64,000 bases of DNA, taken from assembly GCA_012838225.1 (NCBI GenBank), contig DUPT01000042.1, positions 1 through 64,000 of the forward strand, given 5' to 3'. The translations under genes were made by a program, and so were the position numbers. Positions 1-64,000 of this stretch are shown piece after piece. The notes below the pieces were generated by a model that did not search any database, was not told the origin of the DNA, and saw nothing but the letters and a program-made list of their open reading frames with translations. Position 1 is the first letter of the stretch; the number at the start of each line of letters is the position of its first letter. This stretch comes from Tissierellia bacterium. GTDB taxonomy: Bacteria > Bacillota > Clostridia > Peptostreptococcales > Acidaminobacteraceae.

Positions 1-595
1 CCCGACGGGGATCCTTATGCTTGGCATCGACCAGCTTTTGGTCATTGGTATAGGCGTGGATGGTGGTCATGATACCGTTTTTGATACCGAATTTCTCATC
101 CAGGACGCCGGCGATCGGTGCCAGGCAGTTGGTGGTGCAGGAGGCATTCGATACCATATAGTGTTTTTCCGGATCATAGTCTTCTTGGTTTAGGCCCATG
201 ACGACCGTCAGATCATCACCCTTGACGGGAGCGGTGATCAGGATGCGCTTGGCACCGCGATCGAGTTGCTTTTGGAGCAGCTCACGCGTCCGGAAGGCCC
301 CGGTCGAGTCGATGACAAAGTCGATATTATGCTCTTCCCATGGCAGCTTGTCGGGATCACGTTCGTTCATGATGATGACCGGATGACCGTTGATGACCAG
401 CTTGTCGCCCTCGATCTTGACTTCGCCGTTGAAGCGGCCGTAGACCGAGTCATAGGCCATGGCCCGATAAGCGATCTCGACGCTGTCGCTGCCGTTGATC
501 AAAACGATTTCAAAGTTGGGATTTTCCCGGGCCGCCCAGATGCGGATGACATCTTGTCCAATCCGACCAAATCCGTTAATTGCTACTCTTACCAT
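1..595 (-). CDS. gapA: Glyceraldehyde-3-phosphate dehydrogenase, N-terminal part (cut by window edge)
   Basis: NAD-dependent GAPDH converts glyceraldehyde 3-phosphate to 1,3-bisphosphoglycerate in glycolysis. The 198 codons visible start MVRVAINGFGRIG, the Rossmann nucleotide-binding motif, and reach the catalytic-cysteine motif SNASCTTNC followed by the LAPIAGVLDEKFG helix; the C-terminal half lies beyond position 1. The ATG at 595 follows a strong Shine-Dalgarno (AGGAGGAAG) lying inside the end of cggR, and the two genes overlap by 20 bases. The cggR-gapA order is the classical Bacillota arrangement, so transcription is probably controlled from the promoter and operator upstream of cggR. 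Identification is secure; the phosphorylating type is inferred from the motifs and context. Confidence 0.97.
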   Translation of the reverse strand, partial: MVRVAINGFGRIGQDVIRIWAARENPNFEIVLINGSDSVEIAYRAMAYDSVYGRFNGEVKIEGDKLVINGHPVIIMNERDPDKLPWEEHNIDFVIDSTGAFRTRELLQKQLDRGAKRILITAPVKGDDLTVVMGLNQEDYDPEKHYMVSNASCTTNCLAPIAGVLDEKFGIKNGIMTTIHAYTNDQKLVDAKHKDPRR

Positions 596-1598
596 TATTT
601 CTTCCTCCTAGAAGTGTTAACATTTCCTCAGCACACGCTTGATCGGTTACCAAGATAATGTTTGGGTTTATATGTGACACTGAGACGACCGCCTCGGCCT
701 TGTCTTTGCCATAAGCGATTGCCATCAGATAGTCCAATGATTGAAGGTGCTCGAGTCGAACACCAAAGGTCTCCAGCTCGTGGATGCGTTGGCCTCGGCG
801 ATTGAAGAAGCTCCCCAGGGCCTCGCCCACGACCTTGCCTTGATTGAGCTTTTGACACAGCTCCTGAGACAGTCCTCGCCGCTGCATCATCTCATCCGCC
901 CGACCGATCCCAAAGATCAACCCGTCGATCCGCTCCACCTGCTCGAGCGTTCGTCTGATGAGCGGCTCACGCAGCATCTGTTCGCGGGTATCGTGCTGGA
1001 GATGGTCGATCGCGATCAGGGGATAAAAGGCGGCGCCAAGCTTTCGGGCCAACTCTTCGGCGAGGGTATTGGCTTGAACGGCCGTCTCTTGGCCCAGAGA
1101 GCCTCGGGCCGGCACGATCGTCAGCTCCGGTCGATCCTCCGGCATGACCTTATCGACCAGCCGCTTGACCGACGAGCCGCCGGTGATGCCCAGGGTCGTG
1201 ACATGCTCGAGCAGACCGCTCAGCTGCTTTAGGGCAACCGGTGCGGTATCCTTTGCGTCCTTGGCGATCCGAACGCGCTTGATCGACAGCCGCTCGGCCA
1301 GATCGTCCTCGAGGGCTCGCCGCTCGGTCTGGACGGTGTAAATCGCATCCAACCGGTACAACATCTGATTACCCAATCCAGTGATATTCAACCCTTTTGG
1401 GCCGGTTTCTACCAGCCCCAGGCCAGTCAATATTTCTATTTCATTTCGAATCCGGCGCTCCGTCTGCTCCAGACGCTTCGCCAGTTGACGCCGACCCAGT
1501 CCGGGACGGCGAACGATCTCGAACAAGAGGGCATACCTTGTCCGAAACAATTCCTCCCACTCCGGGACCAGTCGGCTCAAATCAGTTAAATCGATCAT
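576..1598 (-). CDS. cggR: Central glycolytic genes regulator (SorC/DeoR-type repressor)
   Basis: 340-residue repressor of the SorC family. An N-terminal winged helix-turn-helix (about residues 15-75, with GRRQLAKRLEQTERRIRNEI) is followed by the sugar-phosphate-binding domain, including GITGGSSVKRLVD, IVPARGSLG and the C-terminal VSHINPNIILVTD. In Bacillus subtilis CggR represses the gapA operon and is released by fructose-1,6-bisphosphate. I take the ATG at 1598 as start: it follows GAGG at suitable spacing and gives the family's usual N-terminus. An in-frame ATG 30 bases upstream lies in the putative operator region. The stop overlaps the gapA start. A direct repeat resembling the CggR operator lies just upstream, suggesting autoregulation. 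Confidence 0.93.
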   Translation of the reverse strand: MIDLTDLSRLVPEWEELFRTRYALLFEIVRRPGLGRRQLAKRLEQTERRIRNEIEILTGLGLVETGPKGLNITGLGNQMLYRLDAIYTVQTERRALEDDLAERLSIKRVRIAKDAKDTAPVALKQLSGLLEHVTTLGITGGSSVKRLVDKVMPEDRPELTIVPARGSLGQETAVQANTLAEELARKLGAAFYPLIAIDHLQHDTREQMLREPLIRRTLEQVERIDGLIFGIGRADEMMQRRGLSQELCQKLNQGKVVGEALGSFFNRRGQRIHELETFGVRLEHLQSLDYLMAIAYGKDKAEAVVSVSHINPNIILVTDQACAEEMLTLLGGRNNGKSSN

Positions 1599-1621
1599 AC
1601 TACCTCTTTCGGGCCAATATT

Positions 1622-1657
1622 GTCCCATGTGTTAGTTTCTGTCCCAACTAAAGTGTA
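1622..1657 (-). promoter_or_regulatory. Candidate CggR operator and cggR promoter
   Basis: On the minus strand two direct TGGGAC repeats (1641-1646 and 1622-1627) are spaced 19 bases apart, just upstream of cggR. A likely -10 (TACACT, 1652-1657) sits immediately before them, so the repeats cover the start of the transcript, as in B. subtilis where a CGGGAC direct repeat lies downstream of the promoter. The -35 is weak. The repeat is seen; the assignment to CggR is inference. Confidence 0.6.
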
Positions 1658-1702
1658 CCACACTCCCACCAGAATGAAACCCCTTAGATCAAATTGTTTG
1701 CA

Positions 1703-1730
1703 TAAAAATAACGAACCGCTCGGGTTCGTT
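1703..1730 (-). terminator. Rho-independent terminator after the XRE gene
   Basis: Read on the minus strand, an 8-bp stem (AACGAACC paired with GGTTCGTT, 1710-1717 with 1723-1730) is followed by TATTTTTATG. It lies 12 bases after the XRE stop and separates that gene from the cggR promoter. Confidence 0.8.
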
Positions 1731-1741
1731 ATGGGCGGACT

Positions 1742-2128
1742 TTAGCGCCGGCTCTGCCAGATGAAGCCAAGGGTCATCAACAGAGAAGCCCCAAACAGAT
1801 AGTTCATATACCAGGCATTTTGTTGGAACGGATCGCGAAAGTAGAGTGCTCGACCCAAAAAGATCGGTAGATTGGCTGTATCCGGTTCGACGGATGTGCC
1901 AGATCGCTTCGGTGCGGTGTCTCGCTCGCCTCGCAGGAGCTCATCACTGGTGATCCCAAGCTCGTTTGCCAGATCGAGGATCAGACCGGCCTCAGGCAGT
2001 GTCTCACCGGTCTCCCAGCGGCTGATGGTCTTATTCGATACCCCGAGCTTTTCTGCCAGCTCCTGCTGTGTCAGATGCTTGTCTTTTCTCATCCGAGAAA
2101 TCAAATAGCCGATATTGTCGTTATTCAT
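1742..2128 (-). CDS. XRE-family helix-turn-helix regulator with C-terminal membrane segment
   Basis: 128-residue protein. Residues about 6-65 form a Cro/C1-type HTH (LTQQELAEKLGVSNKTISRWETGE), the DNA-recognition core. After a polar linker there is a single hydrophobic stretch near the C-terminus (YMNYLFGASLLMTLGFIW), so it may be membrane-tethered. The ATG at 2128 has a GGAGGGACAGCT ribosome site. It sits alone between rpoN and cggR with its own terminator. Its target is unknown. A short inverted repeat (2139-2154) overlaps its leader and could be an autoregulatory site. Membrane-anchored XRE proteins are common in Bacillota, but no specific function can be given. Confidence 0.85.
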   Translation of the reverse strand: MNNDNIGYLISRMRKDKHLTQQELAEKLGVSNKTISRWETGETLPEAGLILDLANELGITSDELLRGERDTAPKRSGTSVEPDTANLPIFLGRALYFRDPFQQNAWYMNYLFGASLLMTLGFIWQSRR

Positions 2129-2138
2129 AGCTGTCCCT

Positions 2139-2154
2139 CCTACTCTATTGTAGG
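2139..2154. promoter_or_regulatory. Possible XRE operator (inverted repeat)
   Basis: CCTAC-N6-GTAGG lies 11 bases upstream of the XRE start and overlaps a TACAAT hexamer on the minus strand. A second CCTACAATGAG-like copy lies about 30 bases further upstream. It is a weak candidate for autoregulation. Confidence 0.3.
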
Positions 2155-2231
2155 GCCTGATGCGTCATTTCCCGCTCCCTCATTGTAGGAATTTCTCTCC
2201 GATACTGTCTAATCCGCCCTTTTTTAGCGGC

Positions 2232-3488
2232 TCAGAGGGAGCGCCGACGCAGATTGGCGCGGCTGATACCGAGCTGGCGGCGATACTTTGTCACGGTCCG
2301 CCGAGCGATCTGGAGTCCCCTCTGCTCCAGTAGCTCCTTGATCCTTTGATCACTCAGCGGCGCTCCGGGCGGCTCGTCCTCGATCAGCTTCAGCATCTCG
2401 CGCTGGATGATCGGGCTGGAGATCCCGGTACCGTCTCGGCGCTTCACCCCCTTTGGAAAAAAGATCGCCATTGGATAGACCTGATTTTCCCACAGGAAAT
2501 ACTTATCCTTGACTGCCCGGGAGACGGTCGAATTATGCAGCTCCAGCTCATCCGCCACGTCCTGGCGATTCAGGATATGGAGGGCCTTCGATGGCGTGAA
2601 GAAATCGGGCTGGAGATCGACCAGCACCCGGATGATCCGGCGCATGGTGGTGGCCCGCTGTTCGAGGGCGTACAGGATGAGTTTGGCCCGGGACTGCTTT
2701 TCTTTCAGAAAATCCCGACTGTCGGCATCCTTCATATAGGCATCATAGCTGTGATTGTAGCGCAGACTGGGAAACGAATGAGGCGATAGTTCGATCTCTA
2801 GCGGATCGACCGAATGGATCGTCAGATCCGGGATGATGTATTCCGGTTCGACCGGTGAAAGGGCAGCGCCGGGTCGCGGATCGAGCCCCGACATCGCCTC
2901 GAGCAGTTCCATCAACTCCTGACGCTCAAGATCGTACTTGTCCATCAGGCGGTGGAGATTGCCCTTGGCCAGTTCATTCAGATCCTCAAGCAGCAGCGTC
3001 TTATAGTGATCCGGGATCGGCTGTTGCTTTTTTAGCTGAAGATAGAGACACTCTCCCAGATTTCTGGCACCGATGCCGGTCGGCTCGAGGGATTGGATCA
3101 ATTCGATCGCTTCACTCAAGCTCGATTGACTCAGATGCTTCAGTCTCGGATCATCCATCGCCAGATCCAAAAAGCCGTTATCATCGAGATAGTTGATCAG
3201 ATAATCCGCGATCACCAGCGTCCGCTCGGGTGCCGGTTGCTGATAGAGCTGAGTTCTCAGCTGATCGGCCATCGTCGGCTGATGGGCCCGAATAAACGAC
3301 AGATCGCCCGATATGCGGGAAGGCAAAACAACCTCCTGCTCACGTTCGAGCAGGGGGTTGATTTCGAGTTCCTCATTCAAGTGGGCTTCCAGATCGAGCG
3401 CACTCAGCTGCAGTATCAGCAGCGATTGTTTCAGTTGTTGGCTCAGAACCTGCTTTTGGCGCAGCTCCTGCTTCAGCGTCAGATCCAA
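2232..3488 (-). CDS. rpoN: RNA polymerase sigma-54 factor
   Basis: 418-residue sigma-54 (SigL/RpoN), which directs transcription from -24/-12 promoters and needs an AAA+ activator. Region I is glutamine- and leucine-rich (LKQELRQKQVLSQQLKQSLLI without break), the core-binding region spans about 60-300, and the diagnostic RpoN box ARRTVTKYR is at about 395-403. The start is TTG at 3488, preceded by GAGG at five bases and 12 bases after the stop of the ABC permease gene, so it is probably cotranscribed with the nucleoside transporter. In other Bacillota sigL is also near cggR-gapA. No sigma-54 activator gene is in the window. Confidence 0.95.
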   Translation of the reverse strand: MDLTLKQELRQKQVLSQQLKQSLLILQLSALDLEAHLNEELEINPLLEREQEVVLPSRISGDLSFIRAHQPTMADQLRTQLYQQPAPERTLVIADYLINYLDDNGFLDLAMDDPRLKHLSQSSLSEAIELIQSLEPTGIGARNLGECLYLQLKKQQPIPDHYKTLLLEDLNELAKGNLHRLMDKYDLERQELMELLEAMSGLDPRPGAALSPVEPEYIIPDLTIHSVDPLEIELSPHSFPSLRYNHSYDAYMKDADSRDFLKEKQSRAKLILYALEQRATTMRRIIRVLVDLQPDFFTPSKALHILNRQDVADELELHNSTVSRAVKDKYFLWENQVYPMAIFFPKGVKRRDGTGISSPIIQREMLKLIEDEPPGAPLSDQRIKELLEQRGLQIARRTVTKYRRQLGISRANLRRRSL

Positions 3489-3500
3489 AACAACCTCATT

Positions 3501-4457
3501 CTAGCGCTTCGAGACATCGTAGGGCTCACCGACGGCCTTGGGGGCGACACTCCGACGGCTAAACAGCAGCATCGCCAGGATCGTAAAGACATAGGGCATC
3601 ATAAAGAAGAATTCATTGGGAACACTTCTTAAAAAGGCAAAGTCATTGGCATAGACCGTAAAGATCTGTGAGAAGCCAAAGAAGATCCCGGCGCCTAAGA
3701 CGCCCCAGGGATTCCAGCGGCCAAAGATGAGTGAGGCCAGGGCGATAAAGCCGACCCCATGGATCGAAAAGGCCGTAAACTGAGTCGATTGGCTCAGGAC
3801 CATGATCCCGCCGGCCAGACCGGCCAGCAGGCCCGATAGGATGACCCCGATATAGCGCATCTTTCGCACACTGACACCGACGCTATCGACTGCCGACGGA
3901 TGCTCACCGCAGGCTCGAAGTCTCAGACCAAAGCGGGTCTTGAACAGGACAAACCAGGTGATGACCACCAGTGCCAGGCTTAAAAAGAAGGTCGGATAGA
4001 TCCGCATAAACAACAGATCCCCCAGGATCGGAATGTCCTTTAGGATCGGGACATTGACCTTTGAGATACCGCGGTTAAAGGTCTGGGTCCGCTGCATCCC
4101 GAATATGATCTGGGTAAAATAAACGGCGATCCCGACCGAGAGCATGTTCAGGGCGGTACCCGAAATGATCTGATCGCCCCTGAGATCGATACTGATATAG
4201 GCGTGGATCAACGAATAGATCCCGCCGGCGATCGTTCCTAAAACGATCGCGATCCAGGGCGTTACGCCGCCCAGTTGACTCTCGAACAGCGGAACGAAGG
4301 CGGCAGCCACAAAGGCGCCGATCACCATCATCCCCTCGATCCCGATATTGGTGACGCCGCTTCTTTCAGCATAGATCCCACCCAAAGCCGCCACGATGAT
4401 CGGGGTGGCATAGTTGAAGGATAAGATCAGCATGGAACTAATCAGCGCGAGTGACAT
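3501..4457 (-). CDS. Nucleoside-type ABC transporter permease (NupQ/YufQ-like)
   Basis: 318-residue inner-membrane permease of the BPD_transp_2 family, with about eight to nine hydrophobic helices and the conserved ERSGVTNIGIEGMM segment near residue 30 typical of the BmpA/NupOPQ group. With NupP-like and NupO-like partners and a BMP lipoprotein upstream it should import nucleosides. The ATG at 4457 follows GGAGG at six bases and overlaps the preceding permease gene by 20 bases; an upstream in-frame methionine would create a polar, unlikely N-terminus. Substrate (guanosine, inosine or others) is inferred from family, not visible in sequence. Confidence 0.9.
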   Translation of the reverse strand: MSLALISSMLILSFNYATPIIVAALGGIYAERSGVTNIGIEGMMVIGAFVAAAFVPLFESQLGGVTPWIAIVLGTIAGGIYSLIHAYISIDLRGDQIISGTALNMLSVGIAVYFTQIIFGMQRTQTFNRGISKVNVPILKDIPILGDLLFMRIYPTFFLSLALVVITWFVLFKTRFGLRLRACGEHPSAVDSVGVSVRKMRYIGVILSGLLAGLAGGIMVLSQSTQFTAFSIHGVGFIALASLIFGRWNPWGVLGAGIFFGFSQIFTVYANDFAFLRSVPNEFFFMMPYVFTILAMLLFSRRSVAPKAVGEPYDVSKR

Positions 4458-5532
4458 GAGCCGCCTCCCTTCGTTTCGCCGAGCGGTGATCCAGGAACAT
4501 CCGGATCCCGTGCTGCATGGCCACAAACAGTATGATCAGACCGCTGACGATGACAGCGATCTCGAGCGGTATCCCTTGCGCCTGCATCATCGCCTGGGAG
4601 CTCTGGAGGGCCCCGTAGAGCAGTCCCGCCAGCAGGATCCCAAGCGCCGTATTACCGCCCAGAAGTGCGACGGCGATCCCATTAAAGCCGTAGTTTTCAA
4701 AGGAATAAAGCACTCGGCCATAATCGAAGGTCCCAAGCGAAAGCATCGCTCCGGCCAGTCCGGCAAACACCCCCGATATGACCATCGAGTAGATGATCCG
4801 GCTCGAGACCTTCATGCCGGCAAACTCCGAGGCATGGCGGTTGAAGCCGACCGAGCGCAGTTCATAGCCGAACACCGTCTTTTCGATGACAAACCAGTAG
4901 ATGACAAGAGCGGCGATCACGATCAAAAATCCCCAGTGGAGCCGCGAATTATTGGTGATCGATCGGAGGAAATCACTCCTCAGCAGGGCCGAAGCCGGCA
5001 GATTGATGGTCTTTTGGTTATCACTGCCCGGTAACAGCTTGAGCGCCCAGGCACTCAGATACATCGCGGTGTAGTTTAGCATGATGGTGATGACCACCTC
5101 ATGGATGCCGAATTTGGCCTTCAGGATCCCCGGCACCGAGGCCCAGATCCCGCCAAAGATACCGGCCACGATGATCGCCAGCGGCAGATGGATCAGCCCC
5201 GGCAGATCGAGCAGGATGCCGATGACGATGGCGCCCAGGCTTCCCATGATGACCTGGCCCTCCGCCCCGATATTGAACAGTCCCGTCCGGAAGGCAAAAC
5301 CGACCGCCAGACCCGATAGCACCATCGGCATCGAGATCTGGATGAATTCTCCGATCAGACGGGGATTGAAATCCATCGTTCGAAGATTGATGCCGGTCAT
5401 GGTGCGAATGATCGCGATAAAGAAATTAAGCGGATTGATACCGGTCAGAAGCATCACGACCGAGGCAATGATAAAGCTCAGTCCGATGGCGATTAGTGAG
5501 ATCGTCAAGTGAGAATAGTGTCGTTCCTTCAC
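4438..5532 (-). CDS. Nucleoside-type ABC transporter permease (NupP/YufP-like)
   Basis: 364-residue permease, partner of the preceding gene. It has an N-terminal helix (about 8-30) and the conserved FRTGLFNIGAEGQVIMG segment seen in this ABC permease subfamily, then repeated membrane helices and a charged cytoplasmic C-terminus. The start is GTG at 5532, overlapping the TGA of the ATPase gene (GTGA), which indicates translational coupling. It would form the heterodimeric channel with the NupQ-like protein. Same operon and orientation as the ATPase and binding protein. Family assignment is firm, exact nucleoside unknown. Confidence 0.9.
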   Translation of the reverse strand: MKERHYSHLTISLIAIGLSFIIASVVMLLTGINPLNFFIAIIRTMTGINLRTMDFNPRLIGEFIQISMPMVLSGLAVGFAFRTGLFNIGAEGQVIMGSLGAIVIGILLDLPGLIHLPLAIIVAGIFGGIWASVPGILKAKFGIHEVVITIMLNYTAMYLSAWALKLLPGSDNQKTINLPASALLRSDFLRSITNNSRLHWGFLIVIAALVIYWFVIEKTVFGYELRSVGFNRHASEFAGMKVSSRIIYSMVISGVFAGLAGAMLSLGTFDYGRVLYSFENYGFNGIAVALLGGNTALGILLAGLLYGALQSSQAMMQAQGIPLEIAVIVSGLIILFVAMQHGIRMFLDHRSAKRREAAHVTRAD

Positions 5533-7049
5533 GCCGTCGCCTCCTTCGATCCGCTCATATAGAGTCCGAGTTCTCTTTCATCTGTCTCCTTAGGATCAAG
5601 ATCCGCCACGATCTTGCCGCTGTAGATGACATTGATTCGATCGGCCAGATTGAGGATCTCATCGAGCTCAAAGCTGACCAGCAGCACCGCCGCTCCCGCA
5701 TCACGCAGCTCGATCAGTCGCTTATGGATATATTCGATCGCCCCGACGTCGAGTCCTCGGGTCGGCTGCGAAGCGATCATCAGCGAGGGCTCAAGATCGA
5801 ACTCGCGGGCGATGATGGCCTTTTGCTGATTGCCGCCGCTCATGGTGCGGGCCAGTGAAGCCTTGCCCTCACCGCTTCGGACATCGAAGGTCTCGATCAA
5901 TTGCTCGGCGTTTCGTTCGATCGCCTCGGGCTGGAGCACCCCGTTTTTGGCAAAGGGCGCTTGATTGTATTTCTCCAAGATCAAATTCTCGGCCAGCGTG
6001 AAATCCAGCACCAGTCCTCTTCGCTGTCGATCCTCCGGGATATGGCCAAACTTGGCCTTATGGCGATCATGCGCCTGATAGCGTGAGATATCCTTGCCAT
6101 CGATCATGACGCTGCCCTTGTCCTGCTTGCGAAGTCGGGTGATGACCTCGACCAGCTCGCGCTGGCCATTGCCGTCGACCCCGGCGATCCCCAGGATCTC
6201 TCCGGCTCGGACGTGTAGACTCAGTCCCTGCAAAACATCGACGCCTCGGGCATCCTTTAGCCAAAGGTCCTCGACGACCAGCACGTCCTGCTTGGGCTTG
6301 GCCGGTTCCTTTTGGACCTCGAAGCTGACCTCACGACCGACCATCAGCTCAGCCAGGCTGTCCACATTGGTCTGATCGATATCGACCGTGCCGACCATCT
6401 TGCCCCGGCGAAGGACCGTCACCCGATCAGCGATCATCATGATCTCCTTTAGCTTGTGGGTGATCAGGATGACGCTCTTACCTTCCTTGATGAAGTTGCG
6501 TAGGATGCCCATCAGCTCATCGATCTCCTGAGGGGTCAAGACGGCCGTCGGCTCATCCAAGATGATGATCTCGGCTTGACGGTACAAGACCTTAAGGATC
6601 TCGACGCGCTGCTGCATCCCGACCGAGATATCCTCGATCTTGGCATCCGGGTCGACATTGAGTTTGTACTGCTCCGATAGCTCCCGGACCCGCTGTCTGG
6701 CGGCCTCCATATCGACAACGATCCCCTTCATGGGCTCCGATCCCAGGATGATATTTTCTGTCACGGTAAAGTCATCGATCAGCTGGAAGTGCTGATGGAC
6801 CATCCCGATCCCCAGATCATAGGCCACATTGGGAGAATAGATGTCGACCTTTTCGCCGCGCACAAAAATGTCGCCCTCTTCCTGGTGATAAAAGCCGAAT
6901 AGCACGCTCATCAGCGTACTCTTACCGGCGCCGTTTTCACCCAGCAGCGCCAGGATCTCTCCCTTGCGCAGCTCGAGGTCGACATTGTCATTGGCGATGA
7001 TCCCGGGAAATCGTTTGGTGATTCCTTTCATTTCGACAATAGCTTCCAT
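5529..7049 (-). CDS. Nucleoside-type ABC transporter ATPase, double module (NupO/YufO-like)
   Basis: 506-residue ATPase with two ABC modules in tandem. The first has Walker A GENGAGKST (about 37-45), signature ISVGMQQR and Walker B ILDEPTAVL. The second has a degenerate P-loop region (GVDGNGQRE), signature TMSGGNQQK and Walker B region IASQPTRGLD, the usual asymmetry of this sugar/nucleoside ABC group. It energises the NupPQ-like permeases. The ATG at 7049 lies 135 bases after the binding-protein stop, with a terminator hairpin between, so ATPase and permeases may be expressed at a lower level than the lipoprotein. Confidence 0.93.
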   Translation of the reverse strand: MEAIVEMKGITKRFPGIIANDNVDLELRKGEILALLGENGAGKSTLMSVLFGFYHQEEGDIFVRGEKVDIYSPNVAYDLGIGMVHQHFQLIDDFTVTENIILGSEPMKGIVVDMEAARQRVRELSEQYKLNVDPDAKIEDISVGMQQRVEILKVLYRQAEIIILDEPTAVLTPQEIDELMGILRNFIKEGKSVILITHKLKEIMMIADRVTVLRRGKMVGTVDIDQTNVDSLAELMVGREVSFEVQKEPAKPKQDVLVVEDLWLKDARGVDVLQGLSLHVRAGEILGIAGVDGNGQRELVEVITRLRKQDKGSVMIDGKDISRYQAHDRHKAKFGHIPEDRQRRGLVLDFTLAENLILEKYNQAPFAKNGVLQPEAIERNAEQLIETFDVRSGEGKASLARTMSGGNQQKAIIAREFDLEPSLMIASQPTRGLDVGAIEYIHKRLIELRDAGAAVLLVSFELDEILNLADRINVIYSGKIVADLDPKETDERELGLYMSGSKEATA

Positions 7050-7129
7050 GTAAACTCCTTCGTTCTATTACCGCTTATTATACCATGACCGGCGGCGATG
7101 TCTTAATCCCGATCCGTCATCCTCCCCGA

Positions 7130-7162
7130 AAAAAAAGATGTTGGCCCTAAAAGACCAACATC
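7130..7162 (-). terminator. Hairpin between bmp lipoprotein and nupO-like genes
   Basis: GATGTTGG (7137-7144) pairs with CCAACATC (7155-7162). On the minus strand the stem is followed by a run of eight T. It is a good intrinsic terminator inside the transporter operon, probably partial, favouring the binding protein over the ABC subunits. Confidence 0.8.
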
Positions 7163-7183
7163 CTTTTTGTAGGTGTGATTGAA

Positions 7184-8245
7184 TTATTTGACGCGTGAGG
7201 GGACCGGATCGACGGTGATCTCGCCGCCGGCGATCTTGTCCTTATACTCGTTGATGGTATTGACCCACTCGTCGGTCAGATTTGGGTTTTCCGCCGGGAT
7301 ACCGACACCTTCGTCTTTGATCTTGTACTCAACGGTGCCACCTTCAAATGTTCCATCGGCAACGGCCTGAGCAGCCCGATAGGCAGCCAGGTCGACCCGT
7401 TTAATCATGGACGTCAGAATCGCTGATTCGACATCACCACCGGAATAAATTCCGTCTTCGTATTGGTCTTTGTCAACACCGATAATCCAGACGTCTTCTT
7501 CATTTTCACGACGGTCTTTGGCTTCTTTAATGGCGCCGTTACCCGTTCCACCGGCGGCATGATAGATGACATAAACGCCATCATCGTACATCTTGGAAGC
7601 TAAGGTTTGACCTTCTTCCGGTTTGTCAAAAGCGGTCGCGTATTGGATGACAATTTCCATTTCGGGAGCAATCGCTTTGACGCCCTGTTCGAAGCCGGCT
7701 TCAAACTTTTGAATCAGTTCGAAGTCTGCTCCACCGATAAAGCCGACCTTATTCTTGCCGGCTTCCTGGGCTTTCAGAGCTGCCGCCACACCGACCAGGT
7801 AAGAACCTTCATGTTCAGCAAACACTGCATTCATCACATTTGGTGCATCGACGGCTGCGTCGATGAACAGGATCTTTTGTTCCGGGAAATCGGTCGAGAA
7901 TTGCTTGATGGCATCTTCGAACAAGAAGCCCGGCGCAACGACCAGGTCCATGCCTTCTTCGGCCAGAGTGGTCAGGTTCGGGATATAGTCAGCATCCGAT
8001 GTCGATTGTAAGAATTTCACGTTTTCTTCTTCAAGTTTCGCGCCGACCTTGTAAGCCACCAGGCCTTCCCAGGTGCCTTGGTTGAAAGACTTATCATCGA
8101 TTCCGCCGGTGTCCGTCACCAGGCCCAGTTTGACCTTAGGTGCTTCCGGATCGGCTCCGCCGATATGGTCCTCCGCTGTGCCCGCCGGTGTACATGATAC
8201 GGCAAACAGTATCACGACCAGCAATAACGCTAAATAACGTTTCAT
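7184..8245 (-). CDS. BMP-family nucleoside-binding lipoprotein
   Basis: 353-residue substrate-binding lipoprotein of the BmpA/Med/PnrA family. The signal peptide ends in lipobox AVSC with the lipidated cysteine at residue 18. The mature part carries family features: VKLGLVTDTGGIDDKSFNQG near the start, then the two-lobed periplasmic-binding fold with FIDAAVD and GFIGGADFELIQKFEAGF. It should capture purine nucleosides outside the cell and deliver them to the permeases encoded downstream. Ribosome site AAAGGAGGG precedes the ATG. Only 40 bases separate it from degV, so the promoter may lie in degV or far upstream. Confidence 0.93.
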   Translation of the reverse strand: MKRYLALLLVVILFAVSCTPAGTAEDHIGGADPEAPKVKLGLVTDTGGIDDKSFNQGTWEGLVAYKVGAKLEEENVKFLQSTSDADYIPNLTTLAEEGMDLVVAPGFLFEDAIKQFSTDFPEQKILFIDAAVDAPNVMNAVFAEHEGSYLVGVAAALKAQEAGKNKVGFIGGADFELIQKFEAGFEQGVKAIAPEMEIVIQYATAFDKPEEGQTLASKMYDDGVYVIYHAAGGTGNGAIKEAKDRRENEEDVWIIGVDKDQYEDGIYSGGDVESAILTSMIKRVDLAAYRAAQAVADGTFEGGTVEYKIKDEGVGIPAENPNLTDEWVNTINEYKDKIAGGEITVDPVPSRVK

Positions 8246-8285
8246 ACTTTACCCTCCTTTGGTAAGCCCATTATACTGATTTTGA

Positions 8286-9137
8286 CTATAGTTTGCAATC
8301 TCTAAAGAATGCGATCGCGATGGCACCCGGTCCGGAATGCGTTCCCACAACGCTTCCGACCATCGATTGATAGACGGCCGATACCTTGAATTTTTGTCGC
8401 AGCCTGACTTCAAATTCAGTCAGCCGCTCGGGAGCCATGGCATGAAACAGACCGATATTGCCCAGCTCATGCTCCGGCACGTCCTGCTCGATCAGACTGA
8501 TGACCTCACTCATCGCCCGGCGAAAGCCTCGGGCCTTGCCGGCCACATCGAGCACGCCGTCACTCACGGTGATGATGGGCTTGATGCCTAGCAGGCCGCC
8601 GATGGTCCCCTGCAGGCGGCTTAGGCGACCGCCCCGGATCAGGTATTCCATCGTATCGATGATATAGTAGCTTCTGATCTCGCTCTTTAGGATCTCGAGC
8701 AGTCGCCGGGCTTCATCGGCTGATTTTAGCCGATCGATCCGCCGGGCAAACGCCAGCACGATCATGCCGAGCGAAAAGGTGACATTGCCCGAATCAAGGA
8801 CAAGCAGCCGCTCATCATCGATCTCGGCCTCGGCCAGCTTGGCTCCGCTATACGTCCCCGACAGCTTATCCGACACCGCGATATAGACGACCAGGTCGTG
8901 GTCGGAAAGCGCCGCTTGGAAGAACTCAATGAAGCGTCCGGTGGCCGGCTGAGAGGTGGTCGGATTGACCTTGGTCTGCGACTGCTTCTCGAAGAAATCC
9001 TCGATCGTCAATTCCACCTTATCGAGATAGGTTTGACTGCCGAAGTGGACATGCAACGGGATGACTCCGATATCATAGCGTTCGATGTCGGCCGGTGCCA
9101 GATCGGCGGTCGAGTCGGTCAGGACTTTGATTCTCAT
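8286..9137 (-). CDS. DegV family fatty-acid-binding protein
   Basis: 283-residue DegV protein. It begins IKVLTDSTADL, has the TSQPATGRF loop, and in the second half YLIRGGRLSRLQG and MVGSVVGTHSGPGA, all family hallmarks. DegV/FakB proteins bind a fatty acid in a buried tunnel and present it to the kinase FakA for phosphorylation in phospholipid metabolism. No fakA is present here, so whether this copy acts as a FakB is unknown. The ATG overlaps the trmL stop (ATGA), continuing the tightly coupled chain of genes. Confidence 0.93.
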   Translation of the reverse strand: MRIKVLTDSTADLAPADIERYDIGVIPLHVHFGSQTYLDKVELTIEDFFEKQSQTKVNPTTSQPATGRFIEFFQAALSDHDLVVYIAVSDKLSGTYSGAKLAEAEIDDERLLVLDSGNVTFSLGMIVLAFARRIDRLKSADEARRLLEILKSEIRSYYIIDTMEYLIRGGRLSRLQGTIGGLLGIKPIITVSDGVLDVAGKARGFRRAMSEVISLIEQDVPEHELGNIGLFHAMAPERLTEFEVRLRQKFKVSAVYQSMVGSVVGTHSGPGAIAIAFFRDCKL

Positions 9138-9589
9138 AAGAAACTCCTTTGGCGCCAGATTTCGTAGATCACAATGGCGGCGCTGTTAGAGAGATTGAGG
9201 GAGCGATTGCCGGCCCGATGTCTCATCGGGATCTTGATCCTCTGCTCCTTGAACTGCTCATGCAGAGCCGGTGGTACGCCGCCGGTCTCGCTGCCAAAGA
9301 TGATCACACACTCGTCTTCATATTCGACCTGCGTATAGTACTTGTCTCCATGGGAGGTCAACAGATACGTCGGTAGGGGGTATTTGTCACAAAAGGCCGC
9401 CAGATCATCATGCACCTCCAGCTCGACCTTATCCCAGTAGTCGAGGCCGGCCCGCTTCACCTGTCGATCATCGATCGAAAAGCCCAACGGGCGGATCAGG
9501 TGGAGCTTGGCACCGGTGATGGCGCAGGTCCGGGCGATATTGCCGGTGTTTTGCGGGATATCGGGTTCAAACAAGACCACATGGATCAT
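9134..9589 (-). CDS. trmL: tRNA (cytidine/uridine-34 2'-O)-methyltransferase, SpoU family
   Basis: 151-residue small SPOUT methyltransferase. Motifs include FEPDIPQNTGNIARTC (motif 1), IFGSETGGVP (motif 2) and the C-terminal IPMRHRAGNRSLNLSNSAAI (motif 3), which forms the knotted S-adenosylmethionine site. TrmL methylates the ribose of the wobble base in leucine tRNAs. The ATG at 9589 overlaps the preceding stop in ATGA; a GTG 12 bases upstream is possible but less likely. It is one of three RNA-modification enzymes in this operon. Confidence 0.93.
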   Translation of the reverse strand: MIHVVLFEPDIPQNTGNIARTCAITGAKLHLIRPLGFSIDDRQVKRAGLDYWDKVELEVHDDLAAFCDKYPLPTYLLTSHGDKYYTQVEYEDECVIIFGSETGGVPPALHEQFKEQRIKIPMRHRAGNRSLNLSNSAAIVIYEIWRQRSFL

Positions 9590-9891
9590 TTGTGGCGACA
9601 CCCGTCCCCGGTAAAGCTGACCAGGATGGCACCGCTAAAGAGCGGGACCACCGTGTATTCGGCATTATAGATCGCATCGAGGCCTCGGGCCTCGAGGATC
9701 AATCGGACCTGTGACTCCAGCCGGGTGAAGGCATGCTGGACCAGGTCCTCATACTCACTCAGCTGCGTCTCTTTAAAGCTTTTTAAAAGCACTGCCATAT
9801 CGCTCGAGAGCGACGAGCTGACGATATAGGTCTCAAAGATCATCTCGATCTGCTCGACCTGGCTCGGATCATAAGGGTTTTTCGTGATCAC
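9586..9891 (-). CDS. Conserved-looking small protein of unknown function
   Basis: 101 residues, not recognised. The GTG start at 9891 overlaps the nth stop (GTGA) and has GGAG seven bases upstream; an upstream in-frame start would run 50 bases into nth. The predicted protein is mostly helical in the first two thirds (Q-V-E-Q-I-E to R-L-I-L-E-A-R) and ends with a hydrophobic beta-like stretch (YTVVPLFSGAILVSF). It has no signal peptide or clear membrane helix. The stop overlaps trmL in ATGA, so it is surely translated as part of the operon. Function cannot be given. Confidence 0.75.
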   Translation of the reverse strand: MITKNPYDPSQVEQIEMIFETYIVSSSLSSDMAVLLKSFKETQLSEYEDLVQHAFTRLESQVRLILEARGLDAIYNAEYTVVPLFSGAILVSFTGDGCRHK

Positions 9892-10514
9892 TTGCGGACT
9901 CCGATCTTGGGACAGATATCTTCGAGCAGACAGCGCTCGCAATCAGGGTTTCGGGCTTTACACAGATAGCGGCCGTGAAAGATCAGGCGGTGATGAAGCT
10001 CCGTCCAACAGTCCGGTGGAAACAGCTCCTCCAAGACGCCCGCCACCTTATCCGGATCCTTGAGCTCGGTCAGTCCCAGCCGACGAGCGACCCGCCCGAC
10101 ATGGGTATCGACCGCGATCGCCGGGATGCCAAAGGCATTCGATAGCACGACACTGGCGGTCTTTCGGCCAACGCCTCGCAGGCTCTCAAGCGCCGCCCGG
10201 TCGGATGGCACCTCGGAATCGAACCGATCGACCAACTCCTGCGCCGCCTCCTGGAGCGCCCGGGCCTTCTGTTTATACATACCACAAGTCCGGATGATCT
10301 CCTCGAGCTCACTTCGACTGAGCGCCAGCATATCCTCCGGTGTCCTAACGCGCCGAAACAGCTCCTCCGTGATCAGATTGACGCGCACATCGGTGCACTG
10401 CGCCGACAGAACGGTCGCGATCAAGAGCTCATACGGTGTGGTGTAGTTCAATTCGGCCTTGGCCCCGGGGTGCATCACCCCGAGGCGCCGAAAAATCTCT
10501 AGGGGGTCTGGCAT
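9888..10514 (-). CDS. nth: Endonuclease III (DNA glycosylase/AP lyase)
   Basis: 208-residue base-excision repair enzyme that removes oxidised pyrimidines and cleaves at abasic sites. It carries LIATVLSAQCTD near the start, the helix-hairpin-helix LRGVGRKTA with the catalytic lysine, the VDTHVGRVARRLGL loop with the catalytic aspartate, and a C-terminal [4Fe-4S] ligand set C-X6-C-X2-C-X5-C (CKARNPDCERCLLEDIC). The ATG at 10514 overlaps the upstream TGA (TGATG). Length is normal for the family. Confidence 0.96.
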   Translation of the reverse strand: MPDPLEIFRRLGVMHPGAKAELNYTTPYELLIATVLSAQCTDVRVNLITEELFRRVRTPEDMLALSRSELEEIIRTCGMYKQKARALQEAAQELVDRFDSEVPSDRAALESLRGVGRKTASVVLSNAFGIPAIAVDTHVGRVARRLGLTELKDPDKVAGVLEELFPPDCWTELHHRLIFHGRYLCKARNPDCERCLLEDICPKIGVRK

Positions 10515-11707
10515 CAATCGATCAGGCCCATGTCCCGACCGACGGCCGCAAACTGCTCGACCGCAAAGTCAAGGTCTTCTTTGGAGTGCTCGGCCGTCAC
10601 CATGCAGCGCAGTCGACCGGTGCCCTTGGGTACTGTCGGGAAGACGATGGCCGACACAAAGACGCCCTTATCGAGCAGTGCCTTGGAGAATTCCATGGTC
10701 TTGGCCTCTTCACCGATGATGACCGGGGTGATCGGGGTCTCGGAATGACCGGTATTGAAGCCCAGGGTACCGAGCTTTTCTTTAAAGTAGCGGGCATTAT
10801 CCCACAGCTTGTCGGTGTACTGCGAATCCGTCGACAGCAGCTCGACGGCTTTGATCAAAGCGCCGGCGGAGGCCGGTGTCAAAGAGGTGCTAAACAGGAT
10901 CGGTCGTCCCCGGTGGCTGAGCCACTCCTGAGTCACCTTCTTCGAGGCGACATAGCCGCCGATCACACCGAGGGCTTTCGACAGCGTACCGATGATAAAG
11001 TCGATCCGGCCGTGCAGACCGAAATGGTCGACCGTACCGCGGCCGTTCTCACCCAGGACGCCACTGCCGTGGGCATCATCGACATAGGTCAGGGCACTGT
11101 ATTTTTCAGCCAGCTCCACGATCTGTGGCAGCGGTGCCAAATCACCATCCATACTGAAGACACCGTCGGTGATGATCAGACGGGTCTTGTATTTACCGTC
11201 GGTCTCCTGAAGGATCCGCTCCAGGTCGGCCATGTCGGCATGCTTATAGACGGCCTTGTCGGCCCGGGATAAGCGAACACCGTCGATGATCGAGGCGTGG
11301 TTCAGTTCATCCGAAATGATCAGGTCGCCTTTTTCAGTGATGGCCTGGATGGTCCCGGCATTGCAGTTGAAGCCCGATTGATAGACCGTGACGGCCTCTT
11401 CACGCTTGAACTCCGCCAGCTTTTGCTCGAGCTCCTCGTGCAGGTCGAGGTTGCCGATGATGGTGCGGACCGCTCCGGCTCCGACGCCGTATTTTTCGGT
11501 CGCTTCGATGGCGGCTTGCTTGATCTCGGGATGATTGGCAAACCCGAGGTAGTTGTTGGACGACAGGTTGACGATATTATCGCGACCGTTTAGGGTGACC
11601 CTTGCGCCGCTGGGGCTCGACATCACCGGCAGTTTGCGATAAACGCCCTGATCCTTCAGCTCTTCGATCTTCTCCTGCAGGAAGCCCAACTCATGTACTT
11701 TGTCCAT
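10514..11707 (-). CDS. kbl: Glycine C-acetyltransferase (2-amino-3-ketobutyrate CoA ligase), internal start
   Basis: 397-residue PLP-dependent alpha-oxoamine synthase, in frame with the QueG part but with its own AAGGAG eight bases before ATG 11707. Family features: [10 protein letters not shown] near the start, [11 protein letters not shown] with the cofactor-contacting Asp and His, and GTLSKALG with the Schiff-base lysine. Kbl cleaves 2-amino-3-oxobutyrate with CoA to glycine and acetyl-CoA in threonine breakdown; BioF-like 8-amino-7-oxononanoate synthase is the close alternative, but length and motifs favour Kbl. No threonine dehydrogenase gene lies nearby. I think translation from this internal start is likely even if readthrough also occurs. 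Confidence 0.85.
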
Positions 11708-12433
11708 TCTAACTCTCCTTATCCAAAGTGTATTGCGGTGCAAACGGCTTCGGCCGATCCAGGCGAAATCCCGTTTGCCATACCGCTGGTGAAATGTCCG
11801 GTTGCTCTCTCGGTCGAGAAAGTCAGCCGGAAAAATAAAGCCTGCGTGATAGGGCGCTACCCGGTTATACGGACAGGCCCGCTGACAGATATCACACCCA
11901 TAGACATAGCCGTGCAGATCCGTCGGCTCGTCGCGCTTCGATTGCGTCCTGGCCGACAGACACTTGGTCTGATCGAGTCGGTGATCGCTTAGGGCGCCGA
12001 CCGGACAGGCCGCCTCGCACCGCCGGCAGCTGCCGCAGCCATCGGCTACCAGCTCCGCCGCCGGGGCGACATCCTCCAGGCTCAGCCAGCCGATATTGAC
12101 ACTGCTGCCAAGCGTCGGATGGATCAGACAAGTGTTGCGACCGATAAAGCCCAGACCGGCCAGTCGGGCCATGTCCCGATCATGATACGCATGGGTGTCA
12201 CAATATATTCTACCCGATAGGTTAAATTCTGAACGAACTTTTTCGAGGATTTCTCCGATCACCCGGTGATAATCCTCCAGCATAGCACTGGCGGTTTTCA
12301 CTTCCCCGGGCCCGAGTTCATTCTCATAGAGCTGATAGCGTTTTAGGATCACCAGGGCCGAGCCCCCCAAAAACGGGGCGATCCCGGCCGCATCGGCGCC
12401 GTGGCTTTTGGCCGAGCGGATCAGCTGTCTCAC
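10514..12433 (-). CDS. queG-kbl: QueG-type epoxyqueuosine reductase joined in frame to glycine C-acetyltransferase
   Basis: One uninterrupted 639-codon frame holds two proteins. Residues 1-242 are a short Que[19 protein letters not shown], then two [4Fe-4S] motifs ([16 protein letters not shown] and [12 protein letters not shown]), ending at the RLHRN segment and lacking the HEAT-like tail of longer QueG. Residues 243-639 are a complete Kbl-type PLP enzyme. QueG makes queuosine, the modified wobble base of tRNA. The GTG start overlaps the preceding stop (GTGA) with GGAGG upstream. No stop separates the two parts, but a Shine-Dalgarno and ATG lie at the junction, and a TAA sits one frame off just before it. 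It may be a true fusion, two products, or an indel. Confidence 0.85.
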
Positions 12434-14052
12434 TCCCCGACCTCCATGATAAAGAAGCTGACATCATCGACCAGCTCACTTCGAAACGGTTCGATCCGGT
12501 TCATGATGGCCTCATGCAGCTCCGACAGCGGCTGATTGGCAAAGGAGAGCATCAGCTCGATCAGATCCTCCTCCATCATATCAAACGGCTGGCGCTCATC
12601 GACTAAGCCATCGGTATAGAAGATGATCCGATCCCCCGGGCCCAGATCGATCGAGGCATCGACATACTCGGGCTGGAAGAAGCTGCCCATCTTGATGATC
12701 GGAAAGCCGCTCGATTGATTGAGTCGACTGATCTCACCCGAACGGTGCACCACCAGCGGCTCACCGTTTAGGCCGCCGGAGCAATACGTCAGCCGCTTCG
12801 AGCGCATATCATAGGCGGCGATCAGCAGCACGATATGCATCTCATCCGGAAAGCCCATCTTGTTGAATTCCTCATACAGATGGAGCAGATTGCGAGACGG
12901 CTTATCGCCCAGGTAGCGCTTGACGAGAGGCGAGGTCGATCGGATATAGTGATAACAGTAGATATTCATCAGGGCGGCATTGATGCCGTGGCCCGAGACA
13001 TCGAGGATATACATCCCGACCCGGTGCTCATCGATATCATAGATGTCAAAGAAATCACCGCTCATCTTATCGCAGGCGACATTCTCTGAGATGAACGACA
13101 CCCCGCGATAGGAGATATCCCGAGCCGGCATCATCGATTTCTGCAGCTCCTTGGCCGAATCGATCTCCTCCTCGAGGGTCTGATTGAACACCATCAATTC
13201 CTGCGTCCGCTCCTCGACCAGCTCCTCGAGATTGGTGGTATAGGCCTCGCGCTCACGGTCGATCTCCATCATATGACCCAGGTAGGAGCGAAACAAATGC
13301 TTATAAAAGGCGTGGCTCATAAAGGCGATCGACAACACCCTCAGGCCATTGGCCAACAGATGGATGTATTCGCTTTGATGATCGCCAAACGGCGGATAGA
13401 CGAAAGTCGCCAGGTGGATGATGCCGACAAACAGGATCGATTCGGCATTGCGGTCACTATCGGCCACATACTTGATCAGGTAGCCCAAAAAATTCGAGAA
13501 GATCAACAGAAACAGCACCCCCAGGATCCACTGATTATTGAAGGTGACACCGTTACGCATGACAAAATACAAAATGATCAGCAGCGCCGCCACCGTCAGA
13601 AGCAGGATCGGCACCTGCGACAGAGGAAGCTTCGAATAGATATCCCGCCGGACCAAAAACAGCTTGACGACCAGGATGATCAGCATCCCGATGGTGATGA
13701 TGAGATTGAGCTGGGTCAACACGATCTCACTAAAGGGTGAGCTGATGACCCGTTCGACCCGCTCCAAGAGCTGCAGACTATACATCGTCGTTAGAAGCAT
13801 GGCCAGCACGGTAAACAGGAGGTAGCGCACCTCCCGGAAGATACTATAGCTGTAGAGATTGATCAGCAGGATCACCGCACTGAGCACGATCAGGATCAAG
13901 ACCAGTGAGGTATTATACAGCGAGATATTCTGGCCCAGCAGCCGCTGGGCGGCCAGGGCAATGGTCTCGGACGAGGCCAGGGCCAGATACAGCCAGGCCA
14001 ACCCGAGAAAGATCAGAATACGCCAAAGTTTGGTCCGAATACTTTTCTCCAT
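12430..14052 (-). CDS. Multi-pass membrane protein with SpoIIE/RsbU-type PP2C phosphatase domain
   Basis: 540 residues. The first about 260 form seven or eight hydrophobic helices, followed by a charged coiled coil (about 265-310, [22 protein letters not shown]). The C-terminal about 230 residues are a PPM-type serine/threonine phosphatase with [27 protein letters not shown] and FYTDGLVDE, supplying the metal-binding aspartates. Such proteins usually dephosphorylate anti-anti-sigma (STAS) proteins in partner switching. No STAS or RsbW-like gene is in the window, so the target is elsewhere. The ATG overlaps the kinase stop in TGATG. The membrane part resembles a sensor module, ligand unknown. 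Confidence 0.9.
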
Positions 14053-15611
14053 CAAACGTCTAAGCTGCTCCCTCCGATGAATTCTTTCAGGATCGAGGTC
14101 GATGGCACCATCGTCTCATCCTCGATCTCTAAAAAGTAATAGAGAAATTTCTTGAGCCGCTTGGCATGATAGAAGACCGGGCTCTCCAGCGTGATCTCCT
14201 CAAGCAGCGGCAGGGCGTGTTTTTTCAGGACCGCCAGCTCATAATCGAGCGCCGAGTTGAAGATGGCATCGGCGTTCTCCTGGAAGGGGAAGATATGCCG
14301 GTCCTCACCCTTTCTCACCGAGGCGAAGCGAGCGATGGTATCGGCAGCCGAGTAGCCCCGGGTGCGGTGATCGCGCACGATCCGGCGCAGCAGGCGGTTA
14401 TCGGTCGTCGGGATCCGGTTATGCTCATCGAGGTTGAGGACCGTCAGCGCCGACACATAGATCTTGTATTTATCCTTTTGAAAGACGCCCGAGCTGAGGC
14501 GCTCATTCAGCGCATGGATGCCCTCCAGGATGAGCGGCTGCTCCGGCCCCAGCTGAAACGGCTCGGCCGAAAACGACTTCGTCCCCGAGATAAAGTCAAA
14601 CACCGGCAGGTGGACCGGCTTTTCCTGGAGCAGATCCCTCAGGTGGCGATTGAGCAGTGTCAGATCGAGTGCCTCGATCGTCTCAAAATCATACTCCCCG
14701 TGTTCATCGAGCGGCGTATCGACCCGGTCGACAAAATAGTTATCAAGCGAAATCGAAGCCGGTGTGACGCCGCTGGTCATCAGCTGGATCTTCAGCCGCT
14801 GGGCAAAGGTCGTCTTGCCGGAGGAGGAGGGACCGCTGATCAGGATGATCCGCTTTTTTTGACGCAGGATATCATCGGCGATCTGAGCGATCTTTTTCTC
14901 ATGCAGCGCTTCTTGGACCTGGATGAGCTCACGGTCTTGGCCTTGGCGGATCTTGGTATTGAGATCACGCACCGTCTCGACCTCCATCAATCGGCCCCAG
15001 TGCTCGGCCTCCATATGGATGGCGTGGGTCTTAGCCTGCTCGACAAACGGCGGCACACTCGACGGATGAGCCGGTGTCGGATGGCGCAGGATAAAGCCCG
15101 GGGCGTAGTAGACGATCTCAAAGTCTTTGATAAAGGAGGTGTCGGGCACCATATAGCCATAGAAATAGTGGTGATAGTCGCGGCACTGATACATCGTCAC
15201 CTTTTTCATCCGCTTATAGTCGATGATCTCGTTTTTATACAACAGCCCCTCGGCGGCATAGATCGCCTTGGCCTCAGGGATGGTCATTTCTTTTTTGGTG
15301 AACGGGATCGCCTGTCGGACCAGTTCATGCATCCTTCGCTCGATCAGCACCAGGTCGTTTTCGTGGATCGCCTCGGGCGGATCGGCCTCGACATAGATAC
15401 CGTGCGAGAGCGAGTGGATGACCCGAAACTTGATCTCGGGCATCAGCTCCTTTAGCGCAATGTAGAACAAAAACACCAGGCCCCGTTGATAGATCCGCTC
15501 GCCATCGGCGTCCTTGATCGTGATGAACTGGACATCGTCTTGGCCGGCTTTGAGGCGGCTTAGCTCTCTGATTTCATTGCCATCGAGAAAGGCAAGCGCA
15601 ACATTTTCCAT
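14052..15611 (-). CDS. Nucleoside kinase: TGS/ThrRS-like N-terminus with uridine-kinase P-loop domain
   Basis: 519 residues. The N-terminal about 230 resemble the TGS and second additional domains of threonyl-tRNA synthetase (FRVIHSLSHGIYVEA, then FYGYMVPDTSFIKDFEIVYY). From about 265 there is a uridine/phosphoribulokinase P-loop domain: ISGPSSSGKTTFAQRL (Walker A), SLDNYFVDR, EGIHALNE and RRIVRDHRTRG. Clostridia commonly have such fused kinases, annotated as nucleoside kinases; substrate has rarely been shown. The ATG overlaps the HEPN gene stop by one base (TAATG). A role in nucleoside salvage would fit the downstream nucleoside importer. Confidence 0.9.
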   Translation of the reverse strand: MENVALAFLDGNEIRELSRLKAGQDDVQFITIKDADGERIYQRGLVFLFYIALKELMPEIKFRVIHSLSHGIYVEADPPEAIHENDLVLIERRMHELVRQAIPFTKKEMTIPEAKAIYAAEGLLYKNEIIDYKRMKKVTMYQCRDYHHYFYGYMVPDTSFIKDFEIVYYAPGFILRHPTPAHPSSVPPFVEQAKTHAIHMEAEHWGRLMEVETVRDLNTKIRQGQDRELIQVQEALHEKKIAQIADDILRQKKRIILISGPSSSGKTTFAQRLKIQLMTSGVTPASISLDNYFVDRVDTPLDEHGEYDFETIEALDLTLLNRHLRDLLQEKPVHLPVFDFISGTKSFSAEPFQLGPEQPLILEGIHALNERLSSGVFQKDKYKIYVSALTVLNLDEHNRIPTTDNRLLRRIVRDHRTRGYSAADTIARFASVRKGEDRHIFPFQENADAIFNSALDYELAVLKKHALPLLEEITLESPVFYHAKRLKKFLYYFLEIEDETMVPSTSILKEFIGGSSLDV

Positions 15612-16378
15612 TACAGCTTCTCCTCTGCTACCTTATCCAGGATCGCCCGGTTGAGGCGATCGTATTTGGAATCATAGATCCGAACATCGGCATCCTCCAG
15701 CGCTTGACGCATCTTTTGGACCAGCTCCTGCGGATCGGGAAAGATCTCCTTGATCCGCTCGATCGAGGCCGGCTGAAAGCCGTGGCCGACGACCGATTCA
15801 TGGCGCAGCTCGACGATCGCCTTCATCTTGGGGCTGGTCAATCGATCGATCGCCTGAAGGACCTTCTTATCCCATTTGTGGTGCTGGCGGATATAGCGCT
15901 CGACCCCGAAGATGATATTGCCGGTCCCGATCTTATACTTTCGGCGCAGCCGATTTAGGATCCGATCCTCTTCGAACAGGACATTGAACAGGTCGATATC
16001 GCCCTCCAGCTCGTGGCGGGCAAAGATGTATTTGAAATAGGCTTCATTGAAGCGATAGACCCGGCCTAAAAAGTCAGCGCCCTGTCCCTGGATCAACTGG
16101 ATCCTGAGGCTCCACAACAGCTCACTGAAGACCGCATCGGGATCCCCCTTATCGATATCCCGGAAATTGAGCTCGAGCAGCTCTGAGAAGGCCGGATCGA
16201 GCCCGTCCTTGATCTGCTCATACAGCTCCTTCGCCCGGGGAAAATCGAAGTCCAGGCTGAGGACGCCGAGCTTGATCAGTTTTTTCAGATCCTCTGAGGC
16301 CTCATCCTCAAGCAGATGGTATAGGATATTATACTGAAAACTGTTGACCAGTGTCGGGATGGTTTGGGCTGGGGACAT
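15611..16378 (-). CDS. Orphan HEPN-domain protein resembling the C-terminal half of Csm6
   Basis: 255 residues, predominantly helical. Near the C-terminus is ELRHESVVGHGF, giving R192-x6-H199, the R-x4-6-H catalytic signature of HEPN ribonucleases. Other stretches (FDFPRAKELYEQI about 44-56, GQGADFLGRVYRFNEAYFKYI about 98-118 in shape) resemble the HEPN half of Csm6/Csx1-type CRISPR ancillary nucleases, but the CARF domain that senses cyclic oligoadenylate is missing and there are no cas genes. The ATG at 16378 has AGGAG seven bases upstream and starts 50 bases inside the end of rluA. It is coupled to the nucleoside kinase by TAATG. The HEPN call rests on motif and pattern recognition only; activity is unproven. 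Confidence 0.6.
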   Translation of the reverse strand: MSPAQTIPTLVNSFQYNILYHLLEDEASEDLKKLIKLGVLSLDFDFPRAKELYEQIKDGLDPAFSELLELNFRDIDKGDPDAVFSELLWSLRIQLIQGQGADFLGRVYRFNEAYFKYIFARHELEGDIDLFNVLFEEDRILNRLRRKYKIGTGNIIFGVERYIRQHHKWDKKVLQAIDRLTSPKMKAIVELRHESVVGHGFQPASIERIKEIFPDPQELVQKMRQALEDADVRIYDSKYDRLNRAILDKVAEEKL

Positions 16379-17231
16379 AATTGAACTCCTCTAATAGTCG
16401 CTGACGAAAGTCCGGTGAGAGATAGTGGATCGTCTGATGCTCAAACTCGAGTCGGTGGGCACAAAGCCACTGGTGGCTGCCGCCTCGGCCGTATTTGGGA
16501 TCACCCACGATGGGGTGGCCGATATGCTGCATCAGGGCGCGGATCTGGTGGGCATGGCCGGTGATCAGTTCGATCTCGATCAGCGTCTTATCACCCGAGC
16601 TCACGATCGGGTCGATCCTGGTCGTCGTCATGTGACCCTGACCGACCACCACCTGATTTCGGGTCCGATCCTTCTTCATCGGCACCTGCCAGGTCCTCGC
16701 TTCTTCTATTGTACCAAAAACGATCGCCAAATAGTACTTATGCACCTGTCCCAGGCGCATCAGCCGATTGTAATTTTGCAGGCCCGAATAGGTCCGGCCA
16801 AACAGGACCAGGCCCGAGGTATTGCGATCGAGCCGGCTGATCGGTGACATGCGAAAGGTGTCGGTCTGCTCGTCGGCAAAGACGGATTGGACCAACAGGC
16901 TGAGTGATTTCTCACCGGACCTATCCGGGATGGTCTTGAGACCGACCGGTTTATAGACCACCAGCCAGTCCTCGCCCCGAGCGATGACTTGGAGCTCGCC
17001 CGAAACGAGCTGCTTGGCCGGTGCGGCCGTATCGAGTGTCTCCGGCCAGTTGAGCTCGAGCACATCGCCGGCATACACCCGGTCACTGATTTTTAGTTTT
17101 TTTCCCTCCCGGCGCACGGGTCGGGTGCGAAGCAAACGAAAGATCTCGTTTCGACTGATGCCGGGAAAACGTTTTCGCAGGTAGCGATCGAGTCGTTGGT
17201 CATGTGCACTCTGGTCAATTGTCAGTTTCAT
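16329..17231 (-). CDS. RluA-family RNA pseudouridine synthase
   Basis: 300 residues. An N-terminal S4 RNA-binding domain (about 12-70, RLDRYLRKRFPGISRNEIFRLL without break) precedes the catalytic domain, with VVYKPVGL, the active-site aspartate in RLDRNTSGLVLFG and the C-terminal GHAHQIRALMQHIGHPIVGDPKYG. It isomerises uridine to pseudouridine in rRNA or tRNA; position specificity cannot be told, and it is closest to RluC/RluD-type proteins with S4. I place the start at ATG 17231 (MKLTIDQS); an ATG 15 bases upstream is possible. It is the first gene of the long minus-strand operon, facing the MltG-like gene. Confidence 0.92.
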   Translation of the reverse strand: MKLTIDQSAHDQRLDRYLRKRFPGISRNEIFRLLRTRPVRREGKKLKISDRVYAGDVLELNWPETLDTAAPAKQLVSGELQVIARGEDWLVVYKPVGLKTIPDRSGEKSLSLLVQSVFADEQTDTFRMSPISRLDRNTSGLVLFGRTYSGLQNYNRLMRLGQVHKYYLAIVFGTIEEARTWQVPMKKDRTRNQVVVGQGHMTTTRIDPIVSSGDKTLIEIELITGHAHQIRALMQHIGHPIVGDPKYGRGGSHQWLCAHRLEFEHQTIHYLSPDFRQRLLEEFNYVPSPNHPDTGQQFSV

Positions 17232-17292
17232 AGCCGCCCCATTCATTGATTTTTGATGGCCTGTGTGGTAAATTGTCATTGAGGTGAATACG

Positions 17293-17811
17293 ATGATTGA
17301 AAAACTGAAAGATATATTTTATGATCTGAACGATCTTCTGGTTACCCTTATTATAATACTAGTTATTGTATTAGCGATAGCCTATGTGTTTACGAATGCC
17401 TTCGATCTTGATCTAAACCGCGCCAGCGTGTTTGACTTTTTCGGAGATTCACCGGAGGATCCGACGCCGCCACCGGCCGGCACGACCGAGCCGGAGCCGG
17501 AAACGACTGATCCGCCGACGCCGACCGAGGGCGGCATCATCAATGTCGATCCCGAGACGGATGAAACCACCGCACCGGCCCAGACACCGACTGAACCGGC
17601 CGGCCAAAGTGCCATCGTCACGATGCCCACCGGCGGCAATCTGACCGACTTTGCCTTGGAGATGCAAGAAAAGGGCATCATCAAGGACTATGAAAGCTTT
17701 ATCAATATGGTATCCAGCCAAGGGCTCGATACGCAAGTCCAAGCCGGAGACTATGAGTTCCCGCTGGATATCACCGATGCGGAGGCCGTCCGTATCATGT
17801 TCGGTATGTAA
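17293..17811 (+). CDS. Single-pass membrane protein with MltG (YceG)-like LysM subdomain
   Basis: 172 residues. A short cytoplasmic N-terminus is followed by one membrane helix (about 12-38), then a disordered linker rich in Pro, Thr, Glu (about 55-115). The C-terminal about 60 residues (MPTGGNLTDFALEMQEKGII, then QAGDYEFPLDITDAEAVRIM) look like the N-terminal LysM-like subdomain of MltG/YceG, the endolytic transglycosylase. The catalytic MltG domain is absent, so it is probably a peptidoglycan-associated binding or regulatory protein, not an enzyme. ATG 17293 has GAGG eight bases upstream; an in-frame GTG at 17284 overlaps that site. It precedes fba by 15 bases. Confidence 0.75.
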   Translation: MIEKLKDIFYDLNDLLVTLIIILVIVLAIAYVFTNAFDLDLNRASVFDFFGDSPEDPTPPPAGTTEPEPETTDPPTPTEGGIINVDPETDETTAPAQTPTEPAGQSAIVTMPTGGNLTDFALEMQEKGIIKDYESFINMVSSQGLDTQVQAGDYEFPLDITDAEAVRIMFGM

Positions 17812-17826
17812 TCGAAGGAGGAAGTC

Positions 17827-18759
17827 ATGCCACTCGTATCAACCAAGGAAATGTTCCAAAAGGCCTATGAAGGCAAGTATGCCATCGGCGCCTTTAATGT
17901 CAACAATATGGAGATCATCCAGGGCATCGTCCAGGCCGCTCAGGAGACCAAGAGCCCGCTGATCCTGCAGGTATCGGCCGGGGCGCGTAAGTACGCCAAT
18001 TCCATCTACCTGAAAAAACTGGTCGAAGCAGCCCTGCTCGATGCGCCCGAGCTCGACATCGCTCTCCACCTCGATCACGGGGATACCTTTGAGCTGTGCA
18101 AAGCGGTCATCGATGACGGCTTCACCTCCGTCATGATCGATGGTAGCCATCTGCCGTTTGAGGAAAATATCGCCCTGACAAAGCAGGTGGTCGACTATGC
18201 TCATGCCAAGGGCGTAACGGTCGAGGGTGAGCTGGGACGACTGGCCGGCGTCGAGGACGCCGTCAATGTGTCGGCCGAAGATGCCACCTATACCGATCCC
18301 GATCAAGCCAAAGAATTCGTCGATCGGACCGGGGTCGATTCCCTGGCCATCGCCATCGGCACCAGCCACGGTGCCTATAAATTCACCGGTGAGCCCAAGC
18401 TCGATATCGATCGCTTAAAGCGCATCCAGCAGCTCCTGCCGGGCTTTCCGATCGTGCTCCACGGTGCCAGCTCCGTCATTCCCGAATTCGTCGAGATGAA
18501 TAATCAATACGGCGGTGAGATCCCGGGAGCCAGAGGGGTACCGGAGGAACTGATCCGCGAAGCCACCAAATGGGGCGTCTGTAAAGTCAATATCGACTCC
18601 GATATCCGTCTGGCCATGACCGGTGTCATCCGCAAGGCCTTCCACGACGATCCGGGCAACTTCGACCCCAGAAAATATCTCGGACCGGCTCGAACGGCGG
18701 TCTATGAGATGGTCAAGCACAAGATCGAAAACGTCGTCGGCTCGGCCGGCAAACTCTAA
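17827..18759 (+). CDS. fba: Class II fructose-bisphosphate aldolase
   Basis: 310 residues. Class II aldolase cleaves fructose 1,6-bisphosphate to dihydroxyacetone phosphate and glyceraldehyde 3-phosphate using zinc. Visible motifs: AIGAFNVNNMEIIQG at the start, LHLDHGDTFE with zinc and catalytic residues, VTVEGELGRLAGVED, AIAIGTSHGAYKF, VLHGASSV and NIDSDIRLA. Ribosome site GAAGGAGGAAG precedes ATG 17827. It is followed by a clear terminator. Together with gapA on the other end of the region it covers lower glycolysis, although the genes are on opposite strands. Confidence 0.97.
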   Translation: MPLVSTKEMFQKAYEGKYAIGAFNVNNMEIIQGIVQAAQETKSPLILQVSAGARKYANSIYLKKLVEAALLDAPELDIALHLDHGDTFELCKAVIDDGFTSVMIDGSHLPFEENIALTKQVVDYAHAKGVTVEGELGRLAGVEDAVNVSAEDATYTDPDQAKEFVDRTGVDSLAIAIGTSHGAYKFTGEPKLDIDRLKRIQQLLPGFPIVLHGASSVIPEFVEMNNQYGGEIPGARGVPEELIREATKWGVCKVNIDSDIRLAMTGVIRKAFHDDPGNFDPRKYLGPARTAVYEMVKHKIENVVGSAGKL

Positions 18760-18764
18760 GCGCC

Positions 18765-18791
18765 AAGTGGGACTACGTTCCCACTTTTTTT
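18765..18791 (+). terminator. Intrinsic terminator after fba
   Basis: AAGTGGGA (18765-18772) pairs with TCCCACTT (18779-18786), loop CTACGT, followed by a T run to 18791. The next gene's ribosome site begins four bases later, so that gene is transcribed by readthrough or from a promoter within this short gap or in fba. Confidence 0.85.
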
Positions 18792-18802
18792 ACCGAGGTA
18801 TC

Positions 18803-20032
18803 ATGAACAAACAATATCTGGAAAACTACGCACGCATCATTGTCGACATGGGGATCCATGTCCACCCCGGTCAAACCCTCCATATCTCAGCCGATGTCAA
18901 TGACGCCGCTTTTGTCGAACGGGTGGTCGAGTTGGCCTATGATCGAGGGGCCAAACACGTCAGTGTCGATTGGACCAATCAAAAGGTCGCCCGGCTCTAC
19001 TATGACCATGTGCCTGATGAAGTACTGCTAGAGATCGAGCCCTGGCTAGTCCAAAAGCTCGAGACCCAGGTCGAGGACAATGTCGGCCTGCTATCACTTC
19101 GCCGGACCCCCTATCTCACCTTTGAGGGCGTCGATACCCAGCGCATCACCGCAAGGTCGCGTGAGCTCAATCGTCAAGCGCCTAAGCGGCGTGAGCTCAT
19201 GTCTAAGAGCCTTCGCTCCTGGAGTCTGGTCTCGATGCCGAGCGAAGAATGGGCGGCGGTCGTCTTTCCTGAGCTGGCACCGGCCGAGGCGCTCGAGAAG
19301 CTCTGGCAGGTCGTCTTTCAGGCCGTTCGGGCCGATCAGGCCGATCCGATCGCGGCCTGGCGTGACCACGCCGATCGGCTTCGTCAGCGAAAGGACAGCC
19401 TGAATGATCTAAACCTCAAACGCCTCCACTTCCAATCCCCCAGCTGTGACCTCGAGGTTGAGCTGATCGAAAACCACTACTGGCAGGGCGGGGAAAAGAT
19501 CAATCAGTGGGGCCAGCCCTTTATCGCCAATATCCCGACCGAGGAGGTCCACACCATGCCCAAGCGTGAGGGCGTCAACGGTTGGGTCAAAAACACCAAG
19601 CCGCTCTTGATCAGCGGTCAGACGGTCGATGGCTTCAAGCTCTACTTTGAGCAGGGCAAGATGGTCCGGGCTGAGGTCGAACAGGGTAGAGACATCCTGA
19701 TGCAGCAGCTCGCGATCGATTCGGGCAGCTCCTACCTGGGTGAGGTCGCCCTGGTGGCCCACTCCTCGCCCATCTCTCAGACCGGTATCACCTTTCACGA
19801 TACGCTCTTTGATGAGAATGCCTCGTGCCACCTGGCCTTCGGCAATGCCTATCCGGCCTCACTCATCGGCGGCCGAGAGCTGAGCCTGGAGCAGCTAAAG
19901 GACCGCGGGGCCAACGCCTCGGCCATCCATATCGATTTTATGATCGGTTCGGCCGAGCTTCAAATCACCGGCTATACTCAAGAGGGCCGGGCGGTGCCGA
20001 TCTTTGACCAGGGTGAATGGGTCATAGGCTAA
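18803..20032 (+). CDS. M29-family aminopeptidase (AmpS/aminopeptidase T-like)
   Basis: 409 residues, the normal size for thermophilic-type aminopeptidase T/AmpS. Begins YLENYARIIVDMGIHVHPGQ. Metal-binding and catalytic segments are visible: NIPTEEVHTMPKREGVNG (Glu and His), GSSYLGEVALV, ASCHLAFGNAYP and HIDFMIGS near the C-terminus. These dinuclear metallopeptidases remove N-terminal residues from peptides in the cytosol. Start ATG 18803 has GAGG four bases upstream; frame extension upstream would run back through fba. It converges with the prepilin peptidase gene, overlapping by 11 bases. Confidence 0.94.
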   Translation: MNKQYLENYARIIVDMGIHVHPGQTLHISADVNDAAFVERVVELAYDRGAKHVSVDWTNQKVARLYYDHVPDEVLLEIEPWLVQKLETQVEDNVGLLSLRRTPYLTFEGVDTQRITARSRELNRQAPKRRELMSKSLRSWSLVSMPSEEWAAVVFPELAPAEALEKLWQVVFQAVRADQADPIAAWRDHADRLRQRKDSLNDLNLKRLHFQSPSCDLEVELIENHYWQGGEKINQWGQPFIANIPTEEVHTMPKREGVNGWVKNTKPLLISGQTVDGFKLYFEQGKMVRAEVEQGRDILMQQLAIDSGSSYLGEVALVAHSSPISQTGITFHDTLFDENASCHLAFGNAYPASLIGGRELSLEQLKDRGANASAIHIDFMIGSAELQITGYTQEGRAVPIFDQGEWVIG

Positions 20033-20405
20033 ATAGGCTCGCCAGACATAGAAATGGTCCAAACGGGATCACCGCGTCACGGTCGATCCCGTTTTTGATG
20101 ATCCAAAGCAGGCTGAAGCCGGCGGCCAGGAAAAAGCCACGGGCAAACACGGGTCCGATCTCGCCCCAGCCGACATAGGCCGACAATGCACAAAACAGCT
20201 TGACATCACCCAGACCCAGGCGGCCGTTTGAGATCAGGTAGATGATGCCCATCAGGCCAAGACCGCCGGCAGCAGCCGTTGCCTGCGTGGGATCCTTTAG
20301 GACCGCCAGCGCCAAAAGACTCAGCACCCAGCCATTGGGCAGGCGATGCTCTCTTAGATCATAGGCGCTCAGGATCAAGGTAAACGTAAAAAAAAGACTG
20401 TTCAT
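20022..20405 (-). CDS. Small A24-type prepilin peptidase
   Basis: 127-residue membrane protein. It has the two catalytic aspartate motifs of type IV prepilin peptidases: the first in SAYDLREHRLPN near residues 14-25 and the second in GLGDVKLF near 63-70 (GxGD). It has about five hydrophobic helices but no N-methyltransferase domain, like TadV/CpaA or ComC short forms. It would cleave prepilin leader peptides at the membrane. No pilin or assembly genes are near. Its 3' end overlaps the M29 gene convergently. The ribosome site is weak (CTCCGGGT), so the start is less certain than the identity. Confidence 0.85.
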   Translation of the reverse strand: MNSLFFTFTLILSAYDLREHRLPNGWVLSLLALAVLKDPTQATAAAGGLGLMGIIYLISNGRLGLGDVKLFCALSAYVGWGEIGPVFARGFFLAAGFSLLWIIKNGIDRDAVIPFGPFLCLASLFSL

Positions 20406-20470
20406 ACCCGGAGTCTAACCCGTTGTCTAGACAGTCTGTGGTCCCAGACGGAGTTTGCCATCAAGGTGTA

Positions 20471-20500
20471 CTAAAAAAAGGCGCTCAGCGCCTTTTTTAG
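20471..20500. terminator. Bidirectional terminator
   Basis: A GGCGCTCAGCGCC core flanked by A and T runs (CTAAAAAAAGGCGCT paired with AGCGCCTTTTTTAG). It serves the acidic helical protein gene on the minus strand; nothing on the plus strand ends here. Confidence 0.85.
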
Positions 20501-20514
20501 GATCAGTCATTCAA

Positions 20515-21183
20515 TTAGTGGAGCTCTTCGACTTCCTGTTCGACTTCTTCAGCGAAGCCTTCGGCTTGATTCGCCACTTCCTGAGCCGTGTCCTCGACTT
20601 CATTCCAGGTGTCCTCGGCCACATCCTTGGCGTCTTGCCATTTGTCCTCGACAACGTCCTTGGCTTCGCCCCAGGCTTCTTCCGCTTTGGCTGTGACATC
20701 CTCGATCGCACCTTCGACCTCATCAACGACATCGTCTTCACCATCGACATTGTCCTCGACCTGGTCTTTGCGTCGTTCGACATAGTCCTTGGCGTCCTCG
20801 ACCTTGTCCTCGACATAGTCCTTGGTCGATTCATACGTTTCCGATACCTTGTCCTTGATCTTACCTAGGACCGAACCGCCCTCTTCCTTGAGGGTCTCGG
20901 TGATCGGTGTGATGGCGGCCAGTTGTTCCTCGAGCCCGATGATGGCTTTTTTGGCTTCTTGAATAATGCCGACATCCTCGGCAAAGGAATCATCGGTCAG
21001 CGTTCCGGCTTCAAAGTCTTCAAATACCTTCTTGCCCAGGGCAATGTATTTCTCCTGGATCTCTTTTTTCTTAGCCGAGATATTCAGTCGCAGCTTGGTC
21101 GAATCAGACGCATCCTTGACGACCTCTTGGGTTTTATTGGCGATCTGGCCGGCTGTTTTCTTCAGATTATCGATAAATGACAT
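20515..21183 (-). CDS. Acidic helical repeat protein (LEA/YtxH-like)
   Basis: 222 residues without signal or clear membrane helix. The N-terminal third (MSFIDNLKKTAGQIANKTQE, then ISAKKKEIQEKYIALGKKVFE) resembles a common clostridial family that elsewhere ends in a zinc ribbon. The C-terminal half is a run of Asp/Glu/Lys/Val/Ala repeats such as DYVEDKVEDAKDYVE and DKWQDAKDVAEDTW, spaced about 11-14 residues, typical of amphipathic, LEA-like helices. It may coat membranes or act as a stress-protective protein. It stands alone between terminators and is strongly acidic. The repeat makes long false frames on the opposite strand. Function inferred weakly. Confidence 0.75.
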   Translation of the reverse strand: MSFIDNLKKTAGQIANKTQEVVKDASDSTKLRLNISAKKKEIQEKYIALGKKVFEDFEAGTLTDDSFAEDVGIIQEAKKAIIGLEEQLAAITPITETLKEEGGSVLGKIKDKVSETYESTKDYVEDKVEDAKDYVERRKDQVEDNVDGEDDVVDEVEGAIEDVTAKAEEAWGEAKDVVEDKWQDAKDVAEDTWNEVEDTAQEVANQAEGFAEEVEQEVEELH

Positions 21184-21243
21184 GTAGCATCCTCCCGTTT
21201 ACTTGATTTGTTAATGTCTATTTACCCCTAGAAGCTTGAAATA

Positions 21244-22728
21244 TCACAAGAATACCAGCTTTACCCGATATTTTTCCTGCAATCTTTTCAGGGACAGCTG
21301 GGCCGCCTGCTCCTCGAGCGAGGCCTCAAAGCCGTCTTTCAAGCGGAAGGTCATGACCCGGCCGTCATAGTCGATCGACTGGATCTTTTGGGATTCCGAT
21401 CGGTCGAGCTGCTCGGCCAGACTCAAGAATAACGACAGCTGCTTCATCCGTTTATGGGTATCACTCCCGACGATCTGGACAAACGGCCGAAGATCGAACA
21501 GATTTGGTTTTTGGCGATGATAGCCGACCAAGAAGGCCACCTTGATCAGCTGCTCATCCGAAAGGCCCGACAGATTCGATTGCAGGATGAGATAAAAGCC
21601 GTGCAGATGGTGAGAATAATAATCGACATGCATCCCGATATCATGCACCCTAGCCGCCACCTCCAGGAGCAGCCGATCCTCCGGATCGAAATCATCGCCC
21701 AGATGATCGAACAGCTCCAGACTCAGTCGGGTGACATAGGCGCAGTGGACGCGGTTTAGCCGGTAGCGCCGTTCAAAGTTTACCAGGGCGTCGTGGAGGA
21801 CATCGTTCGATACCGGGGGCAGACCTCGCTTGGTGTGATAGCGGGTATAGAAGAAACCCTCGCGCAGTCCGCTGGTCGATATCCTGAGCCGGCTCGGTTC
21901 AATCAAACGAAACAGTTCGATGAACGGGGCCAGGCCTCGCTTTAGGATATCGGCTCGTGAGGCGCTGATGCCCGGTGTCCTGGCCAATCGCTTCTCGGGC
22001 AGTCGCCGGATCAGCGCCAGCACCTCCGCCACATCCTCGGCCGCCATGGCATAGTTATGGATCGAAAACAGCGGCCAGCGCCGAGCCGCCCGGTTGATCT
22101 TGGCCAGCGTTCGGATCGAGCCGCCCAGGCCGATGATATCATAGCCTCTGGCCTGATCGAGCCAGGGGAGCTTCTGAAGCTCCTGACGGATACGAAGCCT
22201 GGCCGCCCGGTCGGTGTCATAGTTTTCACTGAGATTGACCGAGCCCAGGGGCAGGCTTATGGCCTCTTTCATCTGCCGATCCTGGACCAGGATGATCTCG
22301 GTACTGCCGCCGCCCAGATCGACCAGCAGCCCATCATCGATCGCCATCGTATTGACGACGCCTAAATAGTCGAGCTCGGCCTCCTCCTCCCCGCTTAGGA
22401 CTTGGAAAGAAAAGCCGGTTCGATGCTCGATCCGCTCCAGCACCTCTGTTTGATTGACGGCTGAGCGAACGGCGGCCGTGGCCAAGGCATAGCTCTCCTC
22501 GACCTCATAGACGCGGTTTAGCTGAGAGAATAATTCCAAGGTGGCAAACAGCCGTTCGAGCGGGGCGGACTTGATCGTCAGCTCTCGGCCCATGCCTTCG
22601 GATAAACGAACCTTTTCCTTGGCCTGATCCATCTGGATATAGTCATCCGCCTCACCGATGCCGTAGATATTCATCCGGACCGAGTTGGATCCGAGGTCAA
22701 TGATCGATTTTCTATGAGGATATTCCAT
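21244..22728 (-). CDS. ppx: Exopolyphosphatase/guanosine pentaphosphate phosphatase (Ppx/GppA) with HD domain
   Basis: 494 residues. The ASKHA N-terminal part shows canonical motifs: IIDLGSNSVRM, ALATAAVRSAVN, LSGEEEAELDYLGV, LLVDLGGGSTEIIL and GLGGSIRTL. The C-terminal HD domain contains RVHDIGMHVDYYSHHLHG. It should hydrolyse polyphosphate from the end or pppGpp. ATG 22728 has AAGGAG eight bases upstream and overlaps the end of ppk by 17 bases. With PPK1 just upstream in the operon it allows synthesis and breakdown of polyphosphate to be coordinated. Confidence 0.93.
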   Translation of the reverse strand: MEYPHRKSIIDLGSNSVRMNIYGIGEADDYIQMDQAKEKVRLSEGMGRELTIKSAPLERLFATLELFSQLNRVYEVEESYALATAAVRSAVNQTEVLERIEHRTGFSFQVLSGEEEAELDYLGVVNTMAIDDGLLVDLGGGSTEIILVQDRQMKEAISLPLGSVNLSENYDTDRAARLRIRQELQKLPWLDQARGYDIIGLGGSIRTLAKINRAARRWPLFSIHNYAMAAEDVAEVLALIRRLPEKRLARTPGISASRADILKRGLAPFIELFRLIEPSRLRISTSGLREGFFYTRYHTKRGLPPVSNDVLHDALVNFERRYRLNRVHCAYVTRLSLELFDHLGDDFDPEDRLLLEVAARVHDIGMHVDYYSHHLHGFYLILQSNLSGLSDEQLIKVAFLVGYHRQKPNLFDLRPFVQIVGSDTHKRMKQLSLFLSLAEQLDRSESQKIQSIDYDGRVMTFRLKDGFEASLEEQAAQLSLKRLQEKYRVKLVFL

Positions 22729-24775
22729 CAAGCAGCTCCTTGATCTGGCGGTTAAAGTCGACAACGTCTTGATACTGCAGGTGCTTTAGGATCTCATGAG
22801 CGTGGAGGGTGGCGCCGTCTAAGAGCTCATACTCGCCGGCCTTGTTCATGATCCGGGTCTTGGTGTCGTCACGCCACAACAGCTCGAAGGTCAACCGGAT
22901 CCGCTCTTCATTATCGGGATCGACCACCGGAAACATCAGCTCGATCCTCCGATCGAGATTGCGGCTCATCAGATCGGCCGAGCTTAGGAAGGTCCGATCG
23001 GGTTCACTATTGGCAAACATATAGATCCGTTCATGCTCGAGGAACTCGCCCACGATGGAGTGGACCTCGATCGTCTCGCTCTGGTTCTTGACGCCCGGGA
23101 TGAGGCCACAGATGCCGCGCACGATCAGTCGGATCCGAACGCCGGCTCGGGAGGCCCTATACAGCTGATCGATCATCTTCTTATCGATCAGCGAATTGAC
23201 CTTGATATCGATGGCGCCGTCTTTTCCTTGAGCGACCGCCTCGATCTCCCGATCGATCATCAGACCGATCCGATCACGCAGGCGATCCGGGGCATAGATC
23301 AATCGGTTCATCGTCGGATTATCGGCATAGCCCGAGATAAAGTTGAAGAAGGTCGAGGCATCGGAGCCGAAGTCCTCCCGGGCCGTCAGGACCGACATAT
23401 CGGTATAGATCCGGGCGGTCTTGGAGTTATAGTTACCGGTGCCCAGATGGACGTAGCGGCGGATCTGGTTTCGTTCGCGCCGCACGATCAAAAAGATCTT
23501 GGAGTGCGTCTTAAGAAACGGCACGCCATACATGACATTGGCGCCGACCTTTTCAAGCTCTCTGGCCCAGTGGATATTGCTCTCCTCATCGAAGCGGGCC
23601 AACAGCTCGACCAGGACCGTCACCTGCTTGCCGCTTTGGGCGGCCTGCTTTAGGCTCTTGATGATGCGTGAATCCGTATTGACGCGGTAGAGCGTCATCT
23701 TGATCGCCAGGACCTCGGGGTCCTGGGCGGCCTGTTCGATCAATTCCTCGAAATGATCGAAGCTGTCATAGGGCACATGAAAGAACAGATCCTTGTTTTT
23801 GATCTGTTGCCACAGGCTCCTTCGCTCTAGGACTTTCAGCTTCTTGGGCTCATGCTTAGCAAACTGAAACTGCTTATGGCCCTCCGGCCCTTTGATCCCG
23901 ATGGTGAAGGTCAGATCGAGCGGATCAGTCATCTGCTCGACCTGCTCAGGCTTCACCTGCAGTTTTTTGATCAGCTTTTTCATGACCTTTTCATCATAGC
24001 CCTCGACGAGCTCGAGCCGGACCACCTGGCCCCAGCGCCTCTGCTGGAGGCTGGTCTCGATCAAACGCAGCAGATCCTCGGCTCCCTCTTCGTTTAGCTC
24101 CATATCGGCGTTTCGAGTGATCCGAAAGCGACTGACCGATTCGATCGGCATATTCGGAAAGATCACCTCGAGGTGCTGCTCGATCAGCTCCTCAAGATAG
24201 ATATAGCGAGCCACCTTGGCACTCACCTCGACCGGGATGAGTCGAGGCAGGATGGCCGGGATCTGTAGGAGTGAGATCAGCTTGTCCTGGCCGCGTCGAA
24301 TGCTGATGGCCAGATAGATGGTTTGATTGTTGATCAGCGGAAAGGGTCGGTGATTATCGATCGCCAGCGGTGTCAGCACCGGATAGATATCACTCATAAA
24401 GCGCAGGTAGAGCTTGTCCTTTTCGGATTTTTTCAGATCACTGTATCGCTCGATCCTCAGGCCCTCCTCGGCCGCCTGACGCAGGATATTATCAAACAAA
24501 GCGTACTGGCGTTTGACCAGCTTTTTTGTCTGGGAATAGATCTCACTCAGCTGCTGATGGGCCGTTCGGCCGGTCAGATCTTTCGACTCCGAACCGGCAT
24601 CGACCAGGTCGGTCAAGGAGCCGACTCGAACCATGATGAACTCATCGAGATTGGAGCTGAAGATCGAGATGAACTTCAAACGATCGGCCAGGCTTAGGCG
24701 TTCATCGGCCGCCTCCTGCAGGACTCTTTGGTTGAATTTGAGCCAACTCAGCTCCCGGTTGTCATAGCGCTTCAT
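22712..24775 (-). CDS. ppk1: Polyphosphate kinase 1
   Basis: 687 residues, the usual PPK1 length. It starts NRELSWLKFNQRVLQEA, the N-terminal domain motif. The phospholipase-D-like catalytic domain includes LKTHSKIFLIVRR with the autophosphorylated-histidine region, YVHLGTGNYNSKTARIYTD, and SADLMSRNLDRRIELMFPV. The enzyme reversibly moves the gamma phosphate of ATP into polyphosphate. The start overlaps the upstream Ppx-like gene by four bases (ATGA). It is flanked on both sides by Ppx/GppA homologues in one operon. Confidence 0.96.
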   Translation of the reverse strand: MKRYDNRELSWLKFNQRVLQEAADERLSLADRLKFISIFSSNLDEFIMVRVGSLTDLVDAGSESKDLTGRTAHQQLSEIYSQTKKLVKRQYALFDNILRQAAEEGLRIERYSDLKKSEKDKLYLRFMSDIYPVLTPLAIDNHRPFPLINNQTIYLAISIRRGQDKLISLLQIPAILPRLIPVEVSAKVARYIYLEELIEQHLEVIFPNMPIESVSRFRITRNADMELNEEGAEDLLRLIETSLQQRRWGQVVRLELVEGYDEKVMKKLIKKLQVKPEQVEQMTDPLDLTFTIGIKGPEGHKQFQFAKHEPKKLKVLERRSLWQQIKNKDLFFHVPYDSFDHFEELIEQAAQDPEVLAIKMTLYRVNTDSRIIKSLKQAAQSGKQVTVLVELLARFDEESNIHWARELEKVGANVMYGVPFLKTHSKIFLIVRRERNQIRRYVHLGTGNYNSKTARIYTDMSVLTAREDFGSDASTFFNFISGYADNPTMNRLIYAPDRLRDRIGLMIDREIEAVAQGKDGAIDIKVNSLIDKKMIDQLYRASRAGVRIRLIVRGICGLIPGVKNQSETIEVHSIVGEFLEHERIYMFANSEPDRTFLSSADLMSRNLDRRIELMFPVVDPDNEERIRLTFELLWRDDTKTRIMNKAGEYELLDGATLHAHEILKHLQYQDVVDFNRQIKELLDGISS

Positions 24776-26277
24776 GCTTCCTCCAGCTCGATTCTAAGAC
24801 CGAAGATCCTCAGGATGCTCGGCAGCAGTCCATGGATCATCGTCTGTTCCATCGTCACGGTCTGTTTGGTTTTATATCGAATAAGCAATCGATCCTCCTT
24901 GAGGCTCATCTGCTGAACCTTGATTTTTTGTTGCTTGGAGGCATCGAGGGCATCCGCAACGGCCAGGATCGCCCCCAGCTGCAGATCCTCAAGCTCCGTC
25001 GTATAGATCTCGGAGTCGGCATCATGGAGCTGACCGATGATATAGCTGACCATGGCGACTCGTTCCAGTTCATGGTTGGAGACGCCGAACAGTCTCATCC
25101 CCTGGATCATCTGAGACGAGGCGTCGTAGTAGTCGTTTAGATCCAGACTTTTGCCGATCTCGTGCAGGTGGGCGGCGTGGCGAAGGATGCGTTCATCCGA
25201 GGTGCTCAGCCGGTAGTCGTCTGCCAAAACATGAAACAGCTGCAGGCCCACCTTGTGGACGTATTTGGCATGGGCCGAGTGGATGCCAAAGCGCTTAGCA
25301 ATCTGAAATGAGGCACTAAACGGGTCCTCATCAAATAATTGATAGCGCTTCTTGTCGGAGTGGTGCTGACTGATCAGATCACTGATCAATCCGTCTCTGA
25401 GACTGATATCAGGGATCAGGATGCGATCGCTGTTGATGAGCTTGAGAAAGACGGCAAATAAAACGATACTGGCCAGGACCTCATGCCAGTCCTTGCCGAT
25501 CAGGGTCGACTGACGGATCAGGTATTCGCGGTCCTGACTGATCCGGTCATAGTAGTCCAGAAACTCCTTGCGGCTCATCAGTCGCTTATTATCGAAAAAG
25601 GTCTGAGAAATGGTCCGAATATCACCGCCGACGATCAGATAGTTCTTGATATGACGCTTCTTTAGGATCTTTGAGACATAGTCGATCTTGGTTTCGATAT
25701 ATTCTTCCAATACCTGGATATAATTTGGGGTATCTTCAATATAGCGTTTGAGGGTCGATTTGAGCTCAAGTGAGCCGATCCCGATCTCATCATTTCTAAG
25801 CATTCGATTATCGCGGTAGAAGGAGACATCACAGCCGCCGCTGGTGAGCTCCACCAGCACCGTGCCCTCATCACGCACCTGCTTATAGTCTGACATTTGA
25901 TCGCGCATCGATTTGTAGGTCAAGAACTTCTCGATCGCATCATCGATCACCTCGACTCTCAGACCGGTCTGGCGATGGATGGCATCGACGACAAATTTGG
26001 CATTATCGGCTTCACGAAGCGAGGTGGTGGCAACCACCCGGTAGTGCTCCACCTGGTATTGAACGAGCAGCTTCTGGTAGTGCTGGATGATGGCCAGTAG
26101 CCGCTTGGTCGAGGCGTCGGAGATCAGCTTGGTGGCAAACACCTCATCTCCCATCGGCAGATCCGTCGACAGATCCTCCAGTGTTTTCAGTTTTCCGTTG
26201 GTTAGTTGGACGATCTTGATCTTGACGGTATTCGAACCGATATCGATACCGCCAAATAAATTAGGGGTTTTTGTCAT
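24772..26277 (-). CDS. Divergent Ppx/GppA-like protein with degenerate catalytic and HD motifs
   Basis: 501 residues, first gene of the polyphosphate operon. It keeps GGIDIGSNTVKIKIVQL, VVATTSLREADN and IVGGDIRTIS, so the ASKHA fold is present. The SGEEEA motif seen in the downstream paralogue is replaced by IDDAIEK, and DLGGGSTE by ELTSGGCDV. The C-terminal HD domain has HLHEIGKSLD instead of an HD pair. It may bind but not hydrolyse polyphosphate or (p)ppGpp, perhaps regulating PPK1 or the active Ppx. Start ATG 26277 with AGGAGG seven bases upstream. Activity has to be tested. Confidence 0.85.
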   Translation of the reverse strand: MTKTPNLFGGIDIGSNTVKIKIVQLTNGKLKTLEDLSTDLPMGDEVFATKLISDASTKRLLAIIQHYQKLLVQYQVEHYRVVATTSLREADNAKFVVDAIHRQTGLRVEVIDDAIEKFLTYKSMRDQMSDYKQVRDEGTVLVELTSGGCDVSFYRDNRMLRNDEIGIGSLELKSTLKRYIEDTPNYIQVLEEYIETKIDYVSKILKKRHIKNYLIVGGDIRTISQTFFDNKRLMSRKEFLDYYDRISQDREYLIRQSTLIGKDWHEVLASIVLFAVFLKLINSDRILIPDISLRDGLISDLISQHHSDKKRYQLFDEDPFSASFQIAKRFGIHSAHAKYVHKVGLQLFHVLADDYRLSTSDERILRHAAHLHEIGKSLDLNDYYDASSQMIQGMRLFGVSNHELERVAMVSYIIGQLHDADSEIYTTELEDLQLGAILAVADALDASKQQKIKVQQMSLKEDRLLIRYKTKQTVTMEQTMIHGLLPSILRIFGLRIELEEA

Positions 26278-26374
26278 ATCCGGCCTCCTGATAGTCTTAT
26301 TTTACCAAGTTTTAACCAAAAAGACACTTCGGACTTCATACACCATTGTTATCTTACTGTAAAGGGGGAATAGA

Positions 26375-27283
26375 ATGCGACTCGAATTGAAAGATATAAA
26401 GAAAAGCTTCGGCGACAAAGAGATCCTTCACGGCATCACCTTCGAGGTCGAATCGGGCCGGGCGATGGGCTTTCTCGGCCGAAACGGAGCCGGTAAGACC
26501 ACCACCATCCGCTGCCTGATGGATGTCTTCAAGCCTGATAGCGGCCACTTCGTCCTCGACGGCCGGCCGTTTCGGGCCAGAGACCATCGGATCGGCTATC
26601 TGCCTGAGGAGCGTGGCCTGTACGCCAAGGAGGAATTGGTCCATCAACTGGTCTATTTTGCCCAGCTACGCGGCATGGAAAAAGCGGCTGCGAAGCAGAG
26701 CGCCAAATACTGGCTCTCCCGGGTCGATCTGAGTGAGTTCGAGAACAAACGACTCGAGATCCTATCCAAGGGCAATCAGCAAAAGGTCCAGATCATTCAG
26801 GCCTTGATCCATGACCCGGACATCATCATCCTGGATGAGCCGTTTAGCGGACTCGACCCGGTCAACTCACAGGTCCTAAAGGATATCGTCCGCGAAAAGG
26901 TCGCTCAAAATAAGCTCGTCATCTTCTGCTCGCATCAGATGGGCTATGTCGAGGAGTTTTGTGATGATATCGCCTTGATCGATCAGGGCACAATCATCCT
27001 CGAGGGCGATCTGAGTCAGATCAAGCGCCGCCACGGCCGGGGAAAATACCGTTTGATATCAAGTATTCCCGAGACCGAGCTGGCAACGCTGGGAGCCCAC
27101 GTCCTATCACACGAACGTAACGGCACGGTCATCGAACTGTGCGAGGGCCTGACTAAGGATGCCTTCTTGAGGCGTCTGCTCGATCATGGCAGTGATATCC
27201 AGATCTTTGCCGAGTATCAGCCCAGCCTGACCCAGGTCTTCATCCATGAAGTGGGCGAGAAAAATGGAGGCGATCATGAGTAA
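26375..27283 (+). CDS. ABC transporter ATPase (NatA-like, with C-terminal DUF4162-type tail)
   Basis: 302 residues. Walker A GRNGAGKTT (about 36-44), signature ILSKGNQQKVQ, Walker B IIILDEPFSGLDP, H-loop CSHQMGYVEEFCDD. The last about 90 residues match the extra domain of NatA/YhaQ-type ATPases. Paired with the ABC-2 permease that overlaps its end by eight bases. Likely drives export of sodium, a peptide or another toxic compound; NatAB is the best-known relative but the substrate cannot be read from sequence. RBS AAAGGGGGAA before ATG 26375. Confidence 0.93.
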   Translation: MRLELKDIKKSFGDKEILHGITFEVESGRAMGFLGRNGAGKTTTIRCLMDVFKPDSGHFVLDGRPFRARDHRIGYLPEERGLYAKEELVHQLVYFAQLRGMEKAAAKQSAKYWLSRVDLSEFENKRLEILSKGNQQKVQIIQALIHDPDIIILDEPFSGLDPVNSQVLKDIVREKVAQNKLVIFCSHQMGYVEEFCDDIALIDQGTIILEGDLSQIKRRHGRGKYRLISSIPETELATLGAHVLSHERNGTVIELCEGLTKDAFLRRLLDHGSDIQIFAEYQPSLTQVFIHEVGEKNGGDHE

Positions 27284-28520
27284 TTTCTTCCGTATCCTGC
27301 GCTTTGAATTCAGCTCGATCACGGCCAAAAAGTCCTGGATCATTCCAACGGCCATCTTTGTGCTGGTGGCCCTGATCGTGGCTTTTATCCCTCAGATCTT
27401 CAGCTTGTTTGGCTCTGATCTCTTAACCCGCGAAGCCTCGGACGGACCGATCGAGCCACCAAAAATCGGCGTCCTGATCGAGGCCGAAGAGATCACTCCA
27501 GACGAGATCGGCTATTTTCTGCCTCAAGCCGTCTTCTACGACGATGAAGCCGATCTGGCGGCCGACCTGATGGCTTCCTCCCTCGATGAGGCCTATATTA
27601 TCCATTCGGCCGATGCCTACTCACCGCTGTTTCGCGATACCAATATCTATATGGGACCGCCCGGGACCGGAGGGTCTGCCCCCTTCGAGCAGGTGATGCG
27701 GCTCATGCGTGAGCGGCGATTGATCGGTGACGCCTTAGACTTTGATGCCTTTCGGGCCGCCATGGATCGACCGTTTGAAAGTACGCCCCGGGTGCTAGGC
27801 ACCGATGGCTTTACTAATTACGGCTTCACGTATGGCTTTATCTTCGTCGTCTATTTCCTGGTCATCTTCTACGGCACGACCGTATCGACCTCGGTGGCCC
27901 GGGAGAAGAGCGACCGAACGATGGAGCTTTTGATCACCAGTGCCAATCCGAGCAAGCTCTTCTACGGCAAAGTGTTTGGAGCCGGCTTAGCCGGACTGCT
28001 CCAGTTTTCACTGATCGTCGTTTCCTTGTTTGCCGGTTTTCGGCTGAATCAGGCCGCCTGGGGGTTTAATATCATGCGTTATCTCGATATTCCGCCCAAG
28101 GTGCTGATCATCTTCCTGGGCTTCACGCTGCTGGGCTACCTGCTCTACCTGTTCTTTTATGCCATGCTCGGCTCGACAGTGTCTAAGGTGGAGGATGTAT
28201 CGACTGCCTCGATGCCGATCATGCTCTTGATGGTCGCCAGCTTCCTTGTCGTCAACTTCTCGATGTCAAACCCGGATTCGCTGATCATGAAGGTGGCAAG
28301 CTTTATCCCGTTTAGCTCGCCCTTTGCCATGTTTGCCCGAAGCTCCCTCGGCTCGACCGTCACGAACTGGGAGATCATCCTGGGCTTCATGATCCTGCTC
28401 GTCACGACGATCTTTACCGCCTTGATCTCGGCCCGACTCTACCGGCTCGGGACACTCAATTACGGCAATCGTCTCAAGCTCGGAGAAGCCATTCGACTGC
28501 TTCGCCAGGACGCCGACTGA
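27276..28520 (+). CDS. ABC-2 type permease (NatB/YhaP-like)
   Basis: 414 residues. One membrane helix near the N-terminus (about 20-40), a large extracytoplasmic domain (about 55-185), then about five to six helices in the C-terminal half, the layout of NatB/YhaP. Helix sequences include FIFVVYFLVIFYGTTVSTSVAREK (with a conserved cytoplasmic ARE(K)SDRTME loop). ATG 27276 has GGAGG five bases upstream and overlaps the ATPase stop. Forms an exporter with the preceding ATPase. A strong terminator follows. Confidence 0.92.
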   Translation: MSNFFRILRFEFSSITAKKSWIIPTAIFVLVALIVAFIPQIFSLFGSDLLTREASDGPIEPPKIGVLIEAEEITPDEIGYFLPQAVFYDDEADLAADLMASSLDEAYIIHSADAYSPLFRDTNIYMGPPGTGGSAPFEQVMRLMRERRLIGDALDFDAFRAAMDRPFESTPRVLGTDGFTNYGFTYGFIFVVYFLVIFYGTTVSTSVAREKSDRTMELLITSANPSKLFYGKVFGAGLAGLLQFSLIVVSLFAGFRLNQAAWGFNIMRYLDIPPKVLIIFLGFTLLGYLLYLFFYAMLGSTVSKVEDVSTASMPIMLLMVASFLVVNFSMSNPDSLIMKVASFIPFSSPFAMFARSSLGSTVTNWEIILGFMILLVTTIFTALISARLYRLGTLNYGNRLKLGEAIRLLRQDAD

Positions 28521-28529
28521 TAAAAAGCC

Positions 28530-28562
28530 ATCCTCCCGCCAAAAAAGCGGGAGGATTTTTTT
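28530..28562 (+). terminator. Intrinsic terminator after the NatAB-like operon
   Basis: ATCCTCCCGC (28530-28539) pairs with GCGGGAGGAT (28547-28556), followed by seven T. Confidence 0.9.
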
Positions 28563-28651
28563 CGTTAAAGATTATCGGAGCCGGAGAAGGCGCTGAGAAT
28601 AGATTGACGTTTTAGGCTCTTTTGACGTGGAGCCAGGAGCGACCGGTGGGA

Positions 28652-29152
28652 TCATAAGATGCGCTCGGCCACTACAAATGTGGCGTGCTCGTTCTTCGTT
28701 GGGCTGCCGGTTTCTCTGAAACCGTTCTTATGCCAAAAATGTTCAGCCTGAGGATTGCCCATGACCCAGGACAAGCGAACACCGAGGATGCCTTCGGCTT
28801 TTAAAAAAGCCCATAGTTCATCGACGATCATGCTCCCAACACCACTTTTTTGAACCGATGCTTCCACCATGAAAAACCCGATCAATACCCGTTGTTCATC
28901 GGGGTAGCTCCAAATCAGATCCAATACGGCAACTAACCGATCTCCGTCATAGTATCCCAGATAGAATTTATCCTCCGGGGTTTTTCCGGGCGGTAATGCT
29001 TTTAGATCATCGGCGATGCTCTGTCTGGTGACGAGCGGTGGGCAATGCTCATAATACAAAGGATTGCCGCTGCATAGTGAATAAATCGCCGCTATGTCAC
29101 GCTCAGTTAACTGTCTAACGAAAAATCGGTTTGATAACAGTGACGTATCCAT
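28652..29152 (-). CDS. GNAT-family N-acetyltransferase
   Basis: 166 residues. Acetyl-CoA-binding pattern VQKSGVGSMIVDEL (R/Q-x-x-G-x-G/A version), preceded by beta strands YLGYYDGDRLVAVLDL and VLIGFFMV, and followed by GVRLSWVMGNPQAEHFWHKNGF, the typical second half. It transfers an acetyl group to an unknown small molecule or protein. The ATG at 29152 follows GAGGGGGAT; a longer version would start within the preceding membrane-protein gene. It follows that gene by 14 bases and is probably cotranscribed with it. Confidence 0.88.
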   Translation of the reverse strand: MDTSLLSNRFFVRQLTERDIAAIYSLCSGNPLYYEHCPPLVTRQSIADDLKALPPGKTPEDKFYLGYYDGDRLVAVLDLIWSYPDEQRVLIGFFMVEASVQKSGVGSMIVDELWAFLKAEGILGVRLSWVMGNPQAEHFWHKNGFRETGSPTKNEHATFVVAERIL

Positions 29153-29166
29153 ATCCCCCTCTTTTG

Positions 29167-29874
29167 TTAAAAGGGACTTTTGAGGACTCGCCAAGCGCCA
29201 AGATAGGCAAAGATCAGTCCGATCAAAAAGCGCGAGTTGAAGAAGGACGTCGGATTATTAGTCAACATATACCAAGCGGCCCGCAGACCCTGGAGGTAAT
29301 TGCCGCCGAAGGATTTGGCAAACACCGCTCCATTGGCTAGTAGAAAGCCGACCACGACCGAGATGAAAATGACGGCGATCAGGCTGATCTTTTTATTATT
29401 GCCCTGTTGGCCGCCCAACATATCGTAGCCCTTGGCAGCAAAGATGGCGATGATAAAGCCGAGGTAGGAGATGAAAAAGCCAAAATAAGCGACTAGGGCA
29501 AATACAAGCGCCCCGATTAGACCACCGGCCAGACTACCGATGATGCCCAGGATCAGACTGCCTCGGTGGACCGGACGGGTGATCGTCTGATCGACCACCT
29601 TCATCGAGCGGCCGCTGGAATAGCGGGCCACTAGCTCATTGGCCTGAGCCAAGAAGGCGTCAAAGCGTTCTTTGTCTAAACGATCGATCCCGGTGCCGCC
29701 ATAGTAGCCGTTTTCTCGTTCGTCCGGTCGCCGAACCGAGACCGAGTTGTTCTCCCCGATCTGCTTGAGCTTGGCGATCACCTCCGGCAGCTTTTTATCA
29801 GCGATCTCCGGACCGATCGTATAGATTTCTTCATATTGCCCCAGATGAATGATGAGTTCTCTGGTATCAGTCAT
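29167..29874 (-). CDS. Membrane protein of unknown function with soluble N-terminal domain
   Basis: 235 residues, not recognised. Residues 1-100 are polar (starts TDTRELIIHLGQYEEIYTIG) and contain ERENGYYGGTGIDRLDKERF. From about 105 there are four hydrophobic segments, rich in Gly and Ala, with a KGYDMLGGQQGNNKK loop between the second and third. No signal peptide. It lies between two acetyltransferase genes in one probable operon (gaps of 8 and 14 bases). No function can be assigned; the soluble part might be a regulatory domain. Confidence 0.75.
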   Translation of the reverse strand: MTDTRELIIHLGQYEEIYTIGPEIADKKLPEVIAKLKQIGENNSVSVRRPDERENGYYGGTGIDRLDKERFDAFLAQANELVARYSSGRSMKVVDQTITRPVHRGSLILGIIGSLAGGLIGALVFALVAYFGFFISYLGFIIAIFAAKGYDMLGGQQGNNKKISLIAVIFISVVVGFLLANGAVFAKSFGGNYLQGLRAAWYMLTNNPTSFFNSRFLIGLIFAYLGAWRVLKSPF

Positions 29875-29882
29875 TGTTCCCC

Positions 29883-30470
29883 CTAAAATTCATAGCCTTC
29901 CAGGTCCAGCTGTGCGATATCGGCATACGGCCCCTGACGAAACTCATCGGCCAGGATGTCCATCTCGACATCGTCATAGAATGTGCCATTATAAATGACG
30001 GCTTCTCGCCGGCGACCGACCTCCTTGAAGCCGAGCTTTCGATAGGCTCGCTCGCCTTGCTTGTTGAAGCTGAAATATTTCAGATTGATATTGTGCAGAT
30101 TCAGTACGCGAAAGCCAAAGTCGAGCAGGAGCGCCATGGCTTCGGTGCCGTGGCCCTGGCCTCGAAACGCGGCCTCACCGATGAAGATCCCCAGTTCTCC
30201 TCGCCGATGCTGGTGATTGATATCCTTCAGACCACAGTTGCCGATCAATCGATCGGTCGCTTTATCGATGATCGCCAGGTTGATATTCTCTTGACTTCGG
30301 GCGTAGCTCTCCAGCACGTCCTTTTGTTTTAAGTGACTATAGATCGCCGAATGATTTCCCAGTCCGATGGTGACCTCAGGATCATTCATCCACTTGGTAT
30401 AAATCAACACATCGTCAGGGTCCATCGGCGATAGATAGACTCTGTCTCCGGTTATCTTTGGAAAATACAT
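29883..30470 (-). CDS. GNAT-family N-acetyltransferase, RimJ/RimL-like
   Basis: 195 residues. Starts with GDRVYLSPMDPDDVLIYTKWMND, common to RimJ/RimL-type enzymes, with acetyl-CoA-binding segment GEAAFRGQGHGTEAMALLLDFGF (G-x-G-x-G/A) and INLKYFSFNKQGERAYRKLGFKEVG in the C-terminal half. Relatives acetylate ribosomal protein N-termini, spermidine or antibiotics, so the substrate is open. ATG 30470 has a GGAGGCCTT-type ribosome site. First gene of a three-gene minus-strand unit. Confidence 0.9.
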   Translation of the reverse strand: MYFPKITGDRVYLSPMDPDDVLIYTKWMNDPEVTIGLGNHSAIYSHLKQKDVLESYARSQENINLAIIDKATDRLIGNCGLKDINHQHRRGELGIFIGEAAFRGQGHGTEAMALLLDFGFRVLNLHNINLKYFSFNKQGERAYRKLGFKEVGRRREAVIYNGTFYDDVEMDILADEFRQGPYADIAQLDLEGYEF

Positions 30471-30552
30471 AAGGCCTCCTTATCCGTTGCTAACCATTGT
30501 ATCACGGCCGAGGTATGGGGTAAAATAGATAGACCAAGAAAAGGAGATATTT

Positions 30553-32361
30553 ATGAATCTACAAGCTCGCAGTGAAGTACCGATCGAAGAAACCTGGGAC
30601 CTCTCGAACCTCTACCCTGATCTAGCGGCCTTCGAAGCCGATAAAGAGCGGATCCGGGACCAAGCCGACCAACTGTTTGCCCATGACCTTGACGCGATAA
30701 AAGATCCGTCCGAGATCGCTCGTTTGATCCGTTTAAGTGAAGAGATCTTCATCCGAGCCAGCCGGCTACAGACCTTTGCCCATGCCTCGATCGCGACCGA
30801 TATGACCGATACCAATACCCAACAACTGGTGGGACAGCTTCGCCTGTTCATGAACCCTTTGATGGTTCGACTGAGTGATTTTGACAATTTCCTTGACGCG
30901 CTACCAAAAGAAACGCTCGAGCAGGTGGCACAGGCCGATCCGACCCTGACGAGCTATATCGAAGAAAAGCTGCGCTTCCTACCCTACCGGCTCTCGGATG
31001 AGCTCGAGACAGCCCTGGTGACACTGAATAACAGCCTGAGCCTGCCCTATCATATCTACGAGCAAGCCAAGCTGGCCGATATGACCTTTCCCGAGTTTGA
31101 ATACGAGGGCGAGACGTATCCTTTAAGCTTTGTCCTCTACGAGAATCACTATCAGTACCACACCGATACCGGCCTTCGCCGAAAGGCCTTTGAGAAGTTC
31201 TCCGACCGGCTGCGGCAATCACAGCATACCATTGCCGCGGCTTTGATCGCTCAGGTGGAGAAGGAAAAGCGTCTGGCCGATATGCGCGGCTATGACAGCG
31301 TCTTCGACTTTCTACTCAATCGCCAGCAGATCTCAAGAGCCATCTATGATCAGCATATCGATACGATCTTTCAGCACCTGGCCCCGGTCATGCGCAAGTG
31401 GGCCGGTCTGCTAAAAGAGGTCTATCAGCTCGACCGAGTCACCTTTGCCGATCTCCAGGTGCCGCTCGATGCGAACTATGCTCAAAAGCTCACGATCGAT
31501 CAGGCCAAGGACTACGCCCGCAGTGCTCTGCGGGTCATGGGCGAAGAATACAATCAGATTATCGATAAGGCCCTCGATGAGCGCTGGGTGGACTGGGCCC
31601 AAAACATCGGCAAAAGCACCGGTGGCTTCTGCACCAGCCCCTATGGTCACAACTCCTATATCCTAATGAGTTGGACCGGGGCCTTGAGTGATGTCTTCAC
31701 CCTGGTGCATGAGCTCGGCCATGCCGGTCATTTCCAGCTGGCGAATAAGTATCTCAACCTCTACAGCACCAGACCCAGCACCTATTTCGTTGAAGCACCT
31801 TCGACCATCAATGAGATGCTCCTGACAAACGATCTGATCAACCAAAACGATGACCCCCGATTCCAACGCTTTGTCTATAGCTCACTATTGGGCAACACCT
31901 ACTACCATAACTATGTCACTCACTTCCTGGAGGCTCACTTCCAGCGGGAGGTCTACCGACTGGTCGAACAGCAAGAAGCCTTGACGACCCAAAAGCTGCA
32001 TGAGCTGAAAAAAGCCACCCTGTCCGCCTTCTGGGGAGAGGCGGTCGAGATCGATGACAACGCCGCCCTCACCTGGATGCGTCAGCCCCACTACTATATG
32101 GGCCTCTACCCCTATACCTACAGTGCCGGCCTTAGCATCGGCACCGTCATGAGCCGCCAGATCGTGGCCGAAGGCCAACCGGCGGTCGATCGCTGGATCG
32201 AGGTCCTAAAGAGCGGCGGGACCAAGAGCCCGGTCGAGCTGGCTCAACTCGCCGGTGTCGATATCACTCAGCCTGATGTCTTGATCGATACCATCCAATA
32301 CATCGAATCACTCGTCGATGCCAGCATCGAGCTGACAAAACAGTTAGAAAGCGAACAGTAA
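30553..32361 (+). CDS. pepF: Oligoendopeptidase F
   Basis: 602 residues, standard size for PepF (M3B family). The zinc site is in LVHELGHAGHFQ (HExxH) with the third ligand Glu in APSTINEM. Other family features: N-terminal EETWDLSNLYPD, KSTGGFCTSPYGHNSYILMSW split across two segments, and YTYSAGLSIG near the C-terminus. It cuts peptides of about 7-17 residues in the cytosol, supporting peptide nutrition. ATG 30553 follows AAAGGAG. Coupled to the HD gene by TAATG. Confidence 0.97.
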   Translation: MNLQARSEVPIEETWDLSNLYPDLAAFEADKERIRDQADQLFAHDLDAIKDPSEIARLIRLSEEIFIRASRLQTFAHASIATDMTDTNTQQLVGQLRLFMNPLMVRLSDFDNFLDALPKETLEQVAQADPTLTSYIEEKLRFLPYRLSDELETALVTLNNSLSLPYHIYEQAKLADMTFPEFEYEGETYPLSFVLYENHYQYHTDTGLRRKAFEKFSDRLRQSQHTIAAALIAQVEKEKRLADMRGYDSVFDFLLNRQQISRAIYDQHIDTIFQHLAPVMRKWAGLLKEVYQLDRVTFADLQVPLDANYAQKLTIDQAKDYARSALRVMGEEYNQIIDKALDERWVDWAQNIGKSTGGFCTSPYGHNSYILMSWTGALSDVFTLVHELGHAGHFQLANKYLNLYSTRPSTYFVEAPSTINEMLLTNDLINQNDDPRFQRFVYSSLLGNTYYHNYVTHFLEAHFQREVYRLVEQQEALTTQKLHELKKATLSAFWGEAVEIDDNAALTWMRQPHYYMGLYPYTYSAGLSIGTVMSRQIVAEGQPAVDRWIEVLKSGGTKSPVELAQLAGVDITQPDVLIDTIQYIESLVDASIELTKQLESEQ

Positions 32362-32912
32362 TGAAAACACGTGATGAAAGCCTTGAGCTCCTCAAGCAAT
32401 ACACTTCCGACCCCTTCTTGCTCCAACACGCCCTGACGCTCGAATGTGTCATGCGCTATTTTGCCGAAAAAGAAGGCGAGGACGTCGACTATTGGGGACT
32501 GGTCGGTCTGATGCACGATCTTGACTTCGAACAGTACCCTGACCAGCACTGTCAAAAGACGCAGGAGATCCTGCGAGACAACGGCTACGATGAGGACTTC
32601 ATTCGAGCCGTCGCCTCCCATGGCTACTCAATCGTGACCGATATCAAGCCCGAGAAGAAGATGGAAAAGATCCTGTTTGCCACCGATGAATTGACCGGAC
32701 TGATCGGGGCCTGTGCCCTGGTTCGGCCATCGAAAAGCGTCCAGGATATGAATCTCAAAAGCCTAAAGAAAAAGTTTAAAACAGCTTCCTTTGCCGCCGC
32801 TTGCTCGCGTGATGTCATTGCCCGGGGCGCCGACATGCTCGGCTGGGAGCTCGATGATCTGCTTCAGCAGACCCTCGATGCCATGAAGGCCTGTGAAGAC
32901 AAAATCGACTGA
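32361..32912 (+). CDS. HD superfamily hydrolase
   Basis: 183 residues. HD-domain metal ligands are visible: His in LLQHALTLECVMRYF, the HD pair in GLMHDLDFEQYP, and His in VASHGYS, followed by ATDELTGLIGACALVRP, a signature of a widespread bacterial HD family often annotated as a hydrolase or phosphohydrolase. Substrate unknown. Its ATG overlaps the pepF TAA by one base (TAATG), so it is translationally coupled. Ends before a strong bidirectional terminator. Confidence 0.9.
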   Translation: MKTRDESLELLKQYTSDPFLLQHALTLECVMRYFAEKEGEDVDYWGLVGLMHDLDFEQYPDQHCQKTQEILRDNGYDEDFIRAVASHGYSIVTDIKPEKKMEKILFATDELTGLIGACALVRPSKSVQDMNLKSLKKKFKTASFAAACSRDVIARGADMLGWELDDLLQQTLDAMKACEDKID

Positions 32913-32927
32913 TTGAAGAAACCCGAA

Positions 32928-32962
32928 AAAGTCGCTAACCACTCATGATGGTTAGCGACTTT
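32928..32962. terminator. Bidirectional terminator between HD gene and M20 gene
   Basis: A 14-bp perfect stem, AAAGTCGCTAACCA (32928-32941) with TGGTTAGCGACTTT (32949-32962). The T run is better on the minus strand, but it converges from both sides. Confidence 0.85.
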
Positions 32963-32965
32963 CCA

Positions 32966-34144
32966 CTACAGACTTTGTAGCATCTCGATGATGATTTGGC
33001 TAAATAGAGCCGGACTATCGAGAAATATTTGTTCATTAACAGTAAATTTCGGATGGTGGATCTCAAAGTAATCTGAGGTGTCTTTCTGTCTCATTCCGAG
33101 CCAGACAAAAGAACCTGGTACCTCATTCAAGAAAAAACTGAAATCTTCGGATCCCATCGAGGGAATTTTGATGTCGACAGATTCATAATCCTCAAACGAA
33201 TCAATTATCTGATCGATCTCCTCAATCACCTGCTCATCATTGTTTGTCGGAGGATAATTCTCGATTACTTCAAGGATAGTGTGGGATCCGAGCATCTCAT
33301 CTAGGGAACGACAAATTTGCCTAATCAGCTCTACCACAACTTCCTTCAGGTCCCAGTTGAAATATCGTACTGTGCCATGCATGATTGCTTCATCAGGTAT
33401 GACATTAAAGACACTCCCTGATTGAAGCATACCCATAGTAATTACGAGATTTTCGTGACTGGGTACCATATAATTCTTAATTGACTCTATTTCATCGACC
33501 AATTTTGCCGCTACTACGATCGGATTCACAGAATCATGCGGGCGACCAGCATGGCCCCCTTTACCTTGTATATGGAATTTTAAGGTCAACCCGCCAGCCA
33601 TCAATTCTTTTTTGGCTAGTCCAACTTGTCCTTTTTCTAGCGACGGCCAAACATGAAGACCAAGTATTCGATCAACAGAAGGTTCTTTCAGGGCTTTATC
33701 ATTTATCATATGTTCAGCACCACCCGTCGATTCCTCCGCAGGTTGAAAGAGAAATTTGACATGTCCTCGAATCAGATGACGATGCTTATCAAGAATTCTA
33801 ATGATCCCTAATGCAATGGCTACATGAGCATCATGACCGCATGCATGCATAGCTCCCGTATGCCGCGACCGAAAAGGTAGCTGCGTTTTTTCTTCCATGG
33901 GCAGGGCGTCCATATCAGCTCGCCAGCCGATACAACCACCTTTTTCTTCACCACTTAAGGTCGCTACGATCCCATGATTGCCAACATCCTCCCTAATATT
34001 TAGATCAAACTCATCCAACTGGTCTAAAATATACTGGCGGGTCAGCGGTAGTTCATCATGAATTTCCGGAATCGAATGCAGATTTCGATAATCCATCCGA
34101 ATCGTATCAAATAACTCTTTGTTGAGAGCCCGTAAGGTCATCAT
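32966..34144 (-). CDS. M20-family amidohydrolase (hippurate/N-acyl amino acid hydrolase type)
   Basis: 392 residues. Metal site MHACGHDAHVAI, catalytic Glu region FQPAEESTGGAEHM, GLHVWPSLEKG, lid-domain KGGHAGRPHDSVNPI and C-terminal SMGSEDFSFFL, all typical of the amidohydrolase (IAA-amino acid hydrolase, N-acetyl-diaminopimelate deacetylase, hippuricase) branch of M20. It releases an amino acid from an N-acyl or peptide-like amide. ATG 34144 overlaps the transporter stop (ATGA). It sits in an AT-rich cassette with a YfcC transporter and LysR regulator, suggesting it hydrolyses what the transporter brings in. Confidence 0.92.
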   Translation of the reverse strand: MMTLRALNKELFDTIRMDYRNLHSIPEIHDELPLTRQYILDQLDEFDLNIREDVGNHGIVATLSGEEKGGCIGWRADMDALPMEEKTQLPFRSRHTGAMHACGHDAHVAIALGIIRILDKHRHLIRGHVKFLFQPAEESTGGAEHMINDKALKEPSVDRILGLHVWPSLEKGQVGLAKKELMAGGLTLKFHIQGKGGHAGRPHDSVNPIVVAAKLVDEIESIKNYMVPSHENLVITMGMLQSGSVFNVIPDEAIMHGTVRYFNWDLKEVVVELIRQICRSLDEMLGSHTILEVIENYPPTNNDEQVIEEIDQIIDSFEDYESVDIKIPSMGSEDFSFFLNEVPGSFVWLGMRQKDTSDYFEIHHPKFTVNEQIFLDSPALFSQIIIEMLQSL

Positions 34145-35559
34145 TGCCAATTGATCAGTGTTGCAATCGCTAGAATGATCCAACCGGCAATATATACTTT
34201 TACAACCAGTCCAATGATAAATCGGAACCACTTATCAAACGGCACGCGGGCAATTGCCAGCATTGCTAAGAGACCGCCACTGGTAGGGATGATCATATTG
34301 GTGACGCCGTCTCCAATTTGGAATGCCAATACTGCGATCTGGCGTCCTACATTGATGATATCCGATAACGGTACGATGATCGGCATCGTAACCATAGCTT
34401 GACCACTTCCAGAGGGTATGAAGAAGTTGATCACCCCTTGAACGATTGTCATAGCAATTGCTGAAAGGATCGGTGATAGTTGCCTTAGCGGCAGAGACAA
34501 GCTATAGACGATTGTATCTGATATTTCACCTTGAGCCATAATAACTTGAATCGCACGAGCCAAACCGACAATCAACGCTCCTCCGGTCACAGCGCTGGCT
34601 CCTTTGATAAATGTTTGAACCATCTTTTCACTGCTCATGCCCGAAATCACGGCAAAGATAATGGCGTAGATGACAAATAGTGCCGCAATTTCATCAAGAT
34701 ACCATTGATGGACAACAACTCCATATACAACTACCGCAATAAAACTGAAGAAAGCCAGTAACATGATTTTTCCTCGGGTATCGAGGTGGTAACTCTGCAG
34801 TTGGTTGCGGTCAATTGTCAGACCTTCAGTAGAAATCCCTTTTACTAAGGATCTGGTTGGATCTTTTTCAACTTTTTTCATGTAGCTTGTCATATGCCAA
34901 TACATCAGGGCTAATGAGACGAGGACGTAGATCGTTCTTAAACCCATACCACTAAATGTTGGCAGGCCTGCAATCTCATGAGCCACCCCAACAGTATAGG
35001 CGTTGATCGGACTGGTAGCAAATCCTACCGCAAGTGCACCAATAACCGCACCGGCACCGACCATCAAATCAAATCCAAGCCCGAGAGCAACCATAATACC
35101 TAAGGGCACAAAACCAATCAGATTCTCGAACCCAACTGCTGCTCCAAAAAAGCCAAATAACAGTGTGAGTAAAGCAAGACCCCAATAGGGAGAAATGTTC
35201 TTCTCCTCGATTTTACGAACAGCCATCCCAATACCATTTTCCATGGCACCGCTCTCTTGCAGGATTTTAAACATACCACCTGCTAAGAAAACGATCATCA
35301 TCACCGTGCCCGCCTGTACCATACCAATGGGAATGGATCGGAACAAATCGAACGGAGATGTTTTCATGGATGGGGATTTCTCGATATAGTGAAAACTGTC
35401 AGGATCAACACCTTCACGACCGTTTTCCATCATGATTCTTTCGAACTGACCTGACGGAATGATATATGTCAGGACTGCCACCAGTACCATGATAAGAAAA
35501 ATGATAATAAAAGCATTTGGGATGCGCTCGTACCATAATTTCTTCTGTAATGGGCTCAT
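34141..35559 (-). CDS. YfcC-family (C4-dicarboxylate/amino acid type) membrane transporter
   Basis: 472 residues with 11-13 hydrophobic helices. Begins PNAFIIIFLIMVLVAVLTYIIPSG without break beyond that point, and has GAAVGFENLIGFVP and INFFIPSGSGQAMVTMPI, segments conserved in the YfcC/ArcD-like group of anaerobic carriers. Such proteins exchange or take up amino acids, peptides or dicarboxylates. ATG 35559 follows AAGGAGGAAAA. GC content is visibly lower than neighbours. Cotranscribed with LysR upstream and M20 downstream. Confidence 0.9.
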   Translation of the reverse strand: MSPLQKKLWYERIPNAFIIIFLIMVLVAVLTYIIPSGQFERIMMENGREGVDPDSFHYIEKSPSMKTSPFDLFRSIPIGMVQAGTVMMIVFLAGGMFKILQESGAMENGIGMAVRKIEEKNISPYWGLALLTLLFGFFGAAVGFENLIGFVPLGIMVALGLGFDLMVGAGAVIGALAVGFATSPINAYTVGVAHEIAGLPTFSGMGLRTIYVLVSLALMYWHMTSYMKKVEKDPTRSLVKGISTEGLTIDRNQLQSYHLDTRGKIMLLAFFSFIAVVVYGVVVHQWYLDEIAALFVIYAIIFAVISGMSSEKMVQTFIKGASAVTGGALIVGLARAIQVIMAQGEISDTIVYSLSLPLRQLSPILSAIAMTIVQGVINFFIPSGSGQAMVTMPIIVPLSDIINVGRQIAVLAFQIGDGVTNMIIPTSGGLLAMLAIARVPFDKWFRFIIGLVVKVYIAGWIILAIATLINWQ

Positions 35560-35584
35560 TTTTCCTCCTTCATAATGCAGCGAG

Positions 35585-36508
35585 TTAGAGACGGCTATAG
35601 GTGCGGGTGAGTTCTTCCACAAATTGCTCGGTGATTGAATTCAAACGATCGCTTCTTCGCTTGATCCACGAAAAAGTTATCAGATCCTCTGTTTCGATCG
35701 GAATCGATATTACTTTATAGACCTCATCTTGTGATAAAAATTCTCGGATACCGATGGTATAGAAATTACTGTTGCCGATGAGATGGAGTAAGGCGGCACG
35801 TCCCTCGACATAGACTATATTTGGCGACTCGTTTAAATCCTTGTGTGTTGCTTCTGAAGCAATATCATAAACAAAGTCTTCATACTCCCCCCAGTATCTG
35901 ACAAAGCCATAGCCGTCCAGACTCTCTAGAGTAATCTCCGCTCCCTGTCTAATCAACTCATGCGTTTTCGAGATAACAATATGAGGCTGGAGATGGGCTA
36001 ATTCATGATACTCCAATTCATAAGCCTCAACTAAAGCGTGAACTCTTACTTCTTGTTCCTTTCCGTAGTGAATCACTCCGACATCCGCCTTATTAAGATG
36101 AATCGCTTGAATCACCCCACGAGAAGACGTCTCAATCAAACGATGTTCAAAAGTGTTCTTACGCTCATAGTCCACTACAATCGCTTGAAAACTCTCCATC
36201 GTGTGGGAGAATTTCGTCATCGCTATTCTCATCTGAAGGCCGATAGGACTGGTTTTTCTGGGATGAAATGCCTGAAGTTGGTCGAATTCATATAATAGTT
36301 TAGACACATGCGTTAAAAGCACGTCACCTTCCGGTGTTAATTGAACACCGCTGGATAGACGTTTAAATATTCTAATCTGCAATTCCTCTTCAATATTTCG
36401 TACAATATTGCTAAGATGAGGTTGGGAAAGAAATAACTCTTTAGAAGCTTTATTGATCGATCCGGTTTGGGCAATTACTTTTAAATAACGTAGATATTCC
36501 AGAGTCAT
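35585..36508 (-). CDS. LysR-type transcriptional regulator
   Basis: 307 residues. N-terminal HTH: YLRYLKVIAQTGSINKASKEL and SQPHLSNIVRNIEEELQIRIF, classical LysR; the remainder is the effector-binding domain. I place the start at ATG 36508 because upstream in-frame codons (TTG 36574) coincide with the apparent promoter (TTGAAA ... TATACT). AT-rich, like the following two genes. A T-N11-A dyad lies 67 bases upstream, in the divergent gap to glutaminase. It probably senses an amino acid derivative and controls both directions. Confidence 0.92.
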   Translation of the reverse strand: MTLEYLRYLKVIAQTGSINKASKELFLSQPHLSNIVRNIEEELQIRIFKRLSSGVQLTPEGDVLLTHVSKLLYEFDQLQAFHPRKTSPIGLQMRIAMTKFSHTMESFQAIVVDYERKNTFEHRLIETSSRGVIQAIHLNKADVGVIHYGKEQEVRVHALVEAYELEYHELAHLQPHIVISKTHELIRQGAEITLESLDGYGFVRYWGEYEDFVYDIASEATHKDLNESPNIVYVEGRAALLHLIGNSNFYTIGIREFLSQDEVYKVISIPIETEDLITFSWIKRRSDRLNSITEQFVEELTRTYSRL

Positions 36509-36574
36509 TTTAGAATTCCAATCGACATTAGTATTACCGTTACCAAAAGTATACAATAGCTCAGAGGGTTTCAA

Positions 36575-36593
36575 TTATAAGTAATAGCTATAA
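36575..36593. promoter_or_regulatory. LysR-box (T-N11-A dyad) between lysR and glutaminase
   Basis: TTATA (36575-36579), nine bases, TATAA (36589-36593): a perfect interrupted dyad that gives the T-N11-A pattern of LysR binding sites. It abuts the -35-like TTGAAA (36569-36574) of the lysR direction and lies about 60 bases before the glutaminase start. Confidence 0.6.
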
Positions 36594-36651
36594 CCCATCG
36601 AGTCACTATTTTGGGAGTAGTTTGCTATAGTATTATCGAGAGGTGAAGTTC

Positions 36652-37554
36652 ATGGAACAAACATTGGAAACATTAGTTGAGAACGCGATGACGATTGCTG
36701 AGCCATGGAAGAAAAACGGGCAGGTTGCTTCCTATATCCCGGAGCTGTCTAACGCCGATCCAAAGCAACTGGGCATCAGTCTGATGACAAAAGACGGCCG
36801 CCTCTATTCGGCCGGTGACAGCGATTATGCCTTTACGATCCAAAGCATCGTCAAGTGTTATTTTCTTCTGTTTGCACTGGATAAATGGGGTGAAGACATT
36901 GTCTTTTCGTTGGTCCATATGGAGCCAAGCGGCGCCTCATTTCAATCACCGGCCATCACTCCGCTGCCTCAGATCCGACCGGCCAATCCGTTTATCAATG
37001 CCGGAGCGCTGGTGCTGTGCAGCCTGATCGCTTCGACCTATTCGCTTGAAGAGTTTGTCGAAAGTCTGGCTCAGCTGATCTCACGAGAGGATCTCCCGAT
37101 CGACCGGGCCGTCTATCAGTCGGAGTATGCGCATTCACAGGCCAACCGACAATCACTCAATAAGCTGGCCGAGCTCGAGCTGCTTCGGGCCGATCGAGAG
37201 ACGACACTTGACTTCTACATAAAAAGCTGTGCCATCCTAATGGATACCAAAGACTTGGCCCGGATGGCCTGGGCATTTAAGCACCACGAGGCAATCTCAC
37301 CTCGGCATCGCTTGATCCTCGAGAGCCTGATGTTCACCTGCGGCATGTATAACGGCTCCGGCGAATATGCTGTTCGGGTGGGCATTCCGTCCAAATCCGG
37401 CGTCGGCGGCGGATTGATCGCGTTGCACGACGACTATTGTTTTGGCTTGTATGCCCCGGCACTCGATCCTAAGGGCAACAGCCTGGCGGCTCGAAAAGCA
37501 ATGGCCTTTTTCTCCGAAGAACTAAGGCTGCACGTCTTCGATCGAACGGACTAA
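36652..37554 (+). CDS. glsA: Glutaminase (serine-dependent, GlsA type)
   Basis: 300 residues. Beta-lactamase-like fold glutaminase with the catalytic Ser-x-x-Lys in TIQSIVK, NPFINAGALV, the GIPSKSGVGGGL loop and a normal length of about 300-310. It deamidates glutamine to glutamate and ammonia in the cytosol. ATG 36652 has AGAGG eight bases upstream; GTG 36643 overlaps this site. It is divergent from the LysR cassette, sharing a T-N11-A box, so expression may respond to the same signal. Its GC content is closer to the genome than the cassette. Confidence 0.95.
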   Translation: MEQTLETLVENAMTIAEPWKKNGQVASYIPELSNADPKQLGISLMTKDGRLYSAGDSDYAFTIQSIVKCYFLLFALDKWGEDIVFSLVHMEPSGASFQSPAITPLPQIRPANPFINAGALVLCSLIASTYSLEEFVESLAQLISREDLPIDRAVYQSEYAHSQANRQSLNKLAELELLRADRETTLDFYIKSCAILMDTKDLARMAWAFKHHEAISPRHRLILESLMFTCGMYNGSGEYAVRVGIPSKSGVGGGLIALHDDYCFGLYAPALDPKGNSLAARKAMAFFSEELRLHVFDRTD

Positions 37555-37561
37555 CAAAACG

Positions 37562-37595
37562 ATCCCGGCCATGATGGGCCGGGATTTGCTTTTTA
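37562..37595 (+). terminator. Terminator after glutaminase
   Basis: ATCCCGGCC (37562-37570) pairs with GGCCGGGAT (37577-37585), followed by TTGCTTTTT. Converges on the proA end. Confidence 0.8.
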
Positions 37596-37601
37596 AACGG
37601 C

Positions 37602-38846
37602 TTAGCCTCTCACCTGTCCATTACCGGAGATGAGATATTTGTTGCTCGTCAGGGCAACGAGCCCCATCGGTCCTCGGACGTGAAGCTTTTGGGTCGAGAT
37701 CCCGATCTCGGCGCCGAGGCCGAACTCCCCGCCATCGGTAAACCGAGTCGAGCAGTTGACATAGACCGCGGCCGCATCGACTGCCTGTTGGAAGCGCCTG
37801 GCCTGATCATAGTCGGTGGTCACGATGGCCTCAGAGTGGCCGGTCCCATAGGTGGCGATATGATCAAGGGCTTGGTCGATATCATCTACGACCCTGACCG
37901 CCAGGATCAGATCGATGAACTCGGTGGCATAGTCTGTCTGAGTGAGGGCCTTGGCTGAGCTCAGGACGCGTCGGGCGACTTCATCGGCACGAAGCTCTAC
38001 CCCTCGCTCGCTCATCGACGTCATCACCCGCGGCAGAAAATCCTCAGCGATCGATCGATGGACCAGGAGCGTCTCGATGGCATTACAGACCGAGGGTCGT
38101 TGGCATTTGGCATTGATCAGGATATCGAGGGCCTGGGATAGATCCGCCGTGGCATCGACAAACAGGTGGTTGTTGCCGGTGCCGGTCTCGATCACCGGTA
38201 CCTTGGCGTGCTCGACGACCGATGCGATCAGTCCGGCGCCGCCTCGGGGGATCAGTACATCCAGGGCTCGAAGCTCCATCAGCTCGATCGATGCCTGACG
38301 CGACGTATCCTCGATCAGTTGGATGCAATCAGCCGGCAGCTCGACTTCTTCCAGCGCTTGACGCATCAGTCGGGTCAGGGCCTTATTCGATTCGATCGCC
38401 TCCTTACCGCCCTTTAGGATGACCGCATTGCCGGCTTTTAGGCACAGCGCGGCGGCATCGACCGTCACATTGGGGCGGGCTTCATAGATGATGCCGCAGA
38501 CCCCTAACGGGACTCGGACATTGATCAGCTGCATGCCCTCACTCATCGTCTCGCCCGATAGGACCTGACCCACCGGATCAGGCAGTTGGATGATCTCCTC
38601 GACCGCTCGGGCGATGCCCTCGATCCTGGCCTCATCTAATAGCAGCCGATCGATCAAGGCCTCGCTTAAGCCGGCCTGTTTGGCGGCCTGAATGTCGTGT
38701 CGATTGGCCCGGCAGATGAGCTGACTGTTTTGTCTGATGGTTTCGGCGATCCGCCGGAGGGCATCATTCTTGTCCTGCTTGGACAGCTGCGCCATATCGG
38801 TCTTGACAGACTTGGCTCGCCGCCCGATTTCGCAAACGCTTATCAT
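37602..38846 (-). CDS. proA: Glutamate-5-semialdehyde dehydrogenase (gamma-glutamyl phosphate reductase)
   Basis: 414 residues, standard length. NADPH-dependent reduction of glutamyl phosphate in proline synthesis. Motifs: VRVPLGVCGIIYEARPNVT, CLKAGNAVILKGGKEA, the catalytic-cysteine region AKCQRPSVCNAIETLLVH, FTDGGEFGLGAEIGIST and the terminal LHVRGPMGL. ATG 38846 has GGGAGAAAAAG upstream. It overlaps the end of proB by 83 bases, unusually long. Confidence 0.97.
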   Translation of the reverse strand: MISVCEIGRRAKSVKTDMAQLSKQDKNDALRRIAETIRQNSQLICRANRHDIQAAKQAGLSEALIDRLLLDEARIEGIARAVEEIIQLPDPVGQVLSGETMSEGMQLINVRVPLGVCGIIYEARPNVTVDAAALCLKAGNAVILKGGKEAIESNKALTRLMRQALEEVELPADCIQLIEDTSRQASIELMELRALDVLIPRGGAGLIASVVEHAKVPVIETGTGNNHLFVDATADLSQALDILINAKCQRPSVCNAIETLLVHRSIAEDFLPRVMTSMSERGVELRADEVARRVLSSAKALTQTDYATEFIDLILAVRVVDDIDQALDHIATYGTGHSEAIVTTDYDQARRFQQAVDAAAVYVNCSTRFTDGGEFGLGAEIGISTQKLHVRGPMGLVALTSNKYLISGNGQVRG

Positions 38847-39630
38847 CTTTTTCTCCCTTCGGGACGAAATAGGTACCGACAGGCTTGCCATCAAACCAGC
38901 GGTAGAGATTCGTGGTGTCGGCGCTGTTCATGATCCACATCGGAATATCGTTTTCATGACAAAGCTTGGCCGCTTGGAGCTTGGTGATCATGCCACCGGT
39001 ACCGCGTGAGGTGCCGACACCCTCGGCCAAGTCATCGACCCTCTCGGTCCGAAGATCGACCCGCGGGATGAGCTGAGCCGTCTGATCCGTCCGGGGATTG
39101 GCGGTATAGAGCCCGTCGATATCACTTAGGATGATCAGACCATCGGCATCGGCCAGGACCGAAACGATGGCCGAGAGGGTGTCATTATCACCAAAGACGA
39201 TCTCTTCGATGGCGATGGTGTCGTTTTCATTGATGATCGGGATGATCTGCATCTCAAGGAGCTTTTCTAGGGTGTTTTGGACATGACAGACCCGATTCGG
39301 GTCCTCGATGATATCCTTTGTCAACAGGAGCTGGGCCACGTCATGACCGAACCGGCCAAAGGCCACATCGTACAGGTGCATCAGCTCACATTGACCGATG
39401 GCGGCGCAGGCCTGCTTGCCCGGGATATCGGACGGCTTTTGCCTAAGGCCCACCTTGCCCATGCCGACGGCGATCGCTCCCGAGGACACCAGGATCAGTT
39501 GGATACCGCCATTTTGCAGATCGGCCAGGACCTTGATCAGCTCTTCAAATCGGCGGATATGGATATGACCCGATTCATGGGTCAGAGTCGAGGTCCCGAT
39601 CTTTATGACGATCCGTTTTCGGTTCGACAT
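38764..39630 (-). CDS. proB: Glutamate 5-kinase, short form without PUA domain
   Basis: 288 residues. Amino acid kinase fold: VIKIGTSTL at the start, LILVSSGAIAVG, INENDTIA, FGDNDTLSAIV, LILSDIDGLYTANP and GTGGMITKLQAA. It phosphorylates glutamate as the first step of proline synthesis. There is no C-terminal PUA domain. The natural fold ends near GTYF; the last 25 or so residues are a basic, low-similarity tail read across the proA start. One extra base in the A5 run at the proA ribosome site would end proB at a TGA overlapping proA's ATG, so the tail may reflect an indel. ATG 39630 has AAAGGAG upstream. Confidence 0.93.
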   Translation of the reverse strand: MSNRKRIVIKIGTSTLTHESGHIHIRRFEELIKVLADLQNGGIQLILVSSGAIAVGMGKVGLRQKPSDIPGKQACAAIGQCELMHLYDVAFGRFGHDVAQLLLTKDIIEDPNRVCHVQNTLEKLLEMQIIPIINENDTIAIEEIVFGDNDTLSAIVSVLADADGLIILSDIDGLYTANPRTDQTAQLIPRVDLRTERVDDLAEGVGTSRGTGGMITKLQAAKLCHENDIPMWIMNSADTTNLYRWFDGKPVGTYFVPKGEKDDKRLRNRAASQVCQDRYGAAVQAGQE

Positions 39631-39776
39631 GCCGACTCCTTTCTCGTAAAAGTCGATTATTGCTCCTATTATAGACCCCCGGCTTCGCCTTTTCAATCAG
39701 TTCTTTATCGTCTTTAAAAGCGGCTGTGAAGATGATACACTTAGATGCGAACTATTATGATTAGAAGAGGTCTACT

Positions 39777-40715
39777 ATGGGCATTCTCCCCTTCCTTACG
39801 ATCGGTGGCGGCATCGTCATCGGCTGGCTGTTTGCCAGTCCCCGGCTCTCGCGATCGATGGATCAGCTCGTCAATCTGTCGATCGGTGTCATCATGCTGA
39901 TGATCGGTCTAAACCTTGGTCTAAACGATACGATCATCCGAAACTTCGCCTCGATCGGATTGCAGTGTCTGATCATCTGCCTGAGTGCCTTGGCCCTCAG
40001 TATCGGATTGGCCGTGATCACCGAGCGAACCATCGTCCCGCTCGATCACAAGGCCTTCCCAAATATCGGCGAGGACTTTAGTGATGAGATCGAACAATCC
40101 CAACAGCCCGATATCATGTCGTGGATCATCCCGATATGTATTGCGACGGGTCTGGTGGTCGGTCTGTTGTTTCGCCGCTCTCTCTCGGCAGACGTGATCG
40201 ATACCATTTTCAACTGGGCTCTGATCGTGCTGTTGGTCGGTGTCGGATATTCTCAGGGCGCCAGCCGTGAGATCTTCACCTACCTGCGCCGGCTGGGCTG
40301 GAAATTCATCCTGCTGCCGCTGGCGATCTCGATCGGTTCTCTCTTAGGTGGCGCCCTGGCGGGTGTCTTATTAGGTCTGCCGATGAAGGTGTCGGTGCTA
40401 TCAGCCGGCGGGATGGGCTTCTACTCCATCACCGGGGCCTATATGACGCAGACCTATGGTCTTGAGATCGGCACCTATGGCTTTTTGGTCAATGTCTTAC
40501 GTGAGGTGATCGCGATCCTGGCCGTGCCCTTTCTGGCCCGGATCAATCCGGCCGCCCCGATCGCGGCCGGCGGTGCCCCGAGTATGGATGTGGTGCTGGC
40601 TCCGATCACCCGGTTTGTCGGGATGAGGCTAAGCCTGGTCTCGATCGCTTCGGGGATGGTCATCACCTTCCTCATTCCCTTTCTTCTACCAATCTTGAGT
40701 TGGCTCTTGGGCTAG
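39777..40715 (+). CDS. lysO: Lysine exporter LysO family protein (DUF340)
   Basis: 312-residue membrane protein with about eight to ten helices. It has the family's arrangement of two repeated halves: LSIGVIMLMIGLNLG in the first and GLPMKVSVLSAGGMGFYSITGAYMTQ (two consecutive segments) in the second, with LREVIAILAVPF. E. coli LysO (YbjE) exports lysine and its analogue thialysine. Start ATG 39777 has AGAAGAGG. The end overlaps convergently with the YitT-like gene by 44 bases. Export of lysine is inferred from family. Confidence 0.9.
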   Translation: MGILPFLTIGGGIVIGWLFASPRLSRSMDQLVNLSIGVIMLMIGLNLGLNDTIIRNFASIGLQCLIICLSALALSIGLAVITERTIVPLDHKAFPNIGEDFSDEIEQSQQPDIMSWIIPICIATGLVVGLLFRRSLSADVIDTIFNWALIVLLVGVGYSQGASREIFTYLRRLGWKFILLPLAISIGSLLGGALAGVLLGLPMKVSVLSAGGMGFYSITGAYMTQTYGLEIGTYGFLVNVLREVIAILAVPFLARINPAAPIAAGGAPSMDVVLAPITRFVGMRLSLVSIASGMVITFLIPFLLPILSWLLG

Positions 40716-41355
40716 GGATCGGTCGGCTTCTCACCAGAGAGGCCGCTTTTTTTAGCTTTGGCAGCTTTGCCTTGGCCAAACGCTCCACGGTAAACGACGA
40801 GATGATGACCGAGAGCAGTGAAAAGACGATCAGACGCAGCGGGATATAGCTGAGCGATAGCCCCAGGATGATGATATCCCCCAGCAGGTAGATGAGGCCG
40901 ATCCGGAGACCGCTTAGGCGAGCGATCCCCAGGGCCAAGGCGTCATCGCCGCTGGTCGAGGCGTTTTGGCGAAGCACCAAACCGGCGCCAAGGCCGACTC
41001 CCAAGCCCCCCAGGATCGCCGCCGCCACCGGGTGCTGACTGAGCCAGTGAAGCTCTATCGGCAGCAGCTGCCACAGCTGAAAGCCCAGGGCCAAACAGAC
41101 CGCCCCGATGATCGAACGCCTAAAAAAGCGTCGACCCAAGGCCTTGATGGCCAGGATATAACAGCCGGCATTTAGCACCAGTGACACGCCGGCTGGGGAC
41201 AGATCAAAGTGGTGCTGCAGTAATAGGATCAGTCCCAGTACGCCTCCTTCAGTGATTTGTGATTGGGTGTGGATATAGCTCAGGGTGAAGGATAGAATGA
41301 GTGCCCCCCAGCCGATGGGGAGCAATTGCCTGAGATATCCTTTGACGGTTGACAT
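40672..41355 (-). CDS. YitT-family membrane protein
   Basis: 227 residues, about six hydrophobic helices. Segments TEGGVLGLILLLQHHFDLSP, LNAGCYILAIKALGRRFFRR and GLVLRQNASTSGDDALA match the YitT/DUF161 family. No C-terminal DUF2179 domain; the tail is basic and overlaps lysO convergently. Role unknown, with transport of an ion or metabolite proposed for relatives. A MerR-type promoter (-35 TTTACC, 19-bp spacer, -10 TAGACT) points at it from the divergent merR gene, so it is the probable target of that regulator. Confidence 0.85.
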   Translation of the reverse strand: MSTVKGYLRQLLPIGWGALILSFTLSYIHTQSQITEGGVLGLILLLQHHFDLSPAGVSLVLNAGCYILAIKALGRRFFRRSIIGAVCLALGFQLWQLLPIELHWLSQHPVAAAILGGLGVGLGAGLVLRQNASTSGDDALALGIARLSGLRIGLIYLLGDIIILGLSLSYIPLRLIVFSLLSVIISSFTVERLAKAKLPKLKKAASLVRSRPIPSPRANSRLVEERE

Positions 41356-41380
41356 AGAATCCTCTCTTTCTGTCTCTTCT

Positions 41381-41411
41381 AGTCTAAACCTTGGTATAAT
41401 ACCAAGGTAAA
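41381..41411 (-). promoter_or_regulatory. MerR-type promoter with 19-bp spacer and 9-bp dyad
   Basis: On the minus strand TTTACC (41406-41411), 19 bases, TAGACT (41381-41386). The spacer is filled by a perfect dyad ACCTTGGTA-TAA-TACCAAGGT (41388-41408). Overlong spacers with a central dyad are the hallmark of MerR-activated promoters. On the plus strand the dyad contains TATAAT, a -10 for merR itself, allowing autorepression. Confidence 0.75.
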
Positions 41412-41419
41412 GGGGGAAA

Positions 41420-42250
41420 ATGATGAAAGAGTATTACTATATCTCTCAGATCTCAAAACTCTATGGCATCGGACCGGATTCGCTGCGCTATTATGAAAGG
41501 CTCGGCATCATAAAGCCGAGGCGGGATGAGAATGGCTATCGCATCTATGGTCTGCACAGTCTCTATAAGCTGAGCATCATTCGCGACCTGCGCCGCTTGC
41601 GTTTTTCAATGGAGCAGATCGGGGAGTATCTTGGCGATCTGAGTCTCGATAATACCATCGGCTTGTTTGAATCGGAGCAGCAAATCATCCAGCAGGAGAT
41701 CAGTGAGCTCGAGCGGATCGATCGATCACTCCAAGCCAGACTCGATCATTTCCGCTCCCTGGCTGATCAGCCATTTGAAATCATCCGGCGCCAAGTACTG
41801 CCGATCCGCTACTGTCTGCGCCGGCAGGCCAAGCTCCAGCGCGACGAAGAGATCGACCTGGCGATCAAAAAACTCCACCGCCGCCACGAAAGCCGGATCC
41901 ATGAACTGGGCAATCTCGCCACGGGCAGCATCTGGTCGATGAAGGACTTTGAGCCGGCGCAGCCGCCAAAATATCACTCGGTCTTCATCCTGCTCGATTC
42001 CTCAGAAGAAGACGAAGCCGACTTCAGTCTGGCGGCCGGTGACTATCTCAGCCTATTCTACCGAGGCGACTACACTCAAGCCGCCGCCTTCGTCCAAGCC
42101 CTCTACCGCTATGCCAAGGAGCATCGGTTCCACCCGGTGGCCGAGCCGCTGGAGATCTATCATATCGATAACCGTTTCACCACCAAAAGCGACGAATATG
42201 TGACCGAGCTTCAGCTCCTAGTCACGTCCGAGATTGGAGACGATGTATGA
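41420..42250 (+). CDS. MerR-family regulator with long effector domain
   Basis: 276 residues. N-terminal winged HTH: YISQISKLYGIGPDSLRYYERLGIIKP split by a gap-free run, with typical NGYRIYGLHSLYKLSIIRDL. A coiled coil (about 78-120) is followed by a GyrI-like effector-binding domain to the end. This is the BmrR/BltR layout for small-molecule sensing. Start ATG 41420 or the next codon 41423 (better spacing from AGGGGG). Overlaps the ureohydrolase by four bases (ATGA). It likely controls the divergent YitT gene and its own operon. Confidence 0.92.
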   Translation: MMKEYYYISQISKLYGIGPDSLRYYERLGIIKPRRDENGYRIYGLHSLYKLSIIRDLRRLRFSMEQIGEYLGDLSLDNTIGLFESEQQIIQQEISELERIDRSLQARLDHFRSLADQPFEIIRRQVLPIRYCLRRQAKLQRDEEIDLAIKKLHRRHESRIHELGNLATGSIWSMKDFEPAQPPKYHSVFILLDSSEEDEADFSLAAGDYLSLFYRGDYTQAAAFVQALYRYAKEHRFHPVAEPLEIYHIDNRFTTKSDEYVTELQLLVTSEIGDDV

Positions 42251-43068
42251 AAACAACCATCCTGATAAACCCCCAGTGGCAAGGCGAGGGCCGAAATCCC
42301 ACCTATTACGGAGCTCAAGAGATCAAGCAGCTCTACCTGAAGGATCGGCCGTTTATCGAGGTGCCGGTCGATCCGGACTCACCGCTCGATCGCCGGCATG
42401 ATATTTTCGGTTTTGATATCATCAAACAACAGATGAAAGCGGCTCGTCGGCTGCTAGACGAAGCCGAGGCCAAGCGGGTGGTGACCATCGGTGGCAGCTG
42501 CTCAGCCGATATCCCGAGCGCCGCCTACCTCAATCACCGCTACGGAGGCGATATGGCTCTGATCTATATCGATGCCCATGGTGATCTCAACTCACCTGAA
42601 GAGTCCCCCTCCGGACTGCTTTATGGCATGCCGGCTCGAGTGCTTTTAGGCGATGATGGCGGATTGTTCGGTGATATCGTGACCACCCCGCTTCTTCATG
42701 AGCAGCTCATCCATTTAGCGGTCCGGGGCTGGGATAAAACGGAGTGGAACTATCTGACAACCCACGCCATGAGACATATCCCGTTCGATCAGTTGGAGGC
42801 TGATCCGAGACAGGTGGTCGACCAGCTCAAGGCCATGGGCTTCTCCCGGGTGTATATCCACCTCGATGTCGATGTCCTTGACAGCGAGTACTTTCAGAAT
42901 ATGACCCTGCCCGGCTCTCCCGGAATGAAGCCTCAGACCTTACTAAAGATCTTGGGTCATATCAAAGAGACGCTGCCGATCGTCGGAATCGGGATCTATC
43001 AATATGCCCCCGGTGGTAAGACCAATGATGTCTTCGGCTCGATCATGGACTTTGCCCTTGGGATCTAA
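42247..43068 (+). CDS. Arginase/agmatinase-family (ureohydrolase) protein
   Basis: 273 residues. Ureohydrolase fold with the manganese motifs DAHGDLN and DVDVLD; the first motif, normally GGDHS, is GGSCS here, so the His metal ligand is replaced by Cys. Other segments: SGLLYGMPARVLLG, VRGWDKTEWNYL and YAPGGKTNDVFGSIM. It probably hydrolyses a guanidino or formimino compound to urea or a related product, or binds such a ligand. ATG 42247 overlaps merR in ATGA, so the two are coupled. Substrate not determinable. Confidence 0.88.
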   Translation: MKTTILINPQWQGEGRNPTYYGAQEIKQLYLKDRPFIEVPVDPDSPLDRRHDIFGFDIIKQQMKAARRLLDEAEAKRVVTIGGSCSADIPSAAYLNHRYGGDMALIYIDAHGDLNSPEESPSGLLYGMPARVLLGDDGGLFGDIVTTPLLHEQLIHLAVRGWDKTEWNYLTTHAMRHIPFDQLEADPRQVVDQLKAMGFSRVYIHLDVDVLDSEYFQNMTLPGSPGMKPQTLLKILGHIKETLPIVGIGIYQYAPGGKTNDVFGSIMDFALGI

Positions 43069-43070
43069 AA

Positions 43071-43094
43071 AAAGAGCGACACTGATCGCTCTTT
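43071..43094. terminator. Bidirectional terminator
   Basis: AAAGAGCGA (43071-43079) pairs with TCGCTCTTT (43086-43094), flanked by A and T runs. Serves the merR operon and the converging ABC operon. Confidence 0.85.
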
Positions 43095-43098
43095 TTAT

Positions 43099-43887
43099 CT
43101 AGATATAGATATCTTTTGTCTTAAACCGCTGTAGGCCGACCCAAATAAAGACGACGGCCAGCAGGCCGAGGAAAATGAGCTTGCCGACCGGTGCCCCGCC
43201 GGCCTCGGCCATCGAGCGGTCCAAGAAGGTATTGAAGGGAAAATAGCCGCTCAGGTGATGGCGCTTTTCGGTCATATTGGCCAGGACCGGTGCGAAGTAG
43301 CTGATCAAAAGGATACCCAGGCCGATCGTCTCGGCTTTCTTGGCCGGAGCGACATTGACCAGGAGACAGCCCAGCCCCAAAAACAGCAGGTGGATGGCCA
43401 GAAAGGCTAGGCTGTAATTCATCAACAGCGCCATTGCATCGGGCAGATGATTGGCCAGGGCGGCGTAGTTACATAGAAACATAATCAGCTGAAGGATGAG
43501 GAGGATCACCACCCCCGCCATCACCTTTTGAAGGTAGATGGTGCGTCGGCTGCGAGGCTTCGTCAATAGAAAGTCTGCCGTCTTAGCCTGTTCCTCCTTG
43601 GCAAACAGCCGAATGCCAAGAAACAGACCATGAGCAGCCACCATCACCATCAGATATGAGGCGATGATCGAGTAGTAGTCCGCCAGATGGGTGATATCGA
43701 TATCGGCCATATTGAACAGGGCCAACACGACCCGGGGCAGACGATCGACCAGATCGACCACCTGTGGCCCGCTGCCGATGATCGAATCAAACTTGACGAT
43801 CCCGGCATAGGCTAAAAAAACAAAACCTAGTCCCCAAACGATCAGGCTGATCCAGGCGGCTCTCAGCTCACGCTTGATCATATTCAT
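43099..43887 (-). CDS. ABC-2 type permease of the TetR-controlled exporter (second)
   Basis: 262 residues with six hydrophobic helices. It contains FAKEEQAKTADFLLTKPRSRR after the second helix, the cytosolic signature of ABC-2 permeases with the KP-R-RR motif, and starts IKRELRAAWISLIVWGLGFVF. Works with the paralogous permease immediately upstream (stop and start adjoin) and the ATPase. Export substrate unknown; relatives include YhcI/bacitracin- or fluoroquinolone-type exporters. RBS GGAGGTATAG before ATG 43887. Confidence 0.9.
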   Translation of the reverse strand: MNMIKRELRAAWISLIVWGLGFVFLAYAGIVKFDSIIGSGPQVVDLVDRLPRVVLALFNMADIDITHLADYYSIIASYLMVMVAAHGLFLGIRLFAKEEQAKTADFLLTKPRSRRTIYLQKVMAGVVILLILQLIMFLCNYAALANHLPDAMALLMNYSLAFLAIHLLFLGLGCLLVNVAPAKKAETIGLGILLISYFAPVLANMTEKRHHLSGYFPFNTFLDRSMAEAGGAPVGKLIFLGLLAVVFIWVGLQRFKTKDIYI

Positions 43888-44673
43888 CTATACCTCCAGA
43901 TCCTGAGTCACATAGCGACGGTAGCTGATACCGGCCAGTAGTATGATCAGGCCCAGACCGATCGTGAGATTCGTCGGATCGACCCCCTGACGCTGGACCT
44001 GCGCCGTGTCAAATAGACCGTAGAGACTGAGCCTTAAGAATTGATCATCCTCCAGTAGACGAGCAACGATCAACAGAAAATAGAAGCCAAAGCCGATGGC
44101 TGTTGCACTTGAGGTGACGGTCTGCAAGCGTCTTTTTAGGACCGCGATCAGCGTGCCCAGAAAGAAAAAGATCAACTGCACCAAAAGGCTTGAGACCAGG
44201 ATCGAACCAATCGCACCATCGGTCGGGATACTAAAGACGCCACTCACCCCATAGACCACTGCGGTGATGAGGCTGTTTACGATCAATAAGCCCAGGAGTC
44301 CGACCGCGACCTTCGCTAGCCACAGTCCACGTCGTGACACCGGCTTGGAGAATAGAAAATCGCTCGATCGATTCAGCTTTTCCCGACCGACAAGAATCAT
44401 CCCGCTCATGATCGACAGGATCCCCAGCAGAAGCTGGACAAAGACATAGATATAGGCCAGATAGCCTGAGTAGGTGGCAAAGGAGTCGATATCGAGTCCA
44501 AAGCCTCGAAGCACCTCGGGCGGGAAGCCCTCCATCATGGCAACCATATCATCTAAACCGTCTTGAAAGGCGGGATAGAAGCTTAGAAACAGTGCCAGGG
44601 TGAGAAGGATCGCGATCAGCCAGCCCCGAAGCAGTCTCCCGTGAAGGCGCCACTCATGACGAAACGTGTTCAT
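43888..44673 (-). CDS. ABC-2 type permease of the TetR-controlled exporter (first)
   Basis: 261 residues with six helices. Starts NTFRHEWRLHGRLLRGWLIA; contains GREKLNRSSDFLFSKPVSRR, the same cytosolic motif as its neighbour, so both probably form a heterodimer. I place the start at ATG 44673 after GAGAGG, overlapping the ATPase by 20 bases; an upstream in-frame methionine gives an unlikely Ser/Cys-rich extension read out of frame through the ATPase. Same operon as TetR and ATPase. Confidence 0.9.
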   Translation of the reverse strand: MNTFRHEWRLHGRLLRGWLIAILLTLALFLSFYPAFQDGLDDMVAMMEGFPPEVLRGFGLDIDSFATYSGYLAYIYVFVQLLLGILSIMSGMILVGREKLNRSSDFLFSKPVSRRGLWLAKVAVGLLGLLIVNSLITAVVYGVSGVFSIPTDGAIGSILVSSLLVQLIFFFLGTLIAVLKRRLQTVTSSATAIGFGFYFLLIVARLLEDDQFLRLSLYGLFDTAQVQRQGVDPTNLTIGLGLIILLAGISYRRYVTQDLEV

Positions 44674-45556
44674 TATTTGGCCTCTCATAATAGTCCATGA
44701 ACAATTCCTCGAGTGAAGGATCCTCCATCGACAGGTTCTGGACATCGAACCGGGCCAGCTCTCGCAACAACCGGTTGATCTCTCCTCGGTAAATAAAGTG
44801 GAGCTGATCGCCAAAGCGCTGCTTGACCTCGATCAGATCCGACCCTTCGAATCGATCGAGCGCCTCCGGGTCAGCTGTCAACTGAACATTTTTATAGTGA
44901 TTGCTTTGGAGCGATGCGATCTGGTCCATGTCCTCGATCCGGCCGTCTTTAATCAGAGCGATCCGATCGCTCAAGCGCTTGACTTCACTAAGGATGTGGG
45001 AGCTGAATAAAACCGTCGCTCCCCGTTTGTTCTCCTCCTCGATCAGATCGAAGAAGCGCTGCTGCATCAGCGGATCGAGTCCGCTGGTCGGTTCATCCAA
45101 TATGATCAGGCTCGGCCGATGCAATAGGCCCTGGACGATCCCGACCTTCTTCTTATTGCCCAGGGACAGATCGTCGATTTTTCGGCTGATATCGAGATCC
45201 ATCCGCTCACACAGATCCTTCAGCCTGGCCGGATCCGGCCGGCCATAAAAGCTCATCGAATATTCGAGCAGATCCTTGACCTTCATATTGTCATAGTAGG
45301 CGACCTCACTCGGCAGATAGCCCACCCGCTTGGCGATCTCGACCTGGTCCTTGATGCTGTCGAGACCAAACAGTGTGATCTTTCCCGAGGTAGGAAAGAT
45401 CAGACTCAGGGCGCAGCGGATGGTCGTGCTCTTGCCGGCGCCGTTGGGACCGATAAAGCCAAACACTTCGCCTTGTTTGATCGTGAAATGGACATCCTCG
45501 ACGCCGCGGTGGCGACCATAGTATTTTTTCAGGTGATTGACTTCAACGATATTCAT
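44654..45556 (-). CDS. ABC transporter ATPase of the TetR-controlled exporter
   Basis: 300 residues. Walker A GPNGAGKST (about 35-43), signature LSLGNKKKVG, Walker B IILDEPTSGLDP, H-loop SSHILSEVKRL. Typical of single-module ABC-2 exporter ATPases. The start ATG 45556 overlaps the TetR stop by four bases. Substrate unknown. The TetR repressor encoded first would release the operon in response to a compound that may be the exported one. Confidence 0.93.
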   Translation of the reverse strand: MNIVEVNHLKKYYGRHRGVEDVHFTIKQGEVFGFIGPNGAGKSTTIRCALSLIFPTSGKITLFGLDSIKDQVEIAKRVGYLPSEVAYYDNMKVKDLLEYSMSFYGRPDPARLKDLCERMDLDISRKIDDLSLGNKKKVGIVQGLLHRPSLIILDEPTSGLDPLMQQRFFDLIEEENKRGATVLFSSHILSEVKRLSDRIALIKDGRIEDMDQIASLQSNHYKNVQLTADPEALDRFEGSDLIEVKQRFGDQLHFIYRGEINRLLRELARFDVQNLSMEDPSLEELFMDYYERPNNEHVSS

Positions 45557-46158
45557 ACGCCCTCCTTATAGAGCATGACCCGCAGGGTATCGAACAGCTC
45601 ATCCGCTGCGACCAGCATGTCCTCGACAGCCATTTGAGGATGCGTCTGGGCGTATTTTTTAGCATAGCCTTCGGTCATCCAGCTGCAGATGTCGATCGCT
45701 TTTGCCAGATCGATCCCCTCCCGAAAACGCGACGTATCGATGGTATCACTTGATAGCACGTTCATGAGCTCGACCGTCTGGCGGACCAGTTCGGTATATT
45801 TTAGATCTTCGGGCTGTTCGCGAAACACCCGGTACAAAAAATCAAACATCAAAGGATAGCTCGTGGCCAGCTTGGCTTTTCGCTGTGAGATGATCTGAAA
45901 CAGCTCGATCAGATCATCGGTTCGGGGTAGACCATCGAGGACCTTGGCCTTGATCTGTTGACTGGTATGATCCATCAGATAGTGATACAGCTGTTGCTTG
46001 CTCCCAAAGTAGTGGAATAATGCCCCCTTGGATATCCCGGCTTGTTCGGTGATGGTATTGGTCGAAGCACTCCGATAGCTTTTATCACTGAACTCCCGGA
46101 GAGCAGCATTGATGATCCGCTGCTGTTTGGCTTGGCTTAGATTCTCAAAGGCTTCCAT
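45553..46158 (-). CDS. TetR-family repressor
   Basis: 201 residues. HTH region QRIINAALREFSDKSYRSAS, then EQAGISKGALFHYFGSKQQLY, matching the TetR N-terminal pattern. The remainder is a helical ligand-binding domain. ATG 46158 follows AAGGAGGGAAG. Two near-identical palindromes lie directly upstream over its promoter, so it most likely represses itself and the ABC exporter, and possibly the divergent hydrolase. Confidence 0.93.
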   Translation of the reverse strand: MEAFENLSQAKQQRIINAALREFSDKSYRSASTNTITEQAGISKGALFHYFGSKQQLYHYLMDHTSQQIKAKVLDGLPRTDDLIELFQIISQRKAKLATSYPLMFDFLYRVFREQPEDLKYTELVRQTVELMNVLSSDTIDTSRFREGIDLAKAIDICSWMTEGYAKKYAQTHPQMAVEDMLVAADELFDTLRVMLYKEGV

Positions 46159-46167
46159 CTTCCCTCC

Positions 46168-46217
46168 TTGACCAGACTGGTCAATCCGATTATACGTCTA
46201 TTGACCAGACCGGTCAA
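46168..46217. promoter_or_regulatory. Twin TetR operators on face-to-face overlapping promoters
   Basis: Operator 1 (46168-46184) is a perfect 8-1-8 palindrome, TTGACCAGACTGGTCAA; operator 2 (46201-46217) differs by one base; start-to-start spacing is 33 bases. Each contains a -35: plus promoter TTGACC 46168-46173, 17 bases, TATACG 46191-46196; minus promoter TTGACC 46212-46217 (read on minus), 17 bases, TATAAT 46189-46194. The two -10 boxes overlap, so the promoters exclude each other and both are covered by the repressor. Confidence 0.85.
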
Positions 46218-46293
46218 TAGATGAATTCAAAGCTCTTGAGCTGTTTCAAGATGGTCCGGTCGGGAAATGGGTATAGGCATGATGGAGGTTGGC

Positions 46294-46959
46294 ATGAGAA
46301 AAGTAAGATTAACTGACGACAGTATAAAATCATTAAAAGCGATCGAGGCTTCGATGCAGGAGCTGCCGGTGCTCTCGGCCGAAGAGGTCAATAACAGCGA
46401 CACCCTGCTGCTCCATATCGATATCGTGGAGGGCTTTATCAACGAAGGCGCGCTCAGCTCCAAACGAGTGTCGGCGCTGATCCCCTATGTCACCGAGATC
46501 AATCACAAGCTCGATCAGGTGCGTCGGCTGTTCATCCGTGACGAGCATCCCGAGGATGCCTGTGAATTTAAGGCCTACCCGCCCCACTGCGTCCACGGCA
46601 CGGGCGAGAGTGAGCTGGTGCCTGAGATCAAGGCCTTTGTCCAGACAGAAGACGAGGTGTTCTTTAAGAACTCGACCAATGTCTTTCATGCCGATGGCTT
46701 TTTGGATTGGCTGATCGAGTCCGAGGTCAAGACCATCATCCTGGTGGGCGATGTGACCGATATCTGTGTCCTGCAGGCCGGTCTCACCATCCAGACCTGG
46801 TATAACGAAAAGAATATCCCGATCCGTTTGATCTGTGTCGTCGATGGCGTCGAGACCTTCCATCTGCCTCAGACCCACCACGATGGCGATCTCATGAACC
46901 TGTTTGCCCTCTACAATATGCAGATGAATGGGATCGAGCTGGTCCAATCGATCGTCTGA
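46294..46959 (+). CDS. Isochorismatase-like cysteine hydrolase, probably nicotinamidase
   Basis: 221 residues. Catalytic triad of the family: Asp in LLHIDIVEGF, Lys in VFFKNSTNVF, Cys in GDVTDICVLQAG. The metal-site pattern RDEHPEDACEF followed by YPPHCVHGT resembles nicotinamidases (D-x-H ... PxHC), so hydrolysis of nicotinamide to nicotinate in NAD salvage is the best guess. Start ATG 46294 has GGAGG five bases upstream; three upstream in-frame methionines lack this. Shares the TetR-operator region with the divergent tetR gene, which is unexpected for salvage and may signal control by the same repressor. Confidence 0.85.
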   Translation: MRKVRLTDDSIKSLKAIEASMQELPVLSAEEVNNSDTLLLHIDIVEGFINEGALSSKRVSALIPYVTEINHKLDQVRRLFIRDEHPEDACEFKAYPPHCVHGTGESELVPEIKAFVQTEDEVFFKNSTNVFHADGFLDWLIESEVKTIILVGDVTDICVLQAGLTIQTWYNEKNIPIRLICVVDGVETFHLPQTHHDGDLMNLFALYNMQMNGIELVQSIV

Positions 46960-46976
46960 AATTGTCTGACAACACA

Positions 46977-47007
46977 AAATCCCGAGTGATCCTCGGGATT
47001 TTTTTGT
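46977..47007 (+). terminator. Terminator after the nicotinamidase-like gene
   Basis: AAATCCCGAG (46977-46986) pairs with CTCGGGATTT (46992-47001), followed by a T run. Confidence 0.88.
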
Positions 47008-47022
47008 TGGCTGATAGGTGGT

Positions 47023-47697
47023 CTAGCGATGGATCTGTGGGGCGCCGCGATAGATCGTTTTGACCAATCGATTGACCGGCAATAGATTCATGACGATCAG
47101 GGCGATCAGACCATCGACAAAGACAAAGCTGTTATAGACCATCGAATAGACCAGAGGGTGTTGGCCCTCGGGCGCATAGGCGGCAAAGAAAATGCCACCG
47201 CTAAGCACGTGCATGATAAAGCGAAGGACATTGGCCGTGACGATCCCGACATTCATGTGCTTAGGAAAGGCACCGGCCAGCCCGATCATCATAAACGGCA
47301 CCGGATAATCCAACAATGTCTGGATCGGGTGCATGATATAGGCTCCCAGGAGGAGATTGACCAGACCGAATAAAAAGCCGGTGAATAAACCGACCTGCGG
47401 TCCGTAAGCAAAGGCGATCAGATAGATCGGTACCATCGCCGCGACAGTGATGCTGCCACCTTGGGGCATGCGAAAGAGCACCATCATATCGAGCACCACC
47501 GCGATCGCGACCGCCAGGGCGATCTGAGCCATCAAACGGGCACTGAACTCGATCCTGCCGAACCGGATCACCAGCACCAGCGCTACCAATAAAACGATCA
47601 GGACCAACAAAGACACCGGATTATCGATCAGGCTTTGGATCGCTTCCGGGATTGCCTGAGGAATTTCACTGAGTTTTTCCAACAGGGTGTTAAACAT
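47023..47697 (-). CDS. thiT: Thiamine ECF transporter S component
   Basis: 224-residue membrane protein with six helices. MPQGGSITVAAMVPIYLIAF is the conserved thiamine-binding segment of ThiT/YuaJ, followed by YGPQVGLFTGFLFGLVN. ThiT binds thiamine and pairs with the shared ECF module encoded elsewhere. ATG 47697 follows TTGGAGGTTTT, immediately downstream of the TPP riboswitch terminator; an in-frame methionine 24 bases upstream overlaps the terminator. Expression should fall when thiamine pyrophosphate is abundant. Confidence 0.94.
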   Translation of the reverse strand: MFNTLLEKLSEIPQAIPEAIQSLIDNPVSLLVLIVLLVALVLVIRFGRIEFSARLMAQIALAVAIAVVLDMMVLFRMPQGGSITVAAMVPIYLIAFAYGPQVGLFTGFLFGLVNLLLGAYIMHPIQTLLDYPVPFMMIGLAGAFPKHMNVGIVTANVLRFIMHVLSGGIFFAAYAPEGQHPLVYSMVYNSFVFVDGLIALIVMNLLPVNRLVKTIYRGAPQIHR

Positions 47698-47710
47698 AAA
47701 ACCTCCAATA

Positions 47711-47734
47711 AAAAAATCCATCGAGAGATGGATC
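47711..47734 (-). terminator. Expression-platform terminator of the TPP riboswitch
   Basis: On the minus strand GATCCATC-TCTC-GATGGATTTTTT directly follows the aptamer and precedes the thiT ribosome site. It is a typical transcription terminator controlled by the aptamer. Confidence 0.85.
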
Positions 47735-47808
47735 GACTTCCCTACGCCGGCATAATCCGGATCAGGTGATAAGGGTATCTCTCAGCCAAAGGGCACCCCC
47801 AGCAGCTT
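47735..47808 (-). ncRNA. TPP riboswitch (THI box)
   Basis: The minus strand carries the conserved GGGGTGCCC, CTGAGA, ACCCTT, ACCTGATCCGGATTATGCC and CGTAGGGAAGT elements in order, separated normally for the TPP aptamer. It begins just after the csaA stop, so transcripts may come from upstream. It regulates thiT. Confidence 0.95.
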
Positions 47809-47812
47809 TAGT

Positions 47813-48142
47813 TTAACCCAGTTTGTCGCCTAATGCAACCTTCCGATCAGGCTCGATCAAAACAACGCCGTCTTGATGATAGACGCCCAGCACCAGGATC
47901 TCCGATTTGATACCGGCGATCCGCTTGGGCGGGAAATTGATGACGGCCAATACCTGACGTCCGATCAGATCCTCCGGCTGATACAAGGCAGTGAGCTGAG
48001 CACTGCTTTGCTTGAGCCCGAGGTCTTGGCCCAGATCGACCGTTAGGACATAGGCCGGTTGACGAGCCTTCGGATTGATCTCAGCCTGAGTGATCTCCCC
48101 GACTCGAATATCGAGCGCTAAAAAATCATCAAAGGTTGCCAC
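47813..48142 (-). CDS. csaA: CsaA-like tRNA-binding-domain protein
   Basis: 109 residues, one OB-fold of the tRNA-binding-domain type: FLALDIRVGEITQAEINPKARQPAYVL split at family boundaries, with KQSSAQLTALY, VLAVINFPPKRIAG and SEILVLGVY. CsaA is a dimeric chaperone-like protein with tRNA-binding surface, implicated in protein secretion in B. subtilis. GTG start 48142 overlaps the tauE stop by one base and has a GGGGGTG ribosome site. Cotranscribed with tauE. Confidence 0.93.
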   Translation of the reverse strand: MATFDDFLALDIRVGEITQAEINPKARQPAYVLTVDLGQDLGLKQSSAQLTALYQPEDLIGRQVLAVINFPPKRIAGIKSEILVLGVYHQDGVVLIEPDRKVALGDKLG

Positions 48143-48921
48143 TAGATCACCCCCACGACGATATTATAGATACTGATGCCGGTGATCAGCCAGAGCATGA
48201 CCACAAACAGCACCTCAACGCGTTGGGCCGTCATATGCTTATTGAGCTGACCGGCCACCTGAGCGCCAAAGATGGCGGCAAACACCATATACGGGACGAT
48301 CTCCAGATTGTAGCCGGCAAAGCCGGTGCTTAGGGTGATGGTGATCAGCTTCGCAAACTGCGAGAACAGGATGCTGACGAGCGAGGCGATCGAGGCCATC
48401 TTGATATCAAAGGTAAAGATGAACAAGAAGGCGACGATATTGAACGGTCCGCCCCCGATACCAAGCAGTGACGACAAAACCCCCAGACTGATCCCGACCA
48501 GGAGCGATAAAAAGACGATCTTTTTGGACTTATAGCCCAGGGTCGGCTTATAGTGCATATACAAAAAGACACCGACCAACAGCACCAGCATGACGCTGTT
48601 TTGGATCAGCTTCACCTGATCCATCGGCAGGTATAGCGACAGCTCATCCAGCACGATCTGACCCAGGATGCCACCGACAGCCGAACCCAGCGCGATCGGG
48701 ATGACGATCAGAAGCGGCATCCTTGTGCCCTTTCTCAGATGCTTTGTCACCGAGACCAGAGACATCGAAAACACCGTGATGGACGAAATGACACCGATCG
48801 TATCGACCGGATAATTACTGATCATGTCCATGACCGGTTTGATGATCACCCCGCCGCCAAGCCCCGTCAGGGTACCGGCCAGGGTAGCGATAAAAGCAAC
48901 GATAATGTATAGGAATCTCAT
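48142..48921 (-). CDS. TauE/SafE-family membrane exporter
   Basis: 259 residues, eight hydrophobic helices. Begins FLYIIVAFIATLAGTLTGLGGG, and the second repeat has LLGIGGGPFNIVAFLFIF, the paired GGG motifs of TauE/SafE proteins. Members export sulfite, sulfoacetate or other organic anions. ATG 48921 lacks a clear Shine-Dalgarno and is preceded, from about eight bases upstream, by a stable hairpin (48929-48957). No sulfur genes are adjacent, so the substrate is open. Confidence 0.9.
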   Translation of the reverse strand: MRFLYIIVAFIATLAGTLTGLGGGVIIKPVMDMISNYPVDTIGVISSITVFSMSLVSVTKHLRKGTRMPLLIVIPIALGSAVGGILGQIVLDELSLYLPMDQVKLIQNSVMLVLLVGVFLYMHYKPTLGYKSKKIVFLSLLVGISLGVLSSLLGIGGGPFNIVAFLFIFTFDIKMASIASLVSILFSQFAKLITITLSTGFAGYNLEIVPYMVFAAIFGAQVAGQLNKHMTAQRVEVLFVVMLWLITGISIYNIVVGVI

Positions 48922-48928
48922 AATACTT

Positions 48929-48957
48929 GCGCCAATGGTCCGACCTAGGATTGGCGC
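48929..48957 (-). promoter_or_regulatory. Strong hairpin just upstream of the tauE-family start
   Basis: GCGCCAAT (48929-48936) pairs with ATTGGCGC (48950-48957), and an inner GGTC/GACC extends the stem. It ends eight bases before the ATG, where a ribosome site would be expected. On the plus strand CCTCTTTT follows it. It may control translation or be a remnant terminator. Confidence 0.5.
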
Positions 48958-49046
48958 CCTCTTTTCTAGTGCGTTTTCGTCTGACGTGTCAGTCCTCGAA
49001 GGCAGATGTTCTCACGTCCGGTTATACGGTATAATACAAAGGGTCA

Positions 49047-49538
49047 TCAGTCTCGGCTAAGCATCGCCTGGATCACCCGGACACAGGCCGAAAGACCGAT
49101 CTCATCGACTTGACTGAAGCGATCCGGCAGCGGCGAATCGATATCGAGTACCCCCACGACCTCTCCATCGATCCGGATGGGAAAGACGATCTCGGAAGCC
49201 GATGCCGAGTCACAGGCGATATGGCCGGGAAAGGCCTCGACGTCCGAAACATTCACCATCTCAGCCTGAAGATAGGCCGCCATACATACCCCTTCGCCAT
49301 GAGGCAGTCTGGGGCAAGCCGGCTTGCCCTGAAAAGGTCCAAGCACCAGATCATCGCCTTGGGCCAGGTAAAAGCCGACCCAGTTGATCTGGGGCAGATA
49401 GTAGTTTAGGATGGCGGCGGCATTACTTAGGATGGCCAGCATATTCCTTTCAACGCCCAGGTTCTCACGCAGCGCCCGGCGACAGATCTGATAGTTTTCC
49501 GCAGCATCAGCCGATGGCGGATACAATACAACTGACAT
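49047..49538 (-). CDS. msrC: Free methionine-(R)-sulfoxide reductase (GAF domain)
   Basis: 163 residues. GAF-fold reductase with catalytic cysteines in GKPACPRLPHGEGVCMAAY and HIACDSASASEIVFP, exactly the fRMsr signature, followed by VVGVLDIDSP. It reduces free methionine-R-sulfoxide using thioredoxin. ATG 49538 follows TCGGAGGTCAT; longer frames would overlap the divergent mutY. The mutY start is 25 bases away on the other strand, so both oxidation-repair genes share a minimal control region. Confidence 0.94.
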   Translation of the reverse strand: MSVVLYPPSADAAENYQICRRALRENLGVERNMLAILSNAAAILNYYLPQINWVGFYLAQGDDLVLGPFQGKPACPRLPHGEGVCMAAYLQAEMVNVSDVEAFPGHIACDSASASEIVFPIRIDGEVVGVLDIDSPLPDRFSQVDEIGLSACVRVIQAMLSRD

Positions 49539-49563
49539 ATGACCTCCGATAGAAAGATAAATC

Positions 49564-50580
49564 ATGAACCATTTCTCTGAAAAACTGCTCACCTGGTATG
49601 ACATCCATCAGCGGCAACTGCCGTGGCGAGCCGATCCTCATCCCTATTATATCCTAGTTAGCGAATTCATGTTGCAACAAACCCGGATGGAGACGGTACT
49701 GCCCTACTACCACCGCTTTATCGAGGCCTTGCCGACGATCGAACAGCTGGCCTCGGCCTCCGAGGAGCAGCTGCTCAAGCTGTGGGAGGGCTTGGGCTAT
49801 TATCGCCGCGTAAAAAATCTGCATCAGACGGCTCAGCTGATCGTGGCCGAGCATGGCGGGATCGTCCCGTCTGATCCCGAGGTCCTAAAGCGCTTTCCCG
49901 GGATCGGCGACTATGTCGCCGGGGCGATCGCTTCAACGGCCTATCAGGTGAAAGTCAGTGCCATCGACGGCAATGTCCTGCGGATCCTGAGTCGCCTATA
50001 CTGTAATGAGGATGATCTGAGCCGAGCCGGGCCGAAGCGTGATCTGCAATCAAAGCTGTTAGCATTGCTGCCGACAGAGCGGGTCGGAGATTTCAATCAG
50101 GCGCTGATGGAGCTGGGGGCACTCGTCTGTCTGCCAAATGCCCGTCCGCTATGTGAGACCTGTCCGGTCTCAGCCGATTGCTGCGCCTATCAGACGGCCG
50201 ATCCGCTGGACTTTCCCCGGAAAAAAGACCGTAGAAAAGTCCCGGTCCATTTAAAGACGGTCCTGGTGGTGCGATCAGAAGAGGCGGTGCTGGTGGAGCC
50301 GTTCGGACCGGGGCTGCTCGAAGGACTGGCCTCTTTTCCGATGAAAGAGGGCCATCTGAGCCCGGCCGATATCAAAGCGCTTTATCCCGAGGCCATCATC
50401 AGCTCGCTCGGCCCAGCCCGCCACGTCTTTTCTCACTTGAAATGGGATATGATCGGCTATCAGGTGCTGCTGGCTGAGCCGGAGGCCGATTGGACGCCCC
50501 TATCAAGGCTTGATCGGCTGAGCTTTCCGACTGCCCTGGCCGTCTATCGCAGCAGTCTCGAGGGCAGTGTCTCACCATGA
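49564..50580 (+). CDS. mutY: A/G-specific adenine glycosylase
   Basis: 338 residues. Removes adenine mispaired with 8-oxoguanine. Catalytic Glu in SEFMLQQTRMETV, HhH motif FPGIGDYVAGAIAS, catalytic Asp in AIDGNVLRILSR, [4Fe-4S] cysteines CLPNARPLCETCPVSADC (first spacing seven residues rather than the usual six). The C-terminal Nudix-like recognition domain contains LEGLASFPM and ARHVFSHLKWDM. ATG 49564 with a GATAGAAAGATAA leader and a weak ribosome site, close to the divergent fRMsr gene. Confidence 0.95.
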   Translation: MNHFSEKLLTWYDIHQRQLPWRADPHPYYILVSEFMLQQTRMETVLPYYHRFIEALPTIEQLASASEEQLLKLWEGLGYYRRVKNLHQTAQLIVAEHGGIVPSDPEVLKRFPGIGDYVAGAIASTAYQVKVSAIDGNVLRILSRLYCNEDDLSRAGPKRDLQSKLLALLPTERVGDFNQALMELGALVCLPNARPLCETCPVSADCCAYQTADPLDFPRKKDRRKVPVHLKTVLVVRSEEAVLVEPFGPGLLEGLASFPMKEGHLSPADIKALYPEAIISSLGPARHVFSHLKWDMIGYQVLLAEPEADWTPLSRLDRLSFPTALAVYRSSLEGSVSP

Positions 50581-50619
50581 AAAAAAGCGATCTGTCCGGT
50601 GAAGGAGAGATCGCCTTTT
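50581..50619. terminator. Terminator between mutY and ypfJ-like gene
   Basis: GCGATCT (50587-50593) pairs with AGATCGC (50608-50614), with six A before and CTTTTT after. Works in both directions. Confidence 0.75.
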
Positions 50620-50622
50620 TGA

Positions 50623-51540
50623 TTATAGTTCTTCATAGGGGATATTGAAGGTATTGGCGCCATCGAAGCTGCCGGATTCATAGCCCTTCATGAACCAGCG
50701 GACCCGCTGTTCACTCGTGCCATGGGTGAAGCTGTCGGGAACGACATAGCCCTGGCTTTGCTTTTGGATCCGATCATCGCCGATGGCTTCGGCGGCATTG
50801 ATCGCAGCCTCGATATCTCCGGGTTGGAGGACATCGCCTCGGTCTTGAAGGTGTTTGGTCACAACGCCGGCCAGATAGTCGGCTTGAAGCTCCAACCGGA
50901 CCGACAGACGATTGTATTCGGTCTGCGATACGGTGCGGCGATACTCCTCCATCTTATCGGTCACGCCCAACAGATTTTGGACGTGGTGGCCGACTTCGTG
51001 GAAGATGACATAGCTCATGGCATAGTGTCCCTCGACCCCAAACTGCGTCTGGAGATCATTGTAGAAGGACAGGTCGATATAGACCTTGCCGTCGGCCGGG
51101 CAGTAGAACGGGCCCATGGCCGATGAAGCTTGACCGCAGGCACTCTGGACATAGTCACTAAAGAGCACCATCGTGGTCGGTTGATACTGACCGAGATTGG
51201 CTTCGCGGAAGAGCTGGGTCCAGACGTCTTCGGTGAAGCGCAGATTGACGGAGGCAAATTCGCCCATGTCATCGGTCGAGGTATTGACCGGCGGGGCCAC
51301 GCCTTCCTGATAAGGATTGGTCGGACTCGGCGCTCCGCCACCGAGCAAGCCGCCTAAGAGACCGCTTCTGAGCAGGAAGAAGACCACCAGCAGAATCAGA
51401 CCGATGCCGCCCAGTCCGCCTCGAGAGCCTCCGCCGCCGATCGGTATATTGATCGGCCCCGAAAAACCGCCCCCGCCGGAACGGGATTGTCCGCGCCGGT
51501 CCTCTACATTTGTACTTCTGGGTTTATCTTTCCACTCCAT
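50623..51540 (-). CDS. YpfJ-family neutral zinc metallopeptidase
   Basis: 305 residues. Gly/Ser/Arg-rich cytoplasmic N-terminus (about 1-45), one membrane helix (LGGIGLILLVVFFLL), then an extracytoplasmic peptidase domain with HEVGHHVQN (HExxH zinc site) and Glu in LELQADYLAGV. Other marks: ACGQASSAMGPFYCPADGKVYID in two pieces, and FTHGTSEQRVRWF near the end. Family of unknown substrate. ATG 51540 with a GAGAGGTAACT ribosome site; 12 bases after the DUF1002 gene. Confidence 0.93.
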   Translation of the reverse strand: MEWKDKPRSTNVEDRRGQSRSGGGGFSGPINIPIGGGGSRGGLGGIGLILLVVFFLLRSGLLGGLLGGGAPSPTNPYQEGVAPPVNTSTDDMGEFASVNLRFTEDVWTQLFREANLGQYQPTTMVLFSDYVQSACGQASSAMGPFYCPADGKVYIDLSFYNDLQTQFGVEGHYAMSYVIFHEVGHHVQNLLGVTDKMEEYRRTVSQTEYNRLSVRLELQADYLAGVVTKHLQDRGDVLQPGDIEAAINAAEAIGDDRIQKQSQGYVVPDSFTHGTSEQRVRWFMKGYESGSFDGANTFNIPYEEL

Positions 51541-51552
51541 AGTTACCTCTCA

Positions 51553-52488
51553 CTATCCTAGATTTCGAAAAAAGTCGGCGATCGACTGGAACAGTTCGCG
51601 GAAGAACTGAGCGATTTGATCGAGCAGACCGCTGGCTTGGGCCTGATCGACCAGATCTCTGACGCGATCGCTTACCTGGTCAGACAGCTGTTTGAGCTGT
51701 TGTTTGACTTCTGATGCATCGAGTACACCCGATTGCTGATACTTCTCAAAGAAGACCAGCAGGTTGTTGATCTGGACATTGTTGATGATGCTTTGCATAT
51801 TGTATTTGGCCAGAGCGTCATTGATGATCTGTTCAATGTCTTCGCGGGTGGCCAATTGACCGGTCCGCTCCTTCAAATCGGCCAGGGCCTGCTTGATCTC
51901 GATCATCACCTGATCGAAGCGGGCGCTGTCAAACTCTTCGTTGTCAGCGTTTTCCTGATTGATCTGATTGACCGTCTCAAGCTCGTCTTGACCCACCTGC
52001 ATCCGCTCGCTGTCAAGCTCTTCGCCATTGACCTCGAAGGCTTTATAGATCCCGGTCAGGGCTGACTCGCCCGTCACCTGAAAGATCGAGCCGATCGAGA
52101 TGTCGACGTCCTTGACGCCGGCGGTGATGGCGGCGTTTTGGTATTGTTCCGGGGTGATCTGGGTGATATTCTCCGGTGTCAGCACCGTGATATGGAGGCC
52201 GTAGCCTTCATTTTTCTTCGTGACAAGGGCAGATGAGAAGAGCGAGGAATCGACCGGATCGCCTCCGATGTATCGCCGCATATCCTCTGCCATGATCCGG
52301 ACAGGATTTACATTGTCCAGATGGCTGATTTTTAGCAGTTGGGCCGTCTCTTGGACCTGGCTCTCACTTAAGCCGGCACCGTAAACATAAGTCGGCTTGC
52401 CCCACTTTTCATCGATCACGTCTGTTGCAAAGGAGATCGAACCGATCAGTAGCAGTCCGATCAGCAGCAGACTAAACAGTTTCTTCAC
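51553..52488 (-). CDS. Secreted DUF1002 protein
   Basis: 311 residues. Signal peptide VKKLFSLLLIGLLLIGSISFA, then a domain with YGAGLSESQVQETAQLL, RYIGG, NEGYGLHITVLTPENIT and AAITAGVKDVDISIGS, matching the DUF1002 family of Bacillota. The last about 120 residues are charged helical/coiled coil (LKERTGQLATREDIEQIIND) and end in FRELFQSIADFFRNLG, an amphipathic helix. GTG 52488 follows AGGAG at five bases; a TTG 15 bases upstream lacks a ribosome site. Function unknown; 12 bases before the YpfJ gene, so both are secreted or envelope proteins. Confidence 0.88.
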   Translation of the reverse strand: MKKLFSLLLIGLLLIGSISFATDVIDEKWGKPTYVYGAGLSESQVQETAQLLKISHLDNVNPVRIMAEDMRRYIGGDPVDSSLFSSALVTKKNEGYGLHITVLTPENITQITPEQYQNAAITAGVKDVDISIGSIFQVTGESALTGIYKAFEVNGEELDSERMQVGQDELETVNQINQENADNEEFDSARFDQVMIEIKQALADLKERTGQLATREDIEQIINDALAKYNMQSIINNVQINNLLVFFEKYQQSGVLDASEVKQQLKQLSDQVSDRVRDLVDQAQASGLLDQIAQFFRELFQSIADFFRNLG

Positions 52489-52496
52489 TTGGACTC

Positions 52497-52703
52497 CTAA
52501 CAACCTTTGTCTTTGAGCTCCTCGCCCAGTTCGGTCCGGACGATCTCAGCCGATACCTGCTTCCGATTGTCCTTCATGACATCGGTCTTGCGCTCGGGAG
52601 TATCCTTATCCACTTGGTCATGCTCGATATAGTCTTCAGCATCCTTGATCTTTTTGTTTTCGTGATCTACCGGATCAACGGTATTCTTTCGCTTGTCTTC
52701 CAT
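52497..52703 (-). CDS. Small hydrophilic protein, alternative internal start
   Basis: 68 residues starting at ATG 52703, preceded by AAGGGAGGTAACA. Composition is almost entirely charged (Asp, Glu, Lys) with Val and Thr, no membrane segment, one Cys at the extreme C-terminus. Not recognised. It is in frame with elaA with no intervening stop. Expression as a free protein is inferred from the ribosome site; it lies eight bases before the DUF1002 start. Confidence 0.6.
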   Translation of the reverse strand: MEDKRKNTVDPVDHENKKIKDAEDYIEHDQVDKDTPERKTDVMKDNRKQVSAEIVRTELGEELKDKGC

Positions 52704-53168
52704 TGTTACCTCCCTTAGGTTTTTCGTCTCATTTATGCCCAACACCGGGCCGTGATAAACCATGTCTTGGTGTGGGATATCATCTTCGAGATAGACCTCC
52801 GATGTCCGAATGAAGCCCATTCGGCGATAGAAGCCATCAAGATACTCCTGGGCACTGATGAGGATCGGTTTATCATAGCGCTGAGCCAAGGCAATGCTTC
52901 GGCTCACTAACTCTTTACCCAATCCGGTGCCTCGAAGCTCACTTGGGACGACGATCCGTCCGATCTTTACGCTCTCAGCCTCCGGATACAGCCTGGCATA
53001 GGCGATGATCCGATCCGTTCGATAGAATAGATGGATCGCCGTCAGGTCGGTCTCGTCGATATCGGGATAGGCACAGGCCTGCTCGACGACAAAGACTTGT
53101 GAGCGCAGCCGGTAGATCTCATACAGCTCCCTCGTCGACAGCTCCTCAAAATGCTTCACGTACCACAT
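52497..53168 (-). CDS. elaA: ElaA-family acetyltransferase with in-frame hydrophilic C-terminal extension
   Basis: 223 codons. Residues 1-155 form a complete ElaA GNAT enzyme: YEIYRLRSQVFVVEQACAYPDIDETDL in two segments, VKIGRIVVPSELRGTGLGKEL with the acetyl-CoA loop, and ISAQEYLDGFYRRMGF; E. coli ElaA is 153 residues. Residues 156-223 are a very polar, charged tail whose first residue is an ATG with a textbook AAGGGAGG ribosome site, so the tail may be a separate gene (see next entry). Removing one A from an A5 run would give a TAA directly before that site. ATG 53168 has GGGAGG upstream. Confidence 0.85.
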   Translation of the reverse strand: MWYVKHFEELSTRELYEIYRLRSQVFVVEQACAYPDIDETDLTAIHLFYRTDRIIAYARLYPEAESVKIGRIVVPSELRGTGLGKELVSRSIALAQRYDKPILISAQEYLDGFYRRMGFIRTSEVYLEDDIPHQDMVYHGPVLGINETKNLREVTMEDKRKNTVDPVDHENKKIKDAEDYIEHDQVDKDTPERKTDVMKDNRKQVSAEIVRTELGEELKDKGC

Positions 53169-53198
53169 GGTTCACCTCCCAGTTTTTGTACCCAAAAA

Positions 53199-53214
53199 GG
53201 GGTCATTTGACCCC
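53199..53214 (-). terminator. Terminator after the Feo operon
   Basis: GGGGTC (53199-53204) pairs with GACCCC (53209-53214), loop ATTT; on the minus strand it is followed by TTTTTGGG. Confidence 0.75.
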
Positions 53215-53229
53215 CCTTGTTGACTTTTT

Positions 53230-53391
53230 CTATTTTGGATCTTTCTTGAGGGTGATCGTGACCGGTTGCATCGCCTGACAGTTTCTGGTGCAACCGCCGC
53301 AGCGGGTGCTCTTAAGATCTCGCCAGGCTTTTCGTCCAGCGATGATGAGCAGGCTGAGGCTTATAAGAATGACGATCAGATTAATCAGCAT
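53230..53391 (-). CDS. FeoB-associated Cys-rich membrane protein
   Basis: 53 residues: one membrane helix (LINLIVILISLSLLIIAG) then a cytosolic CGGCTRNCQ motif and a basic tail. This is the small Cys-rich partner found after feoB in many Bacillota, thought to bind iron or an Fe-S cluster and assist the transporter. The ATG 53391 overlaps the feoB stop by 11 bases and follows CAGGAGGCCG. Too short for standard gene callers at a 60-residue cutoff. Confidence 0.9.
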   Translation of the reverse strand: MLINLIVILISLSLLIIAGRKAWRDLKSTRCGGCTRNCQAMQPVTITLKKDPK

Positions 53392-55291
53392 GAGTCGGCC
53401 TCCTGTTTATCATATAGACGATGATAACAACGTAGACGATGAGGATGATCAGCGCGATCCACCAGCTGGCTAGCAGCTGTCGATAGACGATCAGGCTGCC
53501 CAGCTGCGAGACGATCATGGCCATCAGATAGCCGACCGACAGCTGAAAAATAAGCGTTCGCCAGACCCACCGGGGCTCTCGCAGTTCTTTTTTCAGCGCC
53601 GCGATGGCAGCGACACAGGGCGGTGTGAACAGGTTTAGCAGCAGGTAGGCATAGGCTGTCACCGGATTGAAATAGTCCGCCAGGATGCCGGTCCCCAAGG
53701 CCTCCGAAGAGCCGGCCGCCAGCAAGACCGCCAGCGTCCCGACCACATTTTCCTTGGCGATAAAGCCGGTCAACAGGGCCGTCACCAGTTGCCAGCCGGC
53801 CAGGCCCAAAGGAATGAGTAAAAAGCTCAGCCGACCACTCAGCATCGCTAGAAACGAAGTCGACGGATCGTCGGTCAGACCGGAGAAATCAAACGCCTGC
53901 AGGATCCAGATCAGCACGCTCATGACAAAGATGATGGTACTGGCCTTATAGACGAAGGCCTTGGCCTGATCCCACATCCGCCCCAGCGCCTGGCTAAACG
54001 ATGGCAACCGATACTCCGGCAGCTCCACGATAAAGTGGCTCTCATCGGTATTTCGAAAGATTTTTTTCAGCAGCAGCCCGCCCAAAACAATGATCACGAT
54101 GGCTAGGACATAGGTGCTGGGGCCGACCCAGCTCGATCGGGGAAAGAAGGCCACACTGATCAAAGCGATCACCGGCAGCTTGGCCGAGCAGGGCACAAAC
54201 GGCGTCAGCATGGCCGTGATGCGTCGCTGATCGACATTCTCGATCGTTCGAGTCGCCATCACGCCCGGGACCGCGCAGCCGCTGCCGACGATCATCGGGA
54301 TGATGGATTTACCGGAGAGACCGATCCGTTTGAAATACTTATCCATCAGGACCGCTACCCGTGACATATAGCCCGAGTCCTCGAGCAGTGATAATAAAAA
54401 GAACAAGAGCATGATGATCGGGATAAAGCCCAGCACCGCTCCGACGCCGCCGATCACAGCCTGATTCAAAAAGCTCCCCAGGACCGGGCTCAGGCCATAG
54501 CGGTTCATCAGGATCTCGACAAAGAGCGGCGCCATTTCGCCAAACAGCCGCTCATTGATCCAGTCCGATAATCGGCCGCCCAAGCCCTCGATGGCAAAGG
54601 CATAGACCGCCCACATGATGAGAAAGAAGCTGATCAGTCCGATGATGGGATGGATGAAGAAGCGGTCTAAGCGATCACTCAGCGTCTGCTTGAGCGGGTC
54701 ATGCGACCGGATCATCGATCGATCGATCAATTCATCGATCATCCTTCGCCGCTCCTCGTCATGGAGCGGCTCGGTGATGGCTCGGCTCGTTCCGGCCTGC
54801 GCCTTGGCCGAGCGGATCAGATCATCGAGCCCGATGGCCTTCGAGGCCTGGATCGGAACGATCGGCACGCCCAGTTCACGGCTTAAAAAAGCCAGGTCGA
54901 CCTCATCGCCGCGCTGCTTTAGGATATCGGCCTTATTGAGGGCGATCACTATCGGTCGGCCGATCTCAAGCAGTTGGGTCGCAAAAAAAAGACTGCGGGA
55001 CAGATTGGCCCCGTCAGCGATATTGATGATGACATCATAGCTTTGGCCGAGGATGGCTTGGCGGGCCAAGGCCTCTTCCGGTGAATAGGGTGAAATGGAA
55101 TACGTACCGGGCAGATCGAACACGTCGACGTCCTTGGCAGTGTAGCGCTTACGCATTCGAGCAAAGATCGGTTCGACGGTGACGCCGGCCCAGTTGCCCA
55201 CCTGTTCATTCGAGCCGGTCAGTTTATTAAACAGCGTTGTCTTGCCGGAGTTGGGATTACCGGTCAACGCGATTCGAAGCGGTTGATTCAT
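53381..55291 (-). CDS. feoB: Ferrous iron transporter B
   Basis: 636 residues. N-terminal G domain with GNPNSGKTTLFNKL (G1), a VTVEP switch (G2), DLPGTYS (G3) and NKADIL (G4); then a membrane domain of about eight or more helices with Gate motifs such as GSGCAVPGVMATRT and PFVPCSAKLPV. Imports Fe(II). ATG 55291 lies 46 bases after feoA. Slightly shorter than E. coli FeoB (773), as in other Bacillota. Under the Fur-type box upstream of feoA. Confidence 0.97.
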   Translation of the reverse strand: MNQPLRIALTGNPNSGKTTLFNKLTGSNEQVGNWAGVTVEPIFARMRKRYTAKDVDVFDLPGTYSISPYSPEEALARQAILGQSYDVIINIADGANLSRSLFFATQLLEIGRPIVIALNKADILKQRGDEVDLAFLSRELGVPIVPIQASKAIGLDDLIRSAKAQAGTSRAITEPLHDEERRRMIDELIDRSMIRSHDPLKQTLSDRLDRFFIHPIIGLISFFLIMWAVYAFAIEGLGGRLSDWINERLFGEMAPLFVEILMNRYGLSPVLGSFLNQAVIGGVGAVLGFIPIIMLLFFLLSLLEDSGYMSRVAVLMDKYFKRIGLSGKSIIPMIVGSGCAVPGVMATRTIENVDQRRITAMLTPFVPCSAKLPVIALISVAFFPRSSWVGPSTYVLAIVIIVLGGLLLKKIFRNTDESHFIVELPEYRLPSFSQALGRMWDQAKAFVYKASTIIFVMSVLIWILQAFDFSGLTDDPSTSFLAMLSGRLSFLLIPLGLAGWQLVTALLTGFIAKENVVGTLAVLLAAGSSEALGTGILADYFNPVTAYAYLLLNLFTPPCVAAIAALKKELREPRWVWRTLIFQLSVGYLMAMIVSQLGSLIVYRQLLASWWIALIILIVYVVIIVYMINRRPTHAD

Positions 55292-55337
55292 TGAGCCTAC
55301 TTTCGATGAAAAACACCTACCGGGGCGATCGCCGGAG

Positions 55338-55577
55338 CTAGCCGAGTCGGCCGTGACGCTGCGGGGCGATCAATTCGATCTTTCCGGCCAAACTCTTATC
55401 CAGCGCATAGCGCGAGTCTTTGATGCCGACAATATAATTGCCGCCCAGGACCGAGATCAGGGCAAGCTGATCGCCCTCGGCACAGCCCAGGCTGAACAGG
55501 AATCGTTTGATTTTATCATCACCGTGGATCTTTTTGATGACCCCGGTGGTACCGCTGTGACAGGTCGATAAAAGCAT
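55338..55577 (-). CDS. feoA: Ferrous iron transport protein A
   Basis: 79-residue SH3-like FeoA. Segments IKRFLFSLGCAEGDQLALIS and GGNYIVGIKDSRYALD match the family. Binds FeoB and is needed for Fe(II) uptake. ATG 55577 with GGGAGGTGCC. First gene of the operon feoA-feoB-Cys-rich protein, following a promoter and a Fur-like dyad. Confidence 0.93.
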   Translation of the reverse strand: MLLSTCHSGTTGVIKKIHGDDKIKRFLFSLGCAEGDQLALISVLGGNYIVGIKDSRYALDKSLAGKIELIAPQRHGRLG

Positions 55578-55590
55578 GGCACCTCCCAGT

Positions 55591-55645
55591 TGAGAATCAT
55601 TTTCATTTGCTCTTAAAGTCTACCACTCTACTAGGGATTCGTCAA
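55591..55645 (-). promoter_or_regulatory. feoA promoter with Fur-type box
   Basis: On the minus strand TTGACG (55640-55645), 17 bases, TAGACT (55617-55622). Just downstream, 55591-55605 is TGAGAATCATTTTCA, a 7-1-7 dyad differing from the Fur consensus TGATAATNATTATCA at two positions. Iron-loaded Fur would block the promoter. Confidence 0.8.
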
Positions 55646-55662
55646 TAAGACCGGGCACAAAA

Positions 55663-55684
55663 AAAGGACCATTTCTGGTCCTTT
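55663..55684 (-). terminator. Terminator after etfA
   Basis: AAAGGACCA (55663-55671) pairs with TGGTCCTTT (55676-55684), followed on the minus strand by seven T. Confidence 0.88.
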
Positions 55685-55693
55685 GACAGCCGC

Positions 55694-56710
55694 TTATTTG
55701 GCGACGTTTTTCGCTTTTTCTTCCTCTAAGAGCTTGACCAGCTCCGGAATGACGGCGTTTAGATCACCGACGATGCCGAGGTCGGCCGTTTGGAACATCG
55801 GGGCTTCGGGGTTTCGATTGATGGCAACGATAAACTCCGACTCCTCCATCCCGGCCAGGTGCTGGATGGCGCCCGAGATACCGAGGGCGAAGTAAACATC
55901 GGGTCGGACGGTCTTACCGGTTTGACCGACCTGGCGTTCCTTCGGCAGCCAACCGGCATCGATCGTGGCCCGGCTACCGGAGATGGTACCGCCAACGACC
56001 TTGGCCAGTGATTCGAGCAGCGGCAGGTTTTGGGTGCCGCCGATACCGCGACCGGCTGAGACCAGGATATGCGCATCCTCGATCTTGACCATCTTCTTGG
56101 TCTCGACCGATTCCTCCAGGATCTCGACCGCGAAGGCTTCGTCTCTCAGCTCGAGCTCGACCTCGATGATCTCGGCCTGACGGCTCTTATCGGCTTCGAT
56201 CTTTCGCATGACACCGGGGCGAACGGTCGACATCTGAGGCCGATGGCCTTGGCAGATGATGGTGGCCATGATATTGCCCCCAAAGGCCGGCCGGGTCATC
56301 AGCAGAAGCTTCGTTTCGTCTTCGATATCGAGTCCGGTACAGTCGGCAGTCAGTCCGGTATGGACCCGAGCCGATACGCGCGGTGCTAGATCACGTCCGA
56401 TCGAGGTGGCCCCGAACAAGACGATCTCCGGTTTGGTCTGTTCGACCGCTTGGGTGACGGCGTGGACATAGGGTTCGGTCAGGTATTTCTCCAACCGATC
56501 ATCCTCAGCGATCAACACCTTGTCGGCGCCGTAGGAGGCCAACCGATCGGCCAGCGGACGGACGTCTTTTCCGACGACGACCGCACTGACGAAGGTATCC
56601 AGCTTGTCAGCCAGACGGGTCGCCTCACCGAGCAGTTCAAGTGAGACGTTTTGGATATGGTTGTCACGTTGTTCCACAAACACCATGACCCCTTTATATT
56701 GGTCTAACAT
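55694..56710 (-). CDS. etfA: Electron transfer flavoprotein alpha subunit
   Basis: 338 residues. C-terminal FAD-binding domain with SAGRGIGGTQNLPLLESLAKVVGG (two segments), GSRATIDAGWLPKERQVGQTG and YFALGISGAIQHLAGM, the EtfA signature. Together with EtfB and Bcd it would form the Clostridium-type complex that couples crotonyl-CoA reduction with ferredoxin reduction by electron bifurcation; whether this one bifurcates is inferred from gene order only. ATG 56710 after AGGAGG, nine bases from etfB. Confidence 0.96.
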   Translation of the reverse strand: MLDQYKGVMVFVEQRDNHIQNVSLELLGEATRLADKLDTFVSAVVVGKDVRPLADRLASYGADKVLIAEDDRLEKYLTEPYVHAVTQAVEQTKPEIVLFGATSIGRDLAPRVSARVHTGLTADCTGLDIEDETKLLLMTRPAFGGNIMATIICQGHRPQMSTVRPGVMRKIEADKSRQAEIIEVELELRDEAFAVEILEESVETKKMVKIEDAHILVSAGRGIGGTQNLPLLESLAKVVGGTISGSRATIDAGWLPKERQVGQTGKTVRPDVYFALGISGAIQHLAGMEESEFIVAINRNPEAPMFQTADLGIVGDLNAVIPELVKLLEEEKAKNVAK

Positions 56711-56719
56711 GGTCTCCTC

Positions 56720-57508
56720 CTAAATGATGAAGCGTTCTTTGAGGGCATCAAAGATGATCTGAGCACCCTCTTTGGCAGTGACATCGAATACCTTACCGGC
56801 GGTTTTGGCGCCCTTGGTAAAGCTCTTCTTGACCCGGGTGGGTGAACCGCTGAGGCCAAGGTTGGCCGGATCGACCTCGATCTGATCGGCCGTTTTATAG
56901 GTGATGGTGTCTTCATTGTTATAGGCATCAAACACGCGGGAGATCCGCATATATCGCGGCTCATTCATCCCGCCGAGCGTCGTGATCAAGCAGGGGAATT
57001 TGACCTTGAGCAGCTGATATCGGTCCTCGAACTGACGGCGCAGCACGATGTGATCCGCCGTGACTTCCTCGATCTTTTCGACATAGCTGACACTCGGGAT
57101 ATGCAGGTGTTCTGCGATCTGCGGCCCGACCTGAGCGGTATCGCCATCGATGGCCTGACGGCCGGCAATGATCAGGTCGTAGTCGAGTCCCTTGATGGCT
57201 CCGGCCAAGGCGCTCGATGTCGCCCAGGTATCGGCCCCGGCAAAGGCTCTATCGGTCAACAGGATCGTCTCATCCGCCCCCATGGCATAGGCTTCACGCA
57301 GGGCTTCGGTCGCCTGCTGGGGTCCCATGCTTAAGACGGTGACCTTGGCCCCGTACTCGTCCTTTAGCTTGATGGCTTCCTCCAGTCCGGCCAGATCGTC
57401 GGGATTGATGATACTGGGAACCCCTTCACGGATCAGGGTGCCGGTCTTGGGATCGAGCCGCACTTCAGTCGTATCGGGCACTTGTTTTATGCAAACGATA
57501 ATATTCAT
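56720..57508 (-). CDS. etfB: Electron transfer flavoprotein beta subunit
   Basis: 262 residues. Starts NIIVCIKQVPDT; contains RQAIDGDTAQVGPQIAEHL and TLGGMNEPRYMRI, typical EtfB motifs. In the Bcd-Etf complex this subunit carries the bifurcating FAD that takes electrons from NADH. ATG 57508 after GGAGG, nine bases after bcd. Same operon as bcd and etfA in the clostridial order bcd-etfB-etfA. Confidence 0.97.
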   Translation of the reverse strand: MNIIVCIKQVPDTTEVRLDPKTGTLIREGVPSIINPDDLAGLEEAIKLKDEYGAKVTVLSMGPQQATEALREAYAMGADETILLTDRAFAGADTWATSSALAGAIKGLDYDLIIAGRQAIDGDTAQVGPQIAEHLHIPSVSYVEKIEEVTADHIVLRRQFEDRYQLLKVKFPCLITTLGGMNEPRYMRISRVFDAYNNEDTITYKTADQIEVDPANLGLSGSPTRVKKSFTKGAKTAGKVFDVTAKEGAQIIFDALKERFII

Positions 57509-57517
57509 CGGTTCCTC

Positions 57518-58657
57518 CTATCGCAGCAAGGCCGCCGAGATGACCATACGTTGGACCTCACTGGTTCCTTCGTAGATCTCGGTGATCTTGGCATCGCGCA
57601 TCATGCGCTCGACCGGATAGTCACGGGTATAGCCGTAGCCGCCGTAGAGCTGAACGCATTTGGTGGTGACTTTCATCGCCGTCTCCGAGGCAAACAGCTT
57701 GGCGTGCGCTGCGGCTACGCCATAGGGCTGACCATTGTCCTCGAGCCAGGCAGCTTTATAGACCAACAGCCGAGCCGCCTCGACCATATTGGAGAGATCG
57801 GCCAGCACGAATTGCGTGTTTTGGAAGGCCGACAGCGGTCGATTGAACTGCTTTCTTTCCTTGACGTATTGGGTCGTGACATCCAAGGCGCCTTGAGCGA
57901 TCCCCAGCGCCTGGGCAGCGATCCCGATCCGGCCGCCATCGAGCGTATGCATGGCGATCTTAAAGCCTTGGCCCTCGCGGCCGAGCAGGTTTTCCTTCGG
58001 GATGCGGCAGTCTTCAAAGATCAGCTCACACGTGGCCGAGCCTCGGATGCCCATCTTCTTTTCAAACGGACCGAAGGAGAAGCCGGGGGTGCCTTTTTCG
58101 ACCACGAACGCACTGATACCGCGGTTGCCCTGCGACTTATCAGTCATCGCGAATATGACATAGATGTCGGCTACATTGCCGTTGGTGATAAAGATTTTCG
58201 AGCCGTTTAGGATATACTCATCACCGTCTAGCACAGCCGTCGTCTGCTGCTGGGATGAGTCCGTACCGGCATTGGGTTCGGTCAGACCGAACGCACCGAT
58301 TTTTTCGCCCGAGGCGATCGGAACCAAAAACTTCTGCTTCTGCTCTTCCGTGCCCCAGTGATTGATCGGAGCCACACACAGGCTGGTGTGAGCCGATAGG
58401 ATGACTCCGGTCGTTCCGCAAGCTTTGGACAGTTCTTCAACTGCCAGTATGTAGGCCAGATTATCGCCGCCTGCGCCGCCGTATTCCTTCGCGATCGGGA
58501 TGCCCATCATCTCCATTTCCGCCATCTTTTTGACGGTTTCATGGGGGAATCTTTCCTCTTCGTCGATTTCAGCGGCCAGGGGTTGTACTTCTTTTTGCGC
58601 GAAGTCAGCGTAGAGTTTTTTCAGCATGACATGCGCAGGATCCAGTCCAAATTCCAA
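57518..58657 (-). CDS. bcd: Short-chain acyl-CoA (butyryl-CoA) dehydrogenase
   Basis: 379 residues. Acyl-CoA dehydrogenase fold with GAFGLTEPNAGTDSS (FAD/substrate loop), FITNGNVADIYVIFA, CVQLYGGYGYTRDYPVERM, and catalytic Glu in ITEIYEGTSEVQ. Adjacent to etfBA, so it probably reduces crotonyl-CoA to butyryl-CoA. The thl, crt and hbd genes of the same pathway are not here. The start is TTG 58657 after AAGGAGGGACC. A Rex-like operator overlaps the promoter. Confidence 0.95.
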   Translation of the reverse strand: MEFGLDPAHVMLKKLYADFAQKEVQPLAAEIDEEERFPHETVKKMAEMEMMGIPIAKEYGGAGGDNLAYILAVEELSKACGTTGVILSAHTSLCVAPINHWGTEEQKQKFLVPIASGEKIGAFGLTEPNAGTDSSQQQTTAVLDGDEYILNGSKIFITNGNVADIYVIFAMTDKSQGNRGISAFVVEKGTPGFSFGPFEKKMGIRGSATCELIFEDCRIPKENLLGREGQGFKIAMHTLDGGRIGIAAQALGIAQGALDVTTQYVKERKQFNRPLSAFQNTQFVLADLSNMVEAARLLVYKAAWLEDNGQPYGVAAAHAKLFASETAMKVTTKCVQLYGGYGYTRDYPVERMMRDAKITEIYEGTSEVQRMVISAALLR

Positions 58658-58692
58658 TTGGTCCCTCCTTATAGATTTGATACAATCTTCTA

Positions 58693-58726
58693 GTTAAAAT
58701 CTTAACACATAATAAATGAAATGCAA
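58693..58726 (-). promoter_or_regulatory. bcd promoter with Rex-type operator
   Basis: Minus strand: TTGCAT (58721-58726), 16 bases, TAAGAT (58699-58704). Over the -10 lies GTTAA-N4-TTAAC (58693-58706), a perfect dyad that matches the core of the Rex consensus TTGTTAANNNNTTAACAA. NADH/NAD+-responsive Rex controls butyrate genes in Clostridia. Confidence 0.75.
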
Positions 58727-58806
58727 TTGAAAACCGGTCAAGTTTCACCGGCGGCCCTTACCAAAATGTTTGTCGTCTATAACAAATAATTATAGAACCA
58801 CTAACA

Positions 58807-58833
58807 AAGGATAGTTCGCTTCGAACTATCCTT
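58807..58833 (-). terminator. Terminator after the DUF2500-like gene
   Basis: 12-bp stem AAGGATAGTTCG (58807-58818) with CGAACTATCCTT (58822-58833); loop CTT; minus strand continues TGTTAG, a weak T run. Confidence 0.75.
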
Positions 58834-58844
58834 GCTGGCTTGAT

Positions 58845-59267
58845 TCACTGATTGTTTGCGATCTCCTGGCCACGTGATACGACGACATCGGGCTTGAAAT
58901 CCTTGAACCAGGTGCCCTGGGTCGAGAGCTCTCCCACCTCACCCTCGTGATAACGGTTATACTCTTCTTCCTGAACATCATACTCATGCAGGCTGCCGTC
59001 TTGGCGGCGAAAGCGCAGGACATGATAGATGCTAGCGGTCGGATTGAGCTTGGGATCCTTATCGGGGTTTTTATGCCCCTTGACCTCGACTCGTTTGGCC
59101 AAGAGCTTGGCCCGGTTTGTCACGATCGGCTGCTTCATATTCCGGCGATACTCGGCATTGATCCGAAGATAGGTGATAACACCCAGGATAGCGATCCCGA
59201 TAAAGAAAAAGGTCACGACCTTGGGGATCAGGCTCATCGAATGGTTGGCTTGCAGCAGGTAGATCAT
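58845..59267 (-). CDS. DUF2500-like membrane-anchored protein
   Basis: 140 residues. One membrane helix (VVTFFFIGIAILGVITYL), then a beta-rich domain with AKRVEVKGH, YHVLRFRRQDGSLHEYDV, EEEYNRYHEGEVGELSTQGTWF in two parts, resembling DUF2500 proteins. Function unknown. ATG 59267 overlaps the SpxH-like gene stop by four bases and has GGGAGGACCA upstream. Confidence 0.8.
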   Translation of the reverse strand: MIYLLQANHSMSLIPKVVTFFFIGIAILGVITYLRINAEYRRNMKQPIVTNRAKLLAKRVEVKGHKNPDKDPKLNPTASIYHVLRFRRQDGSLHEYDVQEEEYNRYHEGEVGELSTQGTWFKDFKPDVVVSRGQEIANNQ

Positions 59268-60145
59268 TGGTCCTCCCTCCAGTGCAGATAGTAGCCGTCG
59301 TAGAACTCGACCAGCTCCGCCCGCTCATCAGCCTGTTGTTTGATAAAATCATCGACCTCAGCCGGTGCCAGATCATACAGGATCTCGAGCTCCCGGTAGT
59401 AGAGCCGAGTGTGCTCTTGGAGCAATTCCATTAGCGGCGGCATCCTTCGCGGCTCATGATCTGTCAGATAGCGTTTGAGGGTCGCCTCCAGCGTAGCATA
59501 ATCGACCGATCCGATCAGTACCTCGTACTCATCCTCGGTCCCGATCATCAGTGTCGGAAAGGCTCGGACTCCCATGGCTCCGGTGGTATGAAGATCCTTC
59601 TTCAGAAGAAGACTGCCCTCGTCCGATTCGGCTCGGCGCAACAACTCCTCAGCGTCAAAGCCCATCTCCTCGGCGATGCCCATCAGCACCTCCGGACGGG
59701 AGATGTTTTCATCAAACACAAAGACGGCTTCTCGAATCCGTCTTAAAAAGCGGTGCTTCTTATCAGGATACATCTCCTCAGCCATATTGAAGACCTTGGA
59801 GGCCGGATAGGAGCTGGCGATCGGATCACGCAGCCAGACCGAGCCATTGATCGGCATATGGGTCTGAAGTGACACCTCGCGCCAATGCGAATAGACATCG
59901 CCCGCCTGGGAGATATTGTTGGCGGCATCACCGAAGTCATCCCATTTCTCGAGCATCCCGCCCATGATGACGGTATAGTCGATCCGGTCCCCGTACTTCA
60001 GCAGAAGCTTCGAGATGATCGGCTCCATCACAAAGCAGTGCGAGCAGATGGGGTCGGTGAAATAATAGATCTGGACATGGCCATCGGTGAGGTTCGATTT
60101 ATCCACCCCGATGATTTTGGATACGGTTCGTCGAAATAAGTTCAT
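59264..60145 (-). CDS. DsbA-like thioredoxin-fold protein, SpxH/YjbH type
   Basis: 293 residues. Thioredoxin-fold start YYFTDPICSHCFVMEPII with a CxxC (Cys-Ser-His-Cys) pair; helical insertion; VRAFPTLMIG with the cis-proline; about 50 residues of C-terminal helix. Length and layout fit the ClpXP adaptor SpxH (YjbH), which delivers the stress regulator Spx for degradation; a general DsbA/FrnE-type oxidoreductase is the alternative. No signal peptide, so cytosolic. ATG 60145 with a GTAG-type weak ribosome site, four bases after the YdcF gene. Confidence 0.85.
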   Translation of the reverse strand: MNLFRRTVSKIIGVDKSNLTDGHVQIYYFTDPICSHCFVMEPIISKLLLKYGDRIDYTVIMGGMLEKWDDFGDAANNISQAGDVYSHWREVSLQTHMPINGSVWLRDPIASSYPASKVFNMAEEMYPDKKHRFLRRIREAVFVFDENISRPEVLMGIAEEMGFDAEELLRRAESDEGSLLLKKDLHTTGAMGVRAFPTLMIGTEDEYEVLIGSVDYATLEATLKRYLTDHEPRRMPPLMELLQEHTRLYYRELEILYDLAPAEVDDFIKQQADERAELVEFYDGYYLHWREDQ

Positions 60146-60149
60146 TCTG

Positions 60150-60728
60150 CTACCTATCTAGAAAATAACTCTTGATCAGGGCCAGTGATTCGCGGACATA
60201 GGACTTGATCACGATCACTCCGGGCGTCTTGGCCGCCAGGAGGATCGGTTCGAGCCCTTGGCGCTTGGCCAGCAGACTCGCCCGGTAGAGATGATAGCCG
60301 CTGGTGGCGATGGCCACCCGGCGACTGTCGCCGGCTTGTCGAATCAGTTGGGCACTATAGAGAAAATTTTCAAATGTATTTTTTGAGGCTGCTTCCAGCA
60401 CGATCCTGGTCTTGTCTATACCCTTTTCTTCGAGCCACTCTCCCATCGCCTGCGCCTCGCTGATCGATTCATCATCGCCCCGGCCACCGGAGCAGATGGC
60501 GATCGTTTGCGGGTGCTTCTCCAGATAGTCGAGGGCTGTCTCCAGGCGATACTCAAGGGCCAGCTTTGGCTTGTCACCATCGAGCTGAGCCCCCAGGATG
60601 ATGACATAGTCCGCCGGTCGATCGGACTCATCAATCCGGTGAGCCGAAAAGATCAGTCCCTGCGTCAGGCCAAGGACGATCAGACCGATGACCAGCAGGC
60701 CGATGAAAAGGCGCTTAAGGGCGCTCAT
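60150..60728 (-). CDS. YdcF/SanA-like DUF218 membrane protein
   Basis: 192 residues. N-terminal membrane helix (LFIGLLVIGLIVLGLTQGL), then DUF218 domain with DYVIILGAQLDGDKPKLALEYR, AICSGGRGDDESISEA, EAASKNTFENF and ATSGYHLYRA. The family is linked to envelope integrity and vancomycin sensitivity in E. coli SanA; biochemical function unknown. ATG 60728 overlaps the mgtE stop by four bases (ATGA). Confidence 0.9.
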   Translation of the reverse strand: MSALKRLFIGLLVIGLIVLGLTQGLIFSAHRIDESDRPADYVIILGAQLDGDKPKLALEYRLETALDYLEKHPQTIAICSGGRGDDESISEAQAMGEWLEEKGIDKTRIVLEAASKNTFENFLYSAQLIRQAGDSRRVAIATSGYHLYRASLLAKRQGLEPILLAAKTPGVIVIKSYVRESLALIKSYFLDR

Positions 60729-62059
60729 AGCAGCAGCGGCAGGAAGGCTTTGGCCAGGCCCAGAAAAGCCAGAAAACCAAACACATCCGTCAGAGCCGTC
60801 AAGAAGATGCTCGATGAAACGGCCGGATCGATCTTAAGGTGCTCCAGGACCAGCGGGATCAAAAAGCCGAACAGACAGGCGATCAGCTGATTGATGATCA
60901 TGGCCAACAGGATGATCAGTCCCAGATAATAGTTGCCGCTAAAGATCCCGAGCACCAGGCCGGCGATCGAGCCGATGGCCAGGCCCTGAAGCACCCCCAT
61001 CAGCGACTGCTTAAAGATATAATGCCAATCGTCCTCAAGACTGATCTCGCCCAGTGCCAGCGCTCGGATGATGACCGAGAGCGTCTGTGAGCCGGCATTG
61101 CCACCCAGGCCGGCCACGACCGGCATGGCGGCCGCCAAAATGACCACCTGCTCGATGACATCAGAAAAGCTTGCCACGACAAAAGCGGCCAGGGAAGCCG
61201 TCAACAGATTTAGCAACAGCCAGGGCAGACGACGCTTGAGCGAGGCGGCGATCGGTGAATCATACGTCTCGTCGGCACTGACCCCCGAGATCTGCAAAAA
61301 GTCCTCGGTCTGCTCTTCGACAATGACATCGACGATGTCATCGATCGTGATGATGCCCAGGATCGCCCCGCGCCGATTGACGACCGGAATGGCGTTCAGG
61401 TCGTATTTCGACACGATCAGCGACACCTCTTCTTGGTCCTCGTCCGGATACACGGAGATGAAATTGGTATCCATGATATCCTCGAGCACCGTGCCCTCCG
61501 GTTCGGCCAGGATATCGCGCAGGTCGGCGGTGCCGAGCAGTTCGTTTTTGGCATTGACGATATAGAGTGTTTCAATGATCTCGGTCTTGGGACCGATCTG
61601 CTTGATCTTTTGCAGGGCCTGACCGGTATCATAGCTGGAGCGAAGCGAGATATATCGGGTCGTCATGATCCCGCCGGCCGAACGCTCATCATAGCCCAGC
61701 AGCATCTTCAGCTGCTGCGACTCACTGGCCTTCATCAGATCGAGGATGTCTTTTTTTCGTCCCTCGGGCAGCTCCCCCAAAATGTCGGCGATATCGTCCG
61801 AGTCCATGAGCGAGAAGACCTCGACCGCCTGTCTGGGCTCCCACATCTCGACGATCTCGATCTGGAGCTCTTCACTGGCTTGTTCGAGTAGAAGCGCCAG
61901 CTCCTCGACGCTGAGCAGGCTGATGAGGGCTTCCAGTTCATCATCGTATTCCTCCATCGCCAAGGCGATGTCGATCGGGTGGACGCGCTGAAAGAGCTCG
62001 GTCATCGCCCCCGGATCACTAATCTGCAGTAACTGTTCTAAGATTTCCTTGAGTTCCAT
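60725..62059 (-). CDS. mgtE: Magnesium transporter MgtE
   Basis: 444 residues: MgtE N-domain (about 1-125, superhelical), two CBS domains (about 130-255, magnesium sensing), connecting helix and five membrane helices (about 275-444) with GGNAGSQTLSV in the second and NQLIACLFGFLIP, forming the pore. Imports Mg2+. The ATG 62059 follows AGGAGACACG. Its leader contains a 12-residue ORF and alternative hairpins, suggesting translational control. Order mgtE-ydcF-spxH-DUF2500 is one operon. Confidence 0.96.
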   Translation of the reverse strand: MELKEILEQLLQISDPGAMTELFQRVHPIDIALAMEEYDDELEALISLLSVEELALLLEQASEELQIEIVEMWEPRQAVEVFSLMDSDDIADILGELPEGRKKDILDLMKASESQQLKMLLGYDERSAGGIMTTRYISLRSSYDTGQALQKIKQIGPKTEIIETLYIVNAKNELLGTADLRDILAEPEGTVLEDIMDTNFISVYPDEDQEEVSLIVSKYDLNAIPVVNRRGAILGIITIDDIVDVIVEEQTEDFLQISGVSADETYDSPIAASLKRRLPWLLLNLLTASLAAFVVASFSDVIEQVVILAAAMPVVAGLGGNAGSQTLSVIIRALALGEISLEDDWHYIFKQSLMGVLQGLAIGSIAGLVLGIFSGNYYLGLIILLAMIINQLIACLFGFLIPLVLEHLKIDPAVSSSIFLTALTDVFGFLAFLGLAKAFLPLLL

Positions 62060-62114
62060 CGTGTCTCCTACTATCAGCTCATAGACACGGCGCACCAAGG
62101 CCATGGTATGAGCT
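62060..62114 (-). promoter_or_regulatory. Alternative hairpins in the mgtE leader
   Basis: Stem A: AGCTCATA (62107-62114) with TATGAGCT (62076-62083), eight pairs on the minus strand. Stem B: CGTGTC (62084-62089) with GACACG (62060-62065), which places the mgtE Shine-Dalgarno (62065-62069) inside its fold and could extend through TAT/ATA pairs that stem A also uses. The stop codon of the leader ORF (62113-62115) overlaps the 5' arm of stem A. The pairs are seen; the switch is inference. Confidence 0.55.
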
Positions 62115-62151
62115 AGCGACTAGGTCCCTGAGGACCGCTGGCAGCTTCCAT
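62113..62151 (-). CDS. mgtE leader peptide (12 residues)
   Basis: ATG 62151 with AAAGGAG eight bases upstream encodes MEAASGPQGPSR then TAG. It sits in the untranslated leader 54 bases upstream of mgtE. It contains two Pro codons in a PQGP setting plus an internal GGTCC/GGACC hairpin. Small upstream peptides (MgtL, CorL) control magnesium transporter genes in enterobacteria; resemblance is functional analogy only. Confidence 0.6.
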   Translation of the reverse strand: MEAASGPQGPSR

Positions 62152-62184
62152 CGGACTGTCTCCTTTAGAGTATTTCTATTTCAA

Positions 62185-62213
62185 ACTTTAACAGTCGCTT
62201 CCCCCAAGGTCAA
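62185..62213 (-). promoter_or_regulatory. mgtE promoter
   Basis: Minus strand: TTGACC (62208-62213), 17 bases, TAAAGT (62185-62190). Transcript would start near 62178, about 120 bases before mgtE. A long inverted repeat (AACAGTCGC 62190-62198 with GCGACTGTT 62229-62237) surrounds it and could serve as the ftsH terminator. Confidence 0.65.
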
Positions 62214-62256
62214 GTGAATCCGGGGTCGGCGACTGTTTTTGATGGTCGTATTTATG

Positions 62257-64000
62257 TTATTGTGGGATCGCTTCGTCCGATGTTAGCAGAACCATGAACT
62301 CCTCACCGGAGATATTCTCCTTTTCCATCAGAAAGCGAGCGATCCGTTCGAGCGGGGCTTGATTGGCTGAGAGCAGCTCGGTGGCTTTGGCCTCGGCCGT
62401 CTTTAGGATCTGGGCCACCTCCCGGTCGATCCGGGTACCCGTTTCACCCGAGTACTCGGCTACCTGGCGGTTGTCCAGGTACTGGCTCGTCTGGGTCTCG
62501 AGCCCGATCGGACCGAAGGTCTCACTCATACCGTATTGGGTCACCATGCTCCGAGCCAGCTTGGTGGCTCGCTCGATATCATTGGCGGCGCCGGTCGAGA
62601 CCTCACCGAAGACGATCCTTTCGGCGGCCCGACCGCCCAGCAGGATCATGATATGCTCCAGGATCTCAGAGCGGGTCATGAGATAGCGCTCCTCTTCGGG
62701 CATATTCATGGTATAGCCGAGGCTGCCCATCGTGCGGGGAACGATCGTGATCTTTTGGACCGGCTGCGCATTCTTTTGCAGCGCACTGACCAGGGCGTGA
62801 CCGACCTCGTGATAGGCCACCATCCGGCGTTCCTTTTCATTCATCACCCGGTCCTTCTTCTCTTTACCGGCAATCACCACCTCGACCGCCTCCTGGAGGT
62901 CCTGCTGAGAGACGCAAGGTCGGCCGGCCTTGACGGCCAACAGGGCGGCTTCATTGACCATATTGGCCAGATCGGCTCCGGTGGCCCCCGGCGTCATCAG
63001 GGCGATCGACGCCAGATCGACCTCGGGATCGAGCTTCACCTCTTTGGCATGGACTCGAAGCACCGCCTCCCGGCCGATCAGATCCGGTTTTTCAACGATG
63101 ATCCTCCGATCGAAGCGTCCCGGACGAAGCAGCGCCTGATCCAGGATCTCAGGCCGATTGGTGGCCGCCAACACGATCACATTGTCACGCTGACTGAAGC
63201 CATCCATCTCCGTCAACAGTTGATTGAGGGTCTGCTCGCGTTCATCATTCGATCCCAGCTGACGGTCGCGGCTGCGGCCGATGGCATCGATCTCATCGAT
63301 AAAGATGATACACGGGGCATGTTTCTTGGCTTCCTGGAACATATCGCGCACCCTTGAGGCGCCGACACCGACAAACATCTCAATGAACTCCGAGCCGGCG
63401 ATCGAGTAGAACGGCACCCCGGCCTCGCCGGCGACAGCTTTGGCCAATAGGGTCTTGCCGGTCCCGGGCGGTCCGACCAGCAGCGCTCCTTTTGGCTGCT
63501 TGGCCCCGATGGCCAAGTATTTCTTTGGATTCTTCAGGATATCGACCATCTCCATCAGGCTCTCCTTGGCCTCATCCTGACCGGCCACATCCTCAAACGA
63601 CACCCCGGTGTTTTTCTCGAAATGGTACTCCTTGGCTTTGCTCTTGCCGACGCTGAACATTCCCCCCATCCCGCCGCCCTGGGCCATCTTCTTCACGGCT
63701 TTTCGGACGAAGAAGAAGTAGACCAGGTAGAGCAGGAGGGTCGGTACGATCCACGAAGCGATAAAGCCGGCCAAGGGTGAGCTGGGCTTGATATAGGGCT
63801 GGTGGAAGCTGATATCGGCCTGATCCAATCGCTCGATCAGATCAGGGTCAAAGACCCGGGCGGTAAAGTAGGTCGCACCGGTCGCTGGGACGGAGGTCTC
63901 GCCTGTCGGATCGATGATCCGGCCGACGATCGTCTGATCGGCCTGGGGTGATAGCTCAAGCGTCAGCTTATCCTCCTCCAATAGCACCTTGGCGATGCTG
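62257..64000 (-). CDS. ftsH: ATP-dependent zinc metalloprotease FtsH (N-terminus beyond window)
   Basis: 580 codons visible; the frame continues past 64000, so the first membrane helix and start lie outside. Visible parts: extracytoplasmic domain, second membrane helix ([20 protein letters not shown]), AAA+ domain with [13 protein letters not shown] (Walker A), [11 protein letters not shown] (Walker B), second region of homology [19 protein letters not shown], and peptidase domain with [10 protein letters not shown] zinc site. Degrades membrane and regulatory proteins. The nearest GTG 63987 is probably internal because the upstream frame remains open and FtsH should be longer. Confidence 0.97.

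Follow-up and report, generated by a model that had tools for sequence, protein, structure and literature searches.

In enterobacteria, the leader peptide MgtL of mgtA carries an early EPDP motif; at low Mg2+ ribosomes drop off, the RNA refolds and mgtA is switched ON (PMC11282234). The M-box riboswitch (RF00380) of mgtE/ykoK is read by an aptamer, and in Mycobacterium tuberculosis an M-box controls a uORF that is joined to Mg2+ control of the downstream gene (PMC12810186). A structured mgtE 5' region with the SD and AUG within a stem, the mgtE motif, is described as a strong riboswitch candidate, not as a uORF, and is reported from Thioalkalivibrio only (PMC11109978).

Here we analyzed the leader of an mgtE gene in a 64,000-nucleotide stretch of DNA from a Tissierellia bacterium (contig DUPT01000042.1, positions 1 to 64,000, below called the window). 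An earlier sequence-only reading had proposed that this leader follows the logic of known magnesium-transporter leaders with a different sequence, and our folding of the leader with a ribosome placed on it agrees. Like MgtL, it has a short ORF before a Mg2+ importer gene, an acidic residue at position 2 and an early proline, and full translation is predicted to give OFF and an early stop or pause ON. It appears MgtL-like in action but is not an MgtL, since gene, peptide, phylum and output all differ: the MgtL transporter is an enterobacterial P-type ATPase and the window encodes MgtE in another phylum, the EPDP motif stands against MEAASGPQGPSR with an early GPQ (no sequence relation is claimed), and Rho-dependent termination stands against a predicted burial of the mgtE start, with no intrinsic terminator called. 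Nor is the element an M-box, although it shares the gene and presumably the signal with that riboswitch; it would be read by the ribosome, and M-boxes are absent from both the window leader and that of its congener. The mycobacterial arrangement differs by its M-box in the same way, and the mgtE motif, which we set apart by its description and not by its sequence, by being classed as a riboswitch candidate and not as a uORF.

Organization of the mgtE leader

The leader element, found between ftsH and mgtE (Table 1), is on the minus strand throughout; the strand had been left unstated in the sequence-only reading. The leader (62151-62060) reads AAAGGAG-8-ATG GAA GCT GCC AGC GGT CCT CAG GGA CCT AGT CGC TAG, and a linker of 53 nt follows up to the mgtE ATG. 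A conserved short ORF with its own ribosome site is found 5' of mgtE, as in leader-peptide translational attenuators in general. The promoter-like sequence is matched in the congener by TTGACC-17-TACAGT at the corresponding position. Transcription is predicted to start at about 62178, and the uORF would therefore be the first translated element.

Table 1. Features of the mgtE leader region and its surroundings in the window.
Feature	Position	Strand	Remarks
mgtE	60725..62059	minus	Pfam MgtE_N, CBS and MgtE domains; start ATG 62059
Stem B, predicted sequester hairpin	62047..62100	minus	-18.5 kcal/mol
mgtE ribosome site TAGGAG	62065..62070	minus	conserved in congener
Stem A, predicted anti-sequester hairpin	62075..62115	minus	-19.5 kcal/mol
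Leader ORF, 12 codons	62113..62151	minus	MEAASGPQGPSR, then stop
Leader-ORF ribosome site AAAGGAG	62160..62166	minus	duplex with anti-SD -8.8 kcal/mol; kept in congener
Promoter-like TTGACC-17-TAAAGT, extended -10 (TGT)	62185..62213	minus	consensus match only
Inverted repeat AACAGTCGC (62237-62229) / GCGACTGTT (62198-62190)	62190..62237	minus	read from the sequence; flanks -35 box
ftsH	62257 upwards		upstream side of leader region
TPP riboswitch (RF00059)	47722-47810	minus	

The core of the inverted repeat, CAGTCGC...GCGACTG, is retained in the congener despite the different upstream gene there, and the repeat, which flanks the -35 box, is a possible operator for some regulator. An in-frame ATG at 62104 was considered as the mgtE start and ruled out; the start is placed at 62059, because in the congener a stop codon lies a few codons 5' of the matching mgtE start. 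The start regions of the leader ORF (62151-62166, GGAGACAGTCCGATGGAAGCT) and of mgtE (62059-62070, GGAGACACGATGGAACT) look alike, and by this resemblance a weak pairing of GUGUCU with the leader ORF's own ribosome site is also possible.

Among 41 genomes of the family, the leader is present in one congener only (G001, locus L004), and no such uORF was seen as an orthologous leader in the other genera. Apart from a 61% copy in G017 (L005), mgtE proteins elsewhere in the family reach no more than 40% identity, and their leaders are different. The G017 copy, the closest mgtE from another genus of the family, is missing the N-terminal 100 codons and adjoins an apparent transposase-type sequence. 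A second mgtE in the same genome as the window (L101 580-660; G000 contig C19) is preceded by a GTG-start uORF, M(V)EIPPCRTCGKTGSSCVGHLIRPIAN and stop, with the SD AAAGGAG and a TTTTTTT run after the stop codon; despite the uORF, footprint folding of this leader revealed no switch.

The sequence-only reading had named a lack of conservation of ORF and stems as the outcome that would count against it. Both are kept in the congener, which retains promoter, SD, 12-codon ORF, the two stems and the mgtE SD, with a different gene upstream of mgtE. The congener ORF, MEAGNGPQAACR and stop, is identical in length and free of indels, and the two ORFs differ at 10 of 39 nt, distributed 2/3/5 over the codon positions. 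GPQ is common to both peptides, with changed third bases in the Gly6 and Pro7 codons.

Two exclusive hairpins and the position of the ribosome

In the sequence-only reading, the 12-residue ORF with its strong ribosome site ends exactly at the 5' arm of stem A. We find the same: that arm has the leader stop codon TAG (62115-62113) at its base. Not one of 1000 dinucleotide shuffles matched the stability of stem A in the window (z -4.2), and the same was seen for the congener (-21.8 kcal/mol, 0/1000 as stable). In the congener 5' arm most positions between GCUC and AUGG are altered, and the difference between the species is a register shift rather than clean compensatory pairs; with a single congener available for comparison, direct covariation evidence for the two stems is sparse. 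The core of stem B pairs CGUGUCU (62089-62083) with AGACACG (62066-62060), the latter arm overlapping the mgtE SD (TAGGAG) and reaching the AUG, and its outer pairs extend into mgtE codons 1-5. These core pairs are invariant in the congener. Compared with shuffles, stem B is only moderately better (27/500 as stable in the window, 16/500 in the congener). The two stems share the segment 62100-62075 and are mutually exclusive. Total folding stability of the 151-nt leader was not unusual (z -0.48) and was dropped as evidence; the unusual feature is the switch, not the overall stability of the leader.

To follow this switch, the leader was folded with a ribosome-sized stretch forced unpaired at each codon (footprint folding). 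As long as the P-site lay within codons 1-8 (MEAASGPQ in the window), the probability of stem A was 0.93-1.00 in both species, and the mgtE start could be opened at a cost of 2.2-4.5 kcal/mol in the window and 3.4-4.1 kcal/mol in the congener. Stem B dominated once the P-site was at codon 9 or beyond, up to the stop, and the opening cost was then 6-10 and 5-10 kcal/mol, respectively. With the footprint at the leader stop, stem A was lost and stem B reached a probability of 1.00, which bears out the proposal that a ribosome at this position blocks stem A and frees the segment for stem B. That stem B folds over the mgtE ribosome site was likewise borne out, with an opening cost of about 10 kcal/mol in window and congener, up from about 2-4. 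When the linker alone was shuffled, none of 400 sequences in either species was as switch-like as the native one. The switch held when footprint and transcript ends were varied in 20 combinations, the boundary shifting by one to three codons, although the early-codon values of the congener were uneven at one tested transcript length. In the calculations, the leader thus adopts two exclusive structures, one of which buries the mgtE ribosome site, and the position of the ribosome chooses between them.

The behaviour of the ribosome-free RNA was less uniform. Early release had been expected to let stem A form and to open mgtE. At equilibrium this applies to the window, where the free RNA is in the stem A/ON state. 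In the congener, where stem B is favoured (0.87), the outcome is ambiguous, and for the majority of the distant leaders described below the free RNA is OFF. The state common to both species and to most distant leaders is an early-held ribosome that opens mgtE. Since this, and not release, is the shared ON state, pausing is the more general reading.

The absence of a visible M-box was confirmed, as neither RF00380 nor any other Rfam family matched the window leader, even with a permissive search, and no covariance-model match to the M-box was found in the congener locus. A pattern scan of the coding strand called no intrinsic terminator in the window leader or in that of the congener. Stem A of the window is not followed by a run of U (GATAGTAGG). 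In the congener U7 lies two bases past stem A, and could add a terminator function there.

Putative leader peptides upstream of other clostridial mgtE genes

Relatives of mgtE were gathered across the order, the class and selected families, and 86 leaders were scanned by one rule. Among ATG uORFs with a strong SD, 28 of 31 in mgtE leaders start with M[DE], as compared to 11 of 149 elsewhere in the same loci; with near-identical peptides collapsed, the counts were 16/19 vs. 11/143 (Fisher p 2e-12). Beyond the genus, strong-site uORFs of this kind occur in 26 more mgtE leaders, drawn from five families and typically starting MDSGP, MDSDP, MESGP, MESVPP or MDPSPE. In ten M[DE]SxP leaders the serine is encoded by TCA, TCT, TCG, TCC or AGC, i.e. 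from both codon boxes, and the proline by CCT, CCG or CCC. The peptide is thus under selection, because serine and proline are kept via different codons. A genome-wide search with the RBS-start pattern of the uORF of one family (f51) gave 12 matches, of which 4 precede mgtE with a full uORF and the rest resemble chance matches.

In footprint folding of 17 leaders from other genera, the mgtE start was more open with an early-codon ribosome than with a mid-ORF ribosome or none, and against linker shuffles the combined p was ~5e-11, a value that ignores kinship. Little or no such opening was seen in L045 and L046 (family f10) or in L066 and L076. In L045/L046 the uORF-start GGAGACAG can pair with CTGTCTCC, and CTCCTTCAA, which overlaps, with TTGAAGGAG, the mgtE ribosome site; this design of competing pairs is unlike that of the window leader. 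The window leader fits the larger set, with a strong-SD M[DE] uORF 5' of mgtE and an early-codon ribosome that opens the mgtE start. Common descent of the M[DE]-start leaders is not claimed, and some could be convergent.

Eight of the leaders (L050, L053, L063, L064, L065, L070, L071 and L074) have an M-box just upstream of the M[DE] uORF and mgtE. This ties the mgtE gene set to Mg2+, and an M-box and a uORF on one transcript may provide tandem Mg2+ control. A search of the open-access literature gave no description of leader peptides for clostridial mgtE, so that the novelty of such a family is provisional.

Discussion

Our results suggest that the mgtE leader is probably a translational leader-peptide attenuator, in which the position of the ribosome on the 12-codon ORF selects stem A or stem B. 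The switch architecture is well supported computationally. From the identity of the gene, the M-box/uORF tandems and the MgtL analogy we infer a link to Mg2+, which would be sensed by pausing or drop-off at acidic and proline codons. At low Mg2+ ribosomes would pause on, or leave, the early acidic/Gly-Pro codons, so that stem A stays and more of the MgtE importer is made; with ample Mg2+ they would reach the stop, stem A would be melted and stem B would trap the mgtE start. We likewise infer that the leader is translated in vivo and that pausing or drop-off at low Mg2+ results in higher MgtE. By the standard of MgtL the window peptide is weaker: Glu2 is its single acidic residue and its proline is isolated, with only Glu2 and Gly-Pro at 6-7 to set beside EPDP, and the MDSDP, MDPSPE and MESVPP starts elsewhere come closer.

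The same anatomy could serve a different signal, namely the general state of translation (charged tRNA-Pro/-Gly, EF-P activity or free ribosomes), with mgtE following via the link of ribosome stability to Mg2+ demand. Footprint folding is silent on the cause of ribosome slowing, proline is common at positions 3-8 in the wider set, and in Salmonella EF-P is reported to control mgtA translation via proline codons (PMC6460261). We nevertheless regard this signal as unlikely, as the acid at position 2 is kept more strictly than proline in the survey, leaders such as MDGDSHGR and MECDGHSC have no proline, and M-boxes stand on the same genes in eight leaders.

Much less probable is a switch of RNA only, whose stems sense Mg2+, temperature or a protein while the ORF is incidental or merely keeps ribosomes loaded. 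The near-isoenergetic stems (-19.5 vs. -18.5 kcal/mol) would be expected of a directly sensed switch. Against it stand an ORF that keeps its length, start, stop, SD and GPQ via synonymous changes, a stem A that begins at the leader stop codon, conservation at the peptide level across families and the lack of a match to any riboswitch family. There is also a very slight chance that stem A or access of Rho decides on completion of the transcript, as in mgtA. MgtL does work through Rho (PMC11282234), and the U7 of the congener is suitably placed; against this, the window lacks a U run, no coding-strand terminator was called in either leader, and in both species the mgtE SD and AUG are buried in stem B.

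Returning to the ribosome-read attenuator, the element belongs to a wider group of clostridial M[DE]..P mgtE leader peptides, which stand alone, as in the window, or behind an M-box. That clostridia carry widespread, so far undescribed Mg2+-sensing M[DE]-x-x-P leader peptides in these two arrangements, which set mgtE translation through the position of the ribosome, a convergent counterpart of MgtL with the ribosome as the sensor, is a proposal to which we give about even chances. If it is true, the use of the Mg2+ dependence of the ribosome as a sensor recurs in a distant phylum, with another transporter and another output, and the tandems of M-box and leader peptide would let one ask why the cell reads Mg2+ twice per transcript. 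The varied short peptides with their common start would then be material for finding the nascent residues that make ribosomes Mg2+-sensitive.
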